From Natrarchaeobius chitinivorans (lineage in GTDB: Archaea > Halobacteriota > Halobacteria > Halobacteriales > Natrialbaceae), in assembly GCF_003841505.1 (NCBI RefSeq), contig NZ_REGA01000009.1, positions 62,001-126,000 of the forward strand: 64,000 bases of DNA, given 5' to 3'. Positions 1 through 64,000 of the stretch are shown here, piece after piece. Both the position numbers and the translations under genes were made by a program. Position 1 is the stretch's first letter; every line of letters starts with the position of its first letter. The notes under the pieces are model-generated. The model saw only the letters and a program-made list of their open reading frames with translations, did no database searches and was not told the DNA's origin.

Positions 1-248
1 ACCCACTGCTCCGGTTCGTCGACGTCCTCGACGTTGACGTGTTCGCTCGAGCCGCTGGAGATGTCCTCGCGCTCGAGGCCCGCCTCCTCTAAGTAGTGGT
101 TGGTGACGCTCCGGCGTGCCTCGTCGATGGGTACCTTGTACTCGTCGACGAGGGTGTGCAGGCGCTCCTCGACGTCGTCGACGCTGACGTCGATGTGGTC
201 TGAAAACTGCTCGTGTATGTCGTCCGCGTGCTGTCGTACGTCGCTCAT
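1..248 (-). CDS. Replication protein A-type ssDNA-binding protein (5' part)
   Basis: The gene runs off the left edge of the window, so only about 82 N-terminal residues are visible. They form a charged helical segment (MSDVRQHADDIHEQFSDHI, later LVDEYKVPIDEARRSV) that matches the N-terminus of haloarchaeal RPA/replication factor A proteins and precedes the OB folds. Such proteins coat single-stranded DNA in replication and repair. The ATG at 248 follows a strong Shine-Dalgarno GGAGG (257-262). A TATA-like TTTAAATAGT lies at 305-314, implying a short leader. A second RPA-like gene lies at 8905-10377. Which RPA paralogue this is cannot be decided from the fragment. Confidence 0.75.
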   Translation of the reverse strand, partial: MSDVRQHADDIHEQFSDHIDVSVDDVEERLHTLVDEYKVPIDEARRSVTNHYLEEAGLEREDISSGSSEHVNVEDVDEPEQW

Positions 249-304
249 TGTGCCACGCCTCCTCTTGCGTTTCACTGGGAGGCATACCGACGTTCGCTCC
301 CAAT

Positions 305-314
305 ACTATTTAAA
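305..314 (-). promoter_or_regulatory. TATA-like promoter of the RPA gene
   Basis: TTTAAATAGT on the minus strand lies about 60 bases upstream of the ATG at 248, suggesting a leader of roughly 30-40 bases. The GGAGG at 257-262 fits a leadered transcript, unlike the leaderless arrangement seen for several other genes here. The call is inferred from position and composition only. Confidence 0.4.
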
Positions 315-374
315 CTGCCGCCACCGGAGTGAAAGTGATCGGACGCCGTTTCGCGGTGCGATCGTGGCCTGTCG

Positions 375-965
375 TCACTCCTCGCCGTAATCGGACAACG
401 CCCCCTCGGTCACGTCCGCACGGTGGCTCGTCGCCAGACCGGCGAGATGAGGCGTTTCGGGAACGATCAGTTTCTCGCAGGCGGTCTGACACGCGCCCGT
501 ACTCCCCGGGATGCAAAACACCGGCGTGTCGACGGCGATTCCCGCCGTCGCGCGCGAGGCGATCGCTCGAGTCCCGATCTCCTCCCACGAGAGCGCGCGG
601 AAGCGTTCGCCGAAGCCGGGCAGGTCGCGCTCGAACAGCGACGAGGTGGCCTCGGGGGAGACGTCGTCGGCCGTGACGCCGGTTCCGCCGGTCGTGACGA
701 CGACGTCGACGTCTCGGCGTGCGACCAGTCCGCGGACCGCAGTCCGGATCGCCGAGTAGTCGTCCTGGACGAGCAGACGCTCTTGTACTTCGTGGCCCTC
801 GGCCTCGAAACACTCCTGGATGACGTCGCCGCCCGGATCATCGGGATCCGCTTCGGCCGCCTGTGCGCGCGAACTCGAGACGGTCACGATACCGACGTAC
901 AGCGGGTCGATGATGTCGTGGCCGTGGTCGTCAGTGCTCCGTCTGTCTTCTCTGTTGCTCGTCAT
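375..965 (-). CDS. moaB: MoaB/MogA family molybdenum cofactor biosynthesis protein
   Basis: A 196-residue protein of the MoaB/MogA family, which adenylylates molybdopterin before molybdenum insertion; it is cytosolic. After an acidic 25-residue tail the fold begins at LYVGIVTVSSSRA. The signature VVTTGGTGVTADDVSPEA, which forms the molybdopterin-binding loop, is intact, as is VFCIPGSTGAC near the C-terminus. Length is normal for a haloarchaeal MoaB with an acidic extension. It lies 42 bases downstream of the CobW pair on the same strand, so co-transcription is possible. Other molybdenum cofactor genes in the window are moaE (27266-28105) and moeA (57238-58542). Confidence 0.9.
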   Translation of the reverse strand: MTSNREDRRSTDDHGHDIIDPLYVGIVTVSSSRAQAAEADPDDPGGDVIQECFEAEGHEVQERLLVQDDYSAIRTAVRGLVARRDVDVVVTTGGTGVTADDVSPEATSSLFERDLPGFGERFRALSWEEIGTRAIASRATAGIAVDTPVFCIPGSTGACQTACEKLIVPETPHLAGLATSHRADVTEGALSDYGEE

Positions 966-1007
966 CTCTGTTACCGTGTTGGTCTGTATGCTCGAGGGCG
1001 ATAATTG

Positions 1008-2399
1008 CTAGCGATTCTCGGACAGTCCATCGCGTTCGTCCGTCGACACGGTGACGGTTTCGCCCATCGCCGTCGGCGCGTCGGTTTCGAACGCCGCCCA
1101 GTCGGCGTCCATCTCGGCGTCGGTGAGCAGACAGTCGTCGAGCCGCTCGATCAGTGCGTCCATCTCGAGGCCGCGGCCGATGAGCGCCAGCCGCGTCTCG
1201 CGGTCGCCCCACTCCTCGTCCCACTCGAGGTCGGGCTGGCCGGAACGGTAGCGCTCCTGGCGCTGCTCGGAGAGGCTGGCGATCCAGCGGCCCGTGACCT
1301 CGAGGGAGGTCTCCGAGCCGGCGAAACTCATCGTGATCGCCTGGCGCTCGCGGCCGGCGATCCAGCACAGTCCCTTCGCGCGCACGAGTCCGTCCGGCAG
1401 GTCGGCGAGGAGTGTCGCGAACCGTCCGGGGTGAAACGGTCGTCGACGTCGGTAGGCGTCGACATCGATGCCGTACTCCTCGGGCGGATGCGCGTGATCG
1501 TGGTCCCCGTGATCGTCGCCGTCGTCGTGATCGTGGGTATGCTCGTGACCTCGGTCGTCACAGCTGTGTTCGTGATCGTGGGTATGCTCGTGGCCGTCGT
1601 GGGCGTGTTCGTGACCGCGGTCTTCGGCGTGCGTACGATCGGGGTCGCCGTGATCGTCGCCGTCGCCGTGATCGTGGCCGGCCGTTTCGTCCTCGAGCAC
1701 GCGTTTCCAGCCCGCCGATTCGGCGGCTGTCTCGAGGTCGAAGCGATCGGTCCCGAGGACGCCGTCGGGGTCGACGACTCCGAACTCGGTCGTCACGACC
1801 TCCGCCCGCGGCTGGAGCGTCTCGAGCAGCGCGACCGCGCGCTCGCGTTCGGCCCCGGTCACCAGATCGCACTTGTTGAGCACGAGGAGGTTACAGAACT
1901 CCACCTGCTCGAGGACGAGATCGGCGAGCGGCCGCGTGCCGGATTCGTCGGGGCCTTCGATCGCGGGCACGCCGTCTCGCTCGCGGGCCGCGAACCGATC
2001 GTGAAACCGGCGCGCGTCGACGACGGTGACGACCGACTCGAGATCGTACACGCCGGCGGCGGGTCCGCGGACGAACTGTCGAGCGATCGGTTCCGGCTCG
2101 CCGACGCCGGAGGCCTCGACGACGAGGTGGTCGAACGAACGCTCGCGCTGGAGCCGTATCACCGACCGCGAGAGGTCGCCGCTCAGACTACAGCAGATAC
2201 AGCCGTTCTCGAGGGCGAGGACCTCCTCGCCGGTCGAGAGGTCGGTTCGCGCCTCCACGAGGTCGGCGTCGACGTTCACCGAACCGACGTCGTTGACGAC
2301 GAGCGCGATCTCTCGGTCGCTCGATTCGAGGAGCTCCGAGAGCAGCGTCGTCTTCCCCGCGCCGAGTTCGCCACAGAGGATGGTGACCGGGATCGGCAT
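1008..2399 (-). CDS. CobW/COG0523 family GTPase with long His-rich insert
   Basis: A 463-residue G3E-type P-loop GTPase of the COG0523 (CobW/YjiA/ZNG) family, thought to act as metal insertases. The Walker A motif GELGAGKT is at residues 10-17. The metal-binding CxCC motif (CICC) is at 67-70 after NG, and the base-recognition NKCD follows in the G domain. A long His/Asp-rich stretch (roughly residues 240-305) separates the GTPase domain from the C-terminal CobW_C domain and probably buffers Zn, Ni or Co. Its ATG directly abuts the TAG stop of the upstream CobW gene (2400-2402), so the two are translationally close and probably one operon. The divergent NikR-like gene suggests nickel- or cobalt-responsive control. 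The metal itself is not determined. Confidence 0.88.
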   Translation of the reverse strand: MPIPVTILCGELGAGKTTLLSELLESSDREIALVVNDVGSVNVDADLVEARTDLSTGEEVLALENGCICCSLSGDLSRSVIRLQRERSFDHLVVEASGVGEPEPIARQFVRGPAAGVYDLESVVTVVDARRFHDRFAARERDGVPAIEGPDESGTRPLADLVLEQVEFCNLLVLNKCDLVTGAERERAVALLETLQPRAEVVTTEFGVVDPDGVLGTDRFDLETAAESAGWKRVLEDETAGHDHGDGDDHGDPDRTHAEDRGHEHAHDGHEHTHDHEHSCDDRGHEHTHDHDDGDDHGDHDHAHPPEEYGIDVDAYRRRRPFHPGRFATLLADLPDGLVRAKGLCWIAGRERQAITMSFAGSETSLEVTGRWIASLSEQRQERYRSGQPDLEWDEEWGDRETRLALIGRGLEMDALIERLDDCLLTDAEMDADWAAFETDAPTAMGETVTVSTDERDGLSENR

Positions 2400-3602
2400 C
2401 TAGTCGGACGTGAGCGCGAGTTCCTGTCTCTCTTGCGGTTCGAACGGATCGGGGTAGGCGTCCCAGCTCTCCTCCATTTCGGCGTCGGTGAGAACGCAGT
2501 CGTCGAGACGGTCGATCAGCGGATCCTCGTCGAACTCGCGACCGATGAAGACGAGTCGGGTCATCCGATCGCCCCACTCGTCGTTCCAGTCGTCCTCGAG
2601 TCCCGGCCTGGCGGCGAAGTACTGCTTTCGCTGGCGTTCGGGGAGCGTGGCGAGCCACTGGCCGGAGGGGCCTGCACGGACCGAACTCCCCGCTTTATCG
2701 ATCCCCATCGCGACGTCCTCCCGGCCGGCACTCCAGAAAAAGCCCTTCGCGCGGACGAGTTCGTCCGGGAGCTCCGAGAGGAGCGCGGCGATTCGTTCGG
2801 GGTGAAACGGCCGATCGCGCTGGTAGACGAACGACGTGACGCCGTGTTCTTCCTGTGGATCGTGGGCGTGGTCGTGCTGGAGTTCGTGTTTCCAGCCGGC
2901 GGAATCCTGTGCCTTGCGGAAATCGAACCGGCCCGTTCCGAGGATTTCGTCCGGATCGATGTCCCCGAACTCGGTGCGTACGATCTCGGCACGCGGTTGC
3001 AGGCGCTCGAGGACGGCTTCGATCTCCTCGAGGGCGTCGTCCGGGACGAGGTCACACTTGTTGAGCAGGAGGACGTCACAGAACTCGATCTGGTCGAGCA
3101 GGACTTCCTCGGGAACGCGTCCGGAGTCGCCGGCCAACTGTGGCTCGGTCAGCGCCTCCCCCGAGTCGAACGACTCCCAGAAGCTGTAGCCGTCGACCAC
3201 TGTCACCATCGTATCGAGTTCGTACGTGCCGGTGGGATCGAAACTCGCGTCCTCGAACCCCATCGCGAACGTCTGGGCGACCGGGATCGGTTCGGAGATA
3301 CCCGACGACTCGACGAGCAGGTAGTCGAACTCCCGTCGGTCGGCGAGTCGCCCGACCTCGTCGAGCATGTCTCCGCGGAGCCGACAGCAGATACAGCCGT
3401 TCGACATCTCGATTATCTCCTCGTCACCACCCAGGTCGGTCTGCTGGGTGACGTGCTCGGCGTCGACGTTCACTTCACCCATGTCGTTGACGACGACGGC
3501 GACCTCGAGGCCGTGGTCGGCGGTCAGAACGCGGTTGAGAACGGTCGTCTTCCCCGCCCCGAGGCTTCCACTCAGGACGGTAACGGGAATGTGGTCGGTC
3601 AT
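2400..3602 (-). CDS. CobW/COG0523 family GTPase
   Basis: A 400-residue paralogue of the downstream gene. Walker A GSLGAGKT is at residues 12-19, CICC at about 72-75, NKCDL in the G domain, and a CobW_C domain at the C-terminus. The His-rich insert is reduced to a short HDHAHD cluster, so the two paralogues may differ in metal-buffering capacity. ATG at 3602 is preferred over a GTG one codon upstream. It is the first gene of the pair and faces the NikR-like regulator across about 104 bases that contain dyad symmetry. Which metalloenzyme it serves is unknown. Confidence 0.88.
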   Translation of the reverse strand: MTDHIPVTVLSGSLGAGKTTVLNRVLTADHGLEVAVVVNDMGEVNVDAEHVTQQTDLGGDEEIIEMSNGCICCRLRGDMLDEVGRLADRREFDYLLVESSGISEPIPVAQTFAMGFEDASFDPTGTYELDTMVTVVDGYSFWESFDSGEALTEPQLAGDSGRVPEEVLLDQIEFCDVLLLNKCDLVPDDALEEIEAVLERLQPRAEIVRTEFGDIDPDEILGTGRFDFRKAQDSAGWKHELQHDHAHDPQEEHGVTSFVYQRDRPFHPERIAALLSELPDELVRAKGFFWSAGREDVAMGIDKAGSSVRAGPSGQWLATLPERQRKQYFAARPGLEDDWNDEWGDRMTRLVFIGREFDEDPLIDRLDDCVLTDAEMEESWDAYPDPFEPQERQELALTSD

Positions 3603-3642
3603 CACTCACTTGTGAATGTGTGCTGGTGGCTTGTTAATGTTA

Positions 3643-3673
3643 GTTATTACATAAGGGTAGTATCTTGAATAAC
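3643..3673. promoter_or_regulatory. Candidate NikR-type operator, cobW side
   Basis: GTTATT (3643-3648) and AATAAC (3668-3673) are perfect inverted half-sites separated by 19 bases. The layout resembles the widely spaced palindromes bound by NikR tetramers (GTATGA-N16-TCATAC in E. coli). It lies 41-71 bases upstream of the cobW ATG at 3602. Function is inference. Confidence 0.4.
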
Positions 3674-3702
3674 AACTTCTATTATACTCTCAGTTGTAAT
3701 TC
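3667..3702. promoter_or_regulatory. Candidate autoregulatory operator/promoter of the NikR-like gene
   Basis: GAATAACAACT (3667-3677) and AGTTGTAATTC (3692-3702) are inverted repeats with one mismatch and a 14-base spacer. The spacer contains a TATA-like TATTATAC (3681-3688) about 20-25 bases before the ATG at 3707, the spacing expected for a leaderless archaeal promoter. A repressor bound here would cover the promoter. The dyad overlaps the AATAAC half-site shared with the cobW-side palindrome. Confidence 0.45.
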
Positions 3703-3706
3703 ATAT

Positions 3707-4123
3707 ATGCCCGTCGTCAGCGTCTCGATGCCCGCGGAACTGATCGACCGAATCGACTCACTCGCGGACGAACACGGCTACACCGGCCGAAGCGAACTCG
3801 TCCGCGAAGGGGCCAGAACGCTGCTCTCGGAGTTCGACGACGCCCGCCTCGAGGACGGGGCGCTCACCGGTACCGTGAGCGTCTTCTACGACTTCGGGAC
3901 GCCGCCGGTCGAACGCCGCGTTACCGAGTTGCGACACGAGTACGAGGACGTCATCGTCTCGAACGACCACAGCCACGTCGACGAGTACTGTCTCGACCTC
4001 TTCGTACTCGAGGGCGAGATCGAACCGCTCTCTGCGTTCGTCGGTAATCTGCGTTCCGTCGACGGCGTGGAGACGGTCGACTACTCGTTGATTCCCCTCG
4101 AGTCGATCGACGGCCTCGAGTAA
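3707..4123 (+). CDS. NikR-like metal-responsive ribbon-helix-helix regulator
   Basis: A 138-residue protein with an N-terminal ribbon-helix-helix (residues 2-40, VVSVSMPAELIDRIDSLAD) and a C-terminal ACT-like metal-binding domain. Candidate nickel ligands H77, H88, H90 and C95 match the H-x10-HxH...C pattern of NikR, although the gap between HxH and Cys is one residue shorter than in E. coli NikR. The ATG at 3707 is chosen over an upstream in-frame TTG because it follows the TATA box and starts the RHH strand. It is divergent from two CobW-type GTPases, which it probably regulates together with itself in response to nickel or a similar metal. Confidence 0.85.
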   Translation: MPVVSVSMPAELIDRIDSLADEHGYTGRSELVREGARTLLSEFDDARLEDGALTGTVSVFYDFGTPPVERRVTELRHEYEDVIVSNDHSHVDEYCLDLFVLEGEIEPLSAFVGNLRSVDGVETVDYSLIPLESIDGLE

Positions 4124-4324
4124 CCATCGACCGCGACTGCACACTGATTGGCCGTCTGATGGGTCTCGAGTCAGTTCGGGTGGGACTGTGACCCGATTGC
4201 TCTCATTAACCCATCGGAGCATCAGATCGCACAGTGGGAAAACCGTCGTCACCACCGGTCTTGGTGTGGTATGGCGGGCTGTGACGTGGCACACGTGGCG
4301 TGGTGGGTCGTGATCTGCCTTCCC

Positions 4325-4387
4325 TGGCGTGATGCGGGCGGACTCGAGCGCAGCGGACACGCCTCGGAGGCCGCCTCCATCACGCCA
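4325..4387. repeat. Imperfect inverted repeat in a 284-bp gene-free gap
   Basis: TGGCGTGATG (4325-4334) pairs perfectly with CATCACGCCA (4378-4387), and the next seven bases pair with two mismatches around a 29-base loop. It lies between the convergent NikR-like gene (stop 4123) and the Tat protein gene (stop 4408). It may form a terminator-like hairpin or be an old mobile-element remnant. Nothing else recognisable was seen in 4124-4407. Confidence 0.45.
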
Positions 4388-4407
4388 GAGACCGTCGACC
4401 CACCAGG

Positions 4408-4881
4408 TTACTGATCACTTTCAGTTCCGATCACCGGTACGTTCGTCCGCTGGCCGAATATCGGTGCGACGAGCAGCGAGACGCGCCGGATCGTGCTGTC
4501 GGTTCTCACTTCTGCGGTCTCGAACTGTTTGGTGATCGTCGTCGTTTCGCGGGCCGGGAACGCCTCGTGGTCGATATCGACCACGCGCTCCATCTCGTCC
4601 GGGTGCGAGATGAGCAGGAACGTCGACGCCGGGATTGCACGCCCCGCCCGATTGCGAACGTCGCCCGTTACGACCAGCGTCTCAGTCGATCGAACTGGAC
4701 TGTTGTCGCGCATGTCCTCGAGCACGAACGGCCAGTCCATCCCCGGCGATTGCGTCTCGTTCTCGAGCGTTTCGACGCCGTCGCTTCCCGTTGCAGTTCC
4801 CGTGGCGAACACGGTACTACCGAGCACCAGTCCCCCGAGACCGGCGAGCGTCGTTCGTCGGTCGCTGTCGATCGGTTCCAT
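4408..4881 (-). CDS. Tat-exported protein of unknown function
   Basis: A 157-residue protein whose N-terminus carries a twin-arginine signal (DRRTTLAGLGGLVLGSTVF) without a lipobox Cys, so it is probably released or anchored after Tat export. The mature part (from about residue 35) is a predicted beta-rich domain with segments such as ETLVVTGDVRNRAGR and RETTTITKQFETAEV, reminiscent of small extracellular Ig-like or FxLYD-type domains. The ATG at 4881 is preferred over an upstream in-frame start because it places the RR motif close to the N-terminus. The function is not recognised. Confidence 0.65.
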   Translation of the reverse strand: MEPIDSDRRTTLAGLGGLVLGSTVFATGTATGSDGVETLENETQSPGMDWPFVLEDMRDNSPVRSTETLVVTGDVRNRAGRAIPASTFLLISHPDEMERVVDIDHEAFPARETTTITKQFETAEVRTDSTIRRVSLLVAPIFGQRTNVPVIGTESDQ

Positions 4882-5325
4882 AGTTTCTCGTCCTCCAGGG
4901 CCGCTACGCCGGGCCACCACGGACGTAACGGCCGATCCGGGGACCGCGGATCACCTGGCGACCACGGCTGCTGTCGATCGGTGCCGGTACAACCGCGACC
5001 CGCTCCTGGTTGTACCGGCAAATCGGTCCAACAGATCGTCTGAATCGGCCACGGTGTCCACGTCGGCCGCCTCTGACCGCCCACTGGGAGCGTTTACGCG
5101 TTGGAACACGCTGTCAGCCGGAATCGGTGCGCGTTGCGAGGCTCGTCGTTCGGATATTCTCGACCATCTGTGTTAATATCTCGCATACGATGGCCTGACA
5201 GTCACCGATGGTATCGACTCGCCGCGGGATGGCTCTGTCCCCCCGCGAGGAGTGTTCGAGAAAACACCACGACTGGAACGCGACACGTTCCAGTTACCCG
5301 AAAATTTCGAAGAAATTCCTCGGAC
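4882..5325. other. Gene-free intergenic stretch
   Basis: Short frames occur here but none has recognisable protein features. The stretch leads into the tRNA-fragment and MITE cluster upstream of tRNA-Asn. I see no RNA gene in it. Confidence 0.5.
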
Positions 5326-5345
5326 GCCGAAACCAGGACTCGAAC
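5326..5345 (-). repeat. Partial copy of the tRNA-Asn 3' end (candidate att remnant)
   Basis: Twenty bases match the 3' end of tRNA-Asn (5653-5672) at 19 of 20 positions, in the same orientation. They cover the 3' acceptor strand, the T stem and part of the T loop. Integrated elements that target tRNA genes leave such copies. The 307 bases between the copy and the tRNA hold only two MITEs, so any element would have been deleted. Confidence 0.55.
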
Positions 5346-5450
5346 AGGTACGAGACGGTCCGGATCGATCACTCCGTTCGCTCCCGGCTGCGACTCGCGT
5401 GCTCGAGTCCTGGCCTGTGTCGCGTTTGCGAAACCTGTATTCGCTCGGAG

Positions 5451-5536
5451 CTATAGTAACAACTGAAACGATTTACACACCGATCGCCGATCTGTCTGGC
5501 GATCGGGTGTGCAATGACTTTCAGTGGCTACTATAG
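5451..5536. mobile_element. MITE family A, copy 1
   Basis: The element is TAGTAACAACTGAAACG... to ...GTGGCTACTA (5454-5533, 80 bp) with TA on both outer flanks (CTATAG at each border). The ends are imperfect inverted repeats (TAGTAACAACTGAAA against TAGTAGCCACTGAAA). Copies 2 and 3 are at 28258-28343 and 33875-33960. It encodes nothing and directly abuts a family B element. Confidence 0.85.
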
Positions 5537-5619
5537 TACCCTCCCAACCGTCGACTGCTGAGCGAAATCGGACCACACCGCGTGATTTCGCTCATCAGTT
5601 CAGGCTTGGGACGCCACTA
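5534..5619. mobile_element. MITE family B, copy 1
   Basis: An 86-bp element TAGTACCCTCCCAAC...GGACGCCACTA with long inverted ends around GCTGAGCGAAATC and GATTTCGCTCA. Copies 2 and 3 (12438-12523 and, inverted, 14679-14764) are also exactly 86 bp. Its left end directly follows the family A element, whose right-hand TA is the first two bases of this copy. A1 therefore probably inserted at the TA on the edge of B1. Confidence 0.85.
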
Positions 5620-5651
5620 ACGCTCCTCGCGAGGCGTTGATTTCTCAAAAG

Positions 5652-5724
5652 CGCCGAAGCCAGGACTCGAACCTGGGACAACCTCGTTAACAGCGAGGTG
5701 CTCTACCATCTGAGCTACTTCGGC
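5652..5724 (-). tRNA. tRNA-Asn (anticodon GTT)
   Basis: The minus strand folds as a complete cloverleaf: acceptor GCCGAAG/CTTCGGC, a D arm with AGCTCAGATGGTAGAGC, anticodon stem CCTCG/CGAGG with loop CTGTTAA (anticodon GTT), and T arm CCAGG TTCGAGT CCTGG. The discriminator is G. CCA is not encoded. Length is 73 nt with no intron. A partial copy of its 3' end lies at 5326-5345. Confidence 0.96.
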
Positions 5725-5819
5725 TCGTCCTCAGGTAGTCGGGTGCATTTGATAGGGCTTTCGTTTTGCCTGCCATCGGTTCGATACGCTTTCACGCATC
5801 GCTCGAGTACGGTTGCGCA

Positions 5820-7256
5820 ATGAGTGACGAGGACGCCGAGCGAGACGACCGCGATGCCAGCACACCTGGCACCGAAGACGGATCACGCGACCCGGCTGTG
5901 GATGCCGTCCAGACGGTCATCGAGGCGGCTCGCGACCGCGTCGATCCCGACGAGGACGAACGCGCCCGCCTCGAGAGCGTCGCCAAGCGCCTCCTCGAGC
6001 GCGCCGAAGCCGCCGCGACCGACCGCTGTCCCGACGCGGACGCGTTACAGGTCGGCTCGTCGGCCCGCGACACCTGGGTCAGCGGCGACCGCGACATCGA
6101 CGTTTTCGTCCGCTTTCCGCCCCGCGTCGATCGGGAGACACTCGAGACGTACGGACTCGAAGTCGGCCACGAAACCCTTCCCGAGGGCCACGAGGAGTAC
6201 GCCGAACACCCCTACGTCAAAGGCGAAGTCGAGGGGTTCGACGTCGACGTCGTTCCGTGTTTCCGCCTCGAGGACGCGACCGACATCCGATCGGCCGTCG
6301 ACCGAACGCCGTTTCACACCCAGTACCTCCTCGAGCGACTCGACGCCGATCTCACGGCCGACGTCCGGGTGACGAAAGGGTTTCTCAAGGGAATCGGCGT
6401 CTACGGAAGCGACCTCCGGACGCGAGGGTTCAGCGGCTACCTCACCGAACTGTTGGTCTGTGAGTACGGCGGCTTTCGGCAACTGCTCGAGGCCGCACGC
6501 GAGTGGACGGTCCCCGTCCACCTCGACCCCGAAGATCACGGCCCGGCTGACCTCGCGTTCGACGATCCGCTCGTCGTCGTCGATCCGACGGATCCCGAGC
6601 GAAACGTCGCGGCGGTCTGTTCGGCCGAGAACGTCGCCCGATTACAACACTACGCCCGCGAATTCCTCGAGAACCCGGATCTCGAGTTGTTCGACGACGA
6701 CGACCCCGAGCCGCTCACCGAGACCGAACTCCGGGCACACCTCGAGCGTCGCGGGACGACGCCCGTCGCCGTCCGCTTCGATGCCCCCGATCTCGTCGAC
6801 GATCAGCTCTATCCCCAGCTCTACAAGTCGCTTTCGGGGATCACCCAGACGCTCGACGACCACGGATTCGACGTCTTCCGCGGAACGACGTTTGCCGACG
6901 AGACGGCCGTAATATTCGCCGAACTCGCCGTGGCCGAACGACCCGGCGTCGAACGCCATCAGGGTCCTCCGACCTCCGTCAAGGGCCACGCAAAGGCGTT
7001 TTACGACGCCTACGCCGACGATCCCGACACCTACGGCCCGTTCCTCGAAGGGAGTCGGTACGTCGCCGAACGCGACCGCGAGTGTACGACCGCCGAAGCA
7101 CTCCTGAAAAGCGACCGGATCTTCGACGTCGGTCTCGGCGCTCACGTCGAGACCGCACTCGAAGACGAGTACGACGTCCTGATCGGCGACGACGTGAGAG
7201 CGTTGCTCGGCGAGTTCGGAACGAACCTCAGGACGTACTTCGAGCCGAGGCCGTAG
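5820..7256 (+). CDS. cca: CCA tRNA nucleotidyltransferase (archaeal class I)
   Basis: A 478-residue archaeal CCA-adding enzyme that builds or repairs the 3'-terminal CCA of tRNAs, needed here because the tRNA genes do not encode CCA. After an acidic N-terminus, the nucleotidyltransferase signature GSSARDTWVSGDRDIDVFV supplies the two catalytic Asp residues of DID, with the third in GFDVDVVPC. Downstream are KGFLKGIGVYGSDLRTRGFSG and the C-terminal tail domains. The ATG at 5820 is used; an in-frame start 54 bases upstream lies close to tRNA-Asn and is less likely. Length is normal for the family. Confidence 0.95.
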   Translation: MSDEDAERDDRDASTPGTEDGSRDPAVDAVQTVIEAARDRVDPDEDERARLESVAKRLLERAEAAATDRCPDADALQVGSSARDTWVSGDRDIDVFVRFPPRVDRETLETYGLEVGHETLPEGHEEYAEHPYVKGEVEGFDVDVVPCFRLEDATDIRSAVDRTPFHTQYLLERLDADLTADVRVTKGFLKGIGVYGSDLRTRGFSGYLTELLVCEYGGFRQLLEAAREWTVPVHLDPEDHGPADLAFDDPLVVVDPTDPERNVAAVCSAENVARLQHYAREFLENPDLELFDDDDPEPLTETELRAHLERRGTTPVAVRFDAPDLVDDQLYPQLYKSLSGITQTLDDHGFDVFRGTTFADETAVIFAELAVAERPGVERHQGPPTSVKGHAKAFYDAYADDPDTYGPFLEGSRYVAERDRECTTAEALLKSDRIFDVGLGAHVETALEDEYDVLIGDDVRALLGEFGTNLRTYFEPRP

Positions 7257-7297
7257 CCGGGAACCGATCCGTTTCGAACGAAAAGGCGTCGCCGGCG

Positions 7298-8326
7298 TTA
7301 CGAGCCGAGATCGACGTCCAGGCCGTGTTCGTCGGCGACGTCCTCGAGCGTCGACACCGCCTGATCGGCGAGTTCGTCCCCCGGTTCGAGGGGGTCTCTC
7401 CCGTCGAACGTTTCGTGGACGATCGCGACGCTGTCGGCGAGGACATCCAGTCCGTACCCCCCCTCGAGGACGAACGCGAGCGCGGCGTCGGTTTCGTCGG
7501 CGACCGTTCGCATCCGGTCGGTCATCAGCGCGTACGCCTCCGTCGACAGTCGAATCCGCGAGATCGGATCGTGGCGGTGTGCATCGAAGCCCGCGCTGAC
7601 GATCACCAGGTCCGGATCGAACGCGTCGAACGCGGCGGCGATCGGTCCTTCGACCGCCGCGAGATACTCGACGTCGTCGGTTCCGGCCGGCATCGGGACG
7701 TTCATCGTCGTCCCCGCACCGTCTCCGTCGCCGGTTTCGTCGATCTCGCCGGTCCCCGGATACAGCCCCTGTTCGTGAATCGAGACGAAGTAGACGTCGT
7801 CGCGGTCGTAGAAGACGTCTTGAGTCCCGTTACCGTGGTGGACGTCCCAGTCGATGATCGCAACCCGATCGACGTCGTACTCCCCGGAATCGAGCGCGTG
7901 CTGGGCGGCGACGGCAGCGTTGTTCACGAAGCAAAACCCCATCGCGTCGTCGGCAACGGCGTGGTGGCCCGGCGGACGGCCGAGCGAAAACGGCGTCTTC
8001 CGGCCGTCGTCGCCGTCGAGTGCCGCCTCGACGGCCCAGCAAGCGAGTCCCGCGCTGTGTCGGATCGCGTCCCACGTCCCCTCGCTTGCGGTCGTATCCG
8101 GGTCCCAGTTTCCGCCGCCGTCCGCACAGAACTCCTCGAGAGCGTCGACGTACTCCGGATCGTGGACGGCTTCGATCTGTTCTGCGGTGCAGGGGTCGGC
8201 CGCGACGTACTCGACGCCGTGTTTTTTCTTCAGCCGCTCCCGAATCGCCCGAAGTCGGTCTGCCGTCTCGGGATGACGCGGACCGGGATCGTGTGCGAGA
8301 CATGTCTCGCTGTAGCCGAATTGCAT
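7298..8326 (-). CDS. Histone deacetylase family protein
   Basis: A 342-residue arginase/deacetylase-fold enzyme of the HDAC/AcuC/acetylpolyamine amidohydrolase family. Zn and catalytic residues are visible in RPPGHHAV, IIDWDVHHGNGTQ and VSAGFDAH, followed by LEGGYGLDVLADSV. The ATG at 8326 lies one base after the stop of the histone gene, so the two form a tight operon. This pairing suggests deacetylation of a chromatin protein, but acetyl-lysine on other proteins or acetylpolyamines are equally possible substrates. The protein is complete and of normal length. Confidence 0.92.
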   Translation of the reverse strand: MQFGYSETCLAHDPGPRHPETADRLRAIRERLKKKHGVEYVAADPCTAEQIEAVHDPEYVDALEEFCADGGGNWDPDTTASEGTWDAIRHSAGLACWAVEAALDGDDGRKTPFSLGRPPGHHAVADDAMGFCFVNNAAVAAQHALDSGEYDVDRVAIIDWDVHHGNGTQDVFYDRDDVYFVSIHEQGLYPGTGEIDETGDGDGAGTTMNVPMPAGTDDVEYLAAVEGPIAAAFDAFDPDLVIVSAGFDAHRHDPISRIRLSTEAYALMTDRMRTVADETDAALAFVLEGGYGLDVLADSVAIVHETFDGRDPLEPGDELADQAVSTLEDVADEHGLDVDLGS

Positions 8327-8327
8327 C

Positions 8328-8759
8328 TCACTCGAACAGCGAAAAGTACGTCTCGATGTCGTCGTCGATGATCGTCCGACGGTCGGCGTGTCGTGCGAGA
8401 ATCGCCGCCGCCTGCGCGACGTTGTCGGCGTAATCCTCGAGAATGTCGGCGAGCGCGATTCGCGCGTCCATCGAGACCCGATACTGATCGTCGATCTCCA
8501 GTCGTGCGATGCGGTCGACCGGGGCGACCGGTAACTCGAGGTCGTCCTTGTCGATCACCGTCTCGACGCCAAAATCAGCGGCCATCAGCGTCTTTCGCCC
8601 GTCCGCAGTCGCCCGCTGTGCGGCGTCGGTCGCGAGATCGCTCCCGTGGCGTTGTATTCTCGCTGCGAGTTCCTTCGACGCGTCGGCACTCACCCGAAGA
8701 TCGCCCGCGTTCCGCCGGATTATCGTGTCCACCGGGGCGAACGGGAGTTCGACGTTCAT
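8328..8759 (-). CDS. hstA: Archaeal histone, tandem histone-fold fusion
   Basis: A 143-residue protein made of two histone folds in tandem, as in haloarchaeal HstA. The first half (LPFAPVDTIIRRNAGDLRVS...) and second half (LPVAPVDRIARLEIDDQYRVS...) start with the same LP-APVD-I-R pattern, so the protein can form an intramolecular pseudo-dimer. It is acidic, as expected for a halophile, and in haloarchaea may act more as a regulator than as bulk packaging protein. It is followed after one base by the histone deacetylase gene. Confidence 0.93.
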   Translation of the reverse strand: MNVELPFAPVDTIIRRNAGDLRVSADASKELAARIQRHGSDLATDAAQRATADGRKTLMAADFGVETVIDKDDLELPVAPVDRIARLEIDDQYRVSMDARIALADILEDYADNVAQAAAILARHADRRTIIDDDIETYFSLFE

Positions 8760-8824
8760 ACCATGATACGCGAAGCTAACTCCCTTAACGCTTTTCCTAG
8801 GCGTTCATCGAGGTCGCTGGTCGA

Positions 8825-8907
8825 CTCACTCGGTCCGGTGAATCGCTCCTGGGGGACCGGGAACCATCCCAGGTCCCGCCGAGAAACCGCACCGGGGATC
8901 CGTATCA
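8825..8907 (-). repeat. Degenerate family C element at the RPA stop codon
   Basis: The right end is CCGTATCA (8900-8907) and a possible degenerate left end TCACTCGG starts at 8825, giving about 83 bp. The final TCA (8905-8907) is the TGA stop codon of the RPA gene on the minus strand. The interior has diverged, so only the end sequence and spacing support the call. Confidence 0.45.
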
Positions 8908-10377
8908 GAAGACGTCACTCGCTTCGAGGCGTCCGTCGGAGATGACTCCCCTGACCGTTAGCTCCTCGCCCAGGCCGACGTCGGCGTCGGTCTCGACGCT
9001 CATCGTCGTCTCGCCGTCGTCGAGGACGACCGGATCGCCAGCCTGCACGACGACCCCGGTGAACTCGAGTTCCTCGCCGTCTCCCGGTTCGGTCGCGTCA
9101 GTTACGGCCGAATCGGCGTCGGCTTCGACGCCACTCGAGTCGCCTCCGTCTCCGGACGCGTTCGCCCCCTGGGAGTCGACGTCGGTCGAAGAACCACCGT
9201 CGTCGTCCGAAAACGCCGAGAGTCCCTCGTTTTCGGCCCGGTCGTCCGCGTCGCCGCCGGCCTCCCCCGGACTGTCGGATTCGAGGATCGTGACCGTCGA
9301 CTGCCAGCCTGCGGAGGCCTCGAGGTCGTCCTGCCAGCCGTCTTTGATCTCGACGTCGCCCAGCGCGACCTCGTCGCCGGGGCCGACGTCGACGTCGGCC
9401 TTCTCACTCCACAGTGCCACACGGATGTCGTCGGTCGCGTCCTGTACCCGGATGTTTCGAACCTGCCCCTCGGAGCCGTCGTCGCGGTCGAAGGTCCGTT
9501 TCGGGTCCGCAGAGCGGACGACTCCCGCGATATCGACCGTCTGACCGATCTCGAGGTCCTCGATCGGCGTGCTCTCGGGGACGTACTCGACGTCCTCGTC
9601 GACTTCCTCGATCGCCCCGCGGTTGCCGACGTGGAGTTCGAGGCTCCCGTCGCGGTCCTTGACGTAGCCGTCGATCACCTCGACCGTCGTTTCGGGGTCG
9701 ATCTCCTCGGCGGTATCGGCCTGCTCGTCCCACAGGGTTACGCGAACGCGGCCGGTCGAATCGCCCAGCACGAGGTTCGACACTTTTCCCTCGGAGCCGT
9801 CGTCGCGGTCGAACGTTCGAACGCTGTCGGTGTCGAGTACGAGACCGACGAGGTTGACGTTCGAGAGGCCGAGCGAGAGGTTCTCGACGGTGTGGGTGTC
9901 GGCCACCTGTACGTCGATCTTCGTGTCGTCGTCCGGTTCGACGTCGTCGACGCTGACCTCGACCCCCGAAAACCCCTCCTTGGGGCGGCCCTTGATTCTG
10001 AGCACCTGCCCCTCCTCGAGTTCCTCGATCGCGGCTTCGGCGTGTTCGTCCCAGAACGCCGCGCGCACGGAACCGGTTTCGTCCGCGACCTCGACGTTGA
10101 CGACGCGGCCGTCCTCGTCCTCGCCGTCGCGCTCGAACGTTCGAACCTCGCCGATCGACACCACCTTGGCGACGAACTTCGCTTCCTCCATTCCGGGCTC
10201 GATGTCGGCGATGCCGCCAACCTCGCTCTCGCCGACCTCGTGAGCGACGAGCATCGCCGCCGTCTCCTCGTCCGCGAGTCCACCCATCTGCTCGACTTTC
10301 GCCTCGACGGCCTCGCGAAACTCCTCGAGAGAAACGTCGGCCTCGAGGTCCTCGTAGACGCCCTCGATGTCGCTCAT
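8905..10377 (-). CDS. Multi-OB-fold RPA-type single-stranded DNA-binding protein
   Basis: A 490-residue RPA-like protein with at least three OB folds. Each carries a near-identical core: VRTFERDGEDEDGRVVNVEV, VRTFDRDDGSEGKVSNLVLG and KRTFDRDDGSEGQVRNIRVQ, followed by an ALW/TLWDE strand. An acidic, Ser/Gly-rich linker (roughly 395-450) joins a small C-terminal OB-like domain. It binds ssDNA in replication, recombination and repair. The ATG at 10377 (MSDIEGVYEDLEADV) is preferred to an in-frame ATG five codons upstream. Its TGA stop is part of the terminal TGATACGG of a family C repeat. It lies about 145 bp upstream of hstA on the same strand. Confidence 0.9.
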   Translation of the reverse strand: MSDIEGVYEDLEADVSLEEFREAVEAKVEQMGGLADEETAAMLVAHEVGESEVGGIADIEPGMEEAKFVAKVVSIGEVRTFERDGEDEDGRVVNVEVADETGSVRAAFWDEHAEAAIEELEEGQVLRIKGRPKEGFSGVEVSVDDVEPDDDTKIDVQVADTHTVENLSLGLSNVNLVGLVLDTDSVRTFDRDDGSEGKVSNLVLGDSTGRVRVTLWDEQADTAEEIDPETTVEVIDGYVKDRDGSLELHVGNRGAIEEVDEDVEYVPESTPIEDLEIGQTVDIAGVVRSADPKRTFDRDDGSEGQVRNIRVQDATDDIRVALWSEKADVDVGPGDEVALGDVEIKDGWQDDLEASAGWQSTVTILESDSPGEAGGDADDRAENEGLSAFSDDDGGSSTDVDSQGANASGDGGDSSGVEADADSAVTDATEPGDGEELEFTGVVVQAGDPVVLDDGETTMSVETDADVGLGEELTVRGVISDGRLEASDVF

Positions 10378-10580
10378 TCTATGCTCGTGCATGCATAGCC
10401 CGCGCATAAGCGTTGTCCATTCGTCCCGCTCGAGGCGAGTTTCGATCCGGCGTATCGATCGATGTCGACCGTCTCGAGGCACCGTGGACTCCGTCCGAGG
10501 TCATACCACCGCTGGCCCCCCGATCGTATAAAAACCCGTGTGTCGGCCGACGACGATGTTCACGGCGGGTTCGAAAGGGC

Positions 10581-10587
10581 TTTAATA
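10581..10587 (+). promoter_or_regulatory. Box A (TATA) of tRNA-Arg
   Basis: TTTAATA lies 24-30 bases before the 5' end of the mature tRNA at 10611, the usual position of an archaeal TATA box for a tRNA transcribed with a very short leader. A second TATA-like TATAAAAA lies at 10528-10535; its role is unknown. Confidence 0.5.
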
Positions 10588-10610
10588 CTGACCCGGCTAC
10601 GAGTAGATGA

Positions 10611-10683
10611 GTCCTGATAGGGTAGTGGACTATCCTCTTGGCTTGCGGAGCCAGGGACCGGAGTTCAAATCTCCGTCAGGACG
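10611..10683 (+). tRNA. tRNA-Arg (anticodon GCG)
   Basis: The cloverleaf has acceptor GTCCTGA/TCAGGAC, a D arm with AGTGGACT, anticodon stem TTGGC/GCCAG (one T-G pair) with loop TTGCGGA (anticodon GCG), variable loop GGAC and T arm CGGAG TTCAAAT CTCCG. The discriminator is G and CCA is not encoded. No intron is seen. Direct and inverted fragments of its 3' half recur just downstream. Confidence 0.93.
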
Positions 10684-10860
10684 CTCACTTCTTGCGAGGG
10701 CTTCGCGTTGCTCAGCCCTCGCTGCGCCGTTCGCGTCCTGACGTGCCCAACGCTCACTGCGTTCGCGTTGGACTCCGTCAGGACGTTTTCACCGACACAA
10801 CAACGCCGAGCGTAGCGAGGCGTCCGTGTCGGTGAAAACTCCTCCGGAGATTTGAGCAGA
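10684..10860. repeat. Array of hairpins and tRNA-Arg 3'-end fragments
   Basis: Three hairpins follow the tRNA: GCGAGGGCT/AGCCCTCGC (10694-10702, 10714-10722), CCAACGC/GCGTTGG (10747-10753, 10765-10771) and TTTTCACCGACAC/GTGTCGGTGAAAA (10786-10798, 10826-10838). Between them CTCCGTCAGGACG recurs (from about 10773), a copy of the tRNA 3' end. CGGAGATTTGA near 10846 is an inverted piece of the T arm. This looks like an integration hotspot scar. The stretch 10861-11189 contains no recognisable gene. Confidence 0.55.
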
Positions 10861-11189
10861 CGAGTCGCAGCCCGGGAAGCGAATGAAGTGAGCGACCCGG
10901 AACGCCTCGGCGAGTCACAGCCCGCACAGACGAGCGCAGCGAGCAACGGAAGTGAGATTCGTGGACCGGCTGACGAGTGTGAAACAGACCCTTTTCCAAC
11001 AGTATTTTGATACTAATCGGGTTTAGAACGGGCTTTCTCTCTATTGGACAGCTGTATTCGTGGAGCCGCAGACGGATCGCGGCTCCACTGGAAATGAGTA
11101 CGATACACCGACAGTGATGGACAATAACCCGTCTCAGACCGGGTTGATGACCGGACGAGCACCGAAACCTCGTTTCGTCGGCATCCGAC

Positions 11190-11275
11190 TCATACGGAGT
11201 GCTGTAACTGTTTACCGGCGCACCCGCGACCAGGGCGGCGGGTGCGCCGGTAAGGACGTACAGCAAACCGTATCA
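11190..11275. repeat. Family C element, copy 1
   Basis: An 86-bp near-palindrome with ends TCATACGG and CCGTATCA and a 14-bp perfect central stem (ACCGGCGCACCCGC at 11214-11227 with its complement at 11238-11251). Unlike most copies, its CCGTATCA end does not abut a convincing gene. A weak 77-codon minus-strand frame does end on this TGA. Confidence 0.85.
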
Positions 11276-11504
11276 CGTGTCGGGGGTGATAACCGATTCC
11301 GTTCTCGTGTATTCTACCCACCAGCTTGCCCCTCGTCGATCACGTGTCCGCTCGAGGGCGTCGGTATCGACCACGGATACTATCGATACTGGCAACGAAC
11401 CTATACTTTCGATACCTCGAGTCGCAATAGCGACGCTGTACGTAAAGCGGGGCGGACTGTACGCTGATGTGAACAAATGCATACGTCCGCCTCGAGTGTC
11501 GTAC

Positions 11505-12440
11505 ATGACTGGCGTCGATTCGATTCGCGTCGGGGTGCTGGCGGAGCCGTATCTCTACGAGTGGCAGGTGCGTGCACTGACACAACTGAAGGACGAACCC
11601 GGTGTGGACGTTCCGCTGGTCGTCACCGACGCGAGCAGTGGGGACGCCAAAGCGGAGTCGTGGAACGTCAAGAAGCGAATCGGTTTCGACGACGTGACGA
11701 CGTTTCTCGACGTTTTCCGCCGGGAGAAAGCCTGGACGTTCGTCCTCGCGGCCCGAACGCTCGCCAGAGTGTTCGGCGACGATCAAACGCTCTGGCACCG
11801 TCACTCGGTCGACAACGTCGACTGTCTGTCCGACGCCGACCACCTCCCGTGTGAACCACGAACCCACGAGGGATGGAACGAACTTCCAGCGGATGTGGTC
11901 GCCAGAGTCGCCGAGGACTGCGACGTCGTCGTCCGCTTCGGGTTCGGTCTCGTCCGTGGCGAGATCCTGACCGCGCCGGAACACGGGGTGTTCAGCTTTC
12001 ATCCTGCGGACATCCGCGAGTACCGCGGCATGGGTCCTCCCGCGATCTTCCACGACGGTCGAGACCGTGCCGGATCGACGCTTCAGCGCCTCGACGAGTC
12101 GATCGACGGCGGCGAAATCGTCGCGTACGACGAGGTGAGCCTCGACGGCTGCTACACGCTCTGGGACGTCTTCGACCGACTCGCAACGGTACAGATCCGC
12201 CTTCTCGCCGATGGGATCGACAGGGTTCGCGACCCGACGTTCGAACCATGGTCCGTTCCCGATGACCGCCTCGGCGAGTTCTACGCCCGTGATACGCGTC
12301 GGACCCTTTCGTTTTCGAGTCGCGTTCTCGCGAAGAACCTCGCCGGTCGTATTCGGCGACGACTCGAGAGGGGGGCGGCGACTCCAGAACGGATCCGATC
12401 GAAGGTGGCCGTCCGTCTCCAGCAACTGAAGTGGCGATAG
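11505..12440 (+). CDS. Formyltransferase-domain protein
   Basis: A 311-residue protein with the formyl transferase (methionyl-tRNA formyltransferase/GART) fold. The best signature is the segment FSFHPADIREYRGMGPPAIF, corresponding to the family HP-x-LP-x-YRG motif, followed by LDESIDGGEIV. The N-terminal Rossmann half is divergent, so this is not a standard Met-tRNA formyltransferase; a sugar- or metabolite-N-formyltransferase role is possible. The ATG at 11505 fits the start of the fold (DSIRVGVLAEPYL). Its TAG stop (12438-12440) is the first triplet of a family B MITE, so the original C-terminus may have been longer. Confidence 0.65.
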   Translation: MTGVDSIRVGVLAEPYLYEWQVRALTQLKDEPGVDVPLVVTDASSGDAKAESWNVKKRIGFDDVTTFLDVFRREKAWTFVLAARTLARVFGDDQTLWHRHSVDNVDCLSDADHLPCEPRTHEGWNELPADVVARVAEDCDVVVRFGFGLVRGEILTAPEHGVFSFHPADIREYRGMGPPAIFHDGRDRAGSTLQRLDESIDGGEIVAYDEVSLDGCYTLWDVFDRLATVQIRLLADGIDRVRDPTFEPWSVPDDRLGEFYARDTRRTLSFSSRVLAKNLAGRIRRRLERGAATPERIRSKVAVRLQQLKWR

Positions 12441-12523
12441 TACCCTCCCAAGCGTCGACTGCTGAGCGAAATCGGGCCACACCGCAGTATTTCGCTCAGC
12501 AGTGCAGGCTTGGGACGCCACTA
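12438..12523. mobile_element. MITE family B, copy 2
   Basis: Eighty-six bp, TAGTACCCTCCCAAGC...GGACGCCACTA, in the same orientation as the copy at 5534-5619. Its first three bases are the stop codon of the formyltransferase-like gene. The outer flanks (GA and GC) show no obvious target duplication. Confidence 0.85.
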
Positions 12524-12658
12524 GCGGGACACGCTTGCGGCGTCGGGCGTGACCCACTCGGTCGGCGTTCCCGTCGAATACGGCGTTCGTGGGTCGGGAG
12601 CGGGAGTGCGTCCGTCGATCACAAAACTCATCAGGACACGTTAGCGATCGATAACGAA

Positions 12659-13861
12659 ATGCCCTCCAGACGCGACCTCCTCCTCGGGGTCGGAGCGACC
12701 AGCGCCGCGGCTGTCGCTGGCTGTCTCGGACGCCGTTCCCCGGATCCTGGCACCGACGATAGCTACACGTGGACGACCACCGGCGCGGACCTCCGGAACT
12801 CGAGGACGATCGCCGACGGCGTCGCACCGCGGGACGATCCGTCGGTCGAGCGCCGGGTCGACCTCGAGTCCGCTGGCGCTGCCGGTGAACCGATCGTGAC
12901 CGACGACGCCGTCCTGATAAATACCGGCATGGACGTCGTCGCGTTCGACCGGGAGACGATGGAGCGGCGGTGGTCGATCGATCCCGAGAACGACCTCTAC
13001 TCGTATCGTGGCGCGCCGACGGTGTTCGAGGACACCGCGTACGTCCCGGAGCGGCGAACGCTCGCCGCGAGAGACCTGGAGACCGGCGACGCCGACTGGT
13101 CGTACGAACTCGAGGGCGTGATCAGCCACGGCTCCCTGACGGTGACGGATACGGACGACGGCCGGGTCTACGTGGCCGGTGGCAACGCCGTTCACGCACT
13201 CGATGCGAACACTGGCGACCACCTGTGGGAACAGGAACTGCTCGGGGTCGCGCGATACGCGCTCGCGAAGTACGCCGACTGGCTGTTCGTTCCGACGAGA
13301 GGCGGCGAACTGTACCGGATCAATCGATGGGAGGGTGACGTCGAGTGGCGACGGACGATCGAGGCGGGTATCTCGAGCGCGCCGATCGTTCTGACGTCGG
13401 AGGATCGGCGGACCGGCCACGGGGTCGCCGTCGCGGGCGGAGATGGCTCCGTCATCTACTACGATATGCGCGGAACCCGGGAGTGGCGAACCGAAACCCG
13501 CGGGTTCGGCAACGACGGGCTCGCCATCGGCCACCGGACGGTGTTCACCCGCTCGGCGTCGACGCTGTACGCCCTCGACGCCAACGACGGGGACGAGCGG
13601 TGGCGCGTGGATCTCGGTCGCGGGTCCCGAAATCCGCCGATCGTCGTCGGCGACACGGTGTACGTCGGCGGCGACCGACTCCGTGCGATCGACGTCGACG
13701 GCGGCATCGGTATCCGATCGCTTCGGATCGGCGAAGGGCGGTTCGAACGGCAGGAGGCGGGCAACGTCGGCTACGTTACCGCAGCCGACGGGAAACTGTT
13801 CGTGACGACGCGAGTCGACCGGTTCGGCGACGACGCCGCGGAGTTGATCGTCCTCTCGTAG
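12659..13861 (+). CDS. Tat lipoprotein with PQQ-type beta-propeller
   Basis: A 400-residue exported lipoprotein. The N-terminus has a twin-arginine signal followed by a lipobox (SRRDLLLGVGATSAAAVAGC), so Cys about residue 22 is probably lipidated. The rest is a PQQ-like/pyrrolo-quinoline quinone beta-propeller with repeated blades ending in motifs such as VVAFDRETMERRW, VHALDANTGDHLWEQ and LYALDANDGDERWRV. Such proteins often bind other proteins or cofactors outside the cell; PQQ binding is not shown. The ATG at 12659 sets the RR motif at residues 4-5. A 27-bp tandem duplication spans the stop codon. Confidence 0.8.
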   Translation: MPSRRDLLLGVGATSAAAVAGCLGRRSPDPGTDDSYTWTTTGADLRNSRTIADGVAPRDDPSVERRVDLESAGAAGEPIVTDDAVLINTGMDVVAFDRETMERRWSIDPENDLYSYRGAPTVFEDTAYVPERRTLAARDLETGDADWSYELEGVISHGSLTVTDTDDGRVYVAGGNAVHALDANTGDHLWEQELLGVARYALAKYADWLFVPTRGGELYRINRWEGDVEWRRTIEAGISSAPIVLTSEDRRTGHGVAVAGGDGSVIYYDMRGTREWRTETRGFGNDGLAIGHRTVFTRSASTLYALDANDGDERWRVDLGRGSRNPPIVVGDTVYVGGDRLRAIDVDGGIGIRSLRIGEGRFERQEAGNVGYVTAADGKLFVTTRVDRFGDDAAELIVLS

Positions 13862-13897
13862 GAGACTACGTTGATCGTCCTCTTGTAGGAGGCTATA
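13844..13897 (+). repeat. 27-bp tandem duplication spanning a stop codon
   Basis: TTGATCGTCCTCTCGTAGGA (start of unit 1, 13844-13870) recurs as 13871-13897 with four differences. The first unit contains the last codons and TAG stop of the propeller lipoprotein gene. The second holds a copied TAG triplet. Confidence 0.8.
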
Positions 13898-13991
13898 CAG
13901 AGGTCGCGGAGTCGATCGAACGCCGTCGACGTATAAGTGGGCTGGACCTGCCGGCGCTATCGTTACCTCAAGTGGGCCTCTGGGCTCGAGT

Positions 13992-14681
13992 ATGCGACTC
14001 TCAGTGCCGGGCGTCCCTGGCGTCTACTACGACACCGACACGGGAACGACCGCGATCGGCGTCGTCACGACCGCCGCCGGTCGCTACGCCCCGAAGCCGA
14101 AAGGGTACGCGATCCAGCTGCTGCCGTATCTCTGGTCGTTCGAAGTCGACTTGCGCGACGTTCCGAACGATCATCCGATCCAGTACCTCCACCCCGAAGG
14201 CGCACGGAGCCTCGGCGGGGCCGCGAGCGGACGCGGGGGCAAACAGGCCGGCGACGAACTCGAGTCTGTCCTCCGGTTCGTCTGGTCGGTAAACCGGGAA
14301 CTCGAGTCGGCGACGAACCAGCTGATCGGCCGGCCGGAGCGCCACGACGGCGTCGTCATCGAGATCGACGACGGACGCGTCGGCGTCGACGGCGAGCAAC
14401 TCGAGACCGCCGAGTTCGACGTCGACGCGGGTTCCGAGAGGGCCACGCAGATCGAAATCGACGATGCGGACGAGGACGCCGGTTCGACCGGCGGGAACCG
14501 GAATACCGATCCGAGCGACGCGGGCAAGGACGTTGACAACGGTCTCGAGGACCCAGGCGAAGACGTCGACGACGCCTTCGAGGACGGCGAGGCTGACGAC
14601 AACGGCGGCGACGACGGCCTCGAGGACGCGGGATTCGACGACCACGATTCGGACGAGTTCGACACCGGCGGCGAACTATAG
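13992..14681 (+). CDS. Haloarchaeal protein of unknown function with acidic tail
   Basis: A 229-residue protein. Residues 1-145 form a compact domain (MRLSVPGVPGVYYDTDTG, later LLPYLWSFEVDLRDVP and SVLRFVWSVNRELESATNQL). The last 80 residues are a low-complexity Asp/Gly/Glu tail. There is no signal peptide or membrane segment. The TAG stop at 14679-14681 is supplied by the left end of a family B MITE. Removing the MITE and one TA leaves the frame open, so the tail may once have continued. The function is not recognised. Confidence 0.7.
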   Translation: MRLSVPGVPGVYYDTDTGTTAIGVVTTAAGRYAPKPKGYAIQLLPYLWSFEVDLRDVPNDHPIQYLHPEGARSLGGAASGRGGKQAGDELESVLRFVWSVNRELESATNQLIGRPERHDGVVIEIDDGRVGVDGEQLETAEFDVDAGSERATQIEIDDADEDAGSTGGNRNTDPSDAGKDVDNGLEDPGEDVDDAFEDGEADDNGGDDGLEDAGFDDHDSDEFDTGGEL

Positions 14682-14764
14682 TGGCGTCCCAAGCCTGCAC
14701 TGCTGAGCGAAATCACGCCGTGTGGTCCGATTTCGCTCAGCAGCCGACGCTTGGGAGGGTACTA
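14679..14764. mobile_element. MITE family B, copy 3 (inverted)
   Basis: Eighty-six bp, inverted relative to copies 1 and 2, flanked by TA on both sides (14677-14678 and 14765-14766), consistent with a TA target duplication. The left end gives the TAG stop of the upstream acidic protein. The right end lies 39 bp from the stop of the convergent P450 gene. Confidence 0.88.
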
Positions 14765-14803
14765 TAGCTGTTACCGATCAGAACCGACGGGTACACTCGA
14801 GGA

Positions 14804-16261
14804 TTATCGGCGGTCCATCCGAATCAGCACGTCCTCCGCTGGCTTGAGGGTCGTCGTAACGGCAGGCTCCGGATCGGGCTCGCTCAGCAACGTCGGTTCG
14901 AACTGCTGCATCAGGGTCGCGACGATCAGCTTCATCTCGAGCATCGCGAACCGCATCCCGATGCAGTGTCGTGGGCCGCCGCCGAACGGGAAGTAGGCGT
15001 ACTCGGGCCGGTCGCGGTCGTCGGTCCACCGCTCCGGCTCGAACGCGTCGGGATCGTCGTAGAATCGCTCGTCGGTGTGGAGCCAGAACTGTGGCAGCGT
15101 GACGATCGTCCCTTCGGGTATCCGGTAGCCGTCGATCACGACGTCCTCTAAGACCGTCCGAAAGAGGATGTACGCCGGCGGATACAGCCGCATCGCTTCC
15201 GTGATGACGTGTTCCGTGTACTCGAGGCGAGGGACGTGCTCGAAGCGGGGGCGTTCGCCGTCGAGGACCGTCTCGAGTTCCTCGTGGAGGGTGTCCGCGA
15301 CGTCGTCGTGGCGCGCCAGCAACATGAACGTGTAGGTGAGCGCGACCGAACTCGTCTCGTGGCCGGCGAACAGGAACGTGACGAGGTTGTCACGGACCTC
15401 CTCGGGCGAGAGGTCGGCTCCTTCGGGTCCGCTCGCCTCGAGCAGGAGCGACAGCAGGTCGTCTCCGCCCGGGCCGTCGGATCGGCGGTGGTGGATCAAT
15501 TCGTCGATCCGCTCCCGGTAGTCGGCCATCGCTCGGTCGTACCGCCGGTTCTCGGGGGTCGGGAGCCACTTCGGGAGGAACGTGAACACGCTCTGGGTGT
15601 TGGCGCGTTCGTTGATCGCCCGGGCGGCGCGAACGATCACCTCGTCGTCCGACTCCGGATCGATCTCGACGTCGAACAGCGCCTTCGCGAGGATCCCCAG
15701 CGTGAGTCGGGAGAACGCCCGGTTTGCCGCGATCGTCTGTCCGTCGTCCCAGTCGTCGGCGGTCCGTTCGGCGTACGCCGCCATCGTGTCCGCGTACGTC
15801 CTGATTCGCTCGATCGTGAACGCCGGTTGCATCAGTTGGCGCTGTCTGTGCCACTGCTCGCCGGTACTCGTCAGGAGCCCCTCGGAGCCGATGTCGAGTC
15901 CGAACTCGGTGAACAGGTATCGCTCGAAGCGGTCGTGCTCCGAGACGAGCACCCGTTCGACGTGGTCGGGGTGTAACAGCGCGGTGAACGTCTTCCCCGC
16001 CACCCTGTACCGGACGACGTCGCCGTATCTCGAGACGACGTCGTAGAATCCGATAGGATCCCGGACCACCTGGAAGGTGTTGCCCACGATCGGGAGGCCG
16101 TCCGGCCCCGGCGGAAGCGGGTACGCCTCGAGCGGCCAGTCCCGGCGCTCGGTCGGCGACTGCCCGTTGGCGTCCGATTCGCCGTCGGCCACCTCGTCGC
16201 CGAGCGATCCGTCGTTGCCCCCGCCACTGCCGTTTCCGGGAGTCGACCGCTGCGGTGTCAT
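14804..16261 (-). CDS. Cytochrome P450
   Basis: A 485-residue class I-type P450 monooxygenase. Diagnostic motifs are in order: the oxygen-binding I-helix (FLFAGHETSSVAL), the K-helix ExxR (EAMRLYPP), the PERF-like FEPERW, and the heme-ligating FGGGPRHCIGMRFAMLEMKL with its axial Cys. The proline-rich YPLPPGPDGLPIVGNT follows a 40-residue Ser/Gly/Asp-rich leader with no membrane anchor, so the enzyme is probably soluble. The ATG is at 16261. It is divergent from an HTH regulator 82 bp away, a likely controller. Substrate is unknown; sterol, carotenoid or fatty acid oxidation are common roles in the family. Confidence 0.95.
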   Translation of the reverse strand: MTPQRSTPGNGSGGGNDGSLGDEVADGESDANGQSPTERRDWPLEAYPLPPGPDGLPIVGNTFQVVRDPIGFYDVVSRYGDVVRYRVAGKTFTALLHPDHVERVLVSEHDRFERYLFTEFGLDIGSEGLLTSTGEQWHRQRQLMQPAFTIERIRTYADTMAAYAERTADDWDDGQTIAANRAFSRLTLGILAKALFDVEIDPESDDEVIVRAARAINERANTQSVFTFLPKWLPTPENRRYDRAMADYRERIDELIHHRRSDGPGGDDLLSLLLEASGPEGADLSPEEVRDNLVTFLFAGHETSSVALTYTFMLLARHDDVADTLHEELETVLDGERPRFEHVPRLEYTEHVITEAMRLYPPAYILFRTVLEDVVIDGYRIPEGTIVTLPQFWLHTDERFYDDPDAFEPERWTDDRDRPEYAYFPFGGGPRHCIGMRFAMLEMKLIVATLMQQFEPTLLSEPDPEPAVTTTLKPAEDVLIRMDRR

Positions 16262-16343
16262 ACGAGTCGGTTCGTCCGTTCGGCGAATCGACGTTGCGGC
16301 GAACCTCCTAGCCCATTTTAATGTAGCGTCCGTACCGACGCGC

Positions 16344-17051
16344 ATGAAGTATCTCGACGTCTGGCTCCGCCAGCCCGAGTGGATGCTCCACCCGATGCAG
16401 GAGTTCATCCGGCACGAAGACGTCGTTCGGTACGAGGAACTGCTCACGTGGAACATCCTGCCGGAGGAGGGCCTCGAGTACGAACTGTTCTACGTCGAGG
16501 CGGACGTCGACCGCTACCGCGAGGCGATCAGCGACGTGGAGTCGATCGTCGACTACCGGCTCGCGCCGATCGACGATCAGTCGCTCAACGTCTGGGCCTG
16601 TCAGGAAACCCGCCCGGAAGACCGGTCGTGGCGCGGCGCGTTCTCGGATCGTCATCTGGTCGTCGTCCCGCCGATACGGTTCGACGACGACGCAGCGATG
16701 GGGATGACGATCGTCGGCGACGGCGACGACGTTCAGGAGGTCTTCGAGAACCTCCCGAGCGAGATCGAGGTGCGCGTCAGCGAGATCGGTACCTACGACC
16801 GCCGCGGCGGGACGCTGGCGGGCGTCCTCACCGATCGGCAACTCGAGGCCGCCGCCACGGCCTTGCGTCTCGGCTACTACGACGTCCCCCGGAGCGCGTC
16901 GCTCGCGGACGTCGCGGACCGACTGGGGTGTGCCGAGAGTACCGCATCGATGTTGGTTCGCCGGGCCGAACGTGCGGTGTTCTCCCGTCTACTCGAGCGA
17001 TACGGCGGCGCGACCGTCCCGAAACGCGAGGAGCCGCGAACCGCCGACTGA
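16344..17051 (+). CDS. Bat-type HTH transcriptional regulator
   Basis: A 235-residue regulator with an N-terminal ligand- or sensor-type domain and a C-terminal HTH of the Bat/HTH_10 family. The HTH core (residues about 170-225) reads LTDRQLEAAATALRLGYYDV, then SLADVADRLGCAESTASMLVRRAE. There is no PAS or GAF signature in the N-terminal part. The ATG at 16344 (MKYLDVWLRQPEWMLHPMQ) is chosen over upstream in-frame codons that would run into the P450 gene. It is divergent from the P450 gene and is the natural candidate for its regulator. Confidence 0.85.
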   Translation: MKYLDVWLRQPEWMLHPMQEFIRHEDVVRYEELLTWNILPEEGLEYELFYVEADVDRYREAISDVESIVDYRLAPIDDQSLNVWACQETRPEDRSWRGAFSDRHLVVVPPIRFDDDAAMGMTIVGDGDDVQEVFENLPSEIEVRVSEIGTYDRRGGTLAGVLTDRQLEAAATALRLGYYDVPRSASLADVADRLGCAESTASMLVRRAERAVFSRLLERYGGATVPKREEPRTAD

Positions 17052-17179
17052 CTCGTTCGCCTCGCCTGGACTCGTCGTCTCATCCAGGGCTCGTCACACG
17101 TGGGTACCGATCGCACGCTCGAGACGACGAATTGAGCGCGAGCCAGCCGTTTTTGTTCTCGGCCCCCTTACTGGCGGCC

Positions 17180-18157
17180 ATGCGCATCGTCACGACGCTC
17201 CCGTCGGCGACCGAAATCGTCGCCGCGCTCGGGACGGAACCGGTCGGCGTCTCCCACGAGTGTGACCACCCGCCGGGGGTCGAATCTATCCCCTCGATCA
17301 CGCACTCGAGAATCGACGCGGCGGCCTCGAGCGAGGAGATCGATCGGCAGGTCCTCGAGGCGGCCGACGACGGCGGCGTCTACGACGTCGACGTCGAGAC
17401 GCTCGATCGACTCGATCCGGAGCTGATCGTCACGCAGGGGATGTGCGACGTCTGTGCGGTCGACGAGGCGGTCGTCGCCGACGCCGTCGATCGGATCGAC
17501 GCCGATCCGGAGGTTCTGCCGACCGATCCGCACAGCGTCGCCGACGTTCTCGACGACATCGAGCGGATCGGCCGAGCGACCCGACGCGAGGAACGCGCCC
17601 GGGAGGTTCGGGCGGACCTCGAGAATCGAATCGACCGCGTCAGAACCATCGCTGGCGAGGCCGGGAGCGGCGAGCGTCCGCGGGTCGCGATCTTCGACTG
17701 GACCGACCCCGTCATGGTCGCGGGCCACTGGACGGCCGAACTCGTCGAGTGGGCCGGCGGCGAGTACGGACTGGCCGGCGTCGGAGATCCGTCCCGTCCC
17801 CGCGAGTGGGCCGACATACGCGAGTACGACCCCAACGTCGTGATCGTCGCGCCCTGTGGCTTCGGCCTCGAGCAGACGGCCGACAACCTGACGGATCTCA
17901 CGGACCGCGACGGTTGGACCGACCTGACGGCCGCCCGCGAGGGCCGCGTCTGGGCGATGGACGGCCACCACTACCTCAACCGACCCGGCCCGCGGCTGGT
18001 CGAGACCCTCGAGACGCTCGCACCGATCGTCAGGCCGGACCTGTTCGACCGCTCGCTCGCGCCGGCGGGCGAGAACGGACCGATGGCGCTCCCGCTTTCC
18101 GATCTCGAGGCTCGGTTCGAGGACGGTCGCGGGCCCGGGGCTCGAGTCGAGCCGTGA
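17180..18157 (+). CDS. BtuF-like cobalamin/heme-type substrate-binding protein
   Basis: A 325-residue class III periplasmic-binding-fold protein (BtuF/FhuD type). Family patterns include MRIVTTLPSATEIVAALG, VGVSHECDHPPGV, the mid-protein DPELIVTQGMCDVCAV, and GHWTAELVEWAGGEYG. There is no signal peptide, Tat motif or lipobox, unlike transporter-associated members, so it probably works in the cytoplasm as a corrinoid-binding or scavenging protein. Its stop overlaps the GTG start of the JAMM protein by four bases (GTGA), showing translational coupling. No ABC permease or ATPase gene is nearby. Confidence 0.75.
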   Translation: MRIVTTLPSATEIVAALGTEPVGVSHECDHPPGVESIPSITHSRIDAAASSEEIDRQVLEAADDGGVYDVDVETLDRLDPELIVTQGMCDVCAVDEAVVADAVDRIDADPEVLPTDPHSVADVLDDIERIGRATRREERAREVRADLENRIDRVRTIAGEAGSGERPRVAIFDWTDPVMVAGHWTAELVEWAGGEYGLAGVGDPSRPREWADIREYDPNVVIVAPCGFGLEQTADNLTDLTDRDGWTDLTAAREGRVWAMDGHHYLNRPGPRLVETLETLAPIVRPDLFDRSLAPAGENGPMALPLSDLEARFEDGRGPGARVEP

Positions 18158-18711
18158 ACCCGACCGACGACTCCCGCGAGGACGGCGACCCCGACGGTTC
18201 CGGCGGTTGTACCGATCCCGACGGCTCCGACGGCCCTCTACGACCGGAACTCGTCCTCCCCAATGCCGTCCACGACGAGATCACGAAGCGTGCCCACGAC
18301 GGCCGCCCTCGAGAGATCTGTGGCGTCCTCGGCGGTACGTTCGACCCCGACGAGAGCCGCGTCCGCTCGCAGTATCCCGCCGAAAACGTCGCGGACACCC
18401 CCCGAACGCGCTACCGGATCGATCCCGAGGAGCAACTCGAGGTTTTCGAGCGACTCGAGGATAGGGGTGAGGAGATCGTCGGATTCTATCACTCCCACCC
18501 GCGGGGGCCGCCTCGACCGAGCGAAACGGACGTCGCGACGGCGACCTGGCCCGATCGTTCGTACGTGATCGTCTCGCTCGAGCCGCCGGACGTAGGGTCG
18601 TGGCGCTGGCGCTCGGGGGACGAAGATGACGGGGACGAAGATCCGAAACTCGGAGTCGACGGCCCTTCCGGCCGGTTCGAGCGCGAGCGAATCGACCTCG
18701 AGTCCGGCTGA
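18154..18711 (+). CDS. JAMM/MPN+ metalloprotease domain protein
   Basis: A 185-residue protein with an intact JAMM zinc site: Glu54 in REICGVLGG, His113 and His115 in FYHSHPRGPPRPSETD, and Asp126. The N-terminal 28 residues are a low-complexity Asp/Gly stretch. JAMM proteases in archaea can cleave ubiquitin-like SAMP conjugates (HvJAMM1); others process cysteine-sulfur carriers. The GTG start at 18154 overlaps the upstream stop as GTGA. The partner BtuF-like gene gives no clear hint of substrate. Isopeptidase activity on SAMPs is a family-based guess. Confidence 0.8.
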   Translation: MNPTDDSREDGDPDGSGGCTDPDGSDGPLRPELVLPNAVHDEITKRAHDGRPREICGVLGGTFDPDESRVRSQYPAENVADTPRTRYRIDPEEQLEVFERLEDRGEEIVGFYHSHPRGPPRPSETDVATATWPDRSYVIVSLEPPDVGSWRWRSGDEDDGDEDPKLGVDGPSGRFERERIDLESG

Positions 18712-18789
18712 TTTTCCAGATCCGACCGATTTCCGCTCGAGACGGGACTCGAAATCGCTCTTCAGGGGTGAGATCGGCTCTGACGTCAC

Positions 18790-18875
18790 TCATACGGTTT
18801 ACTGTACGTCATTGCCGGCGCACCCGCGGCCCGGGCGGCGGGTGTGCCGGTACACAGTTACAGTAATCCGTATCA
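18790..18875 (-). repeat. Family C element, copy 2
   Basis: An 86-bp near-palindrome from TCATACGG to CCGTATCA. The terminal TCA (18873-18875) is the TGA stop codon of the minus-strand gene 18873-19316. The interior GC-rich stem (GCCGGCGCACCCGC with GCGGGTGTGCCGGT) resembles copy 1. Confidence 0.88.
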
Positions 18876-19316
18876 GTCGGAACTCCGATCTGCACTCCCT
18901 CGATCCGTCCCCTCGCGTGCCTGTTGTGCCTGCTCTCGAAACTCCTCGATCCGCTGGCTCAGTTTCTTCCCGACCTGATAGGTGAACTCGTCTGGCATCA
19001 GTCCGCGCTGGATATCGATCGTCACCATCGTATCACAGTCCTCGACGATCTCCGGTGCCCAACTTCCTTCCGCAAGCTTCGACTCGTCGGTGACGACCGC
19101 CTCGCCGTCCTCGACGTCGATAAACGCCGTGACAGTGTTCCAGATGCGCGGATCGCTCGTGGTCGCCTCGTCGAACAGCCCCTCGAGTCGCGACTCTCTG
19201 ACCGACTCGTCGCGTAACTCGACGACCAGGTCCTCGAGTGCGTCTGCGATCTCTTCGTACTCGGCCGCGTTCTCGGTGCGGTCGTCGGCCTCGTCGCTCG
19301 AGCCACCGGCCGTCAT
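18873..19316 (-). CDS. Acidic helical protein of unknown function
   Basis: A 147-residue, very acidic protein dominated by helix-forming residues. A long amphipathic segment (residues 18-50) and a C-terminal helix rich in Gln, Glu and Arg (SQRIEEFREQAQQAREG) may form coiled coils. A short beta-type core lies between (NTVTAFIDVEDGEAVV). There are no Cys, signal or membrane segments. The start ATG overlaps the stop of a 26-codon frame just upstream (ATGA). The TGA stop is contributed by a family C repeat. The family is not recognised with confidence. Confidence 0.65.
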   Translation of the reverse strand: MTAGGSSDEADDRTENAAEYEEIADALEDLVVELRDESVRESRLEGLFDEATTSDPRIWNTVTAFIDVEDGEAVVTDESKLAEGSWAPEIVEDCDTMVTIDIQRGLMPDEFTYQVGKKLSQRIEEFREQAQQAREGTDRGSADRSSD

Positions 19317-19393
19317 CGGTGCCCTCCGCCGTTTTCGTCGACCGCGTTCCCGTTGATCGTATCCCCGTCGATCGTGCTCCCGTCGATGGTCAT
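19313..19393 (-). CDS. Possible 26-codon upstream ORF with pentapeptide-like repeats
   Basis: The frame ATG (19393) to TGA (19313) encodes MTIDGSTIDGDTINGNAVDE then NGGGHR. It overlaps the next gene by the ATGA at 19313-19316, a typical coupling arrangement. The DNA holds 15-bp degenerate tandem units (from about 19337), which create the repeated TIDG. It may be a leader ORF, a remnant or chance; the ATGA overlap is the main support. Confidence 0.3.
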   Translation of the reverse strand: MTIDGSTIDGDTINGNAVDENGGGHR

Positions 19394-19473
19394 AGAGTAG
19401 CGTACCCCCTTCGAACCCGTAAACGTACGCTTCCGCTCCGGGGGTGGATCGATCTCCCGACCGTCGGGTCCGT

Positions 19474-19555
19474 CGGACGGTCTGGTGTCAGTCGGTACTG
19501 ACGCGACCGCATCCAGGCTTGCGAACACCCGGTACATCGTTACAGCGGCCCGTAT
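19474..19555 (-). repeat. Family C element, degenerate copy next to the sulfatase gene
   Basis: The right end CCGTATCA lies at about 19549-19556 and a degenerate left end near 19474. The right end, with the last codons of the sulfatase gene, has been duplicated: the 26-bp units 19544-19569 and 19570-19595 differ at one base. The sulfatase TGA stop (19581-19583) is the TGA of the second TGATACGG. Confidence 0.65.
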
Positions 19556-19595
19556 CAATCCGCCCGCTCAGCGGTCCGTATCAATCCGCCCGCTC
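19544..19595 (-). repeat. 26-bp tandem duplication spanning the sulfatase stop codon
   Basis: Two adjacent 26-bp copies (19544-19569, 19570-19595) with one mismatch. Each contains, on the minus strand, GGATTGATACGG, that is the Asp codon, the TGA stop and the start of a family C end. Confidence 0.85.
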
Positions 19596-21068
19596 GAGCA
19601 CCTCGGGAACCCAGCCCCGGTTCGGGTCGTTCGTCTCGTCCATCCAGTCGACGAGCCGATCCCGCATCTCCCGGCGAACGCCGGCGTAGTCGGGGTGGTC
19701 GATCAGGTTCTGTAACTCTGCGGGATCGGCCTCGAGGTCGTACAGTTCGTCGACGTCCGGGCCGTTGTAGACGTACTTGTAGCGCTCGGTACGGACCATC
19801 CGCTGGCTGTAGAGGCCGAACTCGTCGCCGTGGTACTGGGCGAAGACGGAGTCGGGCCAGTCCTGATTGCCGTCGGTTTCGCCACTCTCGAGGAGGGAAA
19901 CGAGACTCCGCGAGTCGAACGTCTCCGGAACCTCGAGGTCACCGATCTCGAGGAACGTCGCCGCCAGATCGTGCAGGTGGACCGGCTGCTCGCAAACCGA
20001 TCCCGGCTCCGCGACTCCAGGCCAGCGGATCTGCATCGGAATCCGGTAGGTGTCGTCGTACATCAGCGGTCCCTTGTTGAACTGGCGATGGCTCCCCGCG
20101 AAGTCGCCGTGATCGGACGCGTGGACCACGACCGTCTCCTCGGCCAGTCCGTACTCCTCGAGGGCCGCGAGGATCCGCTCGAGCTGGTCGTCGATCAGCG
20201 TCACGAATCCCCAGTATTTGGCGATCGCCTCGGCCCAGAGTTCCCAGTCGTAGTCCTCGACGCCCCGATAGTGCAGGTAGTTCTCGTGGACCCGCGGCTT
20301 CCCGTCGAACGTTTCGGCGTAGCTCTCTGGCGGCTCGATCTCGTCGGGATCGTACATCGAGGCGTACGGTTCGGGGACGACGTAGGGGTGGTGTGGGCCG
20401 TAGAAGTCCGTCCTGTGGAAGAACGGTCCGTCCCCGTCCACGTCGTCGAACGTTCCGCCGTCCGTGGCGTGGGCCTCGAGCGCTTCGATCGTCCGTTCCG
20501 CGAGGAACCAGGCGCGGGTTTCCTCGACGTCGATCGGCGTCGTCGCGGCGACGAACGTCCCGTCTTCGCCGTCCCTCGGTTTCTCACCCGTGTAGATCTC
20601 GTCCTCGAGGTCGACGTCTCCGACCGGCGTCCCGCGTTCGCGGCGGTACTCGCGAAACGCCTCGTCGATGTCGTCGTGATGGACGTCGCTGCCGCCCAGA
20701 TACGAGAACCCGAACTCCTCGGGGGTCGCGTCCCGACCGGCGTGCCACTTTCCGGTGTACGTCAGATCGTAGCCGGCGGCCGCGAGCGCCTCGGAAAACG
20801 TCGGCAGATCGGGCGGCAGGTTCGCCTGAATCGCGTCGTCTTCGTGGCAGTTGTTCAGCATCCCGTGGCCGTGGGGAAATCGCCCAGTCAGCAGCGATGC
20901 ACGGGCGCTCGAGCAGATGCTGATCGGCGTGAACGCGTACTCGAAGCGGACCCCCTCGCTCGAGAGGCGATCCATCGTCGGCGTCTCGACCGGTGACCCG
21001 GGTGCGCTGCAATCGTACCGTTCCTGATCGGTGAGCGCGAGCAAGACGTGTGGACGGGTGTCGGCCAT
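19581..21068 (-). CDS. Sulfatase family hydrolase
   Basis: A 495-residue alkaline phosphatase-superfamily sulfatase. The catalytic region is ISICSSARASLLTGRFPHGH. Cys52, the residue converted to formylglycine in type I sulfatases, is present, although the usual C-x-P-x-R Pro is Ser (C-S-S-A-R). N-terminal metal-binding VLLALTDQ and the later HASDHGDFAGSH with YKYVYNGPDVDELYDLEADP fit the family. No signal peptide is visible, so it is probably cytosolic. Substrate may be a sulfated glycan or lipid. The start ATG at 21068 (MADTRPHVLL) is used; upstream in-frame codons run into a repeat. Confidence 0.88.
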   Translation of the reverse strand: MADTRPHVLLALTDQERYDCSAPGSPVETPTMDRLSSEGVRFEYAFTPISICSSARASLLTGRFPHGHGMLNNCHEDDAIQANLPPDLPTFSEALAAAGYDLTYTGKWHAGRDATPEEFGFSYLGGSDVHHDDIDEAFREYRRERGTPVGDVDLEDEIYTGEKPRDGEDGTFVAATTPIDVEETRAWFLAERTIEALEAHATDGGTFDDVDGDGPFFHRTDFYGPHHPYVVPEPYASMYDPDEIEPPESYAETFDGKPRVHENYLHYRGVEDYDWELWAEAIAKYWGFVTLIDDQLERILAALEEYGLAEETVVVHASDHGDFAGSHRQFNKGPLMYDDTYRIPMQIRWPGVAEPGSVCEQPVHLHDLAATFLEIGDLEVPETFDSRSLVSLLESGETDGNQDWPDSVFAQYHGDEFGLYSQRMVRTERYKYVYNGPDVDELYDLEADPAELQNLIDHPDYAGVRREMRDRLVDWMDETNDPNRGWVPEVLERAD

Positions 21069-21184
21069 CGGGCGTCGTACACCAGCCCGGTAATTAATGC
21101 TGGCCCCGGAAACGGTGGGTTTCGTCGGTCCGTTCGGGGGATTTCGTCGGTCCGTTCGCGTTTCGATCCCGCTCGTCTCGACGC

Positions 21185-21268
21185 TCATACGGTCTGCTAT
21201 GAGTCTTTACCGGTTGATCGCCCACCGTTCTGCGATCGACCGGCAATCAGTCATAGCAAACCGTATCA
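21185..21268 (-). repeat. Family C element, copy 3
   Basis: An 84-bp element from TCATACGG to CCGTATCA. TCA at 21266-21268 is the TGA stop of hisS. This copy is the closest match to the interrupted copy at 61345-61530 and defines its ancestral sequence. Confidence 0.9.
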
Positions 21269-22564
21269 GTCGAAGTCGTCGAACGTCGGCCGCTCTCTGT
21301 CCCCGGGGAACTCGTCGACGGCGACCTGCGTCTGATCGCCGGTTTCCATGTCCTTGATCGTCACCTCGTCGTTCGCGAGGTCTTGCTCGCCGACGATGAC
21401 GACCGTCTCGGCGTTGATCGAGTCGGCGTAGTTCAGTTGTGCGCCGAACGAGCGTCCTGCAACGTCGGTTTCGACGACCTGACCCCGTTCGCGCAACTCA
21501 CGACAGATCCGGGCGGCCTCGCTTCGGGTGTCGCCGATCTGGAGGACGTAGTAGTCCGTGGTCACCTCCTCGTCGGGCCAGACGCCGGCGCGCTGACAGA
21601 GCAACGAGAGGGTCGCGTGGCCGGGGGCGACGCCGACCGCGGGCGTGGGCTGGCCGCCGAAGCTCTCGATGAGGTCGTCGTAGCGGCCGCCACCGAAGAT
21701 CGATCGCGAGACCTCGCCCGCGGAGTCGAAACACTCGAAGACGACCCCGGTGTAGTAATCGAGCCCGCGGGCCGTCTCGAGCGAGATGGTACAGTACTCG
21801 CGAGCGCCGAAGTCCTCGGCGGCTTCGAGGACGCGCTGGAGGTTCTCGACGGCGTCGGTGACGCGCTCGGTGTCGGCAAACTCCTCGACTGCCTCGAGGT
21901 CGCCGCTTGCGACGAGGTCGTCGAACTCGGCCGCCTGATCGTCCTCGAGGCCGGCGTCGACGAGCAGGTCGTGGTACTCGGCCGTCTCGAGTTTGTCCGA
22001 CTTGTCGACGGCGCGGATCGCGTCGTCGACGTCGACGTCGGCGTCGTAGGTCTCGAGGACGCCGCCGAGGATGTCGCGGTGAGAGATCCGGAACTCGAAG
22101 TGGTCGCCGGAGAGTCCGAGTCCTGTCAGGGCGTCGGCCGCCCAGGCGAGGATCTCGGCGTCGGCTTCGGGCTCGCTCGAGCCGAAGATGTCGACGTTCG
22201 TCTGGTAGAACTCGCGCTGGCGACCCTGCTGGACCTGTTCGTAGCGCCAGAACGGTCGCGTCGAGAACCACTTGATGGGTTTGGAGAGTTCCTGCTGTTT
22301 GGCGACGACCATCCGCGCGACCGTCGGCGTCAGTTCGGGCGTCAGCGTGACGTGGCGACCGCCCTGATCCTCGAAGGCGTACAGCTCATCGACGATGTCG
22401 TCGCCGCTTTTGTCAGTCCAGAGTTCCGCGCGCTCGAGCGCCGGCGTTCCAATCTCGCGAAAGCCGTAGCTACGGGCGCGTTCCTCGATGGTGTCGATGG
22501 CCGCCCGCCTGGCGGCCATCTCTCCGGGATAGAAGTCACGAAAGCCCTTGATCCGGTCGTACAT
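21266..22564 (-). CDS. hisS: Histidine-tRNA ligase
   Basis: A 432-residue class II aminoacyl-tRNA synthetase that charges tRNA-His. It shows motif 1 around the first 70 residues (KGFRDFYPGEMAARR), motif 2 in FSTRPFWRYEQVQQGRQREFYQ, the HisRS signature LARGLDYYTG-like ETARGLDYYTGVVFE, and motif 3 near FGGGRYDDLIESFGG. The C-terminal anticodon-binding domain follows. The ATG at 22564 is clear. The stop codon TGA is contributed by the end of a family C repeat. Confidence 0.96.
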   Translation of the reverse strand: MYDRIKGFRDFYPGEMAARRAAIDTIEERARSYGFREIGTPALERAELWTDKSGDDIVDELYAFEDQGGRHVTLTPELTPTVARMVVAKQQELSKPIKWFSTRPFWRYEQVQQGRQREFYQTNVDIFGSSEPEADAEILAWAADALTGLGLSGDHFEFRISHRDILGGVLETYDADVDVDDAIRAVDKSDKLETAEYHDLLVDAGLEDDQAAEFDDLVASGDLEAVEEFADTERVTDAVENLQRVLEAAEDFGAREYCTISLETARGLDYYTGVVFECFDSAGEVSRSIFGGGRYDDLIESFGGQPTPAVGVAPGHATLSLLCQRAGVWPDEEVTTDYYVLQIGDTRSEAARICRELRERGQVVETDVAGRSFGAQLNYADSINAETVVIVGEQDLANDEVTIKDMETGDQTQVAVDEFPGDRERPTFDDFD

Positions 22565-22718
22565 GACCGACCGTTCGGGAACGGCGAACTTCTATCCTTT
22601 CGTTCGCGGACGGCCCGCGAGTTCGGGGTCGTCACCCCGGGGCCGATCGAGACGGGCGTTTCCCGGCCCGGTCGCGTCCCGTTGCGGTGGTGTGGTACGT
22701 CCGGTGGCGGGGGATGGG

Positions 22719-23318
22719 TTACGTCCGCTCGTGAAGGTCGGTGACGTACGTCTGCTCGTGGTCGGGAAACAGGTCCCCGACCGCTTCGGGGCCGTCCTCC
22801 TCGGCGATGATCGTCCGTAGTTCGGCCTCGTAATCGGCTCGTCGTATCTCCTCGCTCGGCCCGGTCGTCACCTCGAGGTGGGTCTCGACGAGCCGGTCGA
22901 CGGCGGTTCGACCGAACCCGGAGAGCGGGGCGAGGTAGTCGACGCCGTGGCGGTCCTCCAGACTCTGGGCCTGTGCTCGAGAGACTGTCGGCACGCGGTC
23001 GTCGCGTCTCGTTCCGTCGGCGACGGCGTCGAACTCCGCCGACGCGGCTCGCTCGAGGGCGTGCTGGTGGACCAGCTGGATCCCGTTACGGGGAAAGCCG
23101 TCGTCTCGAATCCGATCGACGGCGTCGTGGGCGACGTCGGGATCGAGCGCGAGCCGTTCGAACGAAAAGCCGACGGACTCGGCGCTCGCGCGGGCGTGCT
23201 TCCAGTCCTCGCCAACGCCGAAGTGAGCCGTGACGAGCGTCACGTCGTAGAAGTCCTCGAGGAGGAGCGCTGCAAGCGTCGAATCTTTCCCGCCGCTGTA
23301 GAGTACTCCGAGCTCCAT
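22719..23318 (-). CDS. PP-loop ATPase (COG2117-like)
   Basis: A 199-residue N-type ATP pyrophosphatase-fold protein with the PP-loop at the N-terminus (LYSGGKDSTLAALLL, residues 6-20). It resembles the archaeal COG2117 group related to tRNA thiolation or modification enzymes and has no Cys for direct sulfur relay. The ATG at 23318 shares its A with the TGA stop of the upstream PDCD5-like gene, so the two are translationally coupled. Together with rps19e further upstream this makes an information-processing cluster. The exact reaction is not known. Confidence 0.8.
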   Translation of the reverse strand: MELGVLYSGGKDSTLAALLLEDFYDVTLVTAHFGVGEDWKHARASAESVGFSFERLALDPDVAHDAVDRIRDDGFPRNGIQLVHQHALERAASAEFDAVADGTRRDDRVPTVSRAQAQSLEDRHGVDYLAPLSGFGRTAVDRLVETHLEVTTGPSEEIRRADYEAELRTIIAEEDGPEAVGDLFPDHEQTYVTDLHERT

Positions 23319-23668
23319 CAGCGCCGCTTGATGTCGAAGCTCTTCGATTCGGGCTTTAGCTCCTGGAGGAGCTGTTTCATCTTCTCGTCGTCGATCTTGC
23401 CCTGAATGCGCCCGCTCCGGGCGAGTGCGATCACTTGCTGTTCGACCTGCTCGCCGAACTGCTGTTTGCTCATCTTGACCGTGTTGAGTCGCTTGCGGGC
23501 GTCGTCGGTCAGGTGCTGGCGGAGCAGTGCTTTCTTTTGCGCTTCGGCCTGTTGCTGTGCGGCCTCCCGCTCGGCTCCGCCTTGCTGGGACTCTGCCTGT
23601 TCCTGTAGCTGCTCCATCTTCTTCTGTCGCAGCTCTTCGAGTTTCTCCTCGTCGGGTTCTCCGCTCAT
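23318..23668 (-). CDS. PDCD5/TFAR19-family DNA-binding protein
   Basis: A 116-residue protein of the archaeal PDCD5 family. The N-terminal half is a Gln/Glu-rich helix ([20 protein letters not shown]), and the C-terminal three-helix core includes [20 protein letters not shown] and [19 protein letters not shown]. The protein is thought to bind nucleic acid; its precise role is unknown. The ATG at 23668 ([10 protein letters not shown]) is preferred to a start seven codons upstream. It lies downstream of rps19e on the same strand, and in archaea the two genes commonly neighbour each other. Confidence 0.92.
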
Positions 23669-23766
23669 ACGTACCGAATACTCCCGCACCGGGGAAAATG
23701 ATTACGGACCGCGATCGATACCGACGGCTCTGAGGCGATTTCGACGTGAAAACGTTCGTCGTCGAG

Positions 23767-24222
23767 TTACGCGTAGCGCTCGAGTTCCGGTCGGTCGAGT
23801 TCTTCGAGGACGGCTCCGGCGGTGTCGTCGAGGAGGCTTCGTCCCTCGGGCGTGATCCGGCGTCCTTCGCCCTCGGCGGTTTCGACGAGGTCTTCTTCCT
23901 CGAGTTGCTGGAGGATGGTTCGGATCATGTTACGCGAGCCGTCCGCGCGTTTGTCGGGCGCGACCTGATAGCGGTTGGAACCGCTTTTCCCGCCGCCGTA
24001 TTCGGTCGAGAGCCGTTCGACGCCGACCGGACCGCGGTCGGCGACTTTCCGAAGGAGGCTCGCGGCGCGAACTGCCCAGTAGTTCTCCTGTTTTGGCGGG
24101 AGTTCGCGGTCGACACCGGTCTTGACGAACTTGCCCCAGTCGGGCTCGTCCAGCCGTTCCTCGAGATCGTCGGCGAGCGCCTCGATGAGGTCGTCCGCCG
24201 GAACGTCGTACATCGTAGCCAT
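23767..24222 (-). CDS. rps19e: 30S ribosomal protein S19e
   Basis: A 151-residue archaeal/eukaryotic ribosomal protein, with MATMYDVPADDLIEALADDL at the N-terminus and the conserved DWGKFVKTGVDRELPPKQ, then WAVRAASLLRKVADRGPVGV. It belongs to the head of the small subunit and is needed for 30S maturation. Start ATG 24222 matches the usual MATMYDV start. It is the first gene of a minus-strand group with the PDCD5 and PP-loop genes, and diverges from thiL. Confidence 0.96.
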   Translation of the reverse strand: MATMYDVPADDLIEALADDLEERLDEPDWGKFVKTGVDRELPPKQENYWAVRAASLLRKVADRGPVGVERLSTEYGGGKSGSNRYQVAPDKRADGSRNMIRTILQQLEEEDLVETAEGEGRRITPEGRSLLDDTAGAVLEELDRPELERYA

Positions 24223-24354
24223 TGGCGTTGGGTTCCCTTCCGCGGCATTTAAGACCATCGTATCGAGTCCAGACCGGTCGGTCCCGAAAGGAGCCGTGGC
24301 CCTCCCACCGGGACATTTCCGATCGTTTTTCGCCCTCGAGCGTCAACCGGGGGT

Positions 24355-25287
24355 ATGGACGAACGCGCCGCACTGGCGCTTCTGGAAGCGGAACTCGATT
24401 CCGTCGGCGACGACGCGGCCGTCGTCGGCGACCTCGTCGTAACGACGGATATGCTCCACGAGAAAACGGACTTTCCGCCGGGAACGACGCGGTACACGGC
24501 GGGCTGGCGCGCCGTCGGCGCGTCGCTGTCGGACGTCGCCGCGATGGGTGCAGAGGCCACGGCGGCGGTCGCCGCCTACGCCGTTCCCGAGTTCGATCGC
24601 GAGGAACTCCTCGCGTTCGTTCGCGGCGCGAGCGACGTCTGTGAACTCGTCGGTGCCGAGTACGTCGGCGGCGACCTCGACGGCCACGAGGAGTTTACCG
24701 TCGCGACGACGGCGTTCGGGCGGACCGACGATCCAGTACTTCGGAGCGGCGCGCGACCCGGCGACCTCGTCTGCGTCACGGGAACGCTCGGCCGTAGCGC
24801 CGCCGCGCTCGCGCTGTTCGAGCAGGCCACGGCGAGCGAGACGTCGCCGACCGACGAGACGTCGACGATCGACTCGGACAGCGCGCTCGAGCGGGCGAAC
24901 GAGCTGTTCCAGTTCGAGCCCCGCGTCGCGGCCGGACTCGCACTCGCTGCGCGGGCGACCGCCATGATGGACTCGAGCGACGGCCTCGCGCGCTCGCTCC
25001 ACCAGCTCGCCGAGGCGAGTGACTGCGGGTTCGCCATCGAGTCGGAGGCGATCCCGATCGACGACGCGGTCCGCGCGGTAACGGCGGGAGAGGAGGAGGC
25101 ACTCGAGCGCGCGACGACGTTCGGCGAGGACTTCGAACTCGTCGCGACCGTTCCGGAAGGGACCCTAGAGGACGTCCACGCGGCGAGTGACGTTCCGATC
25201 ACGCCGATCGGGTCGGTCGTCGACCACGGAGACGGGATCACGCTCGACGGCGACGAACTCGCGGATCGCGGGTACACACACGGCTGA
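24355..25287 (+). CDS. thiL: Thiamine-monophosphate kinase
   Basis: A 310-residue PurM-fold kinase that phosphorylates thiamine monophosphate to thiamine pyrophosphate. The metal/ATP site GDDAAVVGDLVVTTDML, the SLSDVAAMGAEATAAV motif, GGDLDG and the TAMMDSSDGLARSLHQLAE motif are all intact. It is slightly shorter at the N-terminus than bacterial ThiL but typical of archaea. The ATG is at 24355. It is convergent with the site-2 protease gene, with three 23-bp tandem repeats between them. Confidence 0.92.
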   Translation: MDERAALALLEAELDSVGDDAAVVGDLVVTTDMLHEKTDFPPGTTRYTAGWRAVGASLSDVAAMGAEATAAVAAYAVPEFDREELLAFVRGASDVCELVGAEYVGGDLDGHEEFTVATTAFGRTDDPVLRSGARPGDLVCVTGTLGRSAAALALFEQATASETSPTDETSTIDSDSALERANELFQFEPRVAAGLALAARATAMMDSSDGLARSLHQLAEASDCGFAIESEAIPIDDAVRAVTAGEEEALERATTFGEDFELVATVPEGTLEDVHAASDVPITPIGSVVDHGDGITLDGDELADRGYTHG

Positions 25288-25312
25288 ACGACCCGAAACA
25301 CTCCGATATCGC

Positions 25313-25381
25313 AGGCCGGAACGGTCCCAAACCGGAGGCCGCAACGGTCCGAAACCGCAGGCCGTAACGGTCCGAAACCGC
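25313..25381 (+). repeat. Three 23-bp tandem repeats
   Basis: Units at 25313-25335, 25336-25358 and 25359-25381 share AGGCCG-AACGGTCC-AAACCG. They lie 25 bp after the thiL stop, between convergent genes. There are no spacers, so this is not a CRISPR array. Confidence 0.85.
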
Positions 25382-25408
25382 AGGCGTTTCGATCCGACTC
25401 GAGCCCCA

Positions 25409-26569
25409 TCACTCGATTATCGCGATCGGAACGGCCATGAAACAGAGGACGCCCAGCGCGAACGTGACGATTCCGAGCAGGATCCGGCCGAGACCGAGTC
25501 GATCGTCGCGGACCGGATGGGCCGGGCCGACGGAGGCGAGGACCGCGGTAAAGACGCCCCAGACTGCCCAGATGAACACCGAATTGCCGCTGTAGCCGCT
25601 CACGTAGTAGAGGTAGGCAGCGAGGCCGAAGAGGACGCCCGGAACCAGCGCCGCGATCGTCTCCTGGTACTCGCCGGCCATCGCCCGGAGGATGTGACCG
25701 CCGTCGAGTTGGCCGACAGGGATCAGGTTGAGGAAGGTGACGAACATGCCGACCCAGCCGCCGATGACGACGGGATTTACCGCCGTCGTCGGATCGTCCC
25801 GATACAGCGGCTGGTCGAACGCCGCGGCGAGCATCTCGAGCAACGGCGGGTAGCCGAGCTGGATCTGGATCGCGTCCGGATCCTGTACGACCGCTTCCGG
25901 TGCGGTCACCGGCGGCAGGTGAAGCCCTACGATGGTTACGGCAACCGTCGCGACCAGTCCCGCGATCGGTCCGGCGACGCCGATGTCGAACAGCGCTTTC
26001 CGGTCGGGCATGCGCCCTTTCATCTTGATCACGGCCCCCATCGTTCCGATGAGCGTCGGCACCGGGATGAAATACGGGAGCGACGCGTCGACGCCGTGGT
26101 AGCGGCTCATCACGTAGTGGCCCATCTCGTGGACGCCGAGCACGCCGAGGATCGCGGCGGTAAACGGCCACGCGCGCCACATTTCCGTCGGATTGGCGAA
26201 CGGGTCGATGTGATACCACATCGATCCGGCAAACAGCGTGGAGACGACCGTCAGAACGAGCAACACGACGTTCGTCCTGGGAATACCATCGCTGGCGCTA
26301 TCGCCGGTGTTCGGTTCGGCGACGAGAACGAACTCGCCGTGTCGAGTCCGAAACTCGAGGTCGTAGCCGGCCTCACGGAAGACCGACCACAGGTCTGCCG
26401 TCACGTCCTCGGGCGGAACCAGCGGATCGCCGTAGTACACCAGTTGTTCGTCTTCGATCCTGGTCTCGTAGACCGTAAACACCGATTCGATCCGCTCGAG
26501 TGGCGGCCCGTCCGCTGGAGCATCGACGCTCGACGATGCTCCGTACGCGGACGGATCGACGTCATCCAT
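25409..26569 (-). CDS. Site-2 protease (M50 family) membrane metalloprotease
   Basis: A 386-residue membrane protease. An N-terminal soluble region of about 100 residues precedes five to six transmembrane segments. The zinc-binding HEMGH lies in the segment VLGVHEMGHYVMS, and the third ligand Asp is in FLNLIPVGQLDGGHIL. It probably cleaves membrane-bound substrates such as anti-sigma-like factors or remnant signal peptides. The ATG at 26569 is preceded at 26594-26603 by a TATAAAAAAA box, suggesting a leaderless mRNA. A second, PDZ-containing site-2 protease lies at 31039-32874. Confidence 0.9.
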   Translation of the reverse strand: MDDVDPSAYGASSSVDAPADGPPLERIESVFTVYETRIEDEQLVYYGDPLVPPEDVTADLWSVFREAGYDLEFRTRHGEFVLVAEPNTGDSASDGIPRTNVVLLVLTVVSTLFAGSMWYHIDPFANPTEMWRAWPFTAAILGVLGVHEMGHYVMSRYHGVDASLPYFIPVPTLIGTMGAVIKMKGRMPDRKALFDIGVAGPIAGLVATVAVTIVGLHLPPVTAPEAVVQDPDAIQIQLGYPPLLEMLAAAFDQPLYRDDPTTAVNPVVIGGWVGMFVTFLNLIPVGQLDGGHILRAMAGEYQETIAALVPGVLFGLAAYLYYVSGYSGNSVFIWAVWGVFTAVLASVGPAHPVRDDRLGLGRILLGIVTFALGVLCFMAVPIAIIE

Positions 26570-26593
26570 CACCCGTGGATCACTCGCCGCTCG

Positions 26594-26603
26594 TATAAAA
26601 AAA
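26594..26603 (-). promoter_or_regulatory. TATA box of the site-2 protease gene
   Basis: TATAAAAAAA on the plus strand (TTTTTTTATA on the minus) is centred about 29 bases upstream of the ATG at 26569, the spacing of a leaderless archaeal promoter. Confidence 0.5.
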
Positions 26604-26771
26604 GACCGCGAACGAAATGTGACGTCCGCGACCGACGTCAGCGAGGTCGTGCCGGATGGCGTCGACGACGCGCCGGCAGTTCGTAGCAGGGCATGGCATG
26701 GCTGGATGATCCGGGTCGGCCGTCGTTCGGGGAACGCGACGGCCACCGTTCGCGAAGACGACTCGCTTCGA

Positions 26772-27011
26772 TCAGGCGGGCTCGACTCGCCACGTGGTCG
26801 CGCTCGTGTACGACCACTTCTCGATCTCGAGTTCGGTCGCGGATTCGGAGAGTTTGACCATCAACGCGCCGATCTCCTTCGGAGACAGGCCGACGTCGTC
26901 GGCGATGAACTTGCCCTTGAAGTACAGTTCACCGTCTTCGGCGCGTTCGCGAAGGTAGCGTTTCAGGCGGCGTTCTTTGCTTTCCGTGGAGGGTTGGGCT
27001 GTCGTGCTCAT
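26772..27011 (-). CDS. Small winged-helix protein of unknown function (DUF7123-like)
   Basis: A 79-residue protein. After a flexible 12-residue N-terminus, a basic helix (KERRLKRYLRERAEDG) is followed by LYFKGKFIADDVGLSPKEIG, the shape of a small winged HTH. The C-terminal strand ends in SYTSATTWRVEPA. It resembles a widespread small haloarchaeal family, probably a DNA-binding protein. The ATG at 27011 follows a good TATA box at 27041-27050 with a very short leader. Confidence 0.75.
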   Translation of the reverse strand: MSTTAQPSTESKERRLKRYLRERAEDGELYFKGKFIADDVGLSPKEIGALMVKLSESATELEIEKWSYTSATTWRVEPA

Positions 27012-27040
27012 CGACGTCGGGCCCTTGTGAGGGGGATATG

Positions 27041-27050
27041 TTATAAAGGA
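27041..27050 (-). promoter_or_regulatory. TATA box of the small winged-helix gene
   Basis: TCCTTTATAA on the minus strand lies about 30-39 bases upstream of the ATG at 27011. The adjacent 27060-27265 stretch is markedly A+T-rich, which fits a strong promoter region. I see no gene there. Confidence 0.55.
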
Positions 27051-27265
27051 GGGACGCTTGACGAAATTTCGGTTGTGTTCAGGATTTCGCCCGGTAATAC
27101 ACCTTTTACCTCGATTTAAGATCTGTTTTCTCGATCGATCAGATGGCTCGAGAACGTTCAAAGCGGGATCTAACTCATTATCTCTGCCGAATCATTCTCC
27201 GTTATTATACGTTCGTATTTCTCTGACTGTCGCTGTATTCTATCTGGATGACCTGGAATCAACGG

Positions 27266-28105
27266 TCAGGATCGCTCGTGAACCCAGAACTCGTCCTCGA
27301 CCGTCACTTCCTTCTTGAAAAGTGGCACCTCGTCTTTCAGGCGATTGATGCCGTCCTCGACGGTCCGAAAGGCCTCCTCGCGGTGGCCGGCGAGGACGAC
27401 AACGAAGACGATGTCCTCGCCGTCCTCGACGACGCCCGTGCGGTGGTGCATCTCGATCGCGAACACTCCCTCGCGCGCCTCGAGTTCGGCCTCGAGCGCC
27501 GCCATGCGCTCGTCGGCGACGCCCTCGTACTTCTCGAACTCGAGGTACTTCGTCGGCGCGTCGTCGTCGCTGTCACGCGCTCGCACTCGTCCGGTGAAGG
27601 TTGCGATCGCGCCCGCACGATCGGCCGACGGCGATCGTTTGACGCGAGCGACGAGCGACTCGAGGGTGACGTAGGGTTCGGTCTCCTCGAGACGCGCATG
27701 GAGGTCTACCGTCTCGAGTTCGACCGCCGTCTCGACGGTCGCGAGGACGTCGGGGCCGTCGTCTCCCGCGTCCGTCGGGTCGGAGCCGACGACGATCGAC
27801 GGATACCGGAGCGTCGGGACGCCCGCGACGATCGCGTACTCACAGTCGATGGCCAGCCGATCGAGCGCGCCCTCGACCGAGAGTCCGGTCCCGCTGGCGC
27901 TCCAGTCTCCGTCCGCGCCGAGGTCGTACGTGACGTCGCCGCCGACAGTCGGCGACTGGTGAGCGTGGGTGCCGTCGGCGATAGTCGCGTCGTATCTGAC
28001 GACGCCGACCCGTCCCGCTTGCGAGAGTTCGTCCGCCGCTCGATCCACGACCCGATCGAGTGCACCGTCGGGCGCGTCCGAACCGAGAATACCGAGTACG
28101 TGCAT
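27266..28105 (-). CDS. moaE: Molybdopterin synthase large subunit MoaE with N-terminal extra domain
   Basis: A 279-residue fusion. The C-terminal 140 residues are MoaE: AIATFTGRVRARDSDDDAPT, YLEFEKYEGVADERMAALE, FAIEMHHRTGVVEDGEDIVF, VVLAGHREEAFRTVEDGINR and VPLFKKE, which carries the conserved catalytic lysines. This subunit transfers sulfur from MoaD to precursor Z to make molybdopterin. The N-terminal half (LGILGSDAPDGALDRVVDRA) resembles a MobB-like P-loop domain but lacks a clear GKT Walker A, so nucleotide binding is doubtful. The start is at 28105. Other Moco genes sit elsewhere in the window. Confidence 0.88.
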   Translation of the reverse strand: MHVLGILGSDAPDGALDRVVDRAADELSQAGRVGVVRYDATIADGTHAHQSPTVGGDVTYDLGADGDWSASGTGLSVEGALDRLAIDCEYAIVAGVPTLRYPSIVVGSDPTDAGDDGPDVLATVETAVELETVDLHARLEETEPYVTLESLVARVKRSPSADRAGAIATFTGRVRARDSDDDAPTKYLEFEKYEGVADERMAALEAELEAREGVFAIEMHHRTGVVEDGEDIVFVVVLAGHREEAFRTVEDGINRLKDEVPLFKKEVTVEDEFWVHERS

Positions 28106-28257
28106 ACTATTGACAAGGCCACGTCACACTTTGTAGCTGTCGCCACGGTCGCGTCTCCGTCTTCGTCGGCGTCACCACGGTCGTCCCCCACCGTCGGTGC
28201 CATCGGCTTCCGGTGTATGGGTTCTGCTACGCCCGGTCGTCCGGGCACCGTTCTGCC

Positions 28258-28343
28258 CTATAGTGACAACTGAAACGATTTGCACACCGATCGCCGATCC
28301 GTCCCGCGATCGGGTGTGGGGTGACGTTCAGTGGCTACTATAG
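28258..28343. mobile_element. MITE family A, copy 2
   Basis: An 80-bp element (28261-28340) with CTATAG at both borders, hence TA duplicates at 28259-28260 and 28341-28342. It lies between the divergent moaE and pyrH genes. The interior differs slightly from copies 1 and 3 (CCCGCGATCGGGTGTGGGG). Confidence 0.88.
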
Positions 28344-28491
28344 TCGTGTGGGTTGGGCTACCGCCACACTCGTGTGGGTTGGGCTACCGCCGGGCTCGAG
28401 CGAGATCGATCGGAAACGGGGGCACACGAAACCGAGTCGGAGAGTCCACTTGGCAACCCTTAAGATTGCAACCCGGTTACACCGGGTTAGC

Positions 28492-29220
28492 ATGAAAGTG
28501 GTCGTCTCTATCGGCGGGAGCGTACTCGTACCCGAACCCGGGGCTCACCGGGTGGCCGAACACGCGGCCGTCGTCGAAAACCTCGTCGCGGACGGCTGTC
28601 GCGTCGGCGCTGTCGTCGGAGGCGGCGGCGTCGCACGCGAGTACATCGGTGCCGCTCGCGAACTCGGCGCGAACGAGATCGAACTCGATCAGCTCGGGAT
28701 CGACGTCACCCGGCTCAACGCGCGATTGCTCATCGCGGCGCTCGGCGAGGAGTCGATCACCGCACCGGCGCTCGATTACGAGGAGGCCGGCGAGGCGCTT
28801 CGGCAGGGGAACGTCTCCGTGATGGGCGGCGTCGCGCCGGCCCAGACGACCGACGCCGTCGGTGCCGCCCTCGCGGAGTACGTCGACGCCGACCTGCTCG
28901 TCTACGCGACCAGCGTGTCGGGCGTCTACAGCGACGACCCCAACGAGGACGACGCGGCGACGAAGTACGACGAACTCTCGGCGGCGGACCTCGTCGACGT
29001 CATCGCCGGCCTCGAGATGAACGCCGGCGCGTCGGCACCGGTCGATCTGCTCGCAGCGAAGATCATCCAGCGGTCGGGAATGCGGACGATCGTCCTCGAC
29101 GGAACGGATCCGGATCGGATCTCCCGGGCGGTCCGCTACGGCGACCACGAGGGAACTGACGTGATCCCCGACGGCGTCGGAGAAGAGCCGACCTACTGGG
29201 CGGAACACGAGAATGAGTGA
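28492..29220 (+). CDS. pyrH: UMP kinase (archaeal type)
   Basis: A 242-residue amino-acid-kinase-fold enzyme that makes UDP from UMP. Motifs include MKVVVSIGGSVLVPEPG, VGAVVGGGGVAREYIGAARE, QLGIDVTRLNARLL, and VYATSVSGVYSDDP near the nucleotide site. It is typical of archaeal PyrH in size and start. The ATG at 28492 follows a promoter-like region after the MITE. It overlaps lysS by 8 bases, giving a translationally coupled pyrH-lysS pair. Confidence 0.93.
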   Translation: MKVVVSIGGSVLVPEPGAHRVAEHAAVVENLVADGCRVGAVVGGGGVAREYIGAARELGANEIELDQLGIDVTRLNARLLIAALGEESITAPALDYEEAGEALRQGNVSVMGGVAPAQTTDAVGAALAEYVDADLLVYATSVSGVYSDDPNEDDAATKYDELSAADLVDVIAGLEMNAGASAPVDLLAAKIIQRSGMRTIVLDGTDPDRISRAVRYGDHEGTDVIPDGVGEEPTYWAEHENE

Positions 29221-30931
29221 CGACCGACCCGGCATCGAATCGGACGACAGCGTCGTCGATCCGGCGAACCCGTACACGCTCCAACGAGCCGACGACCACC
29301 ACGCGTTCTGGGCCGACGCCGTCGCGGACCGCGTCGAAGCCCGCGTCGACGACCAGCGCGAGCGTGGCGTTCGTGATCGGGACGATCCGATCGTCGTCAA
29401 GGGTGGAATCTCGCCGTCCGGCGTCCCTCACCTCGGCAACGTCAACGAGATCATGCGGGGATACTACGTCGCCGAGGTGCTGCGCGAGCGCGGCCACGAC
29501 GTCCGGCAGGTGTTCACCGCGGACGACCGCGACCCCCTTCGGAAGCTCCCGCGAACCCTCTGTGATCTCGAGGGGAACCTCGTCGATCTGGGGGAGGTAG
29601 ACGCGGGCGCGCTCGGGCGGAACCTCGGTGCGCCGTACACGGACATTCCCGACCCCTTCGGCTGTTGTGACTCCTACGGCGAGCACTTCTCGACGATCAT
29701 CCAGGACAGCGCGGACGCCGTCGACGTCCCGATCGAACTGATCTCGAACACCGAACTGTACGAAACCGGTGCGTTCGACGAGATGACCCGGTACGTGCTC
29801 GAAAACCGCGATCGCGCACGCGAGGTTCTCGCCGACTACCAGGACAAAGTCGACGACGACTACGTCCCCTTCAACCCGATCTGTGAGGAGTGTGGCAAGA
29901 TCACCGAGACGGTAACGGGCGTCGACCTCGAGGGGGAACCGTCGGTCGAGTACCGCTGTACCGACATGGACGCCGGCGAGCGTCCGATCGACGGCTGTGG
30001 CCACGAGGGGACGGCGACGCTGCGAGAGGGGAAGATGCCGTGGCGGTTCGAGTGGCCGACCCAGTGGGAGATACTGGGCGTCGACTTCGAGCCGTTCGGC
30101 AAGGACCACGCCGAAGGCTCGTGGCCGAGCGGACAGGACGTCGCGCGCAACGTCCTCGAGATCGAGCCGCCGGTGCCGATGGTCTACGAGTGGTTCACCC
30201 TCGACGGCGAGCCGTTTTCCTCCTCCGAAGGAAACGTCGTCCTCGTTTCGGACGTCCTCGAGTTGCTCGAATCCGAGGTGTTGCGATACTTCTTCGCGAA
30301 AGACCCCGCGAAGGCGCGGGATTTCAGCATCGAACGCCTCGACCAGCTCGTCGACGAGTTCGACCGGCTCGAGGCGGTCTACTTCGACGAGGTCGACGCC
30401 GACGAGGACGAGACGGCGTTCGCAAAGCGGGTCTACCCGCTCGTCGTGGAGGAGCCCCGAGAAGAGCGGATCCGGCTGCCGTACACGTTCGCCGCGGTGC
30501 TTGGCATGACCGATGACCCCGACCTGCGCGAGGAGATCGCTCGTCGCGAAGGCCACGTTCCGGACGACGCGCCCGGGTGGGCCGTCGAGGGTGCACTCGC
30601 CCGCGTCGAACAGGCACGCAACTGGGCACGCCGGACCGGAAACGAGTTCGACTACGAACTCAAGCGACGCGAGATACCCGATCACGAGTTCGACGACGCG
30701 ACCGAGGACGCGCTCGCGGAACTCGCCGACTACATCGAGGAGGGCCACGACCCCGACGAGATCCAGGGCGAAATCTACGAGACCGCGAAACGCCACGACG
30801 TCGACGTCGGCGACTTCTTCGGGGCCGGCTACCGGCTGTTCTTCGACGAAGAGCAGGGGCCGAAACTCGGCCCGTTCCTCGCGAAAGTAGACCGCGAGTT
30901 CGTCGTTGACCGATTGCGTCGGGAACGGTAG
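29213..30931 (+). CDS. lysS: Lysine-tRNA ligase, class I
   Basis: A 572-residue class I LysRS, found in archaea and a few bacteria. The HIGH equivalent lies in GGISPSGVPHLGNVNEIMRG and the KMSKS equivalent in PFSSSEGNVVLVSDVLEL. A zinc-binding insert has FNPICEECGK and a second Cys/His cluster (YRCTDMDAG, DGCGHEG). The start overlaps pyrH by 8 bases. The last codons and TAG stop are tandemly duplicated as a 35-bp unit downstream. The protein itself is complete. Confidence 0.96.
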   Translation: MSDDRPGIESDDSVVDPANPYTLQRADDHHAFWADAVADRVEARVDDQRERGVRDRDDPIVVKGGISPSGVPHLGNVNEIMRGYYVAEVLRERGHDVRQVFTADDRDPLRKLPRTLCDLEGNLVDLGEVDAGALGRNLGAPYTDIPDPFGCCDSYGEHFSTIIQDSADAVDVPIELISNTELYETGAFDEMTRYVLENRDRAREVLADYQDKVDDDYVPFNPICEECGKITETVTGVDLEGEPSVEYRCTDMDAGERPIDGCGHEGTATLREGKMPWRFEWPTQWEILGVDFEPFGKDHAEGSWPSGQDVARNVLEIEPPVPMVYEWFTLDGEPFSSSEGNVVLVSDVLELLESEVLRYFFAKDPAKARDFSIERLDQLVDEFDRLEAVYFDEVDADEDETAFAKRVYPLVVEEPREERIRLPYTFAAVLGMTDDPDLREEIARREGHVPDDAPGWAVEGALARVEQARNWARRTGNEFDYELKRREIPDHEFDDATEDALAELADYIEEGHDPDEIQGEIYETAKRHDVDVGDFFGAGYRLFFDEEQGPKLGPFLAKVDREFVVDRLRRER

Positions 30932-30981
30932 TTCGTCGTCGCGGCCGATTACGTCGGGAACGGTAGTTCGTCGTCGCGGCC
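30912..30981 (+). repeat. 35-bp tandem duplication spanning the lysS stop codon
   Basis: Units 30912-30946 and 30947-30981 differ at one base. The first contains the last six codons and TAG of lysS. The copy lies entirely downstream, so the protein is unchanged. Confidence 0.9.
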
Positions 30982-31038
30982 GACTGCGGTGCGAACCAGA
31001 CAAAAGCCATTTGAGAACCCCTCCCCGAGTAACGGTAG

Positions 31039-32874
31039 ATGGTCACCGGTTCCCTCGCGCTCGTTTCGGTTCCCGAACTCTTCGGATCGGAGACGCTGAC
31101 GTGGGTCCTCGTCGGGTTGTTCGTCTACTGGTTCGCGATTATTTCGCTGCGTAACGCCGGAATCCTTCCGGAGTTCGTCGGTACCCAGGGACCGATCCTG
31201 ACCTTCCATACCAAACGAGGAAGGGAATTTCTCGACTGGCTTTCGGGCCCGAAGCGGTTCTGGCGCGCGTGGGCCAACATCGGTATCGGCATCGCGCTGG
31301 TCGTGATGGTCGCGATGTTCGGCTTTCTCCTGCTCGCGGCGATCGCCGCACTCACCTCGCCACAGCCGTCTACGGCCGTCCAGCAACCACGCAACGTCCT
31401 CGTCATCCCTGGCGTCAACGACTTCCTCCCGCTGTCGGCGACGCCTGGCATCGTCTTCGGCTTGCTCGTCGGCCTCGTCGTCCACGAGGGTGGACACGGA
31501 TTGCTCTGTCGGGTCGAGGACATCGACATCGAGTCGATGGGGATCGCGATGCTCGCGATCATCCCGATCGGCGCGTTCGTCGAGCCCGACCAGGAAAGCA
31601 GCAAGAACGCCTCGAGAGGCGGCCAGACGCGGATGTTCGCCGCGGGCGTGACGAACAACTTCGCGATCACGATCGTCGTCTTCGCGCTTCTGTTCGGGCC
31701 GATCGCCGGAGCGATCGCCGTCGCACCCGGAGCCGCCGTCGGCGGCGTCGAACCGGACTCGCCCGCGGCGCAGGCCGACATCGAACCCGGCGACCGGATC
31801 ACCGCCGTCGGCGGCGAACCGGTCGAGAGCAACGACGACCTCGCCGAGCGCATCGAGGCCACCGGTGACGACGCGATCGCCGTCGAAATCGACGAGGAAC
31901 GGACGGTGGAGGTCGACCGGTCGCTGATCGTCTCCGCGAGCGTCCAGACCGACGCGGTCGGACTGGAAAACGGCGACGTGATCCTCGCCGTCGACGGGAC
32001 GGAGGTCGCCACCGAAGCCGAATTCCTCGAGGCCGTCGGCGAGAGCGAGACGGTGACGCTCACCGTCGCGACCGACGGCGGCACCGAAAACCGCGACGTT
32101 CCGGTCGGCGGACTCGTCCAGATCGCCGAGGACGGCCCGCTGGCACAAAGCGGTGCGCCGGCCGGCGAACAACTGGTCATCACTCGCTTCGACGGCGATC
32201 GAACGCCCTCGGACGGGGCGTTAAACGACCGACTCGGCACGACCGATCCCGGCGACGAGGTTACGATCACCGGCTACCTCGACGGCGAACGCGTCGAGTA
32301 CGACGTCACGCTCGGTGATCGCAGCCAGCTGACCGGCGGCGGCACCGTCGGGTTCTACAGCGCGTCCGGTATCTCCGGCGCTTCCATGTCTCCGCTCGGC
32401 CTCGAGTTGTACCCCGCCGAGGCGTACCTCACGATACTCGGCGGCGACACCGGCGAAGAACTCGCCGGAGTGACGGATTCGTTCCTCGGGAAGATCGGTC
32501 TCGCGCTTCTGTTGCCGATCATCGGCGTCGTCGGCATGCTTCCGTTCAACTTCGCCGGCTTCACCGGCGGCATAGAGAACTTCTACGAGGTTCAGGGCAG
32601 CCTCGCCATTTTCGGCGACGGGGCGATCTTCATGATCGCGAACCTGCTGTTCTGGACCGGCTGGATCAACGTCCAGCTCGGCTTTTTCAACTGCATTCCG
32701 GCGTTCCCGCTCGACGGCGGCCACATCCTCCGGACCAGCACCGAGGCGATCGCCTCACGGCTTCCGATCGAGGCGACGCGCGGAATGGTCCGCGTCGTCA
32801 CGACGACGGTCGGGGTGACGATGCTGATCAGCTTCCTCGCGATGTTGTTCGCGCCGGGACTGCTCGCGGGCTGA
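31039..32874 (+). CDS. Site-2 protease with two PDZ-like domains
   Basis: A 611-residue M50 membrane metalloprotease. Order: N-terminal membrane segments, the zinc site HEGGH in LVGLVVHEGGHGLLCRVED, a membrane helix, two tandem PDZ-like domains (around GGVEPDSPAAQADIEPGDRI and ASVQTDAVGLENGDVIL), then further segments with the third zinc ligand in CIPAFPLDGGHILR. The PDZ domains probably gate substrate access. It follows lysS by about 110 bp on the same strand. It is distinct from the shorter site-2 protease at 25409-26569, which lacks PDZ. Confidence 0.9.
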   Translation: MVTGSLALVSVPELFGSETLTWVLVGLFVYWFAIISLRNAGILPEFVGTQGPILTFHTKRGREFLDWLSGPKRFWRAWANIGIGIALVVMVAMFGFLLLAAIAALTSPQPSTAVQQPRNVLVIPGVNDFLPLSATPGIVFGLLVGLVVHEGGHGLLCRVEDIDIESMGIAMLAIIPIGAFVEPDQESSKNASRGGQTRMFAAGVTNNFAITIVVFALLFGPIAGAIAVAPGAAVGGVEPDSPAAQADIEPGDRITAVGGEPVESNDDLAERIEATGDDAIAVEIDEERTVEVDRSLIVSASVQTDAVGLENGDVILAVDGTEVATEAEFLEAVGESETVTLTVATDGGTENRDVPVGGLVQIAEDGPLAQSGAPAGEQLVITRFDGDRTPSDGALNDRLGTTDPGDEVTITGYLDGERVEYDVTLGDRSQLTGGGTVGFYSASGISGASMSPLGLELYPAEAYLTILGGDTGEELAGVTDSFLGKIGLALLLPIIGVVGMLPFNFAGFTGGIENFYEVQGSLAIFGDGAIFMIANLLFWTGWINVQLGFFNCIPAFPLDGGHILRTSTEAIASRLPIEATRGMVRVVTTTVGVTMLISFLAMLFAPGLLAG

Positions 32875-32891
32875 GCCCTCGATCCGTTTCT

Positions 32892-33422
32892 TTAGTCTGA
32901 ATCGTCCTCGTCGATCCCGTGGCGCTCGACGAACTCCTCGGGCGTCACCTCGACCCGTTCGAACTCCGTCTCGAAGTAGTGTTCGTGGTGGCGGACCACC
33001 TGCTCGACGATCCACTCGCTGAACGTCTCGTCGAAGGTCCACTCGCCCTCGAGTTCGGGAATCTCGAACCGATCGTCGGTCGCAAAAGCCGCGTAGACGT
33101 GAAAGAAGCCGAGGATGACGTCCGCGAAGTCGCTTGCTTTTTCCGATCCCTGCGTTCGGCGCTCGGCGAGTTCCTCGCGTCCCGCGTCGGTCATCTCGAA
33201 GTACTTCCGATCCGGCTCGTCCTCGCGTTCGATCCGTGCGGCCCACCCCTTCTCCTCGAACTTGTAGAGGATCGGATACACCGACCCGTAAGACGGCTCC
33301 CAGTGACCGCCGCTTAGCTCCTCGATTTCTTTCAAGATCTCGTACCCGTACCGCGGTTTCTCCTCGAGCAACTCGAGGACGATGTAGGCGATGAGTCCCT
33401 TTGGCGGCCCACTCTTCCGCAT
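32892..33422 (-). CDS. PadR-family transcriptional regulator
   Basis: A 176-residue regulator. The N-terminal winged helix has the PadR signature PPKGLIAYIVLELLEEKPRY, GYEILKEIEELSGG and PSYGSVYPILYKFEEKGW. The C-terminal half is helical and acidic. It probably represses itself or a nearby operon; an ACGTACGT palindrome at 33443-33450 and TTTAAA at 33434-33439 lie just upstream of its ATG at 33422 and are candidate operator and TATA. It converges with the PDZ site-2 protease with 17 bp between stops. Confidence 0.9.
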   Translation of the reverse strand: MRKSGPPKGLIAYIVLELLEEKPRYGYEILKEIEELSGGHWEPSYGSVYPILYKFEEKGWAARIEREDEPDRKYFEMTDAGREELAERRTQGSEKASDFADVILGFFHVYAAFATDDRFEIPELEGEWTFDETFSEWIVEQVVRHHEHYFETEFERVEVTPEEFVERHGIDEDDSD

Positions 33423-33485
33423 GTGATCCGTGATTTAAACGGACGTACGTAAAGGGTTTCGGTCACCCCGGTCGGCTTTGGGTGT

Positions 33486-33515
33486 CGAGGGGACGGTGGC
33501 TACAGTAGTCGTTGA
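33486..33515. repeat. Degenerate left end of a family A element
   Basis: CTACAGTAGTCGTTGAAACT (about 33499-33518) resembles the family A left end CTATAGTAACAACTGAAACG. No right end is present, so this may be a solo end close to the interrupted vapC gene. Confidence 0.3.
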
Positions 33516-33542
33516 AACTGTTTGTCGAAGTCGGTAAAGATG

Positions 33543-34011
33543 TTACTCGAGGTCACGCGGATCGAAGTGTCCGACTTCGTCAATCTCGGGATAGAGCGTA
33601 TCGGTCGACACGATCGGTTCCTCGAGCGTATAGGCAGTCCCAAGATGGACTGCGTCGAAGACATTGAGCCGATCGTATGCCCGTCGCAACTCTCCAGCAG
33701 CGTCCATCATATCGACGGTCAGAGGAACGAGTTCGATTCCCTCGTTCGCAATCTTGCTGTGGCTATTCGAGAGTTGTTCTTTACTCCAGGTGTCTTCCAT
33801 CACGTACTGAACTTCAATCGCTGCTGCGACCGATGTCTTTGGTGCGTCGATCGGTTCGAGGTCAACTGTGCTTGCTATAGTAACAACTGAAACGATTTAC
33901 ACACCGATCGACGATCCGTCTGGCGATCGGGTGTGCAATGACTTTCAGTGGCTACTATAGCCAGTCGTCGGTTTTCAGAAGCGCAAGGACGGGATCGGTA
34001 TCAAGATACAC
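33543..34011 (-). pseudogene. vapC-type PIN toxin gene split by a MITE
   Basis: The N-terminal part starts with GTG at 34011 (VYLDTDPVLALLKTDDW), with the first PIN acidic residues, and hits a TAG at 33957 inside a family A MITE. The C-terminal part resumes beyond the MITE in frame (STVDLEPIDAPKTSVAAAIE, then NVFDAVHLGTAY and EPIVSTD) and ends at 33543. Removing the 80-bp element and one TA restores WLASTVD across the joint. The intact gene would encode a PIN-domain RNase toxin of about 130 residues. It overlaps the end of the antitoxin gene. As it stands the toxin is inactive. Confidence 0.85.
33875..33960. mobile_element. MITE family A, copy 3, inserted in vapC
   Basis: An 80-bp element (33878-33957) flanked by TA at 33876-33877 and 33958-33959. 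The target in vapC was CTAG, which became CTA-element-TAG. It is nearly identical to copy 1 and is the clearest evidence for the TA target duplication of this family. Confidence 0.92.
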
Positions 34012-34225
34012 GCTTTCGCTCCAAGCACTCTTTAACGTCGGCACGCGCCTCAGCGTCGGTTTGGTCATGGAGTCGCGCTTGTCGTTCTTCGCGAACGATG
34101 AGACGGGCGCCATATCGGAGAGCTTCGGACCGTGAGCTAAACACGCCGTCCTCGACGAGCGAATCGAGTTCTTTCACCAACTCCGGTGGGAGCGATACCG
34201 GCACAGAGTGTCTATCGCTGCTCAT
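34001..34225 (-). CDS. VapB-like ribbon-helix-helix antitoxin
   Basis: A 74-residue antitoxin. The N-terminus HSVPVSLPPELVKELDSLVE with FSSRSEALRYGARLIV is a CopG/RHH DNA-binding fold. The C-terminus (HDQTDAEARADVKECLERK) would wrap the toxin. The ATG at 34225 is chosen because it starts the RHH; an in-frame start 17 codons upstream is A+T-rich. The coding end overlaps the GTG of vapC by 11 bases. With the toxin gene broken, this antitoxin is an orphan unless it serves another toxin. Confidence 0.82.
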   Translation of the reverse strand: MSSDRHSVPVSLPPELVKELDSLVEDGVFSSRSEALRYGARLIVREERQARLHDQTDAEARADVKECLERKRVS

Positions 34226-34711
34226 AGCTATACATACTTTATACAATCGTATAAACATCGCGGCACTCTGGCTCATTCATAGTGTGCAAACACTGTGAGC
34301 GTGCCAATAACTTTTCTGTTTGCTGTCGGATAACCGTTGCAAAGAAATCAACTCAGGCTTCCCGCTCACTGTACTTTTGGACGGGAGTCATGCAATCGAC
34401 GTACGACTCCTTCTAGCGATTGAAATACTTGCTCAGATAGGGCGTCGGTTGCTCGAGATACCCCTGATTCACCAGAGCCATAAAAAATATACAAACGCTC
34501 TTCTACAAAACCCGTAGCCATACGCGGTGTGGTTGCTCTCTTCGATTCCACAGCGACAGCCTGGCGGTATCAACAATTTCCGACAGAAGAGCGTTCTACT
34601 GGTTCATCACACTCTCGAGGAGTGGTGGAGAGCGACCAAGAGAGGGGAAACTGGATTGAACGATCCGACTCGTGACGAACTGTTTTACTCCCGCAGAACG
34701 AGTAGCTGAGT
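34226..34711. other. Lower-G+C stretch without a recognisable gene
   Basis: This stretch between two toxin-antitoxin remnants is visibly richer in A and T than its surroundings. Short frames on both strands have no family features. It is probably a decayed accessory segment. Confidence 0.5.
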
Positions 34712-34864
34712 ATGGGAGTCTACGCTGATGACGTGAACGAATTCACGTGTACCGACGACGAGGACGATGATCGTCCTCCACTCGGCAAACGGCTTCGAGG
34801 TCTGGCAAGCGAACTCGCTGTCGATTCAGCTGTCGAAGTTCGCGAACTACGCGAACGGTCATGA
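34712..34864 (+). CDS. Putative small antitoxin upstream of a PIN-toxin fragment
   Basis: A 50-residue protein (MGVYADDVNEFTCTDDEDDD, then LGKRLRGLASELAVDSAVEV, ending RELRERS). It is acidic at the N-terminus and helical at the C-terminus, like small haloarchaeal antitoxins. Its TGA (34862-34864) overlaps the ATG of the PIN-domain frame at 34861 as ATGA. That overlap and the PIN neighbour are the main support. Sequence similarity alone would not justify the call. Confidence 0.5.
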   Translation: MGVYADDVNEFTCTDDEDDDRPPLGKRLRGLASELAVDSAVEVRELRERS

Positions 34865-35001
34865 CGCTCTTTCTTGATACCAACGTATTTTCCGCTGCAG
34901 TATCAGACGAACCGGACACTGGCACGATAGCTGAGGATGTCCTCGACGATAATTCAGAACTACAAGCGGCAGGGGCACTGGATCCGGAAGACTGTCTCTG
35001 A
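34861..35001 (+). pseudogene. Truncated PIN-domain toxin (second vapC-like gene)
   Basis: The frame begins MTLFLDTNVFSAAVSDEPDT, an unmistakable PIN-domain N-terminus with the first catalytic Asp, continues through GTIAEDVLDDNSELQAAGAL, and ends after 46 residues at TGA 34999-35001. A complete PIN toxin has about 130 residues, so the catalytic core is missing and the toxin must be inactive. It overlaps a 50-residue putative antitoxin. Confidence 0.7.
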
Positions 35002-35014
35002 GTGCCTCTGTCGA

Positions 35015-35170
35015 GTGGCAGTACCGGTCGGCGTCCCGTTCCTCTGCCGTCGATAACGTCCACCTCGAGCGACCCGGCTTCGCTCACGGCGCGGTAGCCG
35101 TCGGACTCGAGTCGAACCGGGACCTCGGTGTCGAACCGGGACTTCGTTGTCGACCTCGAGCACCGAAACC
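35015..35170 (-). pseudogene. Possible gene remnant with a frameshifting 19-bp duplication
   Basis: On the minus strand, SVLEVDNEVPVR in one frame and LESDGYRAVSEAGSLEVDVI in another become continuous if one unit of the 19-bp tandem duplication (35108-35126, 35127-35145) is removed. Family unknown. The restored reading is suggestive only, and start and end are not defined. Confidence 0.3.
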
Positions 35171-35253
35171 AGCGTTCGTCTCGCCGGACTCGGACGGCGG
35201 CGTGAGGGCTCGCCAGACTCGGACGACTACGGAGGGCTATCCGGCGATAGCCC

Positions 35254-35433
35254 TCACGGGCCTCGACACGAGCGAAGGCCGTTGCGAAGACCGGATGTCT
35301 CGCGCTCGGGGGCGAATTCGATTATCGTCGTCTCGAACGCGGACTCGCAGTCGGGACAGACGACCGTGCCGTCGGTCGTCTCGGTGTGTACGTCGGTTCC
35401 ACAGTCACAGTGTATGGTGACGTTCGCGGTCAT
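35254..35433 (-). CDS. Small zinc-ribbon protein
   Basis: A 59-residue protein that begins MTANVTIHCDCGTDVHTETT and continues TVVCPDCESAFETTIIEF. The CxCG and CPDC pairs form a typical zinc ribbon. Haloarchaea encode many such small zinc-finger proteins, some with effects on stress or motility. The start ATG at 35433 and the stop TGA at 35254 are clear. The C-terminal 20 residues are less ordered. No partner gene is close. Confidence 0.65.
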   Translation of the reverse strand: MTANVTIHCDCGTDVHTETTDGTVVCPDCESAFETTIIEFAPERETSGLRNGLRSCRGP

Positions 35434-35584
35434 GGGTAGCTCCGTCGTGGCCCAGCACAGCGGAGATCAACCCAACCGAGATCCGGCCGTCGCGACGCGG
35501 TCCCGTGGAAACGCCGGCAGGTCGTGGCCGACGAAACGTCGGCAGGTCTTTATTTCGCCAGCGTTAATAGTGGATTGCTCCCGC

Positions 35585-35645
35585 TATGCGGGGGTTGTGC
35601 GAGCCGGAGTGCTAGGTTGGTGCCGGCAACTCCGGCTCGGCGCAC
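35585..35645. other. Structured intergenic sequence (hairpin pair)
   Basis: GAGCCGGAGT (35601-35610) and ACTCCGGCTC (35629-35638) form a perfect 10-bp stem. A smaller CCCGC/GCGGG stem precedes it. It lies about 110 bp before the PitA gene. It may be a non-coding RNA or a terminator-like structure. No family is recognised. Confidence 0.4.
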
Positions 35646-35754
35646 TTTCCGTGCGCGTTCGTACATTATTCAACCAAGGTAAAGAACGTTAGGATGTTTA
35701 TTGTTCGGCGCGGAAACCCGGTCCTTCTTGGCGTCTCCGTTCTAACCACCGCGT

Positions 35755-37281
35755 ATGGATCGTCGGACACCTCCGCAGACCGAAGAAGGCTGGTACGTTC
35801 TCCACGACTTCCGATCGATCGACTGGGACGCCTGGCGCGACGCGCCCGAACGACGCCGTTCGCAGGCGATCGAGGAGGGCGTCGAGTATCTCGCCTCGGC
35901 CGAACGACTCGAGGACGCCGAGGCTGGCGACTCGGCGACGTTCTCGGTGCTCGGCCACAAAGCCGACCTGTTGATCCTCCACCTCCGGCCGACGCTCGCC
36001 GACCTCGATTCCCTCGAGCGCCAGTTCGAACACACGGCGCTCGCCGAGTTCACCGAGCGTGCCGACTCGTATCTCTCGGTGACCGAAGTGTCGGGATACA
36101 TGTCACAGGAGTACTTCGAGGACGACGCCGAGGTCGAAGACGCCGGGCTGGAACGCTACATCGAGTCCCGCCTCGAGCCCGAGATTCCCGACGCCGACTT
36201 CTGTAGTTTCTACCCGATGGACAAACGGCGCGGTCCCGATCACAACTGGTACGAACTGCCGTTCGACGAGCGCGCGGACTACCTCTCGAATCACGGCGAG
36301 ATCGGCAAGGGGTACGCGGGACGGGTCACCCAGATCATCTCCGGCAGCATCGGCCTCGACGACTTCGAGTGGGGCGTGACGCTGTTCGGCGACGATCCGA
36401 CCGACGTGAAGGAACTGCTCTACGAGATGCGATTCGACCCCTCGAGTTCGCGATTCGCCGAGTTCGGCCGGTTCTTCTCGGCTCGCCGGTTCCCGCCGGC
36501 AAACCTCGCGGCCTACCTCGCCGGCGAAGACGTCCCACAGGAGGCTGCACACCCGCACGGCTCGGGTGGACACGGCCACGGACACGCCGACTCCAGCACG
36601 CACGCCCACGGCGGCTCGGGCGGCCACGGACACGGCGACTCCAGCGGCCACGGTTCCGGCGGTCCCCACGGTGACGACGAGGACGAACGCGTCCGCAGCG
36701 AACTCGAGGAGATCGGCGTCTACGCGGGCCAGCCCCACGGCGAGGACGTCCACGCGGTCGTGCTCTACTCCGCCGCCGACCCGGAGGAACTGTTCGAGGA
36801 GGTCGACGGCCTGCGGACGAATTTCGATCACTACGACACCCACGTGAAGACGGCGGTCTACGAATCCCAGGACGACGAACCGGACGCGGAAACCGCGATC
36901 GTCAGCCTCTGGGAGACCGACCGCGCCGCGAACACGGCGGCCGGCTTCCTCGCCGAGCTGCCCGAAATCGTGCGCCAGGCGGGTGACGACGAGGGCGATT
37001 CCTGGGGAACGATGGGGATGTTCTACACCGTCGAACCCGAACACAGGGACGACTTCGTCGGGACGTTCGGCGATGTCGCCGGAGTGCTTGCCGATATGGA
37101 CGGCCACCGGAAGACCGACCTGCTGGTTAACCGCGAAAACGAAGACGACATGTTCATCGCCAGCCGGTGGGACTCCCGCGAGGACGCCATGGCCTTCTTC
37201 CGAAGCGACGAATTCTCCGAGACGGTCGAGTTCGGCCGCGACGTCCTCGCGGAGCGTCCACGGCACGTGTTCCTGGCCTAG
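35755..37281 (+). CDS. pitA: PitA-type fusion: chlorite dismutase-like domain plus ABM domain
   Basis: A 508-residue fusion. Residues 1-260 are a chlorite dismutase/HemQ-like domain (WYVLHDFRSIDWDAWR, VLGHKADLLILHLRPTLADL, FCSFYPMDKRRGPDHNWYEL), the family of coproheme decarboxylases. A His/Gly-rich linker follows (roughly 265-305). Residues 325-508 form an antibiotic-biosynthesis-monooxygenase-type domain (WGTMGMFYTVEPEHRDDFVG). The same architecture was described as PitA in Haloferax volcanii. A role in heme synthesis or heme handling is likely. The start ATG is at 35755. A family C repeat starts 4 bases after the TAG stop. Confidence 0.9.
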   Translation: MDRRTPPQTEEGWYVLHDFRSIDWDAWRDAPERRRSQAIEEGVEYLASAERLEDAEAGDSATFSVLGHKADLLILHLRPTLADLDSLERQFEHTALAEFTERADSYLSVTEVSGYMSQEYFEDDAEVEDAGLERYIESRLEPEIPDADFCSFYPMDKRRGPDHNWYELPFDERADYLSNHGEIGKGYAGRVTQIISGSIGLDDFEWGVTLFGDDPTDVKELLYEMRFDPSSSRFAEFGRFFSARRFPPANLAAYLAGEDVPQEAAHPHGSGGHGHGHADSSTHAHGGSGGHGHGDSSGHGSGGPHGDDEDERVRSELEEIGVYAGQPHGEDVHAVVLYSAADPEELFEEVDGLRTNFDHYDTHVKTAVYESQDDEPDAETAIVSLWETDRAANTAAGFLAELPEIVRQAGDDEGDSWGTMGMFYTVEPEHRDDFVGTFGDVAGVLADMDGHRKTDLLVNRENEDDMFIASRWDSREDAMAFFRSDEFSETVEFGRDVLAERPRHVFLA

Positions 37282-37284
37282 GTT

Positions 37285-37370
37285 TCATACGGTTTCCTGT
37301 CCGTCAGTTCCGGCACAACCGCGATCCGAGCGGCGGGTGCGCCAGTACATCGGTACAGGAATCCGACTCA
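37285..37370. repeat. Family C element, copy 4
   Basis: An 86-bp element starting TCATACGG, with a diverged right end (CCGACTCA). It shares the GCGGCGGGTGCGCC core of copies 1 and 2. Here neither end supplies a stop codon: the pitA TAG precedes the left end by 3 bases. Confidence 0.8.
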
Positions 37371-37391
37371 GTAGTCATCGTCACTGCTGGG

Positions 37392-37580
37392 CTACGGTCG
37401 GCCGTTTTCGAGTTCCGCTGTTCGTTCCTCGAGTGCCGTGAGCCGTTCGTCGTACCTTCGCTTCCTGTCGAGGAAGAGCACGACGAAACCGAGAACGAAC
37501 AACGGGAGTGCGATATTGACGAGCAACAGGACGAGCACTTCGGGGCCAGCAGGTGCACCGGGAATCGTGAGAGGGTTCAT
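37392..37580 (-). CDS. Small single-span membrane protein
   Basis: A 62-residue protein with one hydrophobic helix (VLVLLLVNIALPLFVLGFVV, residues about 15-37) followed by a charged coiled-coil-like tail (DRKRRYDERLTALEERTAEL). The ATG at 37580 places the helix near the N-terminus. The neighbour on the same strand is another 62-residue membrane protein 100 bp upstream, so a joint function is possible. The family is not recognised. Confidence 0.6.
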   Translation of the reverse strand: MNPLTIPGAPAGPEVLVLLLVNIALPLFVLGFVVLFLDRKRRYDERLTALEERTAELENGRP

Positions 37581-37679
37581 ACCGTCGTCTCCTTCACACA
37601 CAGGTATGGATTTTCTGGAGCTGTTTCGGTGGGAAATTTATCGGTTCTGTTCGGCACTCGAGCCGACGCTGGAGACGGT

Positions 37680-37868
37680 TTAGATCCGTCCACGCGACGT
37701 CGTCTCGTCGTAAAAGAAGTAGCCAGCGACTCCCGCAAGTCCCAGTGCGAGCGTAATGTAGGGCCAGTTTCCGGCTTCTCGGTCGGTAAACGACGCGTGT
37801 GCTGTGACGAAGATCGCAAAGCCGACGTGGGCGACCGCGGTCGCGAGCAGGAACGAGACGAGATCCAT
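37680..37868 (-). CDS. Small two-span membrane protein
   Basis: A 62-residue protein with two predicted transmembrane helices (LVSFLLATAVAHVGFAIFVT and WPYITLALGLAGVAGYFFY) joined by a short polar loop. The end TSRGRI is basic. The ATG is at 37868. It precedes the other small membrane protein on the same strand. No cofactor ligand pattern is evident apart from a single His in each half. Confidence 0.6.
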   Translation of the reverse strand: MDLVSFLLATAVAHVGFAIFVTAHASFTDREAGNWPYITLALGLAGVAGYFFYDETTSRGRI

Positions 37869-38031
37869 CCTACTCGAGGGATTCGACGTGGGACCAATAG
37901 CCGTTTCGAAGCCGATGCCATCTCGACTCTCGAGATCCGAAACCGGTGCCGGTACCGATCGCTGTGGCTGTGGCTGTAGCTGTGGTCGACGACGAACTCA
38001 GGCGGGCGGAGAACAGGCAGATTCTGCTTCG

Positions 38032-38421
38032 TTAGGCGTCGATGTCGTGGTCCGGATCGTCTTCGACGGTGCGTTTCATCGAATCTCGTCGAGCCTTGGC
38101 GTCCCGCCCGGTCGCCTCGAGCAGGAAGTCGTTTTTCGCGTCGACCGCCTCGCCGGCGGCCTCGAGTTCGTCGGGACCGAGTTCGGTCGGATCGCGTTCG
38201 TGGAACTCGACGCCGAGTTTGTCCTTCTTGCCGGAGTACTCGACGGCGCCGACGACGATCTTCTCGAAGACCGGGTTATCGGGTTCCCCGATGACGTAGA
38301 GGTCGCTTCCCTTGAACTCCTGGGTGCCGGTAATGGGACCGAAGTAGTCTTCGATCGTCGACTCCATGTCGGGAATTCGCTCCTCGAGATATTCACCGCG
38401 ACGCATCTTGTACTCCTTCAT
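38032..38421 (-). CDS. Haloarchaeal DUF5611-like protein
   Basis: A 129-residue soluble protein beginning MKEYKMRRGEYLEERIPDME and containing GPITGTQEFKGSDLYVIGEP. A C-terminal acidic tail ends DDPDHDIDA. It belongs to a small conserved haloarchaeal family of unknown function. The ATG at 38421 is preferred to an in-frame start 13 codons upstream. There are no Cys or membrane segments. Confidence 0.75.
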   Translation of the reverse strand: MKEYKMRRGEYLEERIPDMESTIEDYFGPITGTQEFKGSDLYVIGEPDNPVFEKIVVGAVEYSGKKDKLGVEFHERDPTELGPDELEAAGEAVDAKNDFLLEATGRDAKARRDSMKRTVEDDPDHDIDA

Positions 38422-38570
38422 GGATTGGAGATACACGGCGGGGTGTTTACCTCTTTTCATAGCCGATGTTTTGGATTCCCAACACGTCTTCGGACGGCAA
38501 CTCCGCTCGTGGGGGTTCCTCCACGCTCATTGAAAACCGTCCCGGACCGACGCGGGCGGACGTCGATCGA

Positions 38571-39506
38571 CTACTGAAGCGGTCGTTCGCCGAGATACCC
38601 CTTCCGGCACTTGGGGCAGATGTCGCCTGCGCGGAGCGATCCGCGATCGCCGGCGTCGACGTACTCACACCGGGGACAGTAGAACTCAGTCGGTGCGTCG
38701 TCGGAACGGGCGTTCGGCGTGTCACCCGGTTTCGGAGCGGGTTCGGCCCGCTCGATTCCCGATCCGGAGTCGACCTCCGGGTCGGCGTCAGCGCCGGCCG
38801 CGGCGTCGAGTATTTCTGACTCCGTGGCGATCGCTTCGGCACCGCTCGAGGAGCCGACGGCCGATTCGTCGTGCTCGAGAACGATCGCGTCGTCTTCGAC
38901 CGGTTCCTCGGCGTCGGCGGGATCGGCCGACTCGTCAGCATCGGGCCAGGAACCCACTTCCTCGCCCGCGTCGACCGGCGGACCGACGTCGTCGGAGTCC
39001 GGCCACTCGCCGCGGTCGCGACCGTCGCGTGGCTCCTCGGAGTCGTCGCTCTCGAGGATTTCGCCGTCGTCGGTGATCGTCTCGCCGTTTTCGTCGGTCG
39101 GCAGATCGATATCGTCGGCCGACTCGGCTTCCGCGGGAGGCTGGTTCGAGTCGGGCTCCGGATCGACGTCAGTCGGGTCGGCGTCGACGATCACGCCGTC
39201 CGTTTCGGCGGGATCGTCGCGGGCGACGTTCGCCTCGGCGGCCGGTTCGGCGTGGTCGGAAGTCGGTTCGGGCTCGGGTTCGGGATCGGGGGTGCGGGCG
39301 TCGTCGTCAGTCAGTGTGCTCTCGTTCGATTCAGTGACGATACTCGTCACCTCTGTGTTCTCGCTGATGACGTTGCGTTCGCCACAGCGGGCACACTCTT
39401 CGAACTCCTGGACGGTGACGACGACCTCGCTGCCCCGTTCTTCGCGCTCGCGTTGGACCTCGGTCTCGCCGTAGTCGTGACCGAGCAGCGAACATCGCAG
39501 GACCAT
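38571..39506 (-). CDS. Acidic protein with terminal zinc ribbons (DUF7093-like)
   Basis: A 311-residue protein with two zinc-binding ends and a long disordered middle. The N-terminal ribbon is MVLRCSLLGHDYGETEV followed by FEECARCGERN. The C-terminal ribbon has EFYCPRCEYVDAG and DICPKCRKGYLGE. The central 200 residues are Asp/Glu/Pro/Ser-rich low-complexity sequence. It resembles a haloarchaeal family near the RNA or transcription machinery, but its role is unknown. The start ATG is at 39506. Confidence 0.75.
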   Translation of the reverse strand: MVLRCSLLGHDYGETEVQREREERGSEVVVTVQEFEECARCGERNVISENTEVTSIVTESNESTLTDDDARTPDPEPEPEPTSDHAEPAAEANVARDDPAETDGVIVDADPTDVDPEPDSNQPPAEAESADDIDLPTDENGETITDDGEILESDDSEEPRDGRDRGEWPDSDDVGPPVDAGEEVGSWPDADESADPADAEEPVEDDAIVLEHDESAVGSSSGAEAIATESEILDAAAGADADPEVDSGSGIERAEPAPKPGDTPNARSDDAPTEFYCPRCEYVDAGDRGSLRAGDICPKCRKGYLGERPLQ

Positions 39507-39763
39507 TGTCCCATCGTACCGATCCAGGGCATAAAAAACGTACTGCCTGTGCCGTTCGCAGCCCTGACATCTTCGGGACCGCCGCTCGAGCGAACTGACG
39601 GTGGCTCTCGGTCGATCGTCTTTTGGGGGTTCTCGAGCGATCGTCTATCAGTGGGTCGAGATCGATCGTCTCCCGATGGGTCGTGAGCGCCACCGACACC
39701 TCGTTCGACTTCCCGGAGCGGAACGACAAACGTCAAATCCCGGGTCGTCGAATACTGGAACGG

Positions 39764-40063
39764 ATGAGAGTGAAGCGGGAGTACCGGGACCGGGAGCAGA
39801 CCGAGGTAGCGGTACTCGACGCCCTCGTCGATCGTGCTGAGGATGGAATGACCGTCTTCGAACTCCGCGCGGCCGTCGAAGTCGACATCGACGATCTGGA
39901 GTCCGCCCTGTCGACGCTGAAGACGGACGACTTGATCGTCGTCGACCTGGAGGGAAGCGACACGTTAATCAAACCCGCCGACCGCGTCGTTCCGGACGAG
40001 CCGACCGACCCGAACGACGAGCAGACGATCGCCGACTGGTTGCGGGAACGACTGCCCTTTTGA
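39764..40063 (+). CDS. Small winged-helix protein (DUF6432-like)
   Basis: A 99-residue protein with a complete wHTH: EQTEVAVLDALVDRAEDGMT, then FELRAAVEVDIDDLESALST and LKTDDLIVVDLEGSDTLIKP. The C-terminus is acidic. It resembles a small haloarchaeal family of putative transcription regulators. The ATG at 39764 is preceded by AATACTGG, a possible TATA-like element. It stands 39 bp upstream of the YgfZ/GcvT-like gene on the same strand and may share its transcript. Confidence 0.78.
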   Translation: MRVKREYRDREQTEVAVLDALVDRAEDGMTVFELRAAVEVDIDDLESALSTLKTDDLIVVDLEGSDTLIKPADRVVPDEPTDPNDEQTIADWLRERLPF

Positions 40064-40102
40064 ATCGAAACGCCTGAGGGGCTCAGACGCCTCGAGCTAT
40101 CT

Positions 40103-41224
40103 ATGACCGTCATCGAGTCCGTTCACGCGGACCACGGAGCGACGTTCGGCGAGCGCGGCGGCCGAACGATCGTCGAGCACTACGGCCGGCCGGACCGAAC
40201 CCACCGCGCGGTGCGAAACGGCGTCGGACTGATCGAACTCGTCTACGGCGTTATCGTCGTCGAGGGCGAGGATCGACTCGAGTACGTCGACAACGTCGTC
40301 TCCAACCGGGTTCCCGACGAGGACGGGCAGGGGTGTTACGCACTCGTCTTGGATCCACAGGGAGGTATCGAGGTCGAACTCTACGTCTACAACGCCGGCG
40401 AGCGGCTGTTGCTTTTCGTGCCGCCCGAGAAAGCCGAGGCGCTCGCCGCGGACTGGGCCGAGAAGGTGTTCATTCAGGACGTCGACATCCGGACCGCGAC
40501 CGACGAGTACGCGATCTTTGGCGTTCACGGCCCGCAGGCGACCGAGAAGGTCGCGAGCGTCCTGAACGGTGCCCCGTCCCCGGACGACCGCCTCTCGTTC
40601 GTTCGCGGAACGATGGGCGATTCGGGGGTAACCGTCGCTCGAACCGACGCGATCACCGGCGAGGAGAGTTACGACGTGATCTGCGGGGTCGACGACGCCG
40701 AGGCCGTCTACGACGTCCTGTTGAACCAGGGACTGAACGCGGCTCCCTTCGGCTACCGGACCCTCGAGAGCCTCTCGCTCGAGGCCGGTTCGCCGCTTTT
40801 CGCGACCGAACTCGAGGGCAGGATTCCGAACGTTCTCGGGCTCCGGATCGCACTCGACTTCGAGAAAGGGTGTTACGTCGGCCAGGAGGTCGTTTCACGC
40901 GTCGAGAACCGCGGCCGACCGAGCAAACGGCTCGTGGGGCTGACCCTCGAGTCCGGCGGCGAAGACGACGGCGAGGCGCCTAACCAGCGGATTCCCGAAC
41001 CGGGTGCGGCGGTCTTCGACGGCGACTCGACTATCGGGGAAATCACGCGTGCGGGGGCGAGCGAACTGCTGGGGGAGGGCATCGCGCTGGCGGTCGTCGA
41101 CTACGGCTCCGAGAGCGAGCGGGTGACGGTCCGCGTCGAGGGCGAGGACGTTCCGGCCGTGCGGACGGAACTCCCGTTCGTGGAGGGGTCGGACCGATCG
41201 GATCGGCTTCCGGTTTACGAGTGA
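40103..41224 (+). CDS. YgfZ/GcvT-like folate-binding aminomethyltransferase family protein
   Basis: A 373-residue protein of the GcvT/YgfZ superfamily. The YgfZ signature KGCYVGQEVV is present, with its Cys. N-terminal GvgLIELVYGVIVVEGEDRL is degenerate relative to true GcvT, in which folate catalysis depends on a conserved Asp. A role in folate-dependent Fe-S cluster maintenance or glycine/sarcosine-type metabolism is possible. The ATG is at 40103. The protein is complete and of normal length for the family. Confidence 0.85.
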   Translation: MTVIESVHADHGATFGERGGRTIVEHYGRPDRTHRAVRNGVGLIELVYGVIVVEGEDRLEYVDNVVSNRVPDEDGQGCYALVLDPQGGIEVELYVYNAGERLLLFVPPEKAEALAADWAEKVFIQDVDIRTATDEYAIFGVHGPQATEKVASVLNGAPSPDDRLSFVRGTMGDSGVTVARTDAITGEESYDVICGVDDAEAVYDVLLNQGLNAAPFGYRTLESLSLEAGSPLFATELEGRIPNVLGLRIALDFEKGCYVGQEVVSRVENRGRPSKRLVGLTLESGGEDDGEAPNQRIPEPGAAVFDGDSTIGEITRAGASELLGEGIALAVVDYGSESERVTVRVEGEDVPAVRTELPFVEGSDRSDRLPVYE

Positions 41225-41281
41225 GCCGGTTACACAGCGCATCTCTCACGGATTCGAACTCACGCTTGGACGTCGAGTCGG

Positions 41282-41788
41282 TCATCGGATGGCCTCGTTC
41301 GGGAGGTGCGGGACGCCATCTCCCCACGTCAGTGTGTTGAGAATCTCCACGAAACCGTCGATCCGTCGGTCGAGCACGTTTAACGGGTGTACATCGAGAA
41401 ACTCGGCTTCCGATCGCTGTACAGTCTCACCTCGATAATCGATCTGGAAGTGACACTCACCGAGGTCCATGTGCGTTTCGTCCTGGTGCCACCCGACCAT
41501 GAGGTCACGGTCCGACTCGACCCACTGAATCACGTAGAAGTCGTAGGAGTGTGTCTGGGGAAAATCAAACGAGATCTGCAACTCCGCTTCATCGGCGGGA
41601 TGGGACCTGCGGAGAAACTCGTTCGGCGTGATCGTCGCTCGGACTCCCACTTTGTTCCCGGTAGACGTCTGATACCACACCTGCTCAACCGGGGAGTCCT
41701 CTTTCGGAGCCTGTGTCTGGAGCCGATTATGAATTCGGGTGAGAAGCGTACGTTTATCGAGATTTGCGCGATTGGCGAGAAAGATCAT
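41282..41788 (-). CDS. Protein of unknown function paired with an HTH gene
   Basis: A 168-residue soluble protein. Recognisable segments are ANLDKRTLLTRIHNRLQTQA, EQVWYQTSTGNKVGVRATIT, SYDFYVIQWVESDRDLMVGW and HQDETHMDLGECHFQIDYRG. It is mixed alpha/beta with a His-rich middle. The gene starts 9 bp after the stop of the upstream HTH gene on the same strand, so the two form a module. The pairing recalls toxin-antitoxin or stress modules in haloarchaeal accessory regions, but no known toxin fold is evident. Confidence 0.65.
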   Translation of the reverse strand: MIFLANRANLDKRTLLTRIHNRLQTQAPKEDSPVEQVWYQTSTGNKVGVRATITPNEFLRRSHPADEAELQISFDFPQTHSYDFYVIQWVESDRDLMVGWHQDETHMDLGECHFQIDYRGETVQRSEAEFLDVHPLNVLDRRIDGFVEILNTLTWGDGVPHLPNEAIR

Positions 41789-41797
41789 CAGCCCGGC

Positions 41798-42361
41798 TTA
41801 CTGAGAGAGTGGGACCGACGAGTTCGATGAGTCGTTCTGGCCCGGGTAGAGTTCTCGTGCGTCGTCGTAGAGTTCCAGCGCGTGTTTCAACAGGCGCTTG
41901 TTGTCTTCATAGCGTTCCCACTGCCGCAACACGCGGTTGCGGTCCCGAATGGCATCGCTGTCGAGTTCGTCGTCGGTGAGTGTCGATTCCAACTCCTCCC
42001 GGGAGTCGACGGTGAATTCGCGCTTCCACTCGTCGATTTCGGCCTGGATGGACGCGATTTCCTCTCTGAGTTCCGCCCGCGTGTGGTCGTTGATCAACTC
42101 GGTTACTTCGCTGAAGTACCGAAGCTGGTAGTTCGGAGCGTACTTCGTATTCCCCGCGTCGCCTTCGACAGCCTGGACCTGCTCGAATTCGACGAGCATC
42201 TCCAACTCGTCTTTCGCGGTTTGCCACGACGACACCTGTGCCTGTTCACGTACCCATTCGACGGAACGAGGTCCCGTGAGCGTCGTAGCGATTTCTCTGA
42301 CGCGCTCTCGGGCAGAGAGGTCATCAGTCCACGAGCCGAGGCCACGACCAGTCATACTCAC
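41798..42361 (-). CDS. HTH and coiled-coil protein of unknown function (DUF7342-like)
   Basis: A 187-residue protein. The N-terminal winged HTH (SARERVREIATTLTGPRSVE, VREQAQVSSWQTAKDELEML) is followed by long charged helices (ELREEIASIQAEIDEWKREF, RVLRQWERYEDNKRLLKHAL) that should form a coiled coil. It resembles haloarchaeal HTH proteins found beside an unknown partner. With the next gene (41282-41788) it probably forms an autoregulated pair. The Ser/Asn-rich end (DSSNSSVPLSQ) is disordered. The start ATG is at 42361. Confidence 0.7.
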   Translation of the reverse strand: MSMTGRGLGSWTDDLSARERVREIATTLTGPRSVEWVREQAQVSSWQTAKDELEMLVEFEQVQAVEGDAGNTKYAPNYQLRYFSEVTELINDHTRAELREEIASIQAEIDEWKREFTVDSREELESTLTDDELDSDAIRDRNRVLRQWERYEDNKRLLKHALELYDDARELYPGQNDSSNSSVPLSQ

Positions 42362-42480
42362 GGATACACTGTCTGCTCTATTATTTCTTTGGATGGCTCA
42401 CACATATGCGAGACCTGTAGCCAATATATCCGCTACGCCCTGTATGCTGTTCCATCACGCATTATCGAACCCGCGGTGGC

Positions 42481-43878
42481 TCACTCGATTTCGTTGGTCC
42501 CTTCGGGTGGCTCTTCGTCGCCCTCGTTGTCTCCCGCGGGCGGCTCCTCGAGTTTGTGCAGACGAGCCTTCATGATGCGCGTGTTCTCGACGGTTTCGAC
42601 GGTGATTCGGACGCCGTCGTAGGTGATCTCCTCACCCTCCTCGACGAGACGGCCAGCGCGGTTGAAGATGAAGCCCGCGATGGTTTCGAACTCCTCGCCT
42701 TCGGGGAGGTCGATCTCGAGGGCCTCGTTGACGTCTTCGATGTTGACTTCGCCGCGGACGATGACGGTCCGCTCGTCCAGTTGCTCGACCGGCTCTTCTT
42801 CGCCGGATTTGAGGATTTCACCGACGATCTCTTCGATCATGTCCTCGACCGTCACCAGCCCCTCGGTGGTGCCGAACTCGTCGATGACGATCGCCATGTG
42901 CATCCGGTTTTCACGCATCTCGGTCAGCAGTTCGTCGATGTTTTTCGACTCCGGAACGTGCAGCGTCGGCTGGATGAGATCCGATAGCTCGAGGGCTTCG
43001 GTTTCGGTTTCGCCGTAGTTGAGATCGCGCACGAGGTCGCGGATGTGAACGACGCCCTGGACGTTGTCGAGACTCCCCTCGTAGACCGGAATCCGGGCGT
43101 GACCGCTCTGGATACAGGTTTCGATCGCTTCGTCGATTCCCGCGTCCTTCGGAACCGCCGTCATGTCGAGTCTCGGCGTCATAACCTCCTTGACGATCGT
43201 GTTGTTGAACCGAAAGATGCGGGTGAGCATCTCGTGTTCTTCTTCTTCCAGGACGCCCTCGCGCTCGCCGGATTCGATCATCTCCTGAATCTCGTCTCTG
43301 GTGACGTAGGGCGATTCGATCGCGCCGGTCGATCCCGTCAGCTTGTTCACTTGCCGGGTGAGGTAGTCGAAGAGGACGATCAGCGGGAACAGGAGGTACT
43401 CGGTGCCTTTGAGCGGCTTCGAGATCCGGATCGCCCACGACTCCGTATTCTCGACCGCGTAGGATTTGGGGACGCTTTCCCCGAAGAGGAGGACGATCGC
43501 CGTGATACCGAACGTCGCGAGGATCACGCCGAGGAGGCCGCCGAAGTGTATCGAAAGGACGGCGGTCGCGATCGACGACATCGCGATGTTGACGATGTTG
43601 TTCCCGACGAGGATCGTCACGAGCAACCGATGGGGATCGTCCTTTAACTCCTTGACCAGCTCCGACCCCTCGATTCCCTCCTCGACCATCCCCTCGAGGC
43701 GGTGTTTGGGTAGGTTGAACATCGCGATCTCCGACGAGGAGAAGAACCCGGAGAGGGCGATGAGCACCGCCACGGCTACGACGCCGAAGATCGTCACCGT
43801 CGATTCCTCGATTTCGAGTCCGACGACGGGGACCTCGTATGCGGCGAGCACCAACTCGACGGGAAGCGAAAACGCCAT
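42481..43878 (-). CDS. CorC/HlyC-type membrane protein (DUF21-CBS-transporter-associated)
   Basis: A 465-residue membrane protein. The N-terminal DUF21/CNNM domain has about four transmembrane helices with the motif SGFFSSSEIAMFNLPKHRLE. Two CBS domains follow (EVMTPRLDMTAVPKDAGID, ARIPVYEGSLDNVQGVVHIR; then MHMAIVIDEFGTTEGLVTVE). A C-terminal CorC_HlyC domain ends the protein. The family is associated with Mg2+ or Co2+ transport or efflux and membrane stress; 'hemolysin' is a legacy name. The start ATG is at 43878. Confidence 0.9.
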   Translation of the reverse strand: MAFSLPVELVLAAYEVPVVGLEIEESTVTIFGVVAVAVLIALSGFFSSSEIAMFNLPKHRLEGMVEEGIEGSELVKELKDDPHRLLVTILVGNNIVNIAMSSIATAVLSIHFGGLLGVILATFGITAIVLLFGESVPKSYAVENTESWAIRISKPLKGTEYLLFPLIVLFDYLTRQVNKLTGSTGAIESPYVTRDEIQEMIESGEREGVLEEEEHEMLTRIFRFNNTIVKEVMTPRLDMTAVPKDAGIDEAIETCIQSGHARIPVYEGSLDNVQGVVHIRDLVRDLNYGETETEALELSDLIQPTLHVPESKNIDELLTEMRENRMHMAIVIDEFGTTEGLVTVEDMIEEIVGEILKSGEEEPVEQLDERTVIVRGEVNIEDVNEALEIDLPEGEEFETIAGFIFNRAGRLVEEGEEITYDGVRITVETVENTRIMKARLHKLEEPPAGDNEGDEEPPEGTNEIE

Positions 43879-43973
43879 CGATGGTGGGGGTTGTGTCCGA
43901 ATCGGTTAACCGTTTACCATTCTACCCGCGATTTGCGGGTGACGATACGTTTACCCGGTCGTTTCCCGAACGA

Positions 43974-44297
43974 ATGACTATGAGCGAACGCTCCGGCCCG
44001 CCGATCACCTTCTATCGGCTCCAGGGCTGTCCGTACTGCGAACGAGTCACCCGAGCACTCGACGAGTACGACCTCGAGTACCGATCGCGGTTCGTCGAAC
44101 CGATGCACTCGGACCGGGACGTCGTCAAACGCGTCGCCGGCGTCCGAACCGTCCCGGTCGTCGTCGACGAAACGACGGGCGTCACGATGGCAGAAAGCGC
44201 CAACATCGTCGACTACCTCGAGTCGACATACGGCGAGAACGGGCGGCTGGAATCGGCGGCACGTGAGCCGGAATCGACGGCGGAGGGTGACGACTGA
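43974..44297 (+). CDS. Glutaredoxin-like protein
   Basis: A 107-residue thioredoxin-fold protein with the redox motif CPYC (Cys19 and Cys22) in FYRLQGCPYCERVTRALDEY. The cis-Pro loop VRTVPVVVDE and the C-terminal ESANIVDYLESTYGENG, like a GST-type N-terminal domain, follow. The C-terminal 20 residues are acidic. It starts at ATG 43974; an in-frame ATG two codons downstream is also possible. Its TGA overlaps the ATG of the redoxin-like gene by one base. The pair may work together in thiol redox balance, although the partner lacks Cys. Confidence 0.85.
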   Translation: MTMSERSGPPITFYRLQGCPYCERVTRALDEYDLEYRSRFVEPMHSDRDVVKRVAGVRTVPVVVDETTGVTMAESANIVDYLESTYGENGRLESAAREPESTAEGDD

Positions 44298-44818
44298 TGC
44301 CGGAGTTCGACGTCGTCGACCTCGGCCCGGCGGATCATCCAGAACCGGGCGACCGCGCCCCCGACTTCACCCGTCCGCTCGTCACCGCCGAGTTCTGGGA
44401 AGACCGGTCCCTGTCGGAACTCGTCGCCGAGTCCGGCGATACCGATCCGACGATTCTGGTTTTCTTCCCGATGGCCGGCTCGTTTCTCGCGACGTACGTC
44501 CTGGACGAACTCGCCGACCGCGGCTGGGACAGGCGGGCGGCTCACGTCGTCGGAGTCACGGCCGCGAACCCCTACGGCGTCAAAGGACTCCTCGAGGACG
44601 GCGAGTATCCGTTCTCGCTGTTTTCGGATCCGGCGAACGACGTCGCGGCGTCCTACGGTATCGCCCACGACCTCGACGGGATGGCCGGCGTCGGCGAACC
44701 TCGACTCGCCTTTTTCGCTCTCGACCCCGATCTGACGGTCGAGGCGGCCTGGGTCGCCGCCGAGTGGCCGGAGTTTCCCGACTACGACGACCTCGAGGAA
44801 CGGCTCGGACTCGAGTAG
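44297..44818 (+). CDS. Cys-less redoxin/peroxiredoxin-fold protein
   Basis: A 173-residue AhpC/TSA-type thioredoxin-fold protein: PEPGDRAPDFTRPLVTAEFW, ILVFFPMAGSFLATYVLDEL, FSLFSDPANDVAASYGIAHD, PRLAFFALDPDLTVEAAWVA. In peroxiredoxins the position after FFP holds the peroxidatic Cys, but here the segment MAGSFLA has none. The whole protein contains no Cys at all. It cannot act as a classic peroxiredoxin and may be a scaffold or binding partner of the upstream glutaredoxin, with which it overlaps by one base. Confidence 0.8.
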   Translation: MPEFDVVDLGPADHPEPGDRAPDFTRPLVTAEFWEDRSLSELVAESGDTDPTILVFFPMAGSFLATYVLDELADRGWDRRAAHVVGVTAANPYGVKGLLEDGEYPFSLFSDPANDVAASYGIAHDLDGMAGVGEPRLAFFALDPDLTVEAAWVAAEWPEFPDYDDLEERLGLE

Positions 44819-44899
44819 TTCTCGCGTTCGACGACGCCCCGAGAGCGGAGTCGGATCGGGACACGCTCGCCTCCGGCCGGTCGTCGGAACCGTCCCGTC

Positions 44900-44983
44900 T
44901 CGTACGGTCTGCTAGGAGTCTGTACCGGCCGATCGCACAGCGGTGGGCGATCGGCCGGCAATCAGTCGTAGCAGATCGTTTCA
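44900..44983 (-). repeat. Family C element, copy 5
   Basis: An 84-bp element with slightly diverged ends (TCGTACGG at the left, CGTTTCA at the right). TCA at 44981-44983 is the TGA stop of the minus-strand lipoprotein gene. The central part (GGCCGATCGCACAGCGGTGG) resembles copy 3. Confidence 0.8.
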
Positions 44984-45544
44984 GAACCCGCCGACCGGCT
45001 CGAACGTTCCGTCGGAGTCGAACGTCTGCGTGCCGTCCTGACCGTTCGTAAACGTCACGCGCACCGTCTCGGGTTCCCACGAGGAGTCGACGCGAACCAG
45101 TCGTGACTGGGGTGCCCAGTCGTCGGTCATCCCTCGCCTGCGGATACAGATGTAACAGTGGACGCGGTCGTCCTCGCGGACGACGTGCGTGACCCGCGCG
45201 TCGCTCGATTGCCCCGACGAACCGACGATGATGCCGACGACGAACGCCTCCTCGAACGCGGTCTCCTCGAGAACGGCCCGGTCTTCGTCCACCAGTTCCG
45301 CGTCGGTCTCGGCCGCGAACTCCTCGGGCGGTTCGAACCGGGAGACGTGGGCCGGTTGCGTCGCGAGCGCGGCGTCTTCCTGCCCGACCCACCTGCTGAT
45401 CGATCGGAGTCGGTCGGTCTCGAACTCGAGGCGATCGGCGCGAAGCGACGGCCGGGAACAGATCGTCGGCAAGCCAGCCGCACAGCCGGCGAGCGTCGTC
45501 GTCCCGACCGTCGCGAGGAGGGCGCGGCGGCGCATACCCCTCAT
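44981..45544 (-). CDS. Putative Tat lipoprotein of unknown function
   Basis: A 187-residue protein whose N-terminus RRRALLATVGTTTLAGCAAG has a twin-arginine motif and a lipobox Cys, so it should be exported by Tat and lipid-anchored. The mature domain contains SRWVGQEDAALATQPAHVSR and a beta-rich end (RVTFTNGQDGTQTFDSDGTF). Two ATG codons three residues apart (45544 and 45535) are possible starts. It is divergent from the tsaC-like gene. The stop is provided by a family C repeat. The function is unknown. Confidence 0.65.
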   Translation of the reverse strand: MRGMRRRALLATVGTTTLAGCAAGLPTICSRPSLRADRLEFETDRLRSISRWVGQEDAALATQPAHVSRFEPPEEFAAETDAELVDEDRAVLEETAFEEAFVVGIIVGSSGQSSDARVTHVVREDDRVHCYICIRRRGMTDDWAPQSRLVRVDSSWEPETVRVTFTNGQDGTQTFDSDGTFEPVGGF

Positions 45545-45661
45545 GTCGTCGGGAACCAGTAAGTGTCTTGCCGTGTCGGACACCGCAACGCGTTCCATCC
45601 TTCGCCCGAGCACCTCGGTCGTGACGGTACGTTTTTGCCCGCGACGCGAGGACGCGTAGAC

Positions 45662-46255
45662 ATGCAACCGGACGACCTCGATCGAGCCGCGACGGCCATC
45701 CGCGAGGGAGGGCTCGTGGTCTACCCGACGGAGACCGTTTACGGCCTCGGCGCGGACGCGCTCGAGGCCGACGCGGTCGAACGGGTGTTCGCAGTCAAAG
45801 GCCGGGATCGAGCGAAACCCATCTCGCTCGCCGTCCCCCGGTTCGGGGCGGCGCTCGAGGCGGGGTACGTCGACGCGACCGACCGCGAGCGGGCGTTCGC
45901 CGACGCCTTCCTCCCTGGCCCCGTCACCCTCCTCTGTAAGCGCCGGGAGGTCGTCCCCGACGTCCTCACCGCGGCCCGCGATCGCGTCGGAATCCGCGTT
46001 CCCGACTGCGAGCCCGCCCTCGCGTTGCTCGAGCGTGCCGACCGGCCGATCACGGCGACCAGCGCGAACCGAAGCGGCGAACCAAGCGCTCGCCGAGTCG
46101 CGGAGGTCACCGAGTCGGTTCGCGACGCGGCCGTGGTCCTCGACGGCGGGGAAACGCCGGGAACCGAGAGCACCGTCGTCGACCTCTCGACGGAGACGAT
46201 CCACCGCCGCGGCGCGCTGGCCGACGAAATCGAGGCGTGGATCGACGCACGCTGA
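45662..46255 (+). CDS. L-threonylcarbamoyladenylate synthase (TsaC/Sua5/YrdC family)
   Basis: A 197-residue YrdC-domain protein that makes the threonylcarbamoyl-AMP precursor of t6A37 in ANN-decoding tRNAs. Signature segments are GLVVYPTETVYGLGADALEA, VFAVKGRDRAKPISLAVPRF, LPGPVTLLCKRREVVPDVLT and TATSANRSGEPSA, with ESTVVDLS near the end. There is no C-terminal Sua5 domain, so it is the short TsaC type. The ATG at 45662 is a good start. Confidence 0.93.
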   Translation: MQPDDLDRAATAIREGGLVVYPTETVYGLGADALEADAVERVFAVKGRDRAKPISLAVPRFGAALEAGYVDATDRERAFADAFLPGPVTLLCKRREVVPDVLTAARDRVGIRVPDCEPALALLERADRPITATSANRSGEPSARRVAEVTESVRDAAVVLDGGETPGTESTVVDLSTETIHRRGALADEIEAWIDAR

Positions 46256-46509
46256 TCCGCCGCCCGCTTCGAGCCCGTCTCCCCCTCGAGCTTCCGAATT
46301 TCGTCCCTATTTCTCGCGTTCCCGCGTTTCCCGCTCGTCGTACGCAGAATCGCGGGGAGCGCAGGCGGCGACACCGACACCTCCCGCGATCACGAGTACA
46401 CGGACCGGGACGAGATCGAAGCGTTCGCCCTCGAGTTCCTCGCAGAAGCGATCGAGCGAAATCCCGTCCGGGGGTAGTCTTTTCCGCGCAGGCGGGGAAG
46501 GGACGTCCG
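46256..46509. other. 254-bp gap with no supported gene
   Basis: The stretch separates the tsaC-like gene from a membrane protein gene. A minus-strand frame with a hydrophobic segment exists but lacks recognisable features. The last bases probably hold the promoter of the downstream gene. Confidence 0.4.
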
Positions 46510-47208
46510 ATGAGTTCGTTCGAGACGCCACACGAGACCGGTCGCGGGTTCGGTATCTCGGGTCGCGAGGCCCGGATCATCGGCGGCGCGAGCGCGCTGA
46601 TGGCGATCAACGTGGCGCTGATGTACGTCTTCGTCTCGACGCCGCTGGCTGTCGTCAACGACTACCTGTTCGCCGCGCCGATCGTCGGCGTGCTCGTCTA
46701 CGGTGCGGCGATCATGGCCGGCGAGTTGATCGCCGAGCGGGGCGTGAAGGGAGGTGATGCGGGTATCGCCTTCGTCGGCGTCGCGCTGTTACAGTTCGCG
46801 TTCGGCACCTTCGGGGCCGGCGTCATTTCGCTCGCCCCGCCGGAGACTCACCTGACCATCCTCGGGGTGACGGCGATCGTCACCGCCGTCGTGACCGCGG
46901 TCATTTCGGGGTACGTCTACGCCCGCGCCGCGACGTTCGAACACTGGGGCCGGTTCGCCAACTTCGCGTTCCTCGGCGGCGTCGCGGCGATCGCGATCGG
47001 GACGTTCGTCCTGCAGATCCTGCTTTTCGTCGGCTTCGTCTTCATCTTCCTCGGCTTCTTGCTCCGGCTGGGGTACGAAATCTGGCAGGTCCGGGACAAG
47101 CGGGATGCCTCGGCGACCCTCCAGACGATCGGCGTCTACATCGCCGTCGCCGGTGTCTTCGTCCACATCCTGCAACTCGTGATGCGGTACGTCCTCTCGC
47201 GGGACTGA
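46510..47208 (+). CDS. Polytopic membrane protein of unknown function
   Basis: A 232-residue protein with a short polar N-terminus (MSSFETPHETGRGFGISGRE) and about seven hydrophobic segments, for example AINVALMYVFVSTPLAVVND, LTILGVTAIVTAVVTAVISG and FVLQILLFVGFVFIFLGFLL. Charged residues are confined to loops. It resembles haloarchaeal integral membrane proteins without an assigned role. The ATG is at 46510. The TGA stop (47206-47208) is the first triplet of a family C repeat in the same orientation. Confidence 0.75.
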   Translation: MSSFETPHETGRGFGISGREARIIGGASALMAINVALMYVFVSTPLAVVNDYLFAAPIVGVLVYGAAIMAGELIAERGVKGGDAGIAFVGVALLQFAFGTFGAGVISLAPPETHLTILGVTAIVTAVVTAVISGYVYARAATFEHWGRFANFAFLGGVAAIAIGTFVLQILLFVGFVFIFLGFLLRLGYEIWQVRDKRDASATLQTIGVYIAVAGVFVHILQLVMRYVLSRD

Positions 47209-47287
47209 TACGGATTGCCGTCACTGTGTACCTGAGACCGCGGGACAGCACCCGGTATTCGGTACTGACTGCCAGTAAACCGTATGA
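47206..47287 (+). repeat. Family C element, copy 6
   Basis: An 82-bp element in plus orientation, TGATACGGATTGCCGTCACT... to ...CCGTATGA. Its first TGA is the stop codon of the membrane protein gene. It lies 48 bp before the cupin gene. Confidence 0.85.
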
Positions 47288-47335
47288 CCCGCTTTTCGAC
47301 CAAACTGCTATCCGACGACGGATCGAACGCGGCGT

Positions 47336-47854
47336 ATGGAACGCGTCTCGATCGACGACCTCGAGGCCGAACCGGTCGATCCCGACGTCCACACCGACCG
47401 GCGCGACGTCGCCGAGCCGTTGAACGCCGACCACGTCGCCATCACGCGATACGTTCTCGAGCCCGGCGAACGATTCAGCGCCTCGATTCACGCACACGTA
47501 GACCAGGAGGAGGTGTTCCTCGTTCTCGAGGGGGAGGCGACGTTCGCGGTCCGATCGGGTGCCGACGGCAGTGAGGGAGCCGATTCCGACCGTCGCGAAC
47601 TCGTCGTCGGCGATAACGAGGCGATCCGATTCGCGCCGGGCGAGTTCCAGTCCGGGTGGAACGACGCCGAGGAGCGACTGGTTGCGCTGGCACTGGGCGC
47701 TCCCCGAGAGACGGACGAGATTCGGATTTCGAGCGTTCCGACCCTCGAGGACGGCGACGTCGAGTGTCCGGACTGCGGTCGCGGCGACATGCGGGTTTCG
47801 CCTGACGACACCTTCGAGTGTCCGGACTGTGGCGCTGTTCTCGACCTCGAGTGA
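47336..47854 (+). CDS. Cupin domain protein with C-terminal zinc ribbon
   Basis: A 172-residue protein. The cupin motif 1 HAHVDQEEVFLVLEGEATF provides two His and a Glu as likely metal ligands, and a second motif is in IRFAPGEFQSGWNDAEERLV. A zinc ribbon (VECPDCGRGDMRVSPDD, FECPDCGAVLDLE) closes the protein. Sensing or small-molecule binding is plausible. A 26-bp tandem duplication starts in the last codons and spans the TGA. The ATG is at 47336. Confidence 0.82.
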   Translation: MERVSIDDLEAEPVDPDVHTDRRDVAEPLNADHVAITRYVLEPGERFSASIHAHVDQEEVFLVLEGEATFAVRSGADGSEGADSDRRELVVGDNEAIRFAPGEFQSGWNDAEERLVALALGAPRETDEIRISSVPTLEDGDVECPDCGRGDMRVSPDDTFECPDCGAVLDLE

Positions 47855-47897
47855 ATCGACGTCGGTTCCGGCTCGAGTGAATTGATGTCGGTTTCGA
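47846..47897 (+). repeat. 26-bp tandem duplication spanning the cupin stop codon
   Basis: CTCGAGTGAATCGACGTCGG (start of unit 1, 47846-47871) recurs at 47872-47897 with four C/T or G/A differences. The first unit contains the TGA stop. More loosely related short repeats continue to about 48000. Confidence 0.75.
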
Positions 47898-48035
47898 CTC
47901 GACCGCTCGGACTGTGACGCTGTCTCCGAACTCGAGCGTTCGGACTCGACTTCGGCTCAGGCGTTCGGACTCGACTCCGGCCTGATCCGCATTACCTCGG
48001 AGAGGCTCGAGTACGCCCGCTGCCCGCGGCGACGA

Positions 48036-49442
48036 TCAGTTCCGCTCGACGATCGCTCCCGCATCGCCGACGGCGACGGATCGATCGGGACCGAGCGATG
48101 CGGCGAGCAACCCGACGTCGGTCTCGAACCGATCCCAGTCCGTCGAGTCGGCGGTTCGCTCGTACACTGAACCGTCGGCGCTACAGACGGCGATTCGGTC
48201 GCCGGACCGTGTGATCCCCGTCAGGGCGGCCTCGCCGACTCGTTCGGGCGTCCACGTCGTTCCGTCGAAGCGGTGAACGACGCCGTCGTCCGCACACACC
48301 AGCGCGCTTCCGTCGCCGTCCGCAGCGACGTCCTCGAGGGTTCCGTCGGCTCCCCCGAGTCCGATCCGGTCGAAGGACTTTCCGCCGTCGTCGGTTCTGA
48401 ACACGCCGTCGTTGGTGTCACAGCAGAGCCCGGTTGATTCGTCGGCGAGAACGACCCCGCTCAGACTGGAGCCGCCGCCGGGTTTCACCGGCTCGGCCCA
48501 CTCGAGGTCGCCGTCGCGGTAGCGTCCTCGGAGGACCTCACCGGAGCCGTCGATCAGCAGGATCGTCTCGTTCCCCGCCGGCCCGCCGACCGCGACGCCG
48601 AGCCAGTTGTCCGTGAGATCGCGGGGTGCCGTGTAGTCGGCGTGTCGACCCGAGTCGGCCTCGATCCGCCCCAGCGAACCGCTATCGCCGGCGATCCAGA
48701 CCGCGCCACCGTCGTCCGTCGCGTCGACGCCGCGGAGGTCGTTCCCGGACGCGGCCGGCCCGTCCTCGAGGAGAACGTTCCACGACCCCTGTCCACCGCC
48801 GGTAACGACGAATCCGCGCTCACCGACGGCGTATGCGGCATCGGTGTCGGTGACCACGACGTCGGAAAGCGTCGTCTCCGTCGGGGAGTCGACCCGCCCC
48901 CACCGTGGTCGATCGGTCTCCGCACCGCTTTGTTCGATCGTCGTACCGTCTTCGGTCGCGGTGCCGTCGACGCCCGTCTCGAGGCTGTCCCGTTCGTGTT
49001 CGCCCTCGAGGCCATCCCGTTCGTGTTCGCCCTCGAGGCTGTCCCGTTCGTGTTCGCCCTCGAGGCTGTCCCGTTCGTGTTCGCCCTCGAGAGCGTCTCC
49101 GCGATCGTCCGGTTCCGTCGTCGTTCTCGATCGGTTCTCCTCGCGCTTCCGTTCGCTCCGTTCGAGACCTCCCCGCTCGGTTTCCGACTCGGCGACCGAA
49201 CTCCGGCGTTGGACGTCTTCTTCCTCTCCGTCGACGCTGGCTCGACCACCGCTGACGTAGAGGGCGATCGGCGGGAGGACGTACGAACCGATCGCGAGGA
49301 CCGCGAACCAGCGGTCGACGAACGTCAGCGTTCCGAAGGCGGTCAGGCCGGCTGTCGCGACCGCGTGGATCCAGGTCTTCGTGTAGCGACGAAAGAAGGG
49401 AACGAACCCGTCGCCGTCGAATCGGGCGGTTGCAGTTGACAT
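48036..49442 (-). CDS. Membrane-anchored beta-propeller protein with 9-residue repeats
   Basis: A 468-residue protein. Two transmembrane helices near the N-terminus (AVATAGLTAFGTLTFVDRWF, LAIGSYVLPPIALYVS) are followed by a charged linker. The linker contains four copies of a 9-residue unit (LEGEHERDS/G) encoded by 27-bp repeats at 48981-49088. The C-terminal 270 residues form a propeller of the BNR/photosynthesis-system-II-stability type, with blades such as GGAVWIAGDSGSLGRIEADS and DGVFRTDDGGKSFDRIGLGG. The propeller probably faces outside the cell or binds a partner at the membrane. The start ATG is at 49442. Confidence 0.8.
   Translation of the reverse strand: MSTATARFDGDGFVPFFRRYTKTWIHAVATAGLTAFGTLTFVDRWFAVLAIGSYVLPPIALYVSGGRASVDGEEEDVQRRSSVAESETERGGLERSERKREENRSRTTTEPDDRGDALEGEHERDSLEGEHERDSLEGEHERDGLEGEHERDSLETGVDGTATEDGTTIEQSGAETDRPRWGRVDSPTETTLSDVVVTDTDAAYAVGERGFVVTGGGQGSWNVLLEDGPAASGNDLRGVDATDDGGAVWIAGDSGSLGRIEADSGRHADYTAPRDLTDNWLGVAVGGPAGNETILLIDGSGEVLRGRYRDGDLEWAEPVKPGGGSSLSGVVLADESTGLCCDTNDGVFRTDDGGKSFDRIGLGGADGTLEDVAADGDGSALVCADDGVVHRFDGTTWTPERVGEAALTGITRSGDRIAVCSADGSVYERTADSTDWDRFETDVGLLAASLGPDRSVAVGDAGAIVERN
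48981..49088 (-). repeat. Four 27-bp in-frame tandem repeats
   Basis: GAGGCTGTCCCGTTCGTGTT then CGCCCTC is repeated at 48981, 49008, 49035 and 49062, nearly without variation. It encodes LEGEHERDS-type units on the minus strand. The near identity suggests recent expansion. Confidence 0.95.
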
Positions 49443-49615
49443 TCCTGGAGAGCATCGACGATCGCCCGCTCCATCGGAGCCGAGACGCTACGAACGATCG
49501 ATGACGGTCGTATCGGATCGCCGGTCAAAAGCACACTGCAGGCGAACGCACCCACTCGAGTGCGGCGTGCCGTTCGTCGTGGATAGTTCCGTTCGAGAAG
49601 TTCCGAATCTCCCGG

Positions 49616-49981
49616 CTACGGATCGATTCTCCATCGGATACGATTCCGACTCGATCTGCGGACTGTCTCGAGCGAAACCGTGAGGATGCCGTTGTTGAAC
49701 ACGGCCTCGCGATCGTCCGTAAAGCGCCGCCCCCGCGGCGACGCGATGGTTCGATCGTAGACCTCACCGTCGCGGTCGATTCGAATGTGGACGCGGTTCG
49801 AGTCTGCCGCGGCGTCGACGTCTGCGTCCTCCGAAAACGCGTCGACGACTATCTGTAGCCGGCCGACCGACGGGTCGTAGACGACTCGAGTCCGGAAGGG
49901 ATCCGTCTCGGCGAACGTGGAGGGAAACACGAGCCACCGTTTCGACCGACGGCGGAAATCGTTCGCCGTGTATACGTTCAC
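49616..49981 (-). CDS. Hsp20/alpha-crystallin-like protein (divergent)
   Basis: A 121-residue protein. The end (REAVFNNGILTVSLETVRR) matches the alpha-crystallin NGILTV signature and RLQIVVDAFSEDADVDAAAD is a plausible earlier strand. The N-terminal region is basic and longer than usual. The start is a GTG at 49981 and no ATG is available without losing the fold. A 24-bp duplicated segment (ACCGGTCGGCTTCG) lies just upstream. Gas-vesicle-related and DUF7127-type families are alternatives. Confidence 0.5.
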   Translation of the reverse strand: MNVYTANDFRRRSKRWLVFPSTFAETDPFRTRVVYDPSVGRLQIVVDAFSEDADVDAAADSNRVHIRIDRDGEVYDRTIASPRGRRFTDDREAVFNNGILTVSLETVRRSSRNRIRWRIDP

Positions 49982-50146
49982 GTTTGAGAACCGGTCGGCT
50001 TCGAGGTTGAAGACCGGTCGGCTTCGCGGTGGGAAATACCCCCCGGGGGTCCGGACGGATCGCTGTAAGACTCGAAGCGCAGAGACTCGAGGGCCTTCGG
50101 CTCCCGGAGGGCGGAGTCGTCCCGAGACGACGCCGTCGGCGGTCGA

Positions 50147-51277
50147 TCAGTCGAACCGATCCAGCGAGAACATCTCGATGTCGTGGTCGGTTTCCCCCTC
50201 GAGTGTGAGATCCGCCAGGATCTCGCCGACGACGCTTGCGAATTTGAACCCGTGTCCCGAAAACCCCGCGGCGACGGCGACCTGTGGATAGTCGGGGAGC
50301 GTATCGAGGACGAAGTGATCGTCGGGCGTATTCGTAAACAGGCAGGTCTCGAGACGCATCGTCGGTCCGGCGGCGTTCGGGAAGTACTCCTCTACGAACT
50401 CGCGGAGGAGCCGTTCGTCCGCTTGAGTCGGCTCTCGCTCGAAGGCGTCGGGATCGACGGTTTCCGCGCGGTGGTTGTAGCGGCCGACCTTGAACCCCGG
50501 AACGCCGTAGACGGGAGCGCCGTAAAACCGCCCCTCGGGTGCCTGAAGAGTCCAGACGGGAAACCGGTCCGGGCTGAACACTTCCGGATCGCCGGGCTGG
50601 AAGTGGCCGAGAACCTGGCGTTCCGGAACTGCGATCCCCTCGAGCGCATCGACGAACTGGGTCGCCCACGCGCCCGCGGTGATCACGAGTCGATCCGCTT
50701 CGTACGCGCCGTGATCGGTTTCGACGCGAACGCCGCCGTCGGTCCCGCGCCAGTCGACGACTCGCTCGCGGGCGCGAATCGTCGCTCCAGCGCGGTGTGC
50801 GCGCTCGACGTTTGCGACGGTACACTCCTCGGGGCGGAGGAACCCCCCTTCGGGCTGGAAGAGCGCCGCGTAGTCGTCGGGTAGCTCGTATCCGGGATGG
50901 CGCTGAGCCAGTTCCTCGCTCGAGAGCAGTTCGTACTCGAGGCCGTGTTCCTCGCAGGCGCGTTCAGCCGCCTCGAGTAGCGGATCGTCTCGAGGCGCGG
51001 CGTCGATCGATCCCGTTCGATAGAAGAGCTGGCGGTCGTAATCGGATTCGAGATCGTGCCAGAGTTCTTCGGCCCGGCGAGCCAGCGGAACGTAAGCCGG
51101 GTGTTCGTAGTACGCAAGCCGGAAGAGTCGGGTGAGGCCGTGAGAGGAGCCATAGGTGTGAGGGACGTCGTAGCGCTCGAGTCCGAGGACGTCGACGTCA
51201 CGGTCGGCGAGTTGGGCAACCGTCGCGCTTCCCATACCGCCGACGCCGAGGACGATCACGTCGTACCGTTCGGTCAT
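50147..51277 (-). CDS. Monomeric sarcosine oxidase/N-methyltryptophan oxidase-like flavoenzyme
   Basis: A 376-residue DAO-family flavoprotein. The FAD-binding Rossmann motif is VIVLGVGGMGSATVAQLADR. The Cys in METRLETCLFTNTPDDHFVL-like LETCLFTNTPDDHFVLDTLP matches the residue that covalently binds FAD in sarcosine oxidase. The C-terminal FSGHGFKFASVVGEILADL is typical of the family. It should oxidise a secondary amine such as sarcosine or N-methyl amino acids, giving H2O2. The ATG at 51277 is clear. Confidence 0.9.
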   Translation of the reverse strand: MTERYDVIVLGVGGMGSATVAQLADRDVDVLGLERYDVPHTYGSSHGLTRLFRLAYYEHPAYVPLARRAEELWHDLESDYDRQLFYRTGSIDAAPRDDPLLEAAERACEEHGLEYELLSSEELAQRHPGYELPDDYAALFQPEGGFLRPEECTVANVERAHRAGATIRARERVVDWRGTDGGVRVETDHGAYEADRLVITAGAWATQFVDALEGIAVPERQVLGHFQPGDPEVFSPDRFPVWTLQAPEGRFYGAPVYGVPGFKVGRYNHRAETVDPDAFEREPTQADERLLREFVEEYFPNAAGPTMRLETCLFTNTPDDHFVLDTLPDYPQVAVAAGFSGHGFKFASVVGEILADLTLEGETDHDIEMFSLDRFD

Positions 51278-51416
51278 GCGGTGGGCTACGGCCGGCCCCT
51301 CGAAAACCCTTGCTCACTCGGCTCGACCGAGTCGGATCGTCGAACGGTGTGGGAGCCGATGGATACCGGTGGGGTTGGCTCTGGACTCTCTCTTGGCCGG
51401 CCCTCGTCGACTCGCG

Positions 51417-51845
51417 TTACGAGTCGGTAACGTTCCACCGATCGGAGTACGCCGTCCCGCAGCGACACTTGGCGTAGGCGTGAATCACGTCGCCCTCGGC
51501 GTAGATCCCGCCGACGCCTTCGTTTTCCTCCTCAGCGAAGGCGAAGATGAACTGTGGCTCGTGGTCGTCGCCGTCCGACGCGTCCGGACAGCTCCCACCC
51601 GCGAGGTCTGGATCGACGATTCCCTCGAGGCTCATCGCCGACTTGGCGAACTCCATCGCGCCGGTCCCGGTCGCCGCCTCGAACGCACTCCGGCCCCGGT
51701 CGCCGTCGACGACGATCAGTACGCCGCCGTCGACGGGATTGCCGAATCGTTCCAGTCGCTCGTCGGAGACGTACGAGTCGGCAAGAAAGAGCGCGACGTC
51801 GTCGGGTCGTTCGCCAGCCAGAAACGCTTCGCGCGGTGTACTCAT
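51417..51845 (-). CDS. Haloarchaeal DUF5807-like protein
   Basis: A 142-residue soluble protein. Characteristic segments are SDERLERFGNPVDGGVLIVV, GDRGRSAFEAATGTGAMEFA and the C-terminal AYAKCRCGTAYSDRW. The CxC pair may bind a metal together with the Cys in GGSCPDAS. It belongs to a small conserved haloarchaeal family. The start ATG at 51845 is preferred over an upstream frame start. It lies next to the flavoenzyme gene on the same strand, 139 bp upstream. Confidence 0.72.
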   Translation of the reverse strand: MSTPREAFLAGERPDDVALFLADSYVSDERLERFGNPVDGGVLIVVDGDRGRSAFEAATGTGAMEFAKSAMSLEGIVDPDLAGGSCPDASDGDDHEPQFIFAFAEEENEGVGGIYAEGDVIHAYAKCRCGTAYSDRWNVTDS

Positions 51846-52009
51846 ATCCGCTGTTCCCTCACGAGGGGGAAAAGGGCGTCGGTCGCCCGCCCGATTCGGC
51901 CGTCGGAGTCCGTGGTTCGGCGATATCGTCGACACTCGAACCGATCGTCTTTCACGACCGGGCGTACCCTTCCCCGATTACCGTCGCCGTCGTCGCCTGC
52001 TGTTCGGCC

Positions 52010-52319
52010 AGAACAGTTATAATATACCACGAACATTCGGTAAAAGATTAAAATAGGGGTTCACACCGGAAAGGAAGTGGAATATTTGGAGGTCAGACAA
52101 TATTTTCTGGGCGAACAACCTATGTGGTGTTGGTTTTAGTTATTGTATTGTATCATATCTATTGATTTATCACAAATCGGTTCGGTTGGTTCCCTGTCGT
52201 TTAATAGCCGGTGGTTCCAGAAACTCAGTAGTCGTGGTGGGGTTGCTCGCACAGTTGTCTATCGTATACCCGATACGTGTGGTCGAGACCCACCGACGAA
52301 CCCCCAGCAGTGATCGCCA
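52010..52319. other. A+T-rich intergenic stretch
   Basis: About 300 bp with unusually high A+T for this genome, including TTGTATTGTATCATATCTAT near 52143. It precedes the regulator gene at 52320 and is likely a promoter or foreign-derived region. I see no gene. Confidence 0.5.
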
Positions 52320-52811
52320 ATGCGTGAGGATGTAACTAATACCGAATCCGTCCTCGAGAACTTCTCGAGGACGAGTACGAACGGAACGTCGGAATCGAAC
52401 GCACCCGATGCGTCGGAGGGCTCGACGGATGCAGTCGAGCGTGAACTCGGCGAACTGATGTCTCAGGTCGACGGCGCACTCCCAACCGACGAGGTGGAGT
52501 TCGACGAGGACATCGTCAAAGAGAACGTCGACGAGATCCTCCTGATGCTCATCGCATTACGTGACGGAACACACGGCGAACAGCTCATTTCGGATCTGTC
52601 CAGCTTTTTCGGGACGCAGTTGAGTCCGGGGACGATATACCCGTCTTTGCACGAACTGAACGAAGACGAGGTGCTCTCGATGCACGCCAGGGTTCGGACG
52701 AAAGAGTATTCGATCGCGAACGAGGACTACGCTCGGTCGACCATCGAGGACGCGATGGTTCAACACCTCGCGTTCGGCCTCTTGCTGTACGCGTTCCTGT
52801 CCCAGCACTGA
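52320..52811 (+). CDS. PadR-like winged-helix regulator
   Basis: A 163-residue regulator. An acidic 70-residue N-terminus precedes the wHTH: ENVDEILLMLIALRDGTHGE, LISDLSSFFGTQLSPGTIYP, SLHELNEDEVLSMHARVRTK, a PadR-type arrangement (SPGTIYPSLH). The C-terminal helix VQHLAFGLLLYAFLSQH is hydrophobic and may serve dimerisation. The upstream region is A+T-rich. The start ATG is at 52320. The target genes are unknown. Confidence 0.8.
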   Translation: MREDVTNTESVLENFSRTSTNGTSESNAPDASEGSTDAVERELGELMSQVDGALPTDEVEFDEDIVKENVDEILLMLIALRDGTHGEQLISDLSSFFGTQLSPGTIYPSLHELNEDEVLSMHARVRTKEYSIANEDYARSTIEDAMVQHLAFGLLLYAFLSQH

Positions 52812-52828
52812 TCCGGCGGGGCGGTCGC

Positions 52829-53072
52829 CTAATACAGTGACGACTGGAACTAGTTACATACCCATCGCACAGTTCACGGGTCGTTCCTCCCCGTTCGCTG
52901 TTCCGCGGTTCTCGCTCGTTTCACTCGCTCACGGGTCACTTCGTTCCCCGTTCGCCGTTGCGCGGTTCTCGCTCGTTCCACTCGCTCCGAACCGCGTACG
53001 CTCCGAACCGCGTACGCTCCGAACCGCGCTCCTCGAGCGATCAGGTGTGCAGTGATTTCCAGTAGCTTCTAA
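52829..53072. mobile_element. Degenerate, expanded family A element (copy 4)
   Basis: The left end CTAATACAGTGACGACTGGA and the right end GGTGTGCAGTGATTTCCAGT match the two ends of family A. The interior is expanded to about 244 bp overall by tandem repeats: a unit of about 54 bp around CGCGGTTCTCGCTCGTT occurs twice and CGAACCGCGTACGCTC three times. It is the only enlarged copy. Confidence 0.6.
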
Positions 53073-53162
53073 ACGTACTACCGTCGACGACCCGGAGGAT
53101 TGGCGGATCGCGCTCACACGACACCGACGGACACCAGACCGTCTGACCAACGGGACTCGTTC

Positions 53163-53600
53163 TTACGTTTCCTCGAGGCGCTTTGCGATGGCGCTCAGAC
53201 TCTCGTTTGGCGGTTCGACGGCGTCGTAGTAGGCCGTCGTTCCCGGCTCGCGGAGGCCGTAGAGGTAGTCGGGTTCGACGACGTCGATCAGGATCGAGCC
53301 GCCCGCTCGGACCTCGTGTTCGTCGGTCCATTCGGCGAGCCGATCGGTCTGGCCGCCGGGGTCTCGCGCCGCCTCCGGCGTCTCGTAAACGCCAGGGACA
53401 GAGAGGTCGTCGCCGGTCAGCGCTCGGTCGATCCGTGCGAACAGCGTCTCACGGTCGGCGACGATCCGGACGACGTCGTCGATCGGAAACGCATCACGGT
53501 CGTCCGCTGGAACGTCGAGGCGTACGCCACCTGCCGTCTCGGTACACGTGGCACGAACCGTCCGTATCGAGGGGTGGTCACTCGAAATACGATCTGTCAT
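53163..53600 (-). CDS. Haloarchaeal protein of unknown function (DUF7112-like)
   Basis: A 145-residue acidic soluble protein. Segments such as TVRATCTETAGGVRLDVPAD, FPIDDVVRIVADRETLFARI and LYGLREPGTTAYYDAVEPPN suggest a small alpha/beta fold. It is not linked to a known pathway. The start ATG at 53600 lies 27 bp downstream of the rps6e stop on the same strand, so it probably follows rps6e in an operon. Confidence 0.7.
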   Translation of the reverse strand: MTDRISSDHPSIRTVRATCTETAGGVRLDVPADDRDAFPIDDVVRIVADRETLFARIDRALTGDDLSVPGVYETPEAARDPGGQTDRLAEWTDEHEVRAGGSILIDVVEPDYLYGLREPGTTAYYDAVEPPNESLSAIAKRLEET

Positions 53601-53627
53601 ACGGGGATGTCAGGGATGAGATCGATC

Positions 53628-54017
53628 TTACTCGTCGCCGCCGATCAGTTCGTCGACGTCGGTGCTTCCGCGGTCGACGATCGATGCGTTGATCTGTGCG
53701 ACTGCGTCGGAAATTTCGCCTCCACGGACCGTGATCCGTCGTCGCTCGCCGTCACGAGACGGGTGATATCCAGTCTGGCGTCCTTCCATCAGGACTTCCG
53801 TCAGGTTCGGTCCCGTCACGTCCCCGCTGAGCGGTCGACCGGCGTCGTCCGATCCGCCGGTAATCTCGAGGGTGTAGCCGTCGAGACCGACTGCACCGCC
53901 ATCGACCTCTTCGCCGATCGATCGTCCCATGAATCGATTCGCGTCCTGTTCTTCCGCCTCGAGCTGGTAGGACGACCCGGTATCCGGGTCGCCGACGACG
54001 ACAGTGAAACTTGCCAT
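53628..54017 (-). CDS. rps6e: 30S ribosomal protein S6e
   Basis: A 129-residue archaeal S6e, a small-subunit ribosomal protein: [60 protein letters not shown]. The phosphorylated C-terminal tail of the eukaryotic protein is absent, as usual in archaea. The ATG at 54017 is used. The gene precedes the DUF7112-like gene on the same strand. Confidence 0.95.
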
Positions 54018-54152
54018 GTCCGACGGAAGACGGCCGTCGCTCAAAAGAACATCGTTTCAACCCGACCGTGTGCGCGATGGATGGGACCCAGCCGCTACCC
54101 CGGAAAGCTTCGCCGAACCGGCGTCCTCTCCCCTTTTTGTGTTTCCCCCTCT

Positions 54153-54250
54153 GTCGGCCAATGACCTCCTCTCCTACTGTCGGCCAATAACCCCCTCCCT
54201 TTCTCGTCGGCCAATGACCTCCGCTTCCCCGGCCAACAACTTCCTCTCTG
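54153..54250 (+). repeat. Four degenerate GTCGGCCAAT repeats at a gene start
   Basis: GTCGGCCAATGACCTCC-type units recur four times at spacings of about 24-30 bases from 54153 to about 54250. The third unit contains the ATG (54214) chosen for the downstream gene. The fourth is degenerate. Confidence 0.7.
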
Positions 54251-54615
54251 AGATCGCCTGCGGTAGCTGTCCGCGTCTCGTTTGCGACTTCGTGTTCGAT
54301 GGAACAGTCAAGTGGATTCCCTTCCTACGACCGACTGTGTTCATCGATCCCGAGCGCCTCGAGAGGCGCTTGCGCGAGGAGTTCGCCGGAACCGACGGCG
54401 AGTCCCGGGTCGTCGTCCGTCAGGCTGTCGATCTCGCCGACTCGGGTGCGTATGCGGACGACGTCGGTGTCCCGCTGACGACCGAAGTCGTTCTCGAGGA
54501 ACTGTCGGATGCGCCCGACGGAACGCCGGCAGAGCGATGGAACTGGTGGATCGGCTCGCTCGAGATCGCCTACGGCGAGTACGACCAGTTCGGTATCCGA
54601 CAGTACCGCAAGTGA
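54214..54615 (+). CDS. Small haloarchaeal protein of unknown function
   Basis: A 133-residue protein with CGSCPRLVCDFVFDGTVKWI near the N-terminus (three Cys close together) and a C-terminal WNWWIGSLEIAYGEYDQFGI. The repeat array covers the region around the start. If the ATG at 54214 is right, its first codons are themselves a repeat unit. An earlier start in the same frame would give a Pro/Ser-rich leader. The function is unknown. Confidence 0.6.
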   Translation: MTSASPANNFLSEIACGSCPRLVCDFVFDGTVKWIPFLRPTVFIDPERLERRLREEFAGTDGESRVVVRQAVDLADSGAYADDVGVPLTTEVVLEELSDAPDGTPAERWNWWIGSLEIAYGEYDQFGIRQYRK

Positions 54616-54649
54616 CAGCGTGTGGAAACGAAACCTCTTTTATGCGTTC

Positions 54650-54665
54650 CTGACCAATGGGTCAG
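54650..54665. promoter_or_regulatory. Candidate TetR operator overlapping the start codon
   Basis: CTGACCAATGGGTCAG is a perfect 6-bp inverted repeat around AATG. The ATG of the TetR gene (54657-54659) sits in its centre. A TATA-like TTTTAT lies about 20 bases upstream. A repressor bound here would block a leaderless transcript. The link to autoregulation is inferred. Confidence 0.5.
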
Positions 54666-55346
54666 CTAGTGACCGATCCGGACGTTCGCAACGAGATCAT
54701 GACTGCGACATACGAGGCGCTGTGCGAGCACGGCTACACCGATCTCACGGCACAGGACATCGCCGACAGGACTGACAAGAGCAAGTCCCTCCTGTTCTAT
54801 CACTACGACTCGAAAGAGGACCTCGTCGTCGACTTTCTCGAGTACCTGCTCGAGGTGATCGACGACCGGGTCGCGGAGATCGACTCCCTCGAGCCCGCCG
54901 AACGGCTCTCGGTGTTCGTCGACTGGTTTCTCTACGGATCGGAGGGCAGCGACCAGCAGTCGTTTCACACGGCGATGCTCGAACTCCGAACGCAGGCACC
55001 CTACAACGATCGCTACCGCGAGCAACTCCGCCGAAGCGACGATCGCCTACGGGCGGCACTCGAAGGAATTCTCGAGGACGGGATCGACGCCGGCCAATTC
55101 GTCGATCACGACCCCGAACGGACGGCAGCCTTGCTGATCGCCGCGATCGACGGGGCCCGGATCCGACAGCTCACCCTCGAACGGGACGAGTACCTCGCCG
55201 AAGTACGCACGGCGCTCGTCGCCAGGATCTTCGACGAACTCCTCGCCGATGACGTCGAGTTCTCGGCTGAGCGTCCGTCGACGTCCGCATCGAAACCCGA
55301 TCGAACCCCGGACGGCGATCGGTTCGAATCGGACCGAGAGACGTAG
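54657..55346 (+). CDS. TetR/AcrR-family transcriptional regulator
   Basis: A 229-residue repressor. The N-terminal HTH is typical: NEIMTATYEALCEHGYTDLT, AQDIADRTDKSKSLLFYHYD, SKEDLVVDFLEYLLEVIDDR. The C-terminal ligand-binding domain is helical, ending in a disordered Ser/Asp/Arg tail. It is the sort of regulator that controls efflux pumps in haloarchaea, but no transporter lies close by. A palindrome over its own start codon suggests autoregulation. Confidence 0.9.
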   Translation: MGQLVTDPDVRNEIMTATYEALCEHGYTDLTAQDIADRTDKSKSLLFYHYDSKEDLVVDFLEYLLEVIDDRVAEIDSLEPAERLSVFVDWFLYGSEGSDQQSFHTAMLELRTQAPYNDRYREQLRRSDDRLRAALEGILEDGIDAGQFVDHDPERTAALLIAAIDGARIRQLTLERDEYLAEVRTALVARIFDELLADDVEFSAERPSTSASKPDRTPDGDRFESDRET

Positions 55347-55367
55347 TTCCGCCGTTGGCCCACTACT

Positions 55368-56258
55368 ATGAGCGAACACACCTCCACGCACGACGACACC
55401 GCCTCCACAGATACCCCGTTGCAGGGGCTTTCCCCCTCTGTTCGGTCGATCGTCTCGCATTCGCTTCCTGCCCGCGATCGCTCCCTGGCCGCCGCCCTCT
55501 GTACGATCGCCGGTGAAGCCGCAAGCGCCAGCGACGAGCGTACCGGAGGACGGCCTGCTCAGTCCCTCGAGCCGGTGACGAAGGCCGCGGTGACCTTCGA
55601 GGGGTACGCTCGAATCCGACTCGATCTGCTGGCGACCGATCGGTACGACCGGGAAAACGCTCGAGACGCTGCCGTACTGGCCAGCGATTACCTCCACGCC
55701 GCCGCGTACACGATGGCCGCCGAGACCGCCGTTCCCGACCGCCGTTCTCTCGAGCTCTACCGAATTCTTACCGAGGGATCGACGACGCTCGCGGCGCTGT
55801 TTTTCGAGCGCGTTCCAGAGAGTTCCGCCTCGAGCCCGGACGTCTCCGCACACCCGGACGTTGTCCTGGCCGAAACGGCGAGTGCGCTCGGCGCGACGGC
55901 TGTCGGCGCGACGACGGAGACGCGGGCGGCGATCGAACGCTACGCTCGTGGGCTGACCGCAGCACTGATCGCCCATCCCGATCGGACCGACGAACCCCAC
56001 CGAACGGCGATCGGAGCGCTCTCCGGAACTGCCGAACGACCCGAAACCGACGAAGTCGGTCCCGAAACGTCTCAGTTCGTCCGTTTCGGCGACGATCGAC
56101 CGTCGACGGTCGAGCGACACCTCGAGCGCGCCCGTGACGCGATCGAAACCCTCCGGCGGACGCAACTCGACACCCGGTCGGACGCCGAATCGATGTTCGC
56201 CCGCCTTGAAGGGGCAACACGGATTCCGTTCGACGACGTACTCGAGAACGATGGCTGA
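55368..56258 (+). CDS. Degenerate polyprenyl synthase-like protein (DUF7114-like)
   Basis: A 296-residue helical protein. The segment LEPVTKAAVTFEGYARIRLD and then VLASDYLHAAAYTMAAETAV recall the all-alpha isoprenyl diphosphate synthase fold (the GDYL-like helix), but neither DDxxD metal-binding motif is present, so catalysis is unlikely. It starts at ATG 55368, 22 bp after the TetR gene. Its TGA overlaps the ATG of the next gene by 8 bases, so an operon with it is likely. The relationship to polyprenyl synthases is a weak inference. Confidence 0.6.
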   Translation: MSEHTSTHDDTASTDTPLQGLSPSVRSIVSHSLPARDRSLAAALCTIAGEAASASDERTGGRPAQSLEPVTKAAVTFEGYARIRLDLLATDRYDRENARDAAVLASDYLHAAAYTMAAETAVPDRRSLELYRILTEGSTTLAALFFERVPESSASSPDVSAHPDVVLAETASALGATAVGATTETRAAIERYARGLTAALIAHPDRTDEPHRTAIGALSGTAERPETDEVGPETSQFVRFGDDRPSTVERHLERARDAIETLRRTQLDTRSDAESMFARLEGATRIPFDDVLENDG

Positions 56259-56595
56259 ACTCACACGTCCGGTCTAGCTGGCGTACCCGTTGACGGCGCT
56301 CGCGGCCGGACTCGGCCACTGCTATCTCGGCCAGTGGAAACGCGGGGTGATCTGGTTCGGTCTCTACGTTCTCGCGCTCGCGTTCCTGAGCGCGCGCTCT
56401 CTCTCCGGCGCGTTCGAACCCGGCGAGCCGTTCGTGATCACGGCCTTGCAGTTCGAGTCGGTCAGCTATGTCGATGTCGCGGTTCCGTTCGCCGTCGTCC
56501 TCGTCTGTCTGCTCGACGTCTATCTCATCAGTCTGACCGCTCGAGCCGAACCGATGGCCACAACCCCGGACGAGCCACGCTCGAACGGGTCGTAG
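56251..56595 (+). pseudogene. Small membrane protein gene with an in-frame TAG after codon 8
   Basis: The ATG at 56251 overlaps the upstream stop (ATGGCTGA) and encodes MAELTRPV, then TAG at 56275-56277, then in the same frame LAYPLTALAAGLGHCYLGQW continues to TAG at 56593-56595 as a membrane protein with GLGHCYLGQWKRGVIWFGLY and two or three hydrophobic helices. A single G-to-A change in a Trp codon (TGG to TAG) would explain the break. A TTG at 56290 could give a shortened product. The family resembles small haloarchaeal membrane proteins with a GLG-x-LG motif. Confidence 0.7.
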
Positions 56596-56700
56596 CTCGA
56601 GGCGGCCGGCTACGCTGTGTACTCGAGAAGAGGCAGGTTCCGTGTGTACTCGAGAGATCCGGACGTGGGCATTTTTGTAGCCGTCGACCGTAAAACGCGT

Positions 56701-57135
56701 ATGGGCCGCTTCGGAACGCTCCTCCTCAAGGGGGTCGGCGTGTTCCTGCTCGGGGTACTCGCCCTGGCTATCGTCTGGACGATCCTCAGCGCCGTCCTCT
56801 CGCTCGTCGCGACGGTCGTTTCCCTGCTCGTCACGGCCGTCGTCGTCGGCGTTCTCGTGCTGGCAGCGATCGGGCTATTCTCGATTCTCCGCGACCGGGG
56901 GGACTCCGAAACGCGGACGCGGTCGACGTCGGTCGGTCGTTCGATCGGCGACGACGAGCGCCAGTCGACGGCCGCCGATCCGGAGTCCCGTCTCCGGTCC
57001 CGGTACGTCGCTGGCGAACTCTCCGACGATGAGTTCGAACGCCGGCTCGACCGGGTGCTCGAAGACGACGAGACTCGCGACCGCTCCGGCGGTCGGTACT
57101 CGAACTCGAGGGACCTGAACCGAAGTCGACGGTGA
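56701..57135 (+). CDS. Membrane-anchored SHOCT-domain protein
   Basis: A 144-residue protein. Two hydrophobic stretches form the N-terminal 65 residues (VGVFLLGVLALAIVWTILSA and VVSLLVTAVVVGVLVLAAIG). An acidic linker follows. A C-terminal SHOCT-type motif, RYVAGELSDDEFERRLDRVL, is characteristic of a short domain of unknown function in many haloarchaeal membrane proteins. The tail is basic and Ser/Arg-rich. The ATG at 56701 is used. Confidence 0.78.
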   Translation: MGRFGTLLLKGVGVFLLGVLALAIVWTILSAVLSLVATVVSLLVTAVVVGVLVLAAIGLFSILRDRGDSETRTRSTSVGRSIGDDERQSTAADPESRLRSRYVAGELSDDEFERRLDRVLEDDETRDRSGGRYSNSRDLNRSRR

Positions 57136-57206
57136 CGTGATTGCCGCTTTTTCCTGCCGCCGTCCGGGCTGGAAACGCCCGGTCGCGGTCTCGCCGTCAA
57201 TCGTTA

Positions 57207-57247
57207 CAGTAGACAATCAGGCGCTTCAGTGGACCAATCAAGCGCTT
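57207..57247 (-). repeat. Tandem duplication spanning the moeA stop codon
   Basis: The units 57207-57226 (20 bp) and 57227-57247 (21 bp) share CAGT-GAC-CAATCA-GCGCTT. On the minus strand each contains AGCGC-TGATTG. The unit nearer the gene provides the TGA stop of moeA. Confidence 0.7.
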
Positions 57248-58542
57248 GGCTCCCAGTTTTCGACGGCGACCGTCTCTCCGGCGGGGATCCCCTCCCGATC
57301 GTCGTCGACGACGACCCAGCCGTCCGCGAGCGCAACCGACGAGAGAACGCCCGAGCCGCTGGCCCGAGTCGGCGTCGCCGCGAACGCCGGCTCGTCGTCT
57401 CCGTCACGTTCGTCGGCCGTCCGCTCGTCGAGTCGGACGCGGGCGAACGTTCGCGTGCCGGGTTCGCTCGGTATCTTTCGCTCGAGCGTGGCTCGCGTCG
57501 TCGGATGAGGGTCAGGGGTTGTCCCCTCGAGCCACCGGAGCGTGGGTCTGAGAAACTGAACGGCGTTGACGATACAGGCGACCGGATACCCTGGAAGCGC
57601 GAGGACGGGCGTCCCCTCGACGATGCCGAGACAGACGGGGTGGCCGGGTTTGAGCCCGACGCCGTGGACGAGCACCTCGCCCAGGTCGTCGATCACCTCC
57701 GGCAGCAGGTCGCGCTCGCCGACCGAGGAGCCGCCGGTCGTGACGACGACGTCTTTCGTGAGATCGCGCTGGATCGCGACCCGGAGGGAGTCGAAATCGT
57801 CGGTGACGACGTCTCGATAGGTCGACCGGCCGCCCCAGCGGTCGACCAGTCTGGAGACGGTGAGCGCGTTGGTCTCGATCACCTCGCCGGGACCGGGATC
57901 GTCCTCGACGAGTTCCTCGCCGGTCGGAACGACGCCGACCGTCGGCCGGTTCGCAACCGGAACGTGGGCGTACCCCGCCGATCGAAGGAGGCCGAGGTCG
58001 GAGGGACGGAGCCGGTGTCCGGCCTCGTAGAGGGTCTGGTCGGCTTCGACGTCCTCGCCGATCGGCGCGACGTTTTCGCCCTCCGCGAGGGCGTCCTCGA
58101 TCTCGAGTTCGCCTCGTTCCTCGAGTTCCACCACTCGCTCGATCATCACGACGGCGTCGGCTCCCTCCGGGAGCGCGCTCCCGGTGTGGACGCGTGCGGC
58201 GGTTCCAGCGTCGACGGTGGCGTCCGCCCCCTCTCCGTCCGCGATCCGAACCACCTCGGGCGAGCGCTCGCTGGCACCGAACGTGTCGGCGGCACGGACG
58301 GCGTAGCCGTCCATCGCCGCCCGTCGATAGTGGGGAACGTTCCGGGCGGCCGTGACCCGAGTCGCCAGAACTCGGCCGTCCGCGCGTTCGACGTCGACAG
58401 TCTCCGTCCCGACCGGATTCGCCGATTCGTCGTCCGCTCGGTCGCTGCTCTCGATCGCGTCCCGTAGAACCCGGCGCGCCTCGTCGACCGGCGTCCGAAC
58501 CTTGAATCCGGCCTCCGTGCGCTCTCGGTCGGCACCTTTCAT
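57238..58542 (-). CDS. moeA: Molybdopterin molybdenumtransferase MoeA
   Basis: A 434-residue MoeA that inserts molybdate into adenylylated molybdopterin. Domain order fits: N-terminal (ARNVPHYRRAAMDGYAVRAA), the beta-rich domain with VHTGSALPEGADAVVMIERV, the MogA-like catalytic domain (VVTTGGSSVGERDLLPEVID, GIVEGTPVLALPGYPVACIV) and a C-terminal domain IV. The ATG at 58542 starts at MKGADRERTEAGFKV; an upstream in-frame start is less likely. Together with moaB and moaE in this window it shows an active molybdenum cofactor pathway. Confidence 0.95.
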   Translation of the reverse strand: MKGADRERTEAGFKVRTPVDEARRVLRDAIESSDRADDESANPVGTETVDVERADGRVLATRVTAARNVPHYRRAAMDGYAVRAADTFGASERSPEVVRIADGEGADATVDAGTAARVHTGSALPEGADAVVMIERVVELEERGELEIEDALAEGENVAPIGEDVEADQTLYEAGHRLRPSDLGLLRSAGYAHVPVANRPTVGVVPTGEELVEDDPGPGEVIETNALTVSRLVDRWGGRSTYRDVVTDDFDSLRVAIQRDLTKDVVVTTGGSSVGERDLLPEVIDDLGEVLVHGVGLKPGHPVCLGIVEGTPVLALPGYPVACIVNAVQFLRPTLRWLEGTTPDPHPTTRATLERKIPSEPGTRTFARVRLDERTADERDGDDEPAFAATPTRASGSGVLSSVALADGWVVVDDDREGIPAGETVAVENWEPSA

Positions 58543-58651
58543 ACGGTGACTCGAGTCGCCCGTGGGCAAAAGCGTAGGGGAACGGATTCGAAGACCGGCG
58601 TTCGACGCGTCGACCAAAACGATTTCGTCATCGGACGAGAACGTCAGTCGT

Positions 58652-59038
58652 ATGAGTAACTCCAGCCAGCTTACGTCGACGCTCGGCATCGTCCTCGGAG
58701 CCGTCCTCGTCGCACTCGGCGTCGGCGCGTACGTGGCCACCGACTTCGCGAGCGTGACCGCCCTCATCCCGGCGTTTTTCGGCGTCGTGATCGCGCTTCT
58801 CGGCGTCGCGGGTCGACAACTCGATCGGGATCGAATCGCCGTCTACGGCATCGGCGTGCTCGCGCTTCTGGGGATCCTCGGCTCCGCTCGAGTCGTCCCC
58901 GACGCGATCGCGCTGGTCGCCGACGACGCCGTCGACTCAGTCGTTGCAACGGTCTCCCAGAGCGCGATGATCCTCATCTGTCTCGTCCTGCTCGTCGCCG
59001 TCGTCAGGGACGGCCTCGATCTGCGAAGAAGCCCGTGA
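58652..59038 (+). CDS. Four-span membrane protein of unknown function
   Basis: A 128-residue protein with four predicted transmembrane helices: STLGIVLGAVLVALGVGAYV, TALIPAFFGVVIALLGVAGR, AVYGIGVLALLGILGSARVV and SAMILICLVLLVAVVRDGLD. Loops are short. The N-terminus is polar (MSNSSQL). It resembles small haloarchaeal membrane proteins without a known role. The start ATG at 58652 is used. Confidence 0.7.
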   Translation: MSNSSQLTSTLGIVLGAVLVALGVGAYVATDFASVTALIPAFFGVVIALLGVAGRQLDRDRIAVYGIGVLALLGILGSARVVPDAIALVADDAVDSVVATVSQSAMILICLVLLVAVVRDGLDLRRSP

Positions 59039-59145
59039 CCCCCGGTCCAGCCGGTCGGGTCTCTCCGTTTCGGCGGTCGGTTCGTGTCCCTTTCGTCCCC
59101 GCCGGTACCGCGGCCTTTTTCGTATCGGCGATCGAACGTGTATCC

Positions 59146-59631
59146 ATGTCAGCGCTCCGTGACGCATTGCGGGACCTCTCAGAGGACGTCTTCTTCGATC
59201 TGCTCGAGAGCGACGACGCCTACCTTCTCGTGGTAGACGTACCGGGCGTGACCGCCGACGCGCTCGAGGTATCCGCCGAAGACGGTCATCTCGGGATCGA
59301 GGCACAGCGAGAGAAAGACCTCCCCGGCGAGTACCGCTATCTCGAGGAGAACCGGTCGATCTTCTTCGACGTCGAGTTACCCGTTCCCGAGGACGCACTC
59401 GAGGGGGAAGCGGACGTCTCGGTAGATCGTGGCGTTCTCGAGCTTACGATTCCCAAGCGGTCGAAACGGCCTGAGACGACGATCGACGTGGTCGAACGCG
59501 ACAGCAACGGCTCCGACCGCGATGTCGACGGCCCCGACAGCAACGGCTCCGACCGCGACATCACCGAACGCGACATCACCGACCGCGACGCAGACGACGC
59601 GGCTGACCCCCAGGATCCGGAACCGAGGTGA
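59146..59631 (+). CDS. Hsp20 family small heat shock protein
   Basis: A 161-residue protein. The alpha-crystallin domain contains VVDVPGVTADALEVSAEDGH, IEAQREKDLPGEYRYLEENR, FFDVELPVPEDALEGEADVS and the C-terminal DRGVLELTIPKRSK with the IxI-like LTIP. A low-complexity tail (repeats of DSNGSDRD and DITERDITDRD) follows. It is a likely holdase. The stop TGA at 59629 is followed within a base by the reading frame of the UbiB-type kinase. Confidence 0.9.
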   Translation: MSALRDALRDLSEDVFFDLLESDDAYLLVVDVPGVTADALEVSAEDGHLGIEAQREKDLPGEYRYLEENRSIFFDVELPVPEDALEGEADVSVDRGVLELTIPKRSKRPETTIDVVERDSNGSDRDVDGPDSNGSDRDITERDITDRDADDAADPQDPEPR

Positions 59632-59694
59632 CCGAGGCTGGTCTCTCTCCGCGCGTACAGGCGATTCGTCCTCGTCGCGTGGCAGTTTCTCCCG

Positions 59695-61347
59695 TTGTTA
59701 CTCGCGTACGCCCGCGACCGCCGTCGGTTTCTCCTGTTCGGCCGGCCCCGTTCGGTCGATAACGCCACGCACCGTCACCGGGCGGAGGTGTTACTCGAGT
59801 CGCTGTTGACGCTCGGACCGACGTTCATCAAACTCGGGCAGTTGCTCTCGGCCAGACCGGACGTGTTGCCGCCGGAGTACATCGACACCCTCTCGACGCT
59901 CCAGGACGAGGTGCCGCCGGCCGAGTGGCCGGCGGCGAAACGGGTGCTCGAGGAGGAACTGGGGCCCGTCGACGACCGCTTTGCGGCCTTCGATACCGAT
60001 CCGATCAGCGGCGCGAGCCTCGGCCAGGTGTACCGGGCCCGAATCGCCGAGGACCGCGCGCCGAACGGGACCTCCCTCGAGGATGACGGACCCCGAGACG
60101 TCGCGGTGAAGGTCAGACGACCGAACGTCGAGGAACTGGTCGAGGCCGACCTGCGTGTCATCCACTGGTCGCTGCCGATCTTGCTTTACTTCGTCGACGA
60201 ATCCCGCTCGTTCTCGCTCGAGAACCTGGCGGAGGAGTTCTCGAAGACGATTCGCGAAGAGATGGACTACGTGCGCGAAGCCGAGATGCTGACCGAGATC
60301 CGCTCGAACTTCGCCGACGACGACCGGTTTCTCATTCCCGAAGTCGTCGAGAGCCACTCCGGGCCGCGCGTGCTCACGATGGAGTACATCGAGGGGACGA
60401 AGATAAACGACGTCGAGGAACTCGAGCGACGGGGGATCGACCGGACGCAGGTGGCGGAGAACCTGGAGCGGTCGTACCTCCAGATGATCATCGACGACGG
60501 CGTCTTCCACGCCGACCCTCACCCGGGTAACCTCGCGGTCACCGACGACGGCACGATCGTCTTCTACGACTTCGGGATGTCCGGTCGGGTCGACGAGTTC
60601 GTCCAGGGGAAGATCGTCGAGTTCTACGTCGCGGTCGCAAACCAGGACATCGACGCGATCCTCGACGCCCTGATCGAGATCGGGACGCTCTCGCCCGAAG
60701 CGGATCGGGCCACGATGGCCGAGGTGATGGAGATCGCCATCCAGGACGCCCGCGGCGAGGACGTCGAACAGTACCGGGTCAACCAGATCGTCAGCCAGAT
60801 CGAGGACTCGATCTACGTCTTTCCGTTTCGCCTGCCGAAGAACCTCGCGCTCGTCCTCCGGGTCGCCACCGTCGTCGAGGGAGTCTGTGTCACCCTCGAT
60901 CCGAATTTCGACTTCATCGCGACGGCAACCGACTATCTTACCGAACAGGGCTACCGCGAGGAGTCCATCAGACAGTACCTCTCGGAATCGGGCGAGAACC
61001 TCCGGCGGACGGGCGAGTCGCTGACCCGGATCGCCCCGAAAGCCGAACGTGCCCTCGATCGGCTCGACCGCGACGACCTTTACGTCCGCATCGGCGTCGA
61101 GGACTCGGAGAACGTCTTCGATAAACTCGCAAAGCGGCTGATCTACGGCATGTTGCTCACCATGTCGTTGTTCTCGATGGGGGTCCTCTACGCGCTCGAG
61201 GCTCCGCGGGCGGCGATCGTCGCGGCGGGCTTCTCGCTGGTGGTGACTGTCCTCCTCTACCGAAGCTTCCGGAAGCGCCGGACGACCCGCGTCAAACCAC
61301 AGTTCACCCGGCAGAACCTCAGGCAGCGCCAGCGCGGCGACGACTGA
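59695..61347 (+). CDS. UbiB/ABC1/AarF-type atypical kinase
   Basis: A 550-residue ABC1-family kinase-like ATPase, in other organisms linked to isoprenoid quinone biosynthesis. The KxGQ segment TFIKLGQLLSARPDVLPPEY and then GASLGQVYRARIAEDR, VAVKVRRPNVEELVEADLRV and FHADPHPGNLAVTDDGTIVF (catalytic loop) with FYDFGMSG are intact. Two C-terminal membrane segments follow. The start is unclear: TTG at 59695 is the first standard start, but in-frame coding from 59632 looks conserved (VLVAWQFLPLLLAYARDRRR) with no ATG, GTG or TTG. The TGA stop is part of a family C repeat. Confidence 0.9.
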   Translation: MLLAYARDRRRFLLFGRPRSVDNATHRHRAEVLLESLLTLGPTFIKLGQLLSARPDVLPPEYIDTLSTLQDEVPPAEWPAAKRVLEEELGPVDDRFAAFDTDPISGASLGQVYRARIAEDRAPNGTSLEDDGPRDVAVKVRRPNVEELVEADLRVIHWSLPILLYFVDESRSFSLENLAEEFSKTIREEMDYVREAEMLTEIRSNFADDDRFLIPEVVESHSGPRVLTMEYIEGTKINDVEELERRGIDRTQVAENLERSYLQMIIDDGVFHADPHPGNLAVTDDGTIVFYDFGMSGRVDEFVQGKIVEFYVAVANQDIDAILDALIEIGTLSPEADRATMAEVMEIAIQDARGEDVEQYRVNQIVSQIEDSIYVFPFRLPKNLALVLRVATVVEGVCVTLDPNFDFIATATDYLTEQGYREESIRQYLSESGENLRRTGESLTRIAPKAERALDRLDRDDLYVRIGVEDSENVFDKLAKRLIYGMLLTMSLFSMGVLYALEAPRAAIVAAGFSLVVTVLLYRSFRKRRTTRVKPQFTRQNLRQRQRGDD

Positions 61348-61530
61348 TACGGTTTGCTATGACTTAGGGATTATCGTAGGAGTTCATAGTTTCCCGCTGA
61401 AGAACCGAGACACAGTGTCGAAGGTCCGGTTTCGAGACCTCCGGGAGGCTACGATAATCCCTAACTGATTGCCGGTCGATCGCCCACCGTTCTGCGATCG
61501 ACCGGTAAAGACTCATAGCAGACCGTATGA
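61345..61530 (+). repeat. Family C element, copy 7, interrupted by another MITE
   Basis: The ends are TGATACGG (61345) and CCGTATGA (to 61530). Without the insert at 61365-61463 and its duplicated ACT the element is 84 bp and matches copy 3 in reverse orientation. Its first TGA is the stop codon of the UbiB-type kinase. Confidence 0.9.
61365..61463. mobile_element. 99-bp MITE (family D) inside a family C element
   Basis: Perfect 15-bp terminal inverted repeats TAGGGATTATCGTAG and CTACGATAATCCCTA bound 99 bp. It is flanked by ACT on both sides (61362-61364 and 61464-61466), a 3-bp target duplication. The host repeat is known intact from the copy at 21185-21268. No coding capacity. Confidence 0.92.
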
Positions 61531-61659
61531 TAGCGCTCCCGCCACCAACCGGCGTCTCCGGTCGGGAACGTCCCCTCTTCGGATCGGTTTTCGCGTTTCG
61601 CCCCCCGAACCAGCCTGGCTCCGATGAAACGTTTTGTCGCTGGCCCGCGAGGACGACGC

Positions 61660-62742
61660 ATGGAGTACGATCGGATCGCCGACCTGGCGCTCGAGGTCGA
61701 ATCGGTTTCGACCGAACGGACCGCCCGCGAGACCTCGAGTGATTTCACGCGGGTGACGACTCGGATCAGCCTCGTCGGTCCCGGACGCGAATCGGTCGAC
61801 GACCGACCGACGGGGATCGGCGAGGACGTCACCTACGACGCCGACGAACACGACGCGCTGGCGGAGACCGGCCTTCCCGACCTCACCGGCGCGTACGACC
61901 TCGAGTCGTTTTCGGCGCATCTGGACGACCTCGACCTCTTTCCGGCGGGCGAACCCGACCGCGAGGTCTTTCGTAACTACCGCCGGTGGGGCGTCGAGAG
62001 CGCGGCGCTCGACCTCGCGCTCCGGCAGGCGGGAACCGACCTTTCGAGTCGCCTCGAGCGCTCGCTCGAGCCGGTACGATTCGTCGCGAGCACCCGTCTC
62101 GGCGACCCGCCGACGGTCGAGCGCCTCGAGGCGCTTTGCGAGCGCGTACCGGGCCTCGAGTTCAAGCTCGATCCGACGCCGTCCTGGGACGCGGAACTGA
62201 TCGAGGAGATCCGCGAAACCGTCGATCCGTCGGCCGTCCGGATTCTGGACCTCAAGGGCCAGTACGAGGGAACCGACGTCGACGTTCCCGCCGATCCCGA
62301 CCTGTACGAACGCGTCCTCGAGGCGTTTCCCGAGGCGGTCCTCGAGGATCCGGCGCTCACCTCGGCGACCGAACCGCTGTTCGACGATCCGTCGATTCGA
62401 GAGCGGACCTCGTGGGACGCGCCGATCCACGGCCTCGAGGACGTCGAGGCGCTCCCGTGGGAGCCCGGCTGGCTCAATATCAAGCCGTCCCGGTTCGGCT
62501 CGCTCGAGTCGCTACTCGAGACGATCGCTTACTGCGACGAGCGGGGGATTCGCCTCTACGGCGGCGGCCAGTTCGAACTCGACGTCGGCCGCGGCCAGCT
62601 CCAGTTACTCGCCTCGCTTTGCTATCCCGACGGGCCGAACGACGTCGCACCGCGGGGGTACAACGACCCCGACGTCGGGAGCGGGTTGCCGGCGAGCCCG
62701 CTCGAGCCGCCAGCCGACCCCGTCGGTTTCCGGTGGAGATAA
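61660..62742 (+). CDS. Enolase-superfamily-like protein
   Basis: A 360-residue protein with an enolase/mandelate racemase-type arrangement: a first part beginning MEYDRIADLALEVESVSTER, then FKLDPTPSW, ILDLKGQYEGTDVDVPAD, the EDPAL acidic strand and LNIKPSRFGSLESLLETIAY. These could be the Lys/Asp/Glu/Lys set of the barrel active site, but assignment is incomplete and the substrate is unknown. The ATG at 61660 is preferred to one 12 codons upstream. It lies about 130 bp after the interrupted repeat. Confidence 0.7.
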   Translation: MEYDRIADLALEVESVSTERTARETSSDFTRVTTRISLVGPGRESVDDRPTGIGEDVTYDADEHDALAETGLPDLTGAYDLESFSAHLDDLDLFPAGEPDREVFRNYRRWGVESAALDLALRQAGTDLSSRLERSLEPVRFVASTRLGDPPTVERLEALCERVPGLEFKLDPTPSWDAELIEEIRETVDPSAVRILDLKGQYEGTDVDVPADPDLYERVLEAFPEAVLEDPALTSATEPLFDDPSIRERTSWDAPIHGLEDVEALPWEPGWLNIKPSRFGSLESLLETIAYCDERGIRLYGGGQFELDVGRGQLQLLASLCYPDGPNDVAPRGYNDPDVGSGLPASPLEPPADPVGFRWR

Positions 62743-62747
62743 GCGGA

Positions 62748-62832
62748 CGATACGTTCCGCCGTCCGTGATCTGCGGCCCACTCGCGAATCGGTCCCGTCT
62801 GCACTGGTCGATCGGTACAGCAATCCGTATCA
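62748..62832 (-). repeat. Family C element, copy 8
   Basis: An 85-bp element with a diverged left end (CGATACGT) and right end ATCCGTATCA. TCA at 62830-62832 is the TGA stop codon of the minus-strand gene 62830-63396. It starts 6 bp after the stop of the enolase-like gene, so it fills the whole gap between convergent genes. Confidence 0.75.
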
Positions 62833-63396
62833 GTATCTCGTACACTCCGCCCACAACACCGACGGTCCGTCGGTCCGGTCGCCGCGTTTGATCTCGCGCT
62901 GGAGGTCGAACGCGCGGTAGCTCTCCTCTGTAACCAACCGCTCTACGAGTTCGGGCGGCACGGAGACGCGCCGACACTCCCCCTCGACGAACAGCCCGTC
63001 CGGACCGAAAGTGAACTCGACGTCGTAGTGGGCGACGCGTTCCTCGCGTTCGACGAGCGTCGGGTGGATCGCCTCGAGGGCGTCCGCGACGTACTCGTAG
63101 ATGAGATCCATTCCCGGCGCGTCGGTCGTCTCGAGGTCGATCCGGACGACTGGGATGTAGACCGGTTGGGAGTCGCCGCCGGCCGTCTCGACGCGGTCGA
63201 CGACGGCGAGTTGCCTGACGCTCGGCGCGGTCTCGAGGTGTGAGGCCGTCCCGGGGGCGAGGGTGGTTCCGAGTCGCTCCTCGAGTTCGCGGGCGAGCGC
63301 ACGTCGATTCCGCGTTCGCCACCGGCGCCGGCCTAACAGGGCGAGGGCGATCCCCCCGAGGAGCGCGACGGTCGCTCCGATCAATACCTCGGGCAT
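62830..63396 (-). CDS. Membrane-anchored protein of unknown function
   Basis: A 188-residue protein. The N-terminal hydrophobic segment (MPEVLIGATVALLGGIALAL) is a membrane anchor or signal-like helix with a basic flank (GRRRWRTRNRR). The rest is soluble and acidic: QPVYIPVVRIDLETTDAPGM, IYEYVADALEAIHPTLVERE, YDVEFTFGPDGLFVEGECRR. The start ATG at 63396 is preferred over an in-frame ATG 21 bases upstream. Its stop is supplied by a family C repeat. The family is not recognised. Confidence 0.68.
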   Translation of the reverse strand: MPEVLIGATVALLGGIALALLGRRRWRTRNRRALARELEERLGTTLAPGTASHLETAPSVRQLAVVDRVETAGGDSQPVYIPVVRIDLETTDAPGMDLIYEYVADALEAIHPTLVEREERVAHYDVEFTFGPDGLFVEGECRRVSVPPELVERLVTEESYRAFDLQREIKRGDRTDGPSVLWAECTRY

Positions 63397-63551
63397 CGGT
63401 GGCCGTTCGTCGCCCACGTATGTGACGGTTCCCCACTCGTACGACGCGCCGTCACTCGCCAGTACGACGCACCGTTACCCACTCGAGGGCCAGGTTTCGC
63501 TCCAGCCGCCATTCCAAACGGTTTATGGCCGTCGGTTGATTACCCCGGGAC

Positions 63552-63926
63552 ATGGCGAAACAGCAGCAAGAAGTTCGCGATCTCCAGGAAGGAAGCTACG
63601 TAATGATCGACGACGCGGCCTGCAAGATCGACGCCTACTCGACGGCGAAACCGGGCAAACACGGCAGCGCGAAGGCTCGAGTGGAGGCCCGCGGCGTCTT
63701 CGACGGGAAAAAGCGGTCGTTCTCCCAGCCCGTCGACGCGAAGATCTGGGTTCCGATCATCGAACGCAAACAGGGCCAGGTCGTCTCCGTCGACGGCAAC
63801 GACATGCAGATCATGGACCTCGAGACCTACGAGACGATCACCATGCGCATCCCTGACGGGGAGGACGTCTCGCCGGACGACGAGATCGAGTTCCTCGAAA
63901 TGGACGAACAGCGGAAGATCATCTGA
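63552..63926 (+). CDS. eif5A: Translation initiation factor 5A
   Basis: A 124-residue archaeal aIF5A that promotes peptide bond formation at difficult motifs and needs hypusine (or deoxyhypusine) on a specific Lys. The modification loop [17 protein letters not shown] contains the target Lys36. The C-terminal OB domain ([20 protein letters not shown]) follows. The ATG at 63552 starts [17 protein letters not shown]. The TGA stop overlaps the ATG of the next gene, a putative agmatinase, by one base. Confidence 0.96.
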
Positions 63927-64000
63927 TGTTTCCCGGGGCGACCGACGAGCGCGAGGTGACCGACACCGCAACCGGAACCGACCGCAATGTGGACACCGAT
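63926..64000 (+). CDS. speB: Agmatinase-like gene (5' end only)
   Basis: Only 25 codons are visible before the window ends. They begin [19 protein letters not shown], the typical N-terminus of archaeal SpeB/agmatinase proteins, a frequent downstream neighbour of aIF5A. Agmatinase provides the polyamine needed for hypusine formation, so the coupling is sensible. The catalytic part lies outside the window. Confidence 0.65.
   Translation, partial: MFPGATDEREVTDTATGTDRNVDTD

Follow-up and report, generated by a model that had tools for sequence, protein, structure and literature searches.

Two nested miniature element families in Natrarchaeobius chitinivorans, one of them an abundant palindrome often located at stop codons

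The 64,000-nucleotide stretch analysed here (the window; contig NZ_REGA01000009.1 of Natrarchaeobius chitinivorans, positions 62,001 to 126,000 of the forward strand) contains two kinds of non-autonomous DNA elements that belong to related families, one nested within the other; a single type of DDE transposase acting in trans probably mobilised both. We assign this reading a probability of about 0.8. The nested MITE at 61345–61530 is real, but it is ordinary as such. More interesting than the nesting is the family to which the outer element belongs, an abundant orphan palindrome that is often anchored exactly at stop codons. A search of the open-licence literature in PubMed Central revealed no description of either family.

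Structure of the nested locus

Inspection of the sequence identified a 99-bp inner element at 61365–61463, with perfect 15-bp inverted ends and ACT on both flanks, exactly as the first-pass annotation had it. The inverted end (TIR), TAGGGATTATCGTAG, occupies 61365–61379 on the plus strand and 61449–61463 on the minus strand. Both copies are perfect and represent the only exact matches to this sequence in the whole window. The ACT duplication is located at 61362–61364 and 61464–61466. All other features of this locus are given on the plus strand.

The outer element, a member of family C, extends from 61348 to 61527, has the termini TACGG...CCGTA, and is a palindrome of 78 bp once the inner element is removed. 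Its left part, TACGGTTTGCTATGACT (61348–61364), includes as the final three bases the first ACT of the inner element, while the right part (61467–61527) ends with ...GCAGACCGTA. TGA is present on both sides, at 61345–61347 and 61528–61530, and is the outer element's own 3-bp duplication. The host repeat had been delimited as 61345–61530; a split repeat is indeed located there, but the outermost three bases on each side are the TGA duplication and not part of the element proper. Deletion of the 99-mer had been expected to restore a match to the copy at 21185–21268. Excision of the 99-mer together with one ACT yielded a 78-mer, which is identical in 71 of 78 positions to the reverse complement of 21188–21265, the mismatches being mostly in the central ~12 bp, which are inverted between the two copies. 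Rfam produced no match near the nested locus.

The gene upstream of the nested elements (59695–61347, plus strand) is an ABC1/UbiB-type kinase-like gene with a match to TIGR01982 below the cut-off. Its open reading frame ends at 61345–61347, so that the first copy of the outer duplication is also the stop codon of this gene. The next gene (61660–62742, plus strand) displays a weak o-succinylbenzoate synthase-like match. In a genome of the same genus (G001, locus L381), this gene lies near the 3' side of the kinase-like gene, and neither element occurs between the two, which makes this an orthologous empty site. In another genome (G003, locus L382), a different outer-type copy begins at the same stop codon, after an ABC1-type kinase gene. 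The latter copy is either an independent hit on the site or a diverged old shared insertion.

The proposed order of events at this locus, with the outer insertion before the inner one, is supported by these observations. The outer palindrome inserted at the TGA stop of the kinase-like gene and duplicated this TGA; owing to the duplication, the gene kept a stop codon. Later, the 99-bp element (TAGGG...CCCTA) entered the outer copy, with ACT as the duplicated target. Both elements were probably mobilised by one kind of DDE transposase acting in trans, which would cut CWSWG with a 3-bp stagger, as is the case for enzymes of the IS5/PIF-Harbinger type.

The outer palindromic family

Outer elements are near-perfect palindromes of 78–81 bp, which start with TACGG(A/T)TT(A/G)CTGTA. 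Among 115 copies aligned from 2.1 Mb of the genome, 72 are exactly 80 bp long, and 85 are flanked by an exact 3-bp duplication. The latter is always TNA: TCA (57 copies), TGA (25), TTA (2), and TAA (1). The genome-wide search for outer ends, with at most one mismatch, returned 663 matches versus 0 and 1 for a reversed control pattern. On this basis, the genome carries about 330 copies, which account for 0.6% of its length. With TIRs, a fixed length, and a 3-bp duplication, the family displays the characteristics of MITEs.

The uninterrupted 78-bp copy at 21188–21265 (minus strand) is flanked by TCA at 21185–21187 and 21266–21268. Other copies in the window include those of 80 bp with a TCA duplication at 11193–11272, 18793–18872, and 37288–37367, and one of 76 bp with a TGA duplication at 47209–47284; the copies at 18793 and 47209 are positioned at predicted stop codons. 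Also, a solo outer-type end, TGA followed by TACGGATTGCTGTACCGATC, was found at 62829 of the window (minus strand), with no partner end.

The family was detected in 66 of 101 genomes and in 21 of 29 genera of the Natrialbaceae, and the length of 80 bp is conserved among them. Annotated plasmids of Natrinema, Natrialba, Natribaculum, and Halomontanus, the last also belonging to the Natrialbaceae, carry the outer element as well.

Some structural variants were observed. The hairpin tip of the 80-bp copies in the 2.1 Mb can point either way with respect to the asymmetric arms, in a ratio of 36 to 13. Such a flip/flop arrangement suggests that the tip was inverted between the arms or that events mediated by the hairpin took place. 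Three outer-type ends are arranged in tandem at C19:31826–31880, in steps of 27 bp and with TCA after each, and a similar stack of ends is present at C14:24347–24368.

Location at stop codons

The 2.1 Mb contain 82 outer copies flanked by a TSA duplication. Not one of them interrupts a predicted gene, and in 36 the TGA coincides exactly with the stop codon of such a gene. The proportion expected at stop codons is 17% if the null model is weighted by the target preference of the family, that is, over non-coding and stop-codon TSA sites (P 1e-8), and 4.5% if it is not weighted. All of these figures are approximate, because genes were called with a simple codon-usage script, which misses genes.

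Several of the affected genes could be named. One is hisS, which ends at the window's copy at 21188 and whose product matches TIGR00442 over the cut-off; TCA at 21266–21268 is the stop codon of this gene on the minus strand. Judged by eye, other genes ended by outer copies resemble surE, mptA, and rad50. Similar positions were revealed in annotated records. The outer element begins one base past the stop codon of the archease gene in Natrinema thermotolerans, and right after the stop codons of genes for a FAD-dependent oxidoreductase in Natrialba magadii and a PHP-domain protein in Halomontanus. In Natronosalvus, the stop codon of a chemotaxis gene is directly adjoined by a copy of the inner family. 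Three other outer matches and one other inner match in annotated records do not abut an annotated stop.

A 3-bp stagger across CTGA(G) would recreate the stop codon and would thereby make insertions silent for the protein, which is the mechanism we favour. The placement may reflect a preference of the enzyme, selection sparing such sites, or a useful hairpin.

The last of these options can be taken further. Rather than being a transposable element in the first place, the outer palindrome could be a functional, REP-like hairpin of gene 3' ends that controls translation or the ends of transcripts and that selection has spread and maintained at stops, with the 99-mer as the only true MITE. We consider this doubtful, although the excess at predicted TGA stops (36 of 82 copies, against 17% expected) speaks in its favour. 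The outer elements also fold as strong hairpins (z of −6 to −8), and pairing in the stem exceeds that in column-shuffled controls, which leave in the relatedness among copies. For Escherichia coli, an influence on translation is reported for REPs that lie within 15 nt of a stop (PMC12306157). The clean duplications of 85 of the 115 copies, the 80-bp length maintained across genera, and the empty orthologous site are, however, signs of transposition, and 46 of the 82 copies are located away from predicted stops. The two readings of the palindrome, as a functional hairpin and as a transposable element, are compatible with one another.

The inner 99-bp family

The first-pass annotation had recommended a search for TAGGGATTATCGTAG-type ends in this genome and in related haloarchaea, and the family proved to be present in both. 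The genome of N. chitinivorans (4.57 Mb, 48 contigs) contains 17 dispersed copies, 12 of which measure 98–99 bp and are 90–98% identical to the window copy over 95–99 bp. A scan for exact ends was performed against 84,980 genomes. Among the matches listed, the family occurs in Natrialba, Natronorubrum, Natronosalvus, Salinadaptatus, Halalkalirubrum, Haloferax larsenii, Halobium, and several haloarchaeal MAGs, and the length of the element across the Halobacteria is nearly always about 97–101 bp. The exact inner ends are present in 18 of 101 genomes of the Natrialbaceae.

Of 69 copies with both ends collected from haloarchaea, 63 are 98–101 bp long and 49 possess an exact 3-bp flanking duplication: TGA (25), TCA (18), ACT (4), GCT (1), and AGT (1). 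The insertions fall on a symmetric target, mostly C-TSA-G; a smaller class, C-AST-G, includes the insertion in the window. A few copies, all from one MAG, display a 2-bp TA duplication at CTAG. The 17 genomic copies and the exact duplications in 49 of the 69 haloarchaeal ones rule out a chance origin of the inner element, as the 663 end matches do for the outer one. Being short, non-coding, multicopy and dispersed, with TIRs and a duplication of fixed length, this family also has the make-up of MITEs.

Link between the two families

The two families share a 3-bp duplication and a symmetric C-W-S-W-G target, and their ends (TAGGGATTATCGTAG in the inner and TACGGATTACTGTAA in the outer family), as read from the sequences, agree at 11 of 15 positions. 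Taken together, these features suggest that one kind of transposase probably serves both families. Movement by different, unrelated transposases, with CWSWG targets shared by chance or owing to the tolerance of such sites for insertions, appears unlikely to us. The ends do differ at four of the 15 positions, and so do the ranges, the outer family being found mainly in the Natrialbaceae and the inner one throughout the Halobacteria. This is opposed by the equal length of the duplication, the symmetric target, the terminal TA and GG common to both families, and the identity of the ends at the remaining positions.

Nesting is recurrent. Five of the 17 inner copies have an outer copy as their host: the one in the window and those at C14:72855, C16:31234, C1:11128, and C14:78652. 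The expected number is 0.1 if the outer family is taken as 0.6% of the genome (P about 4e-8) and 0.5 if it is taken as 2.9% of the insertion-tolerating, non-coding DNA (P about 1e-4). The preference of the inner element for outer copies can be attributed to CWSWG-like motifs within the outer sequence, on which the hits fall. The reverse situation, an outer-type element inside an element of the 99-bp family, was identified in Salinadaptatus (L151) and, as a 183-bp element, in genome G023. Both families include near-identical, recent copies. As nesting occurs in both directions, the locus in the window orders two insertions but does not date the two families, and the earlier suggestion that it gives their relative age had to be abandoned.

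One more outer copy, at C6:86782–86952, appears to be interrupted by ~80 bp of additional sequence close to the corresponding internal position; this is possibly a case of an outer element within another outer element.

Search for a transposase

IS5 subgroups IS1031 and ISL2 and PIF-Harbinger elements generate 3-bp TNA or ANT duplications. The transposase of the families described here is probably of the IS5/PIF-Harbinger type, as judged from the duplication. The likeness lies in this TNA/ANT duplication only, since transposases of PF13340 and PF13359, which were chosen as IS5/PIF-type with a TNA duplication, each scored over the cut-off in 0 of 61 related genomes, a difference from IS1031/ISL2 and PIF-Harbinger systems. 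The size of the duplication had been put forward as an aid to identification of the transposase. With 3 bp it narrows the class, but it has led to no IS with these ends.

A full-length IS with the same ends was sought in this genome and its relatives, and none was found. Inner ends with up to three mismatches formed no IS-sized pair genome-wide or in related loci of other genomes. Outer ends revealed no autonomous element in 2.1 of the 4.57 Mb. A genome-wide scan for outer ends lacking the T at position 21 typical of the MITEs, which sees a part of the possible cases, also gave no IS-sized pair. None of the 18 DDE_Tnp_1 loci in the genome is bounded by TASGG ends accompanied by the corresponding 3-bp duplication. 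In IMG/VR, outer ends gave 14 matches, which is about the chance expectation.

Several candidates were inspected and rejected. The lone end at C1:331580 (L068) belongs to a truncated copy, with no transposase among the open reading frames. At C3:246175, an end is located beside an IS5 transposase gene (L246), but this IS has, by eye, its own unrelated ends, TGCTGAAT..., and the TIR-like stretch merely abuts an outer copy. Among TASGG pairs spaced 300–3000 bp apart in the 2.1 Mb, those formed by family ends are separate MITEs or MITE ends, and the rest look like chance pairs.

Comparison with known elements

MITE-like repeats of archaea commonly have no autonomous partner. Among archaeal MITEs, 19 orphan 'MITE-like' repeats and, in Methanosarcina acetivorans, an IS5-linked 140-bp MITE with 3-bp duplications have been described (Kamoun et al., 2013; PMC3852290). 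Both families reported here resemble archaeal MITEs in being short, non-coding, and present in high copy number, with TIRs and a short duplication, often with no partner, and the IS5-linked example has direct repeats of 3 bp as well. They differ in size and duplication from the haloarchaeal cases in that survey, none of which is an 80-bp palindrome with ~330 copies located at stop codons.

REP and REPIN sequences are short palindromes found by the hundreds next to genes, often near stops, and are hot spots for other mobile elements (PMC1525189; PMC12306157). The outer family is similar in its abundance, its position beside genes, and its role as a target of other mobile elements; it is different in its clear 3-bp duplication and its location exactly at the stop codon.

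The small mobile repeat SMR-A of Haloquadratum walsbyi is about 110 bp long, has TIRs and is reported to generate no target duplication, and the enzyme that mobilises it is not known (Dyall-Smith et al., 2011; PMC3119063). The elements described here resemble SMR-A in size, prominent TIRs, and insertion into palindromic mobile elements, but they generate 3-bp duplications at CWSWG. On account of the similar size, the TIRs, the attack on palindromes, and the missing transposase, the inner elements might be taken for repeats of this kind. The 3-bp duplication carried by 49 of the 69 inner copies makes us reject this identity as highly improbable.

A separate 110-bp element with inverted ends GAGTGRTC is located at C12:26802–26911, exactly in the middle of an outer palindrome. 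It has no evident duplication there and resembles SMR-A. The second copy of this element (C31:5428–5537; 98% identical) adjoins a DDE transposase gene at C31:5015–5434.

That the 99-bp segment was original to the repeat and has been lost from other copies can be dismissed: no point in its support was found, the 99-mer is missing from outer copies at other sites, it occurs alone elsewhere with its own duplications, and nesting is also reversed. The observation named beforehand as a refutation of the nesting, a 99-mer in all copies of the repeat in relatives, was not made; the orthologous site in G001 contains neither element.

Taken as families of transposable elements probably served by one kind of enzyme, these repeats represent two linked families with one target rule and no known mover, the outer one with ~330 copies in this genome and a distribution through most of an archaeal family. 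It is possible, but we propose it only tentatively, that the outer elements form a large orphan family with an unrecognised transposase, that the CWSWG target and 3-bp stagger of this enzyme turn TGA stops into preferred and self-restoring targets, and that roughly a hundred or more genes per genome carry a stop-adjacent hairpin affecting transcript ends or translation. If so, the hairpin-bearing genes would include hisS and other housekeeping genes. By entering exactly at TGA, with a codon-sized duplication that recreates the stop, an element would have a simple, low-cost way to spread through a gene-dense genome, and hairpins would also be placed at many gene ends.
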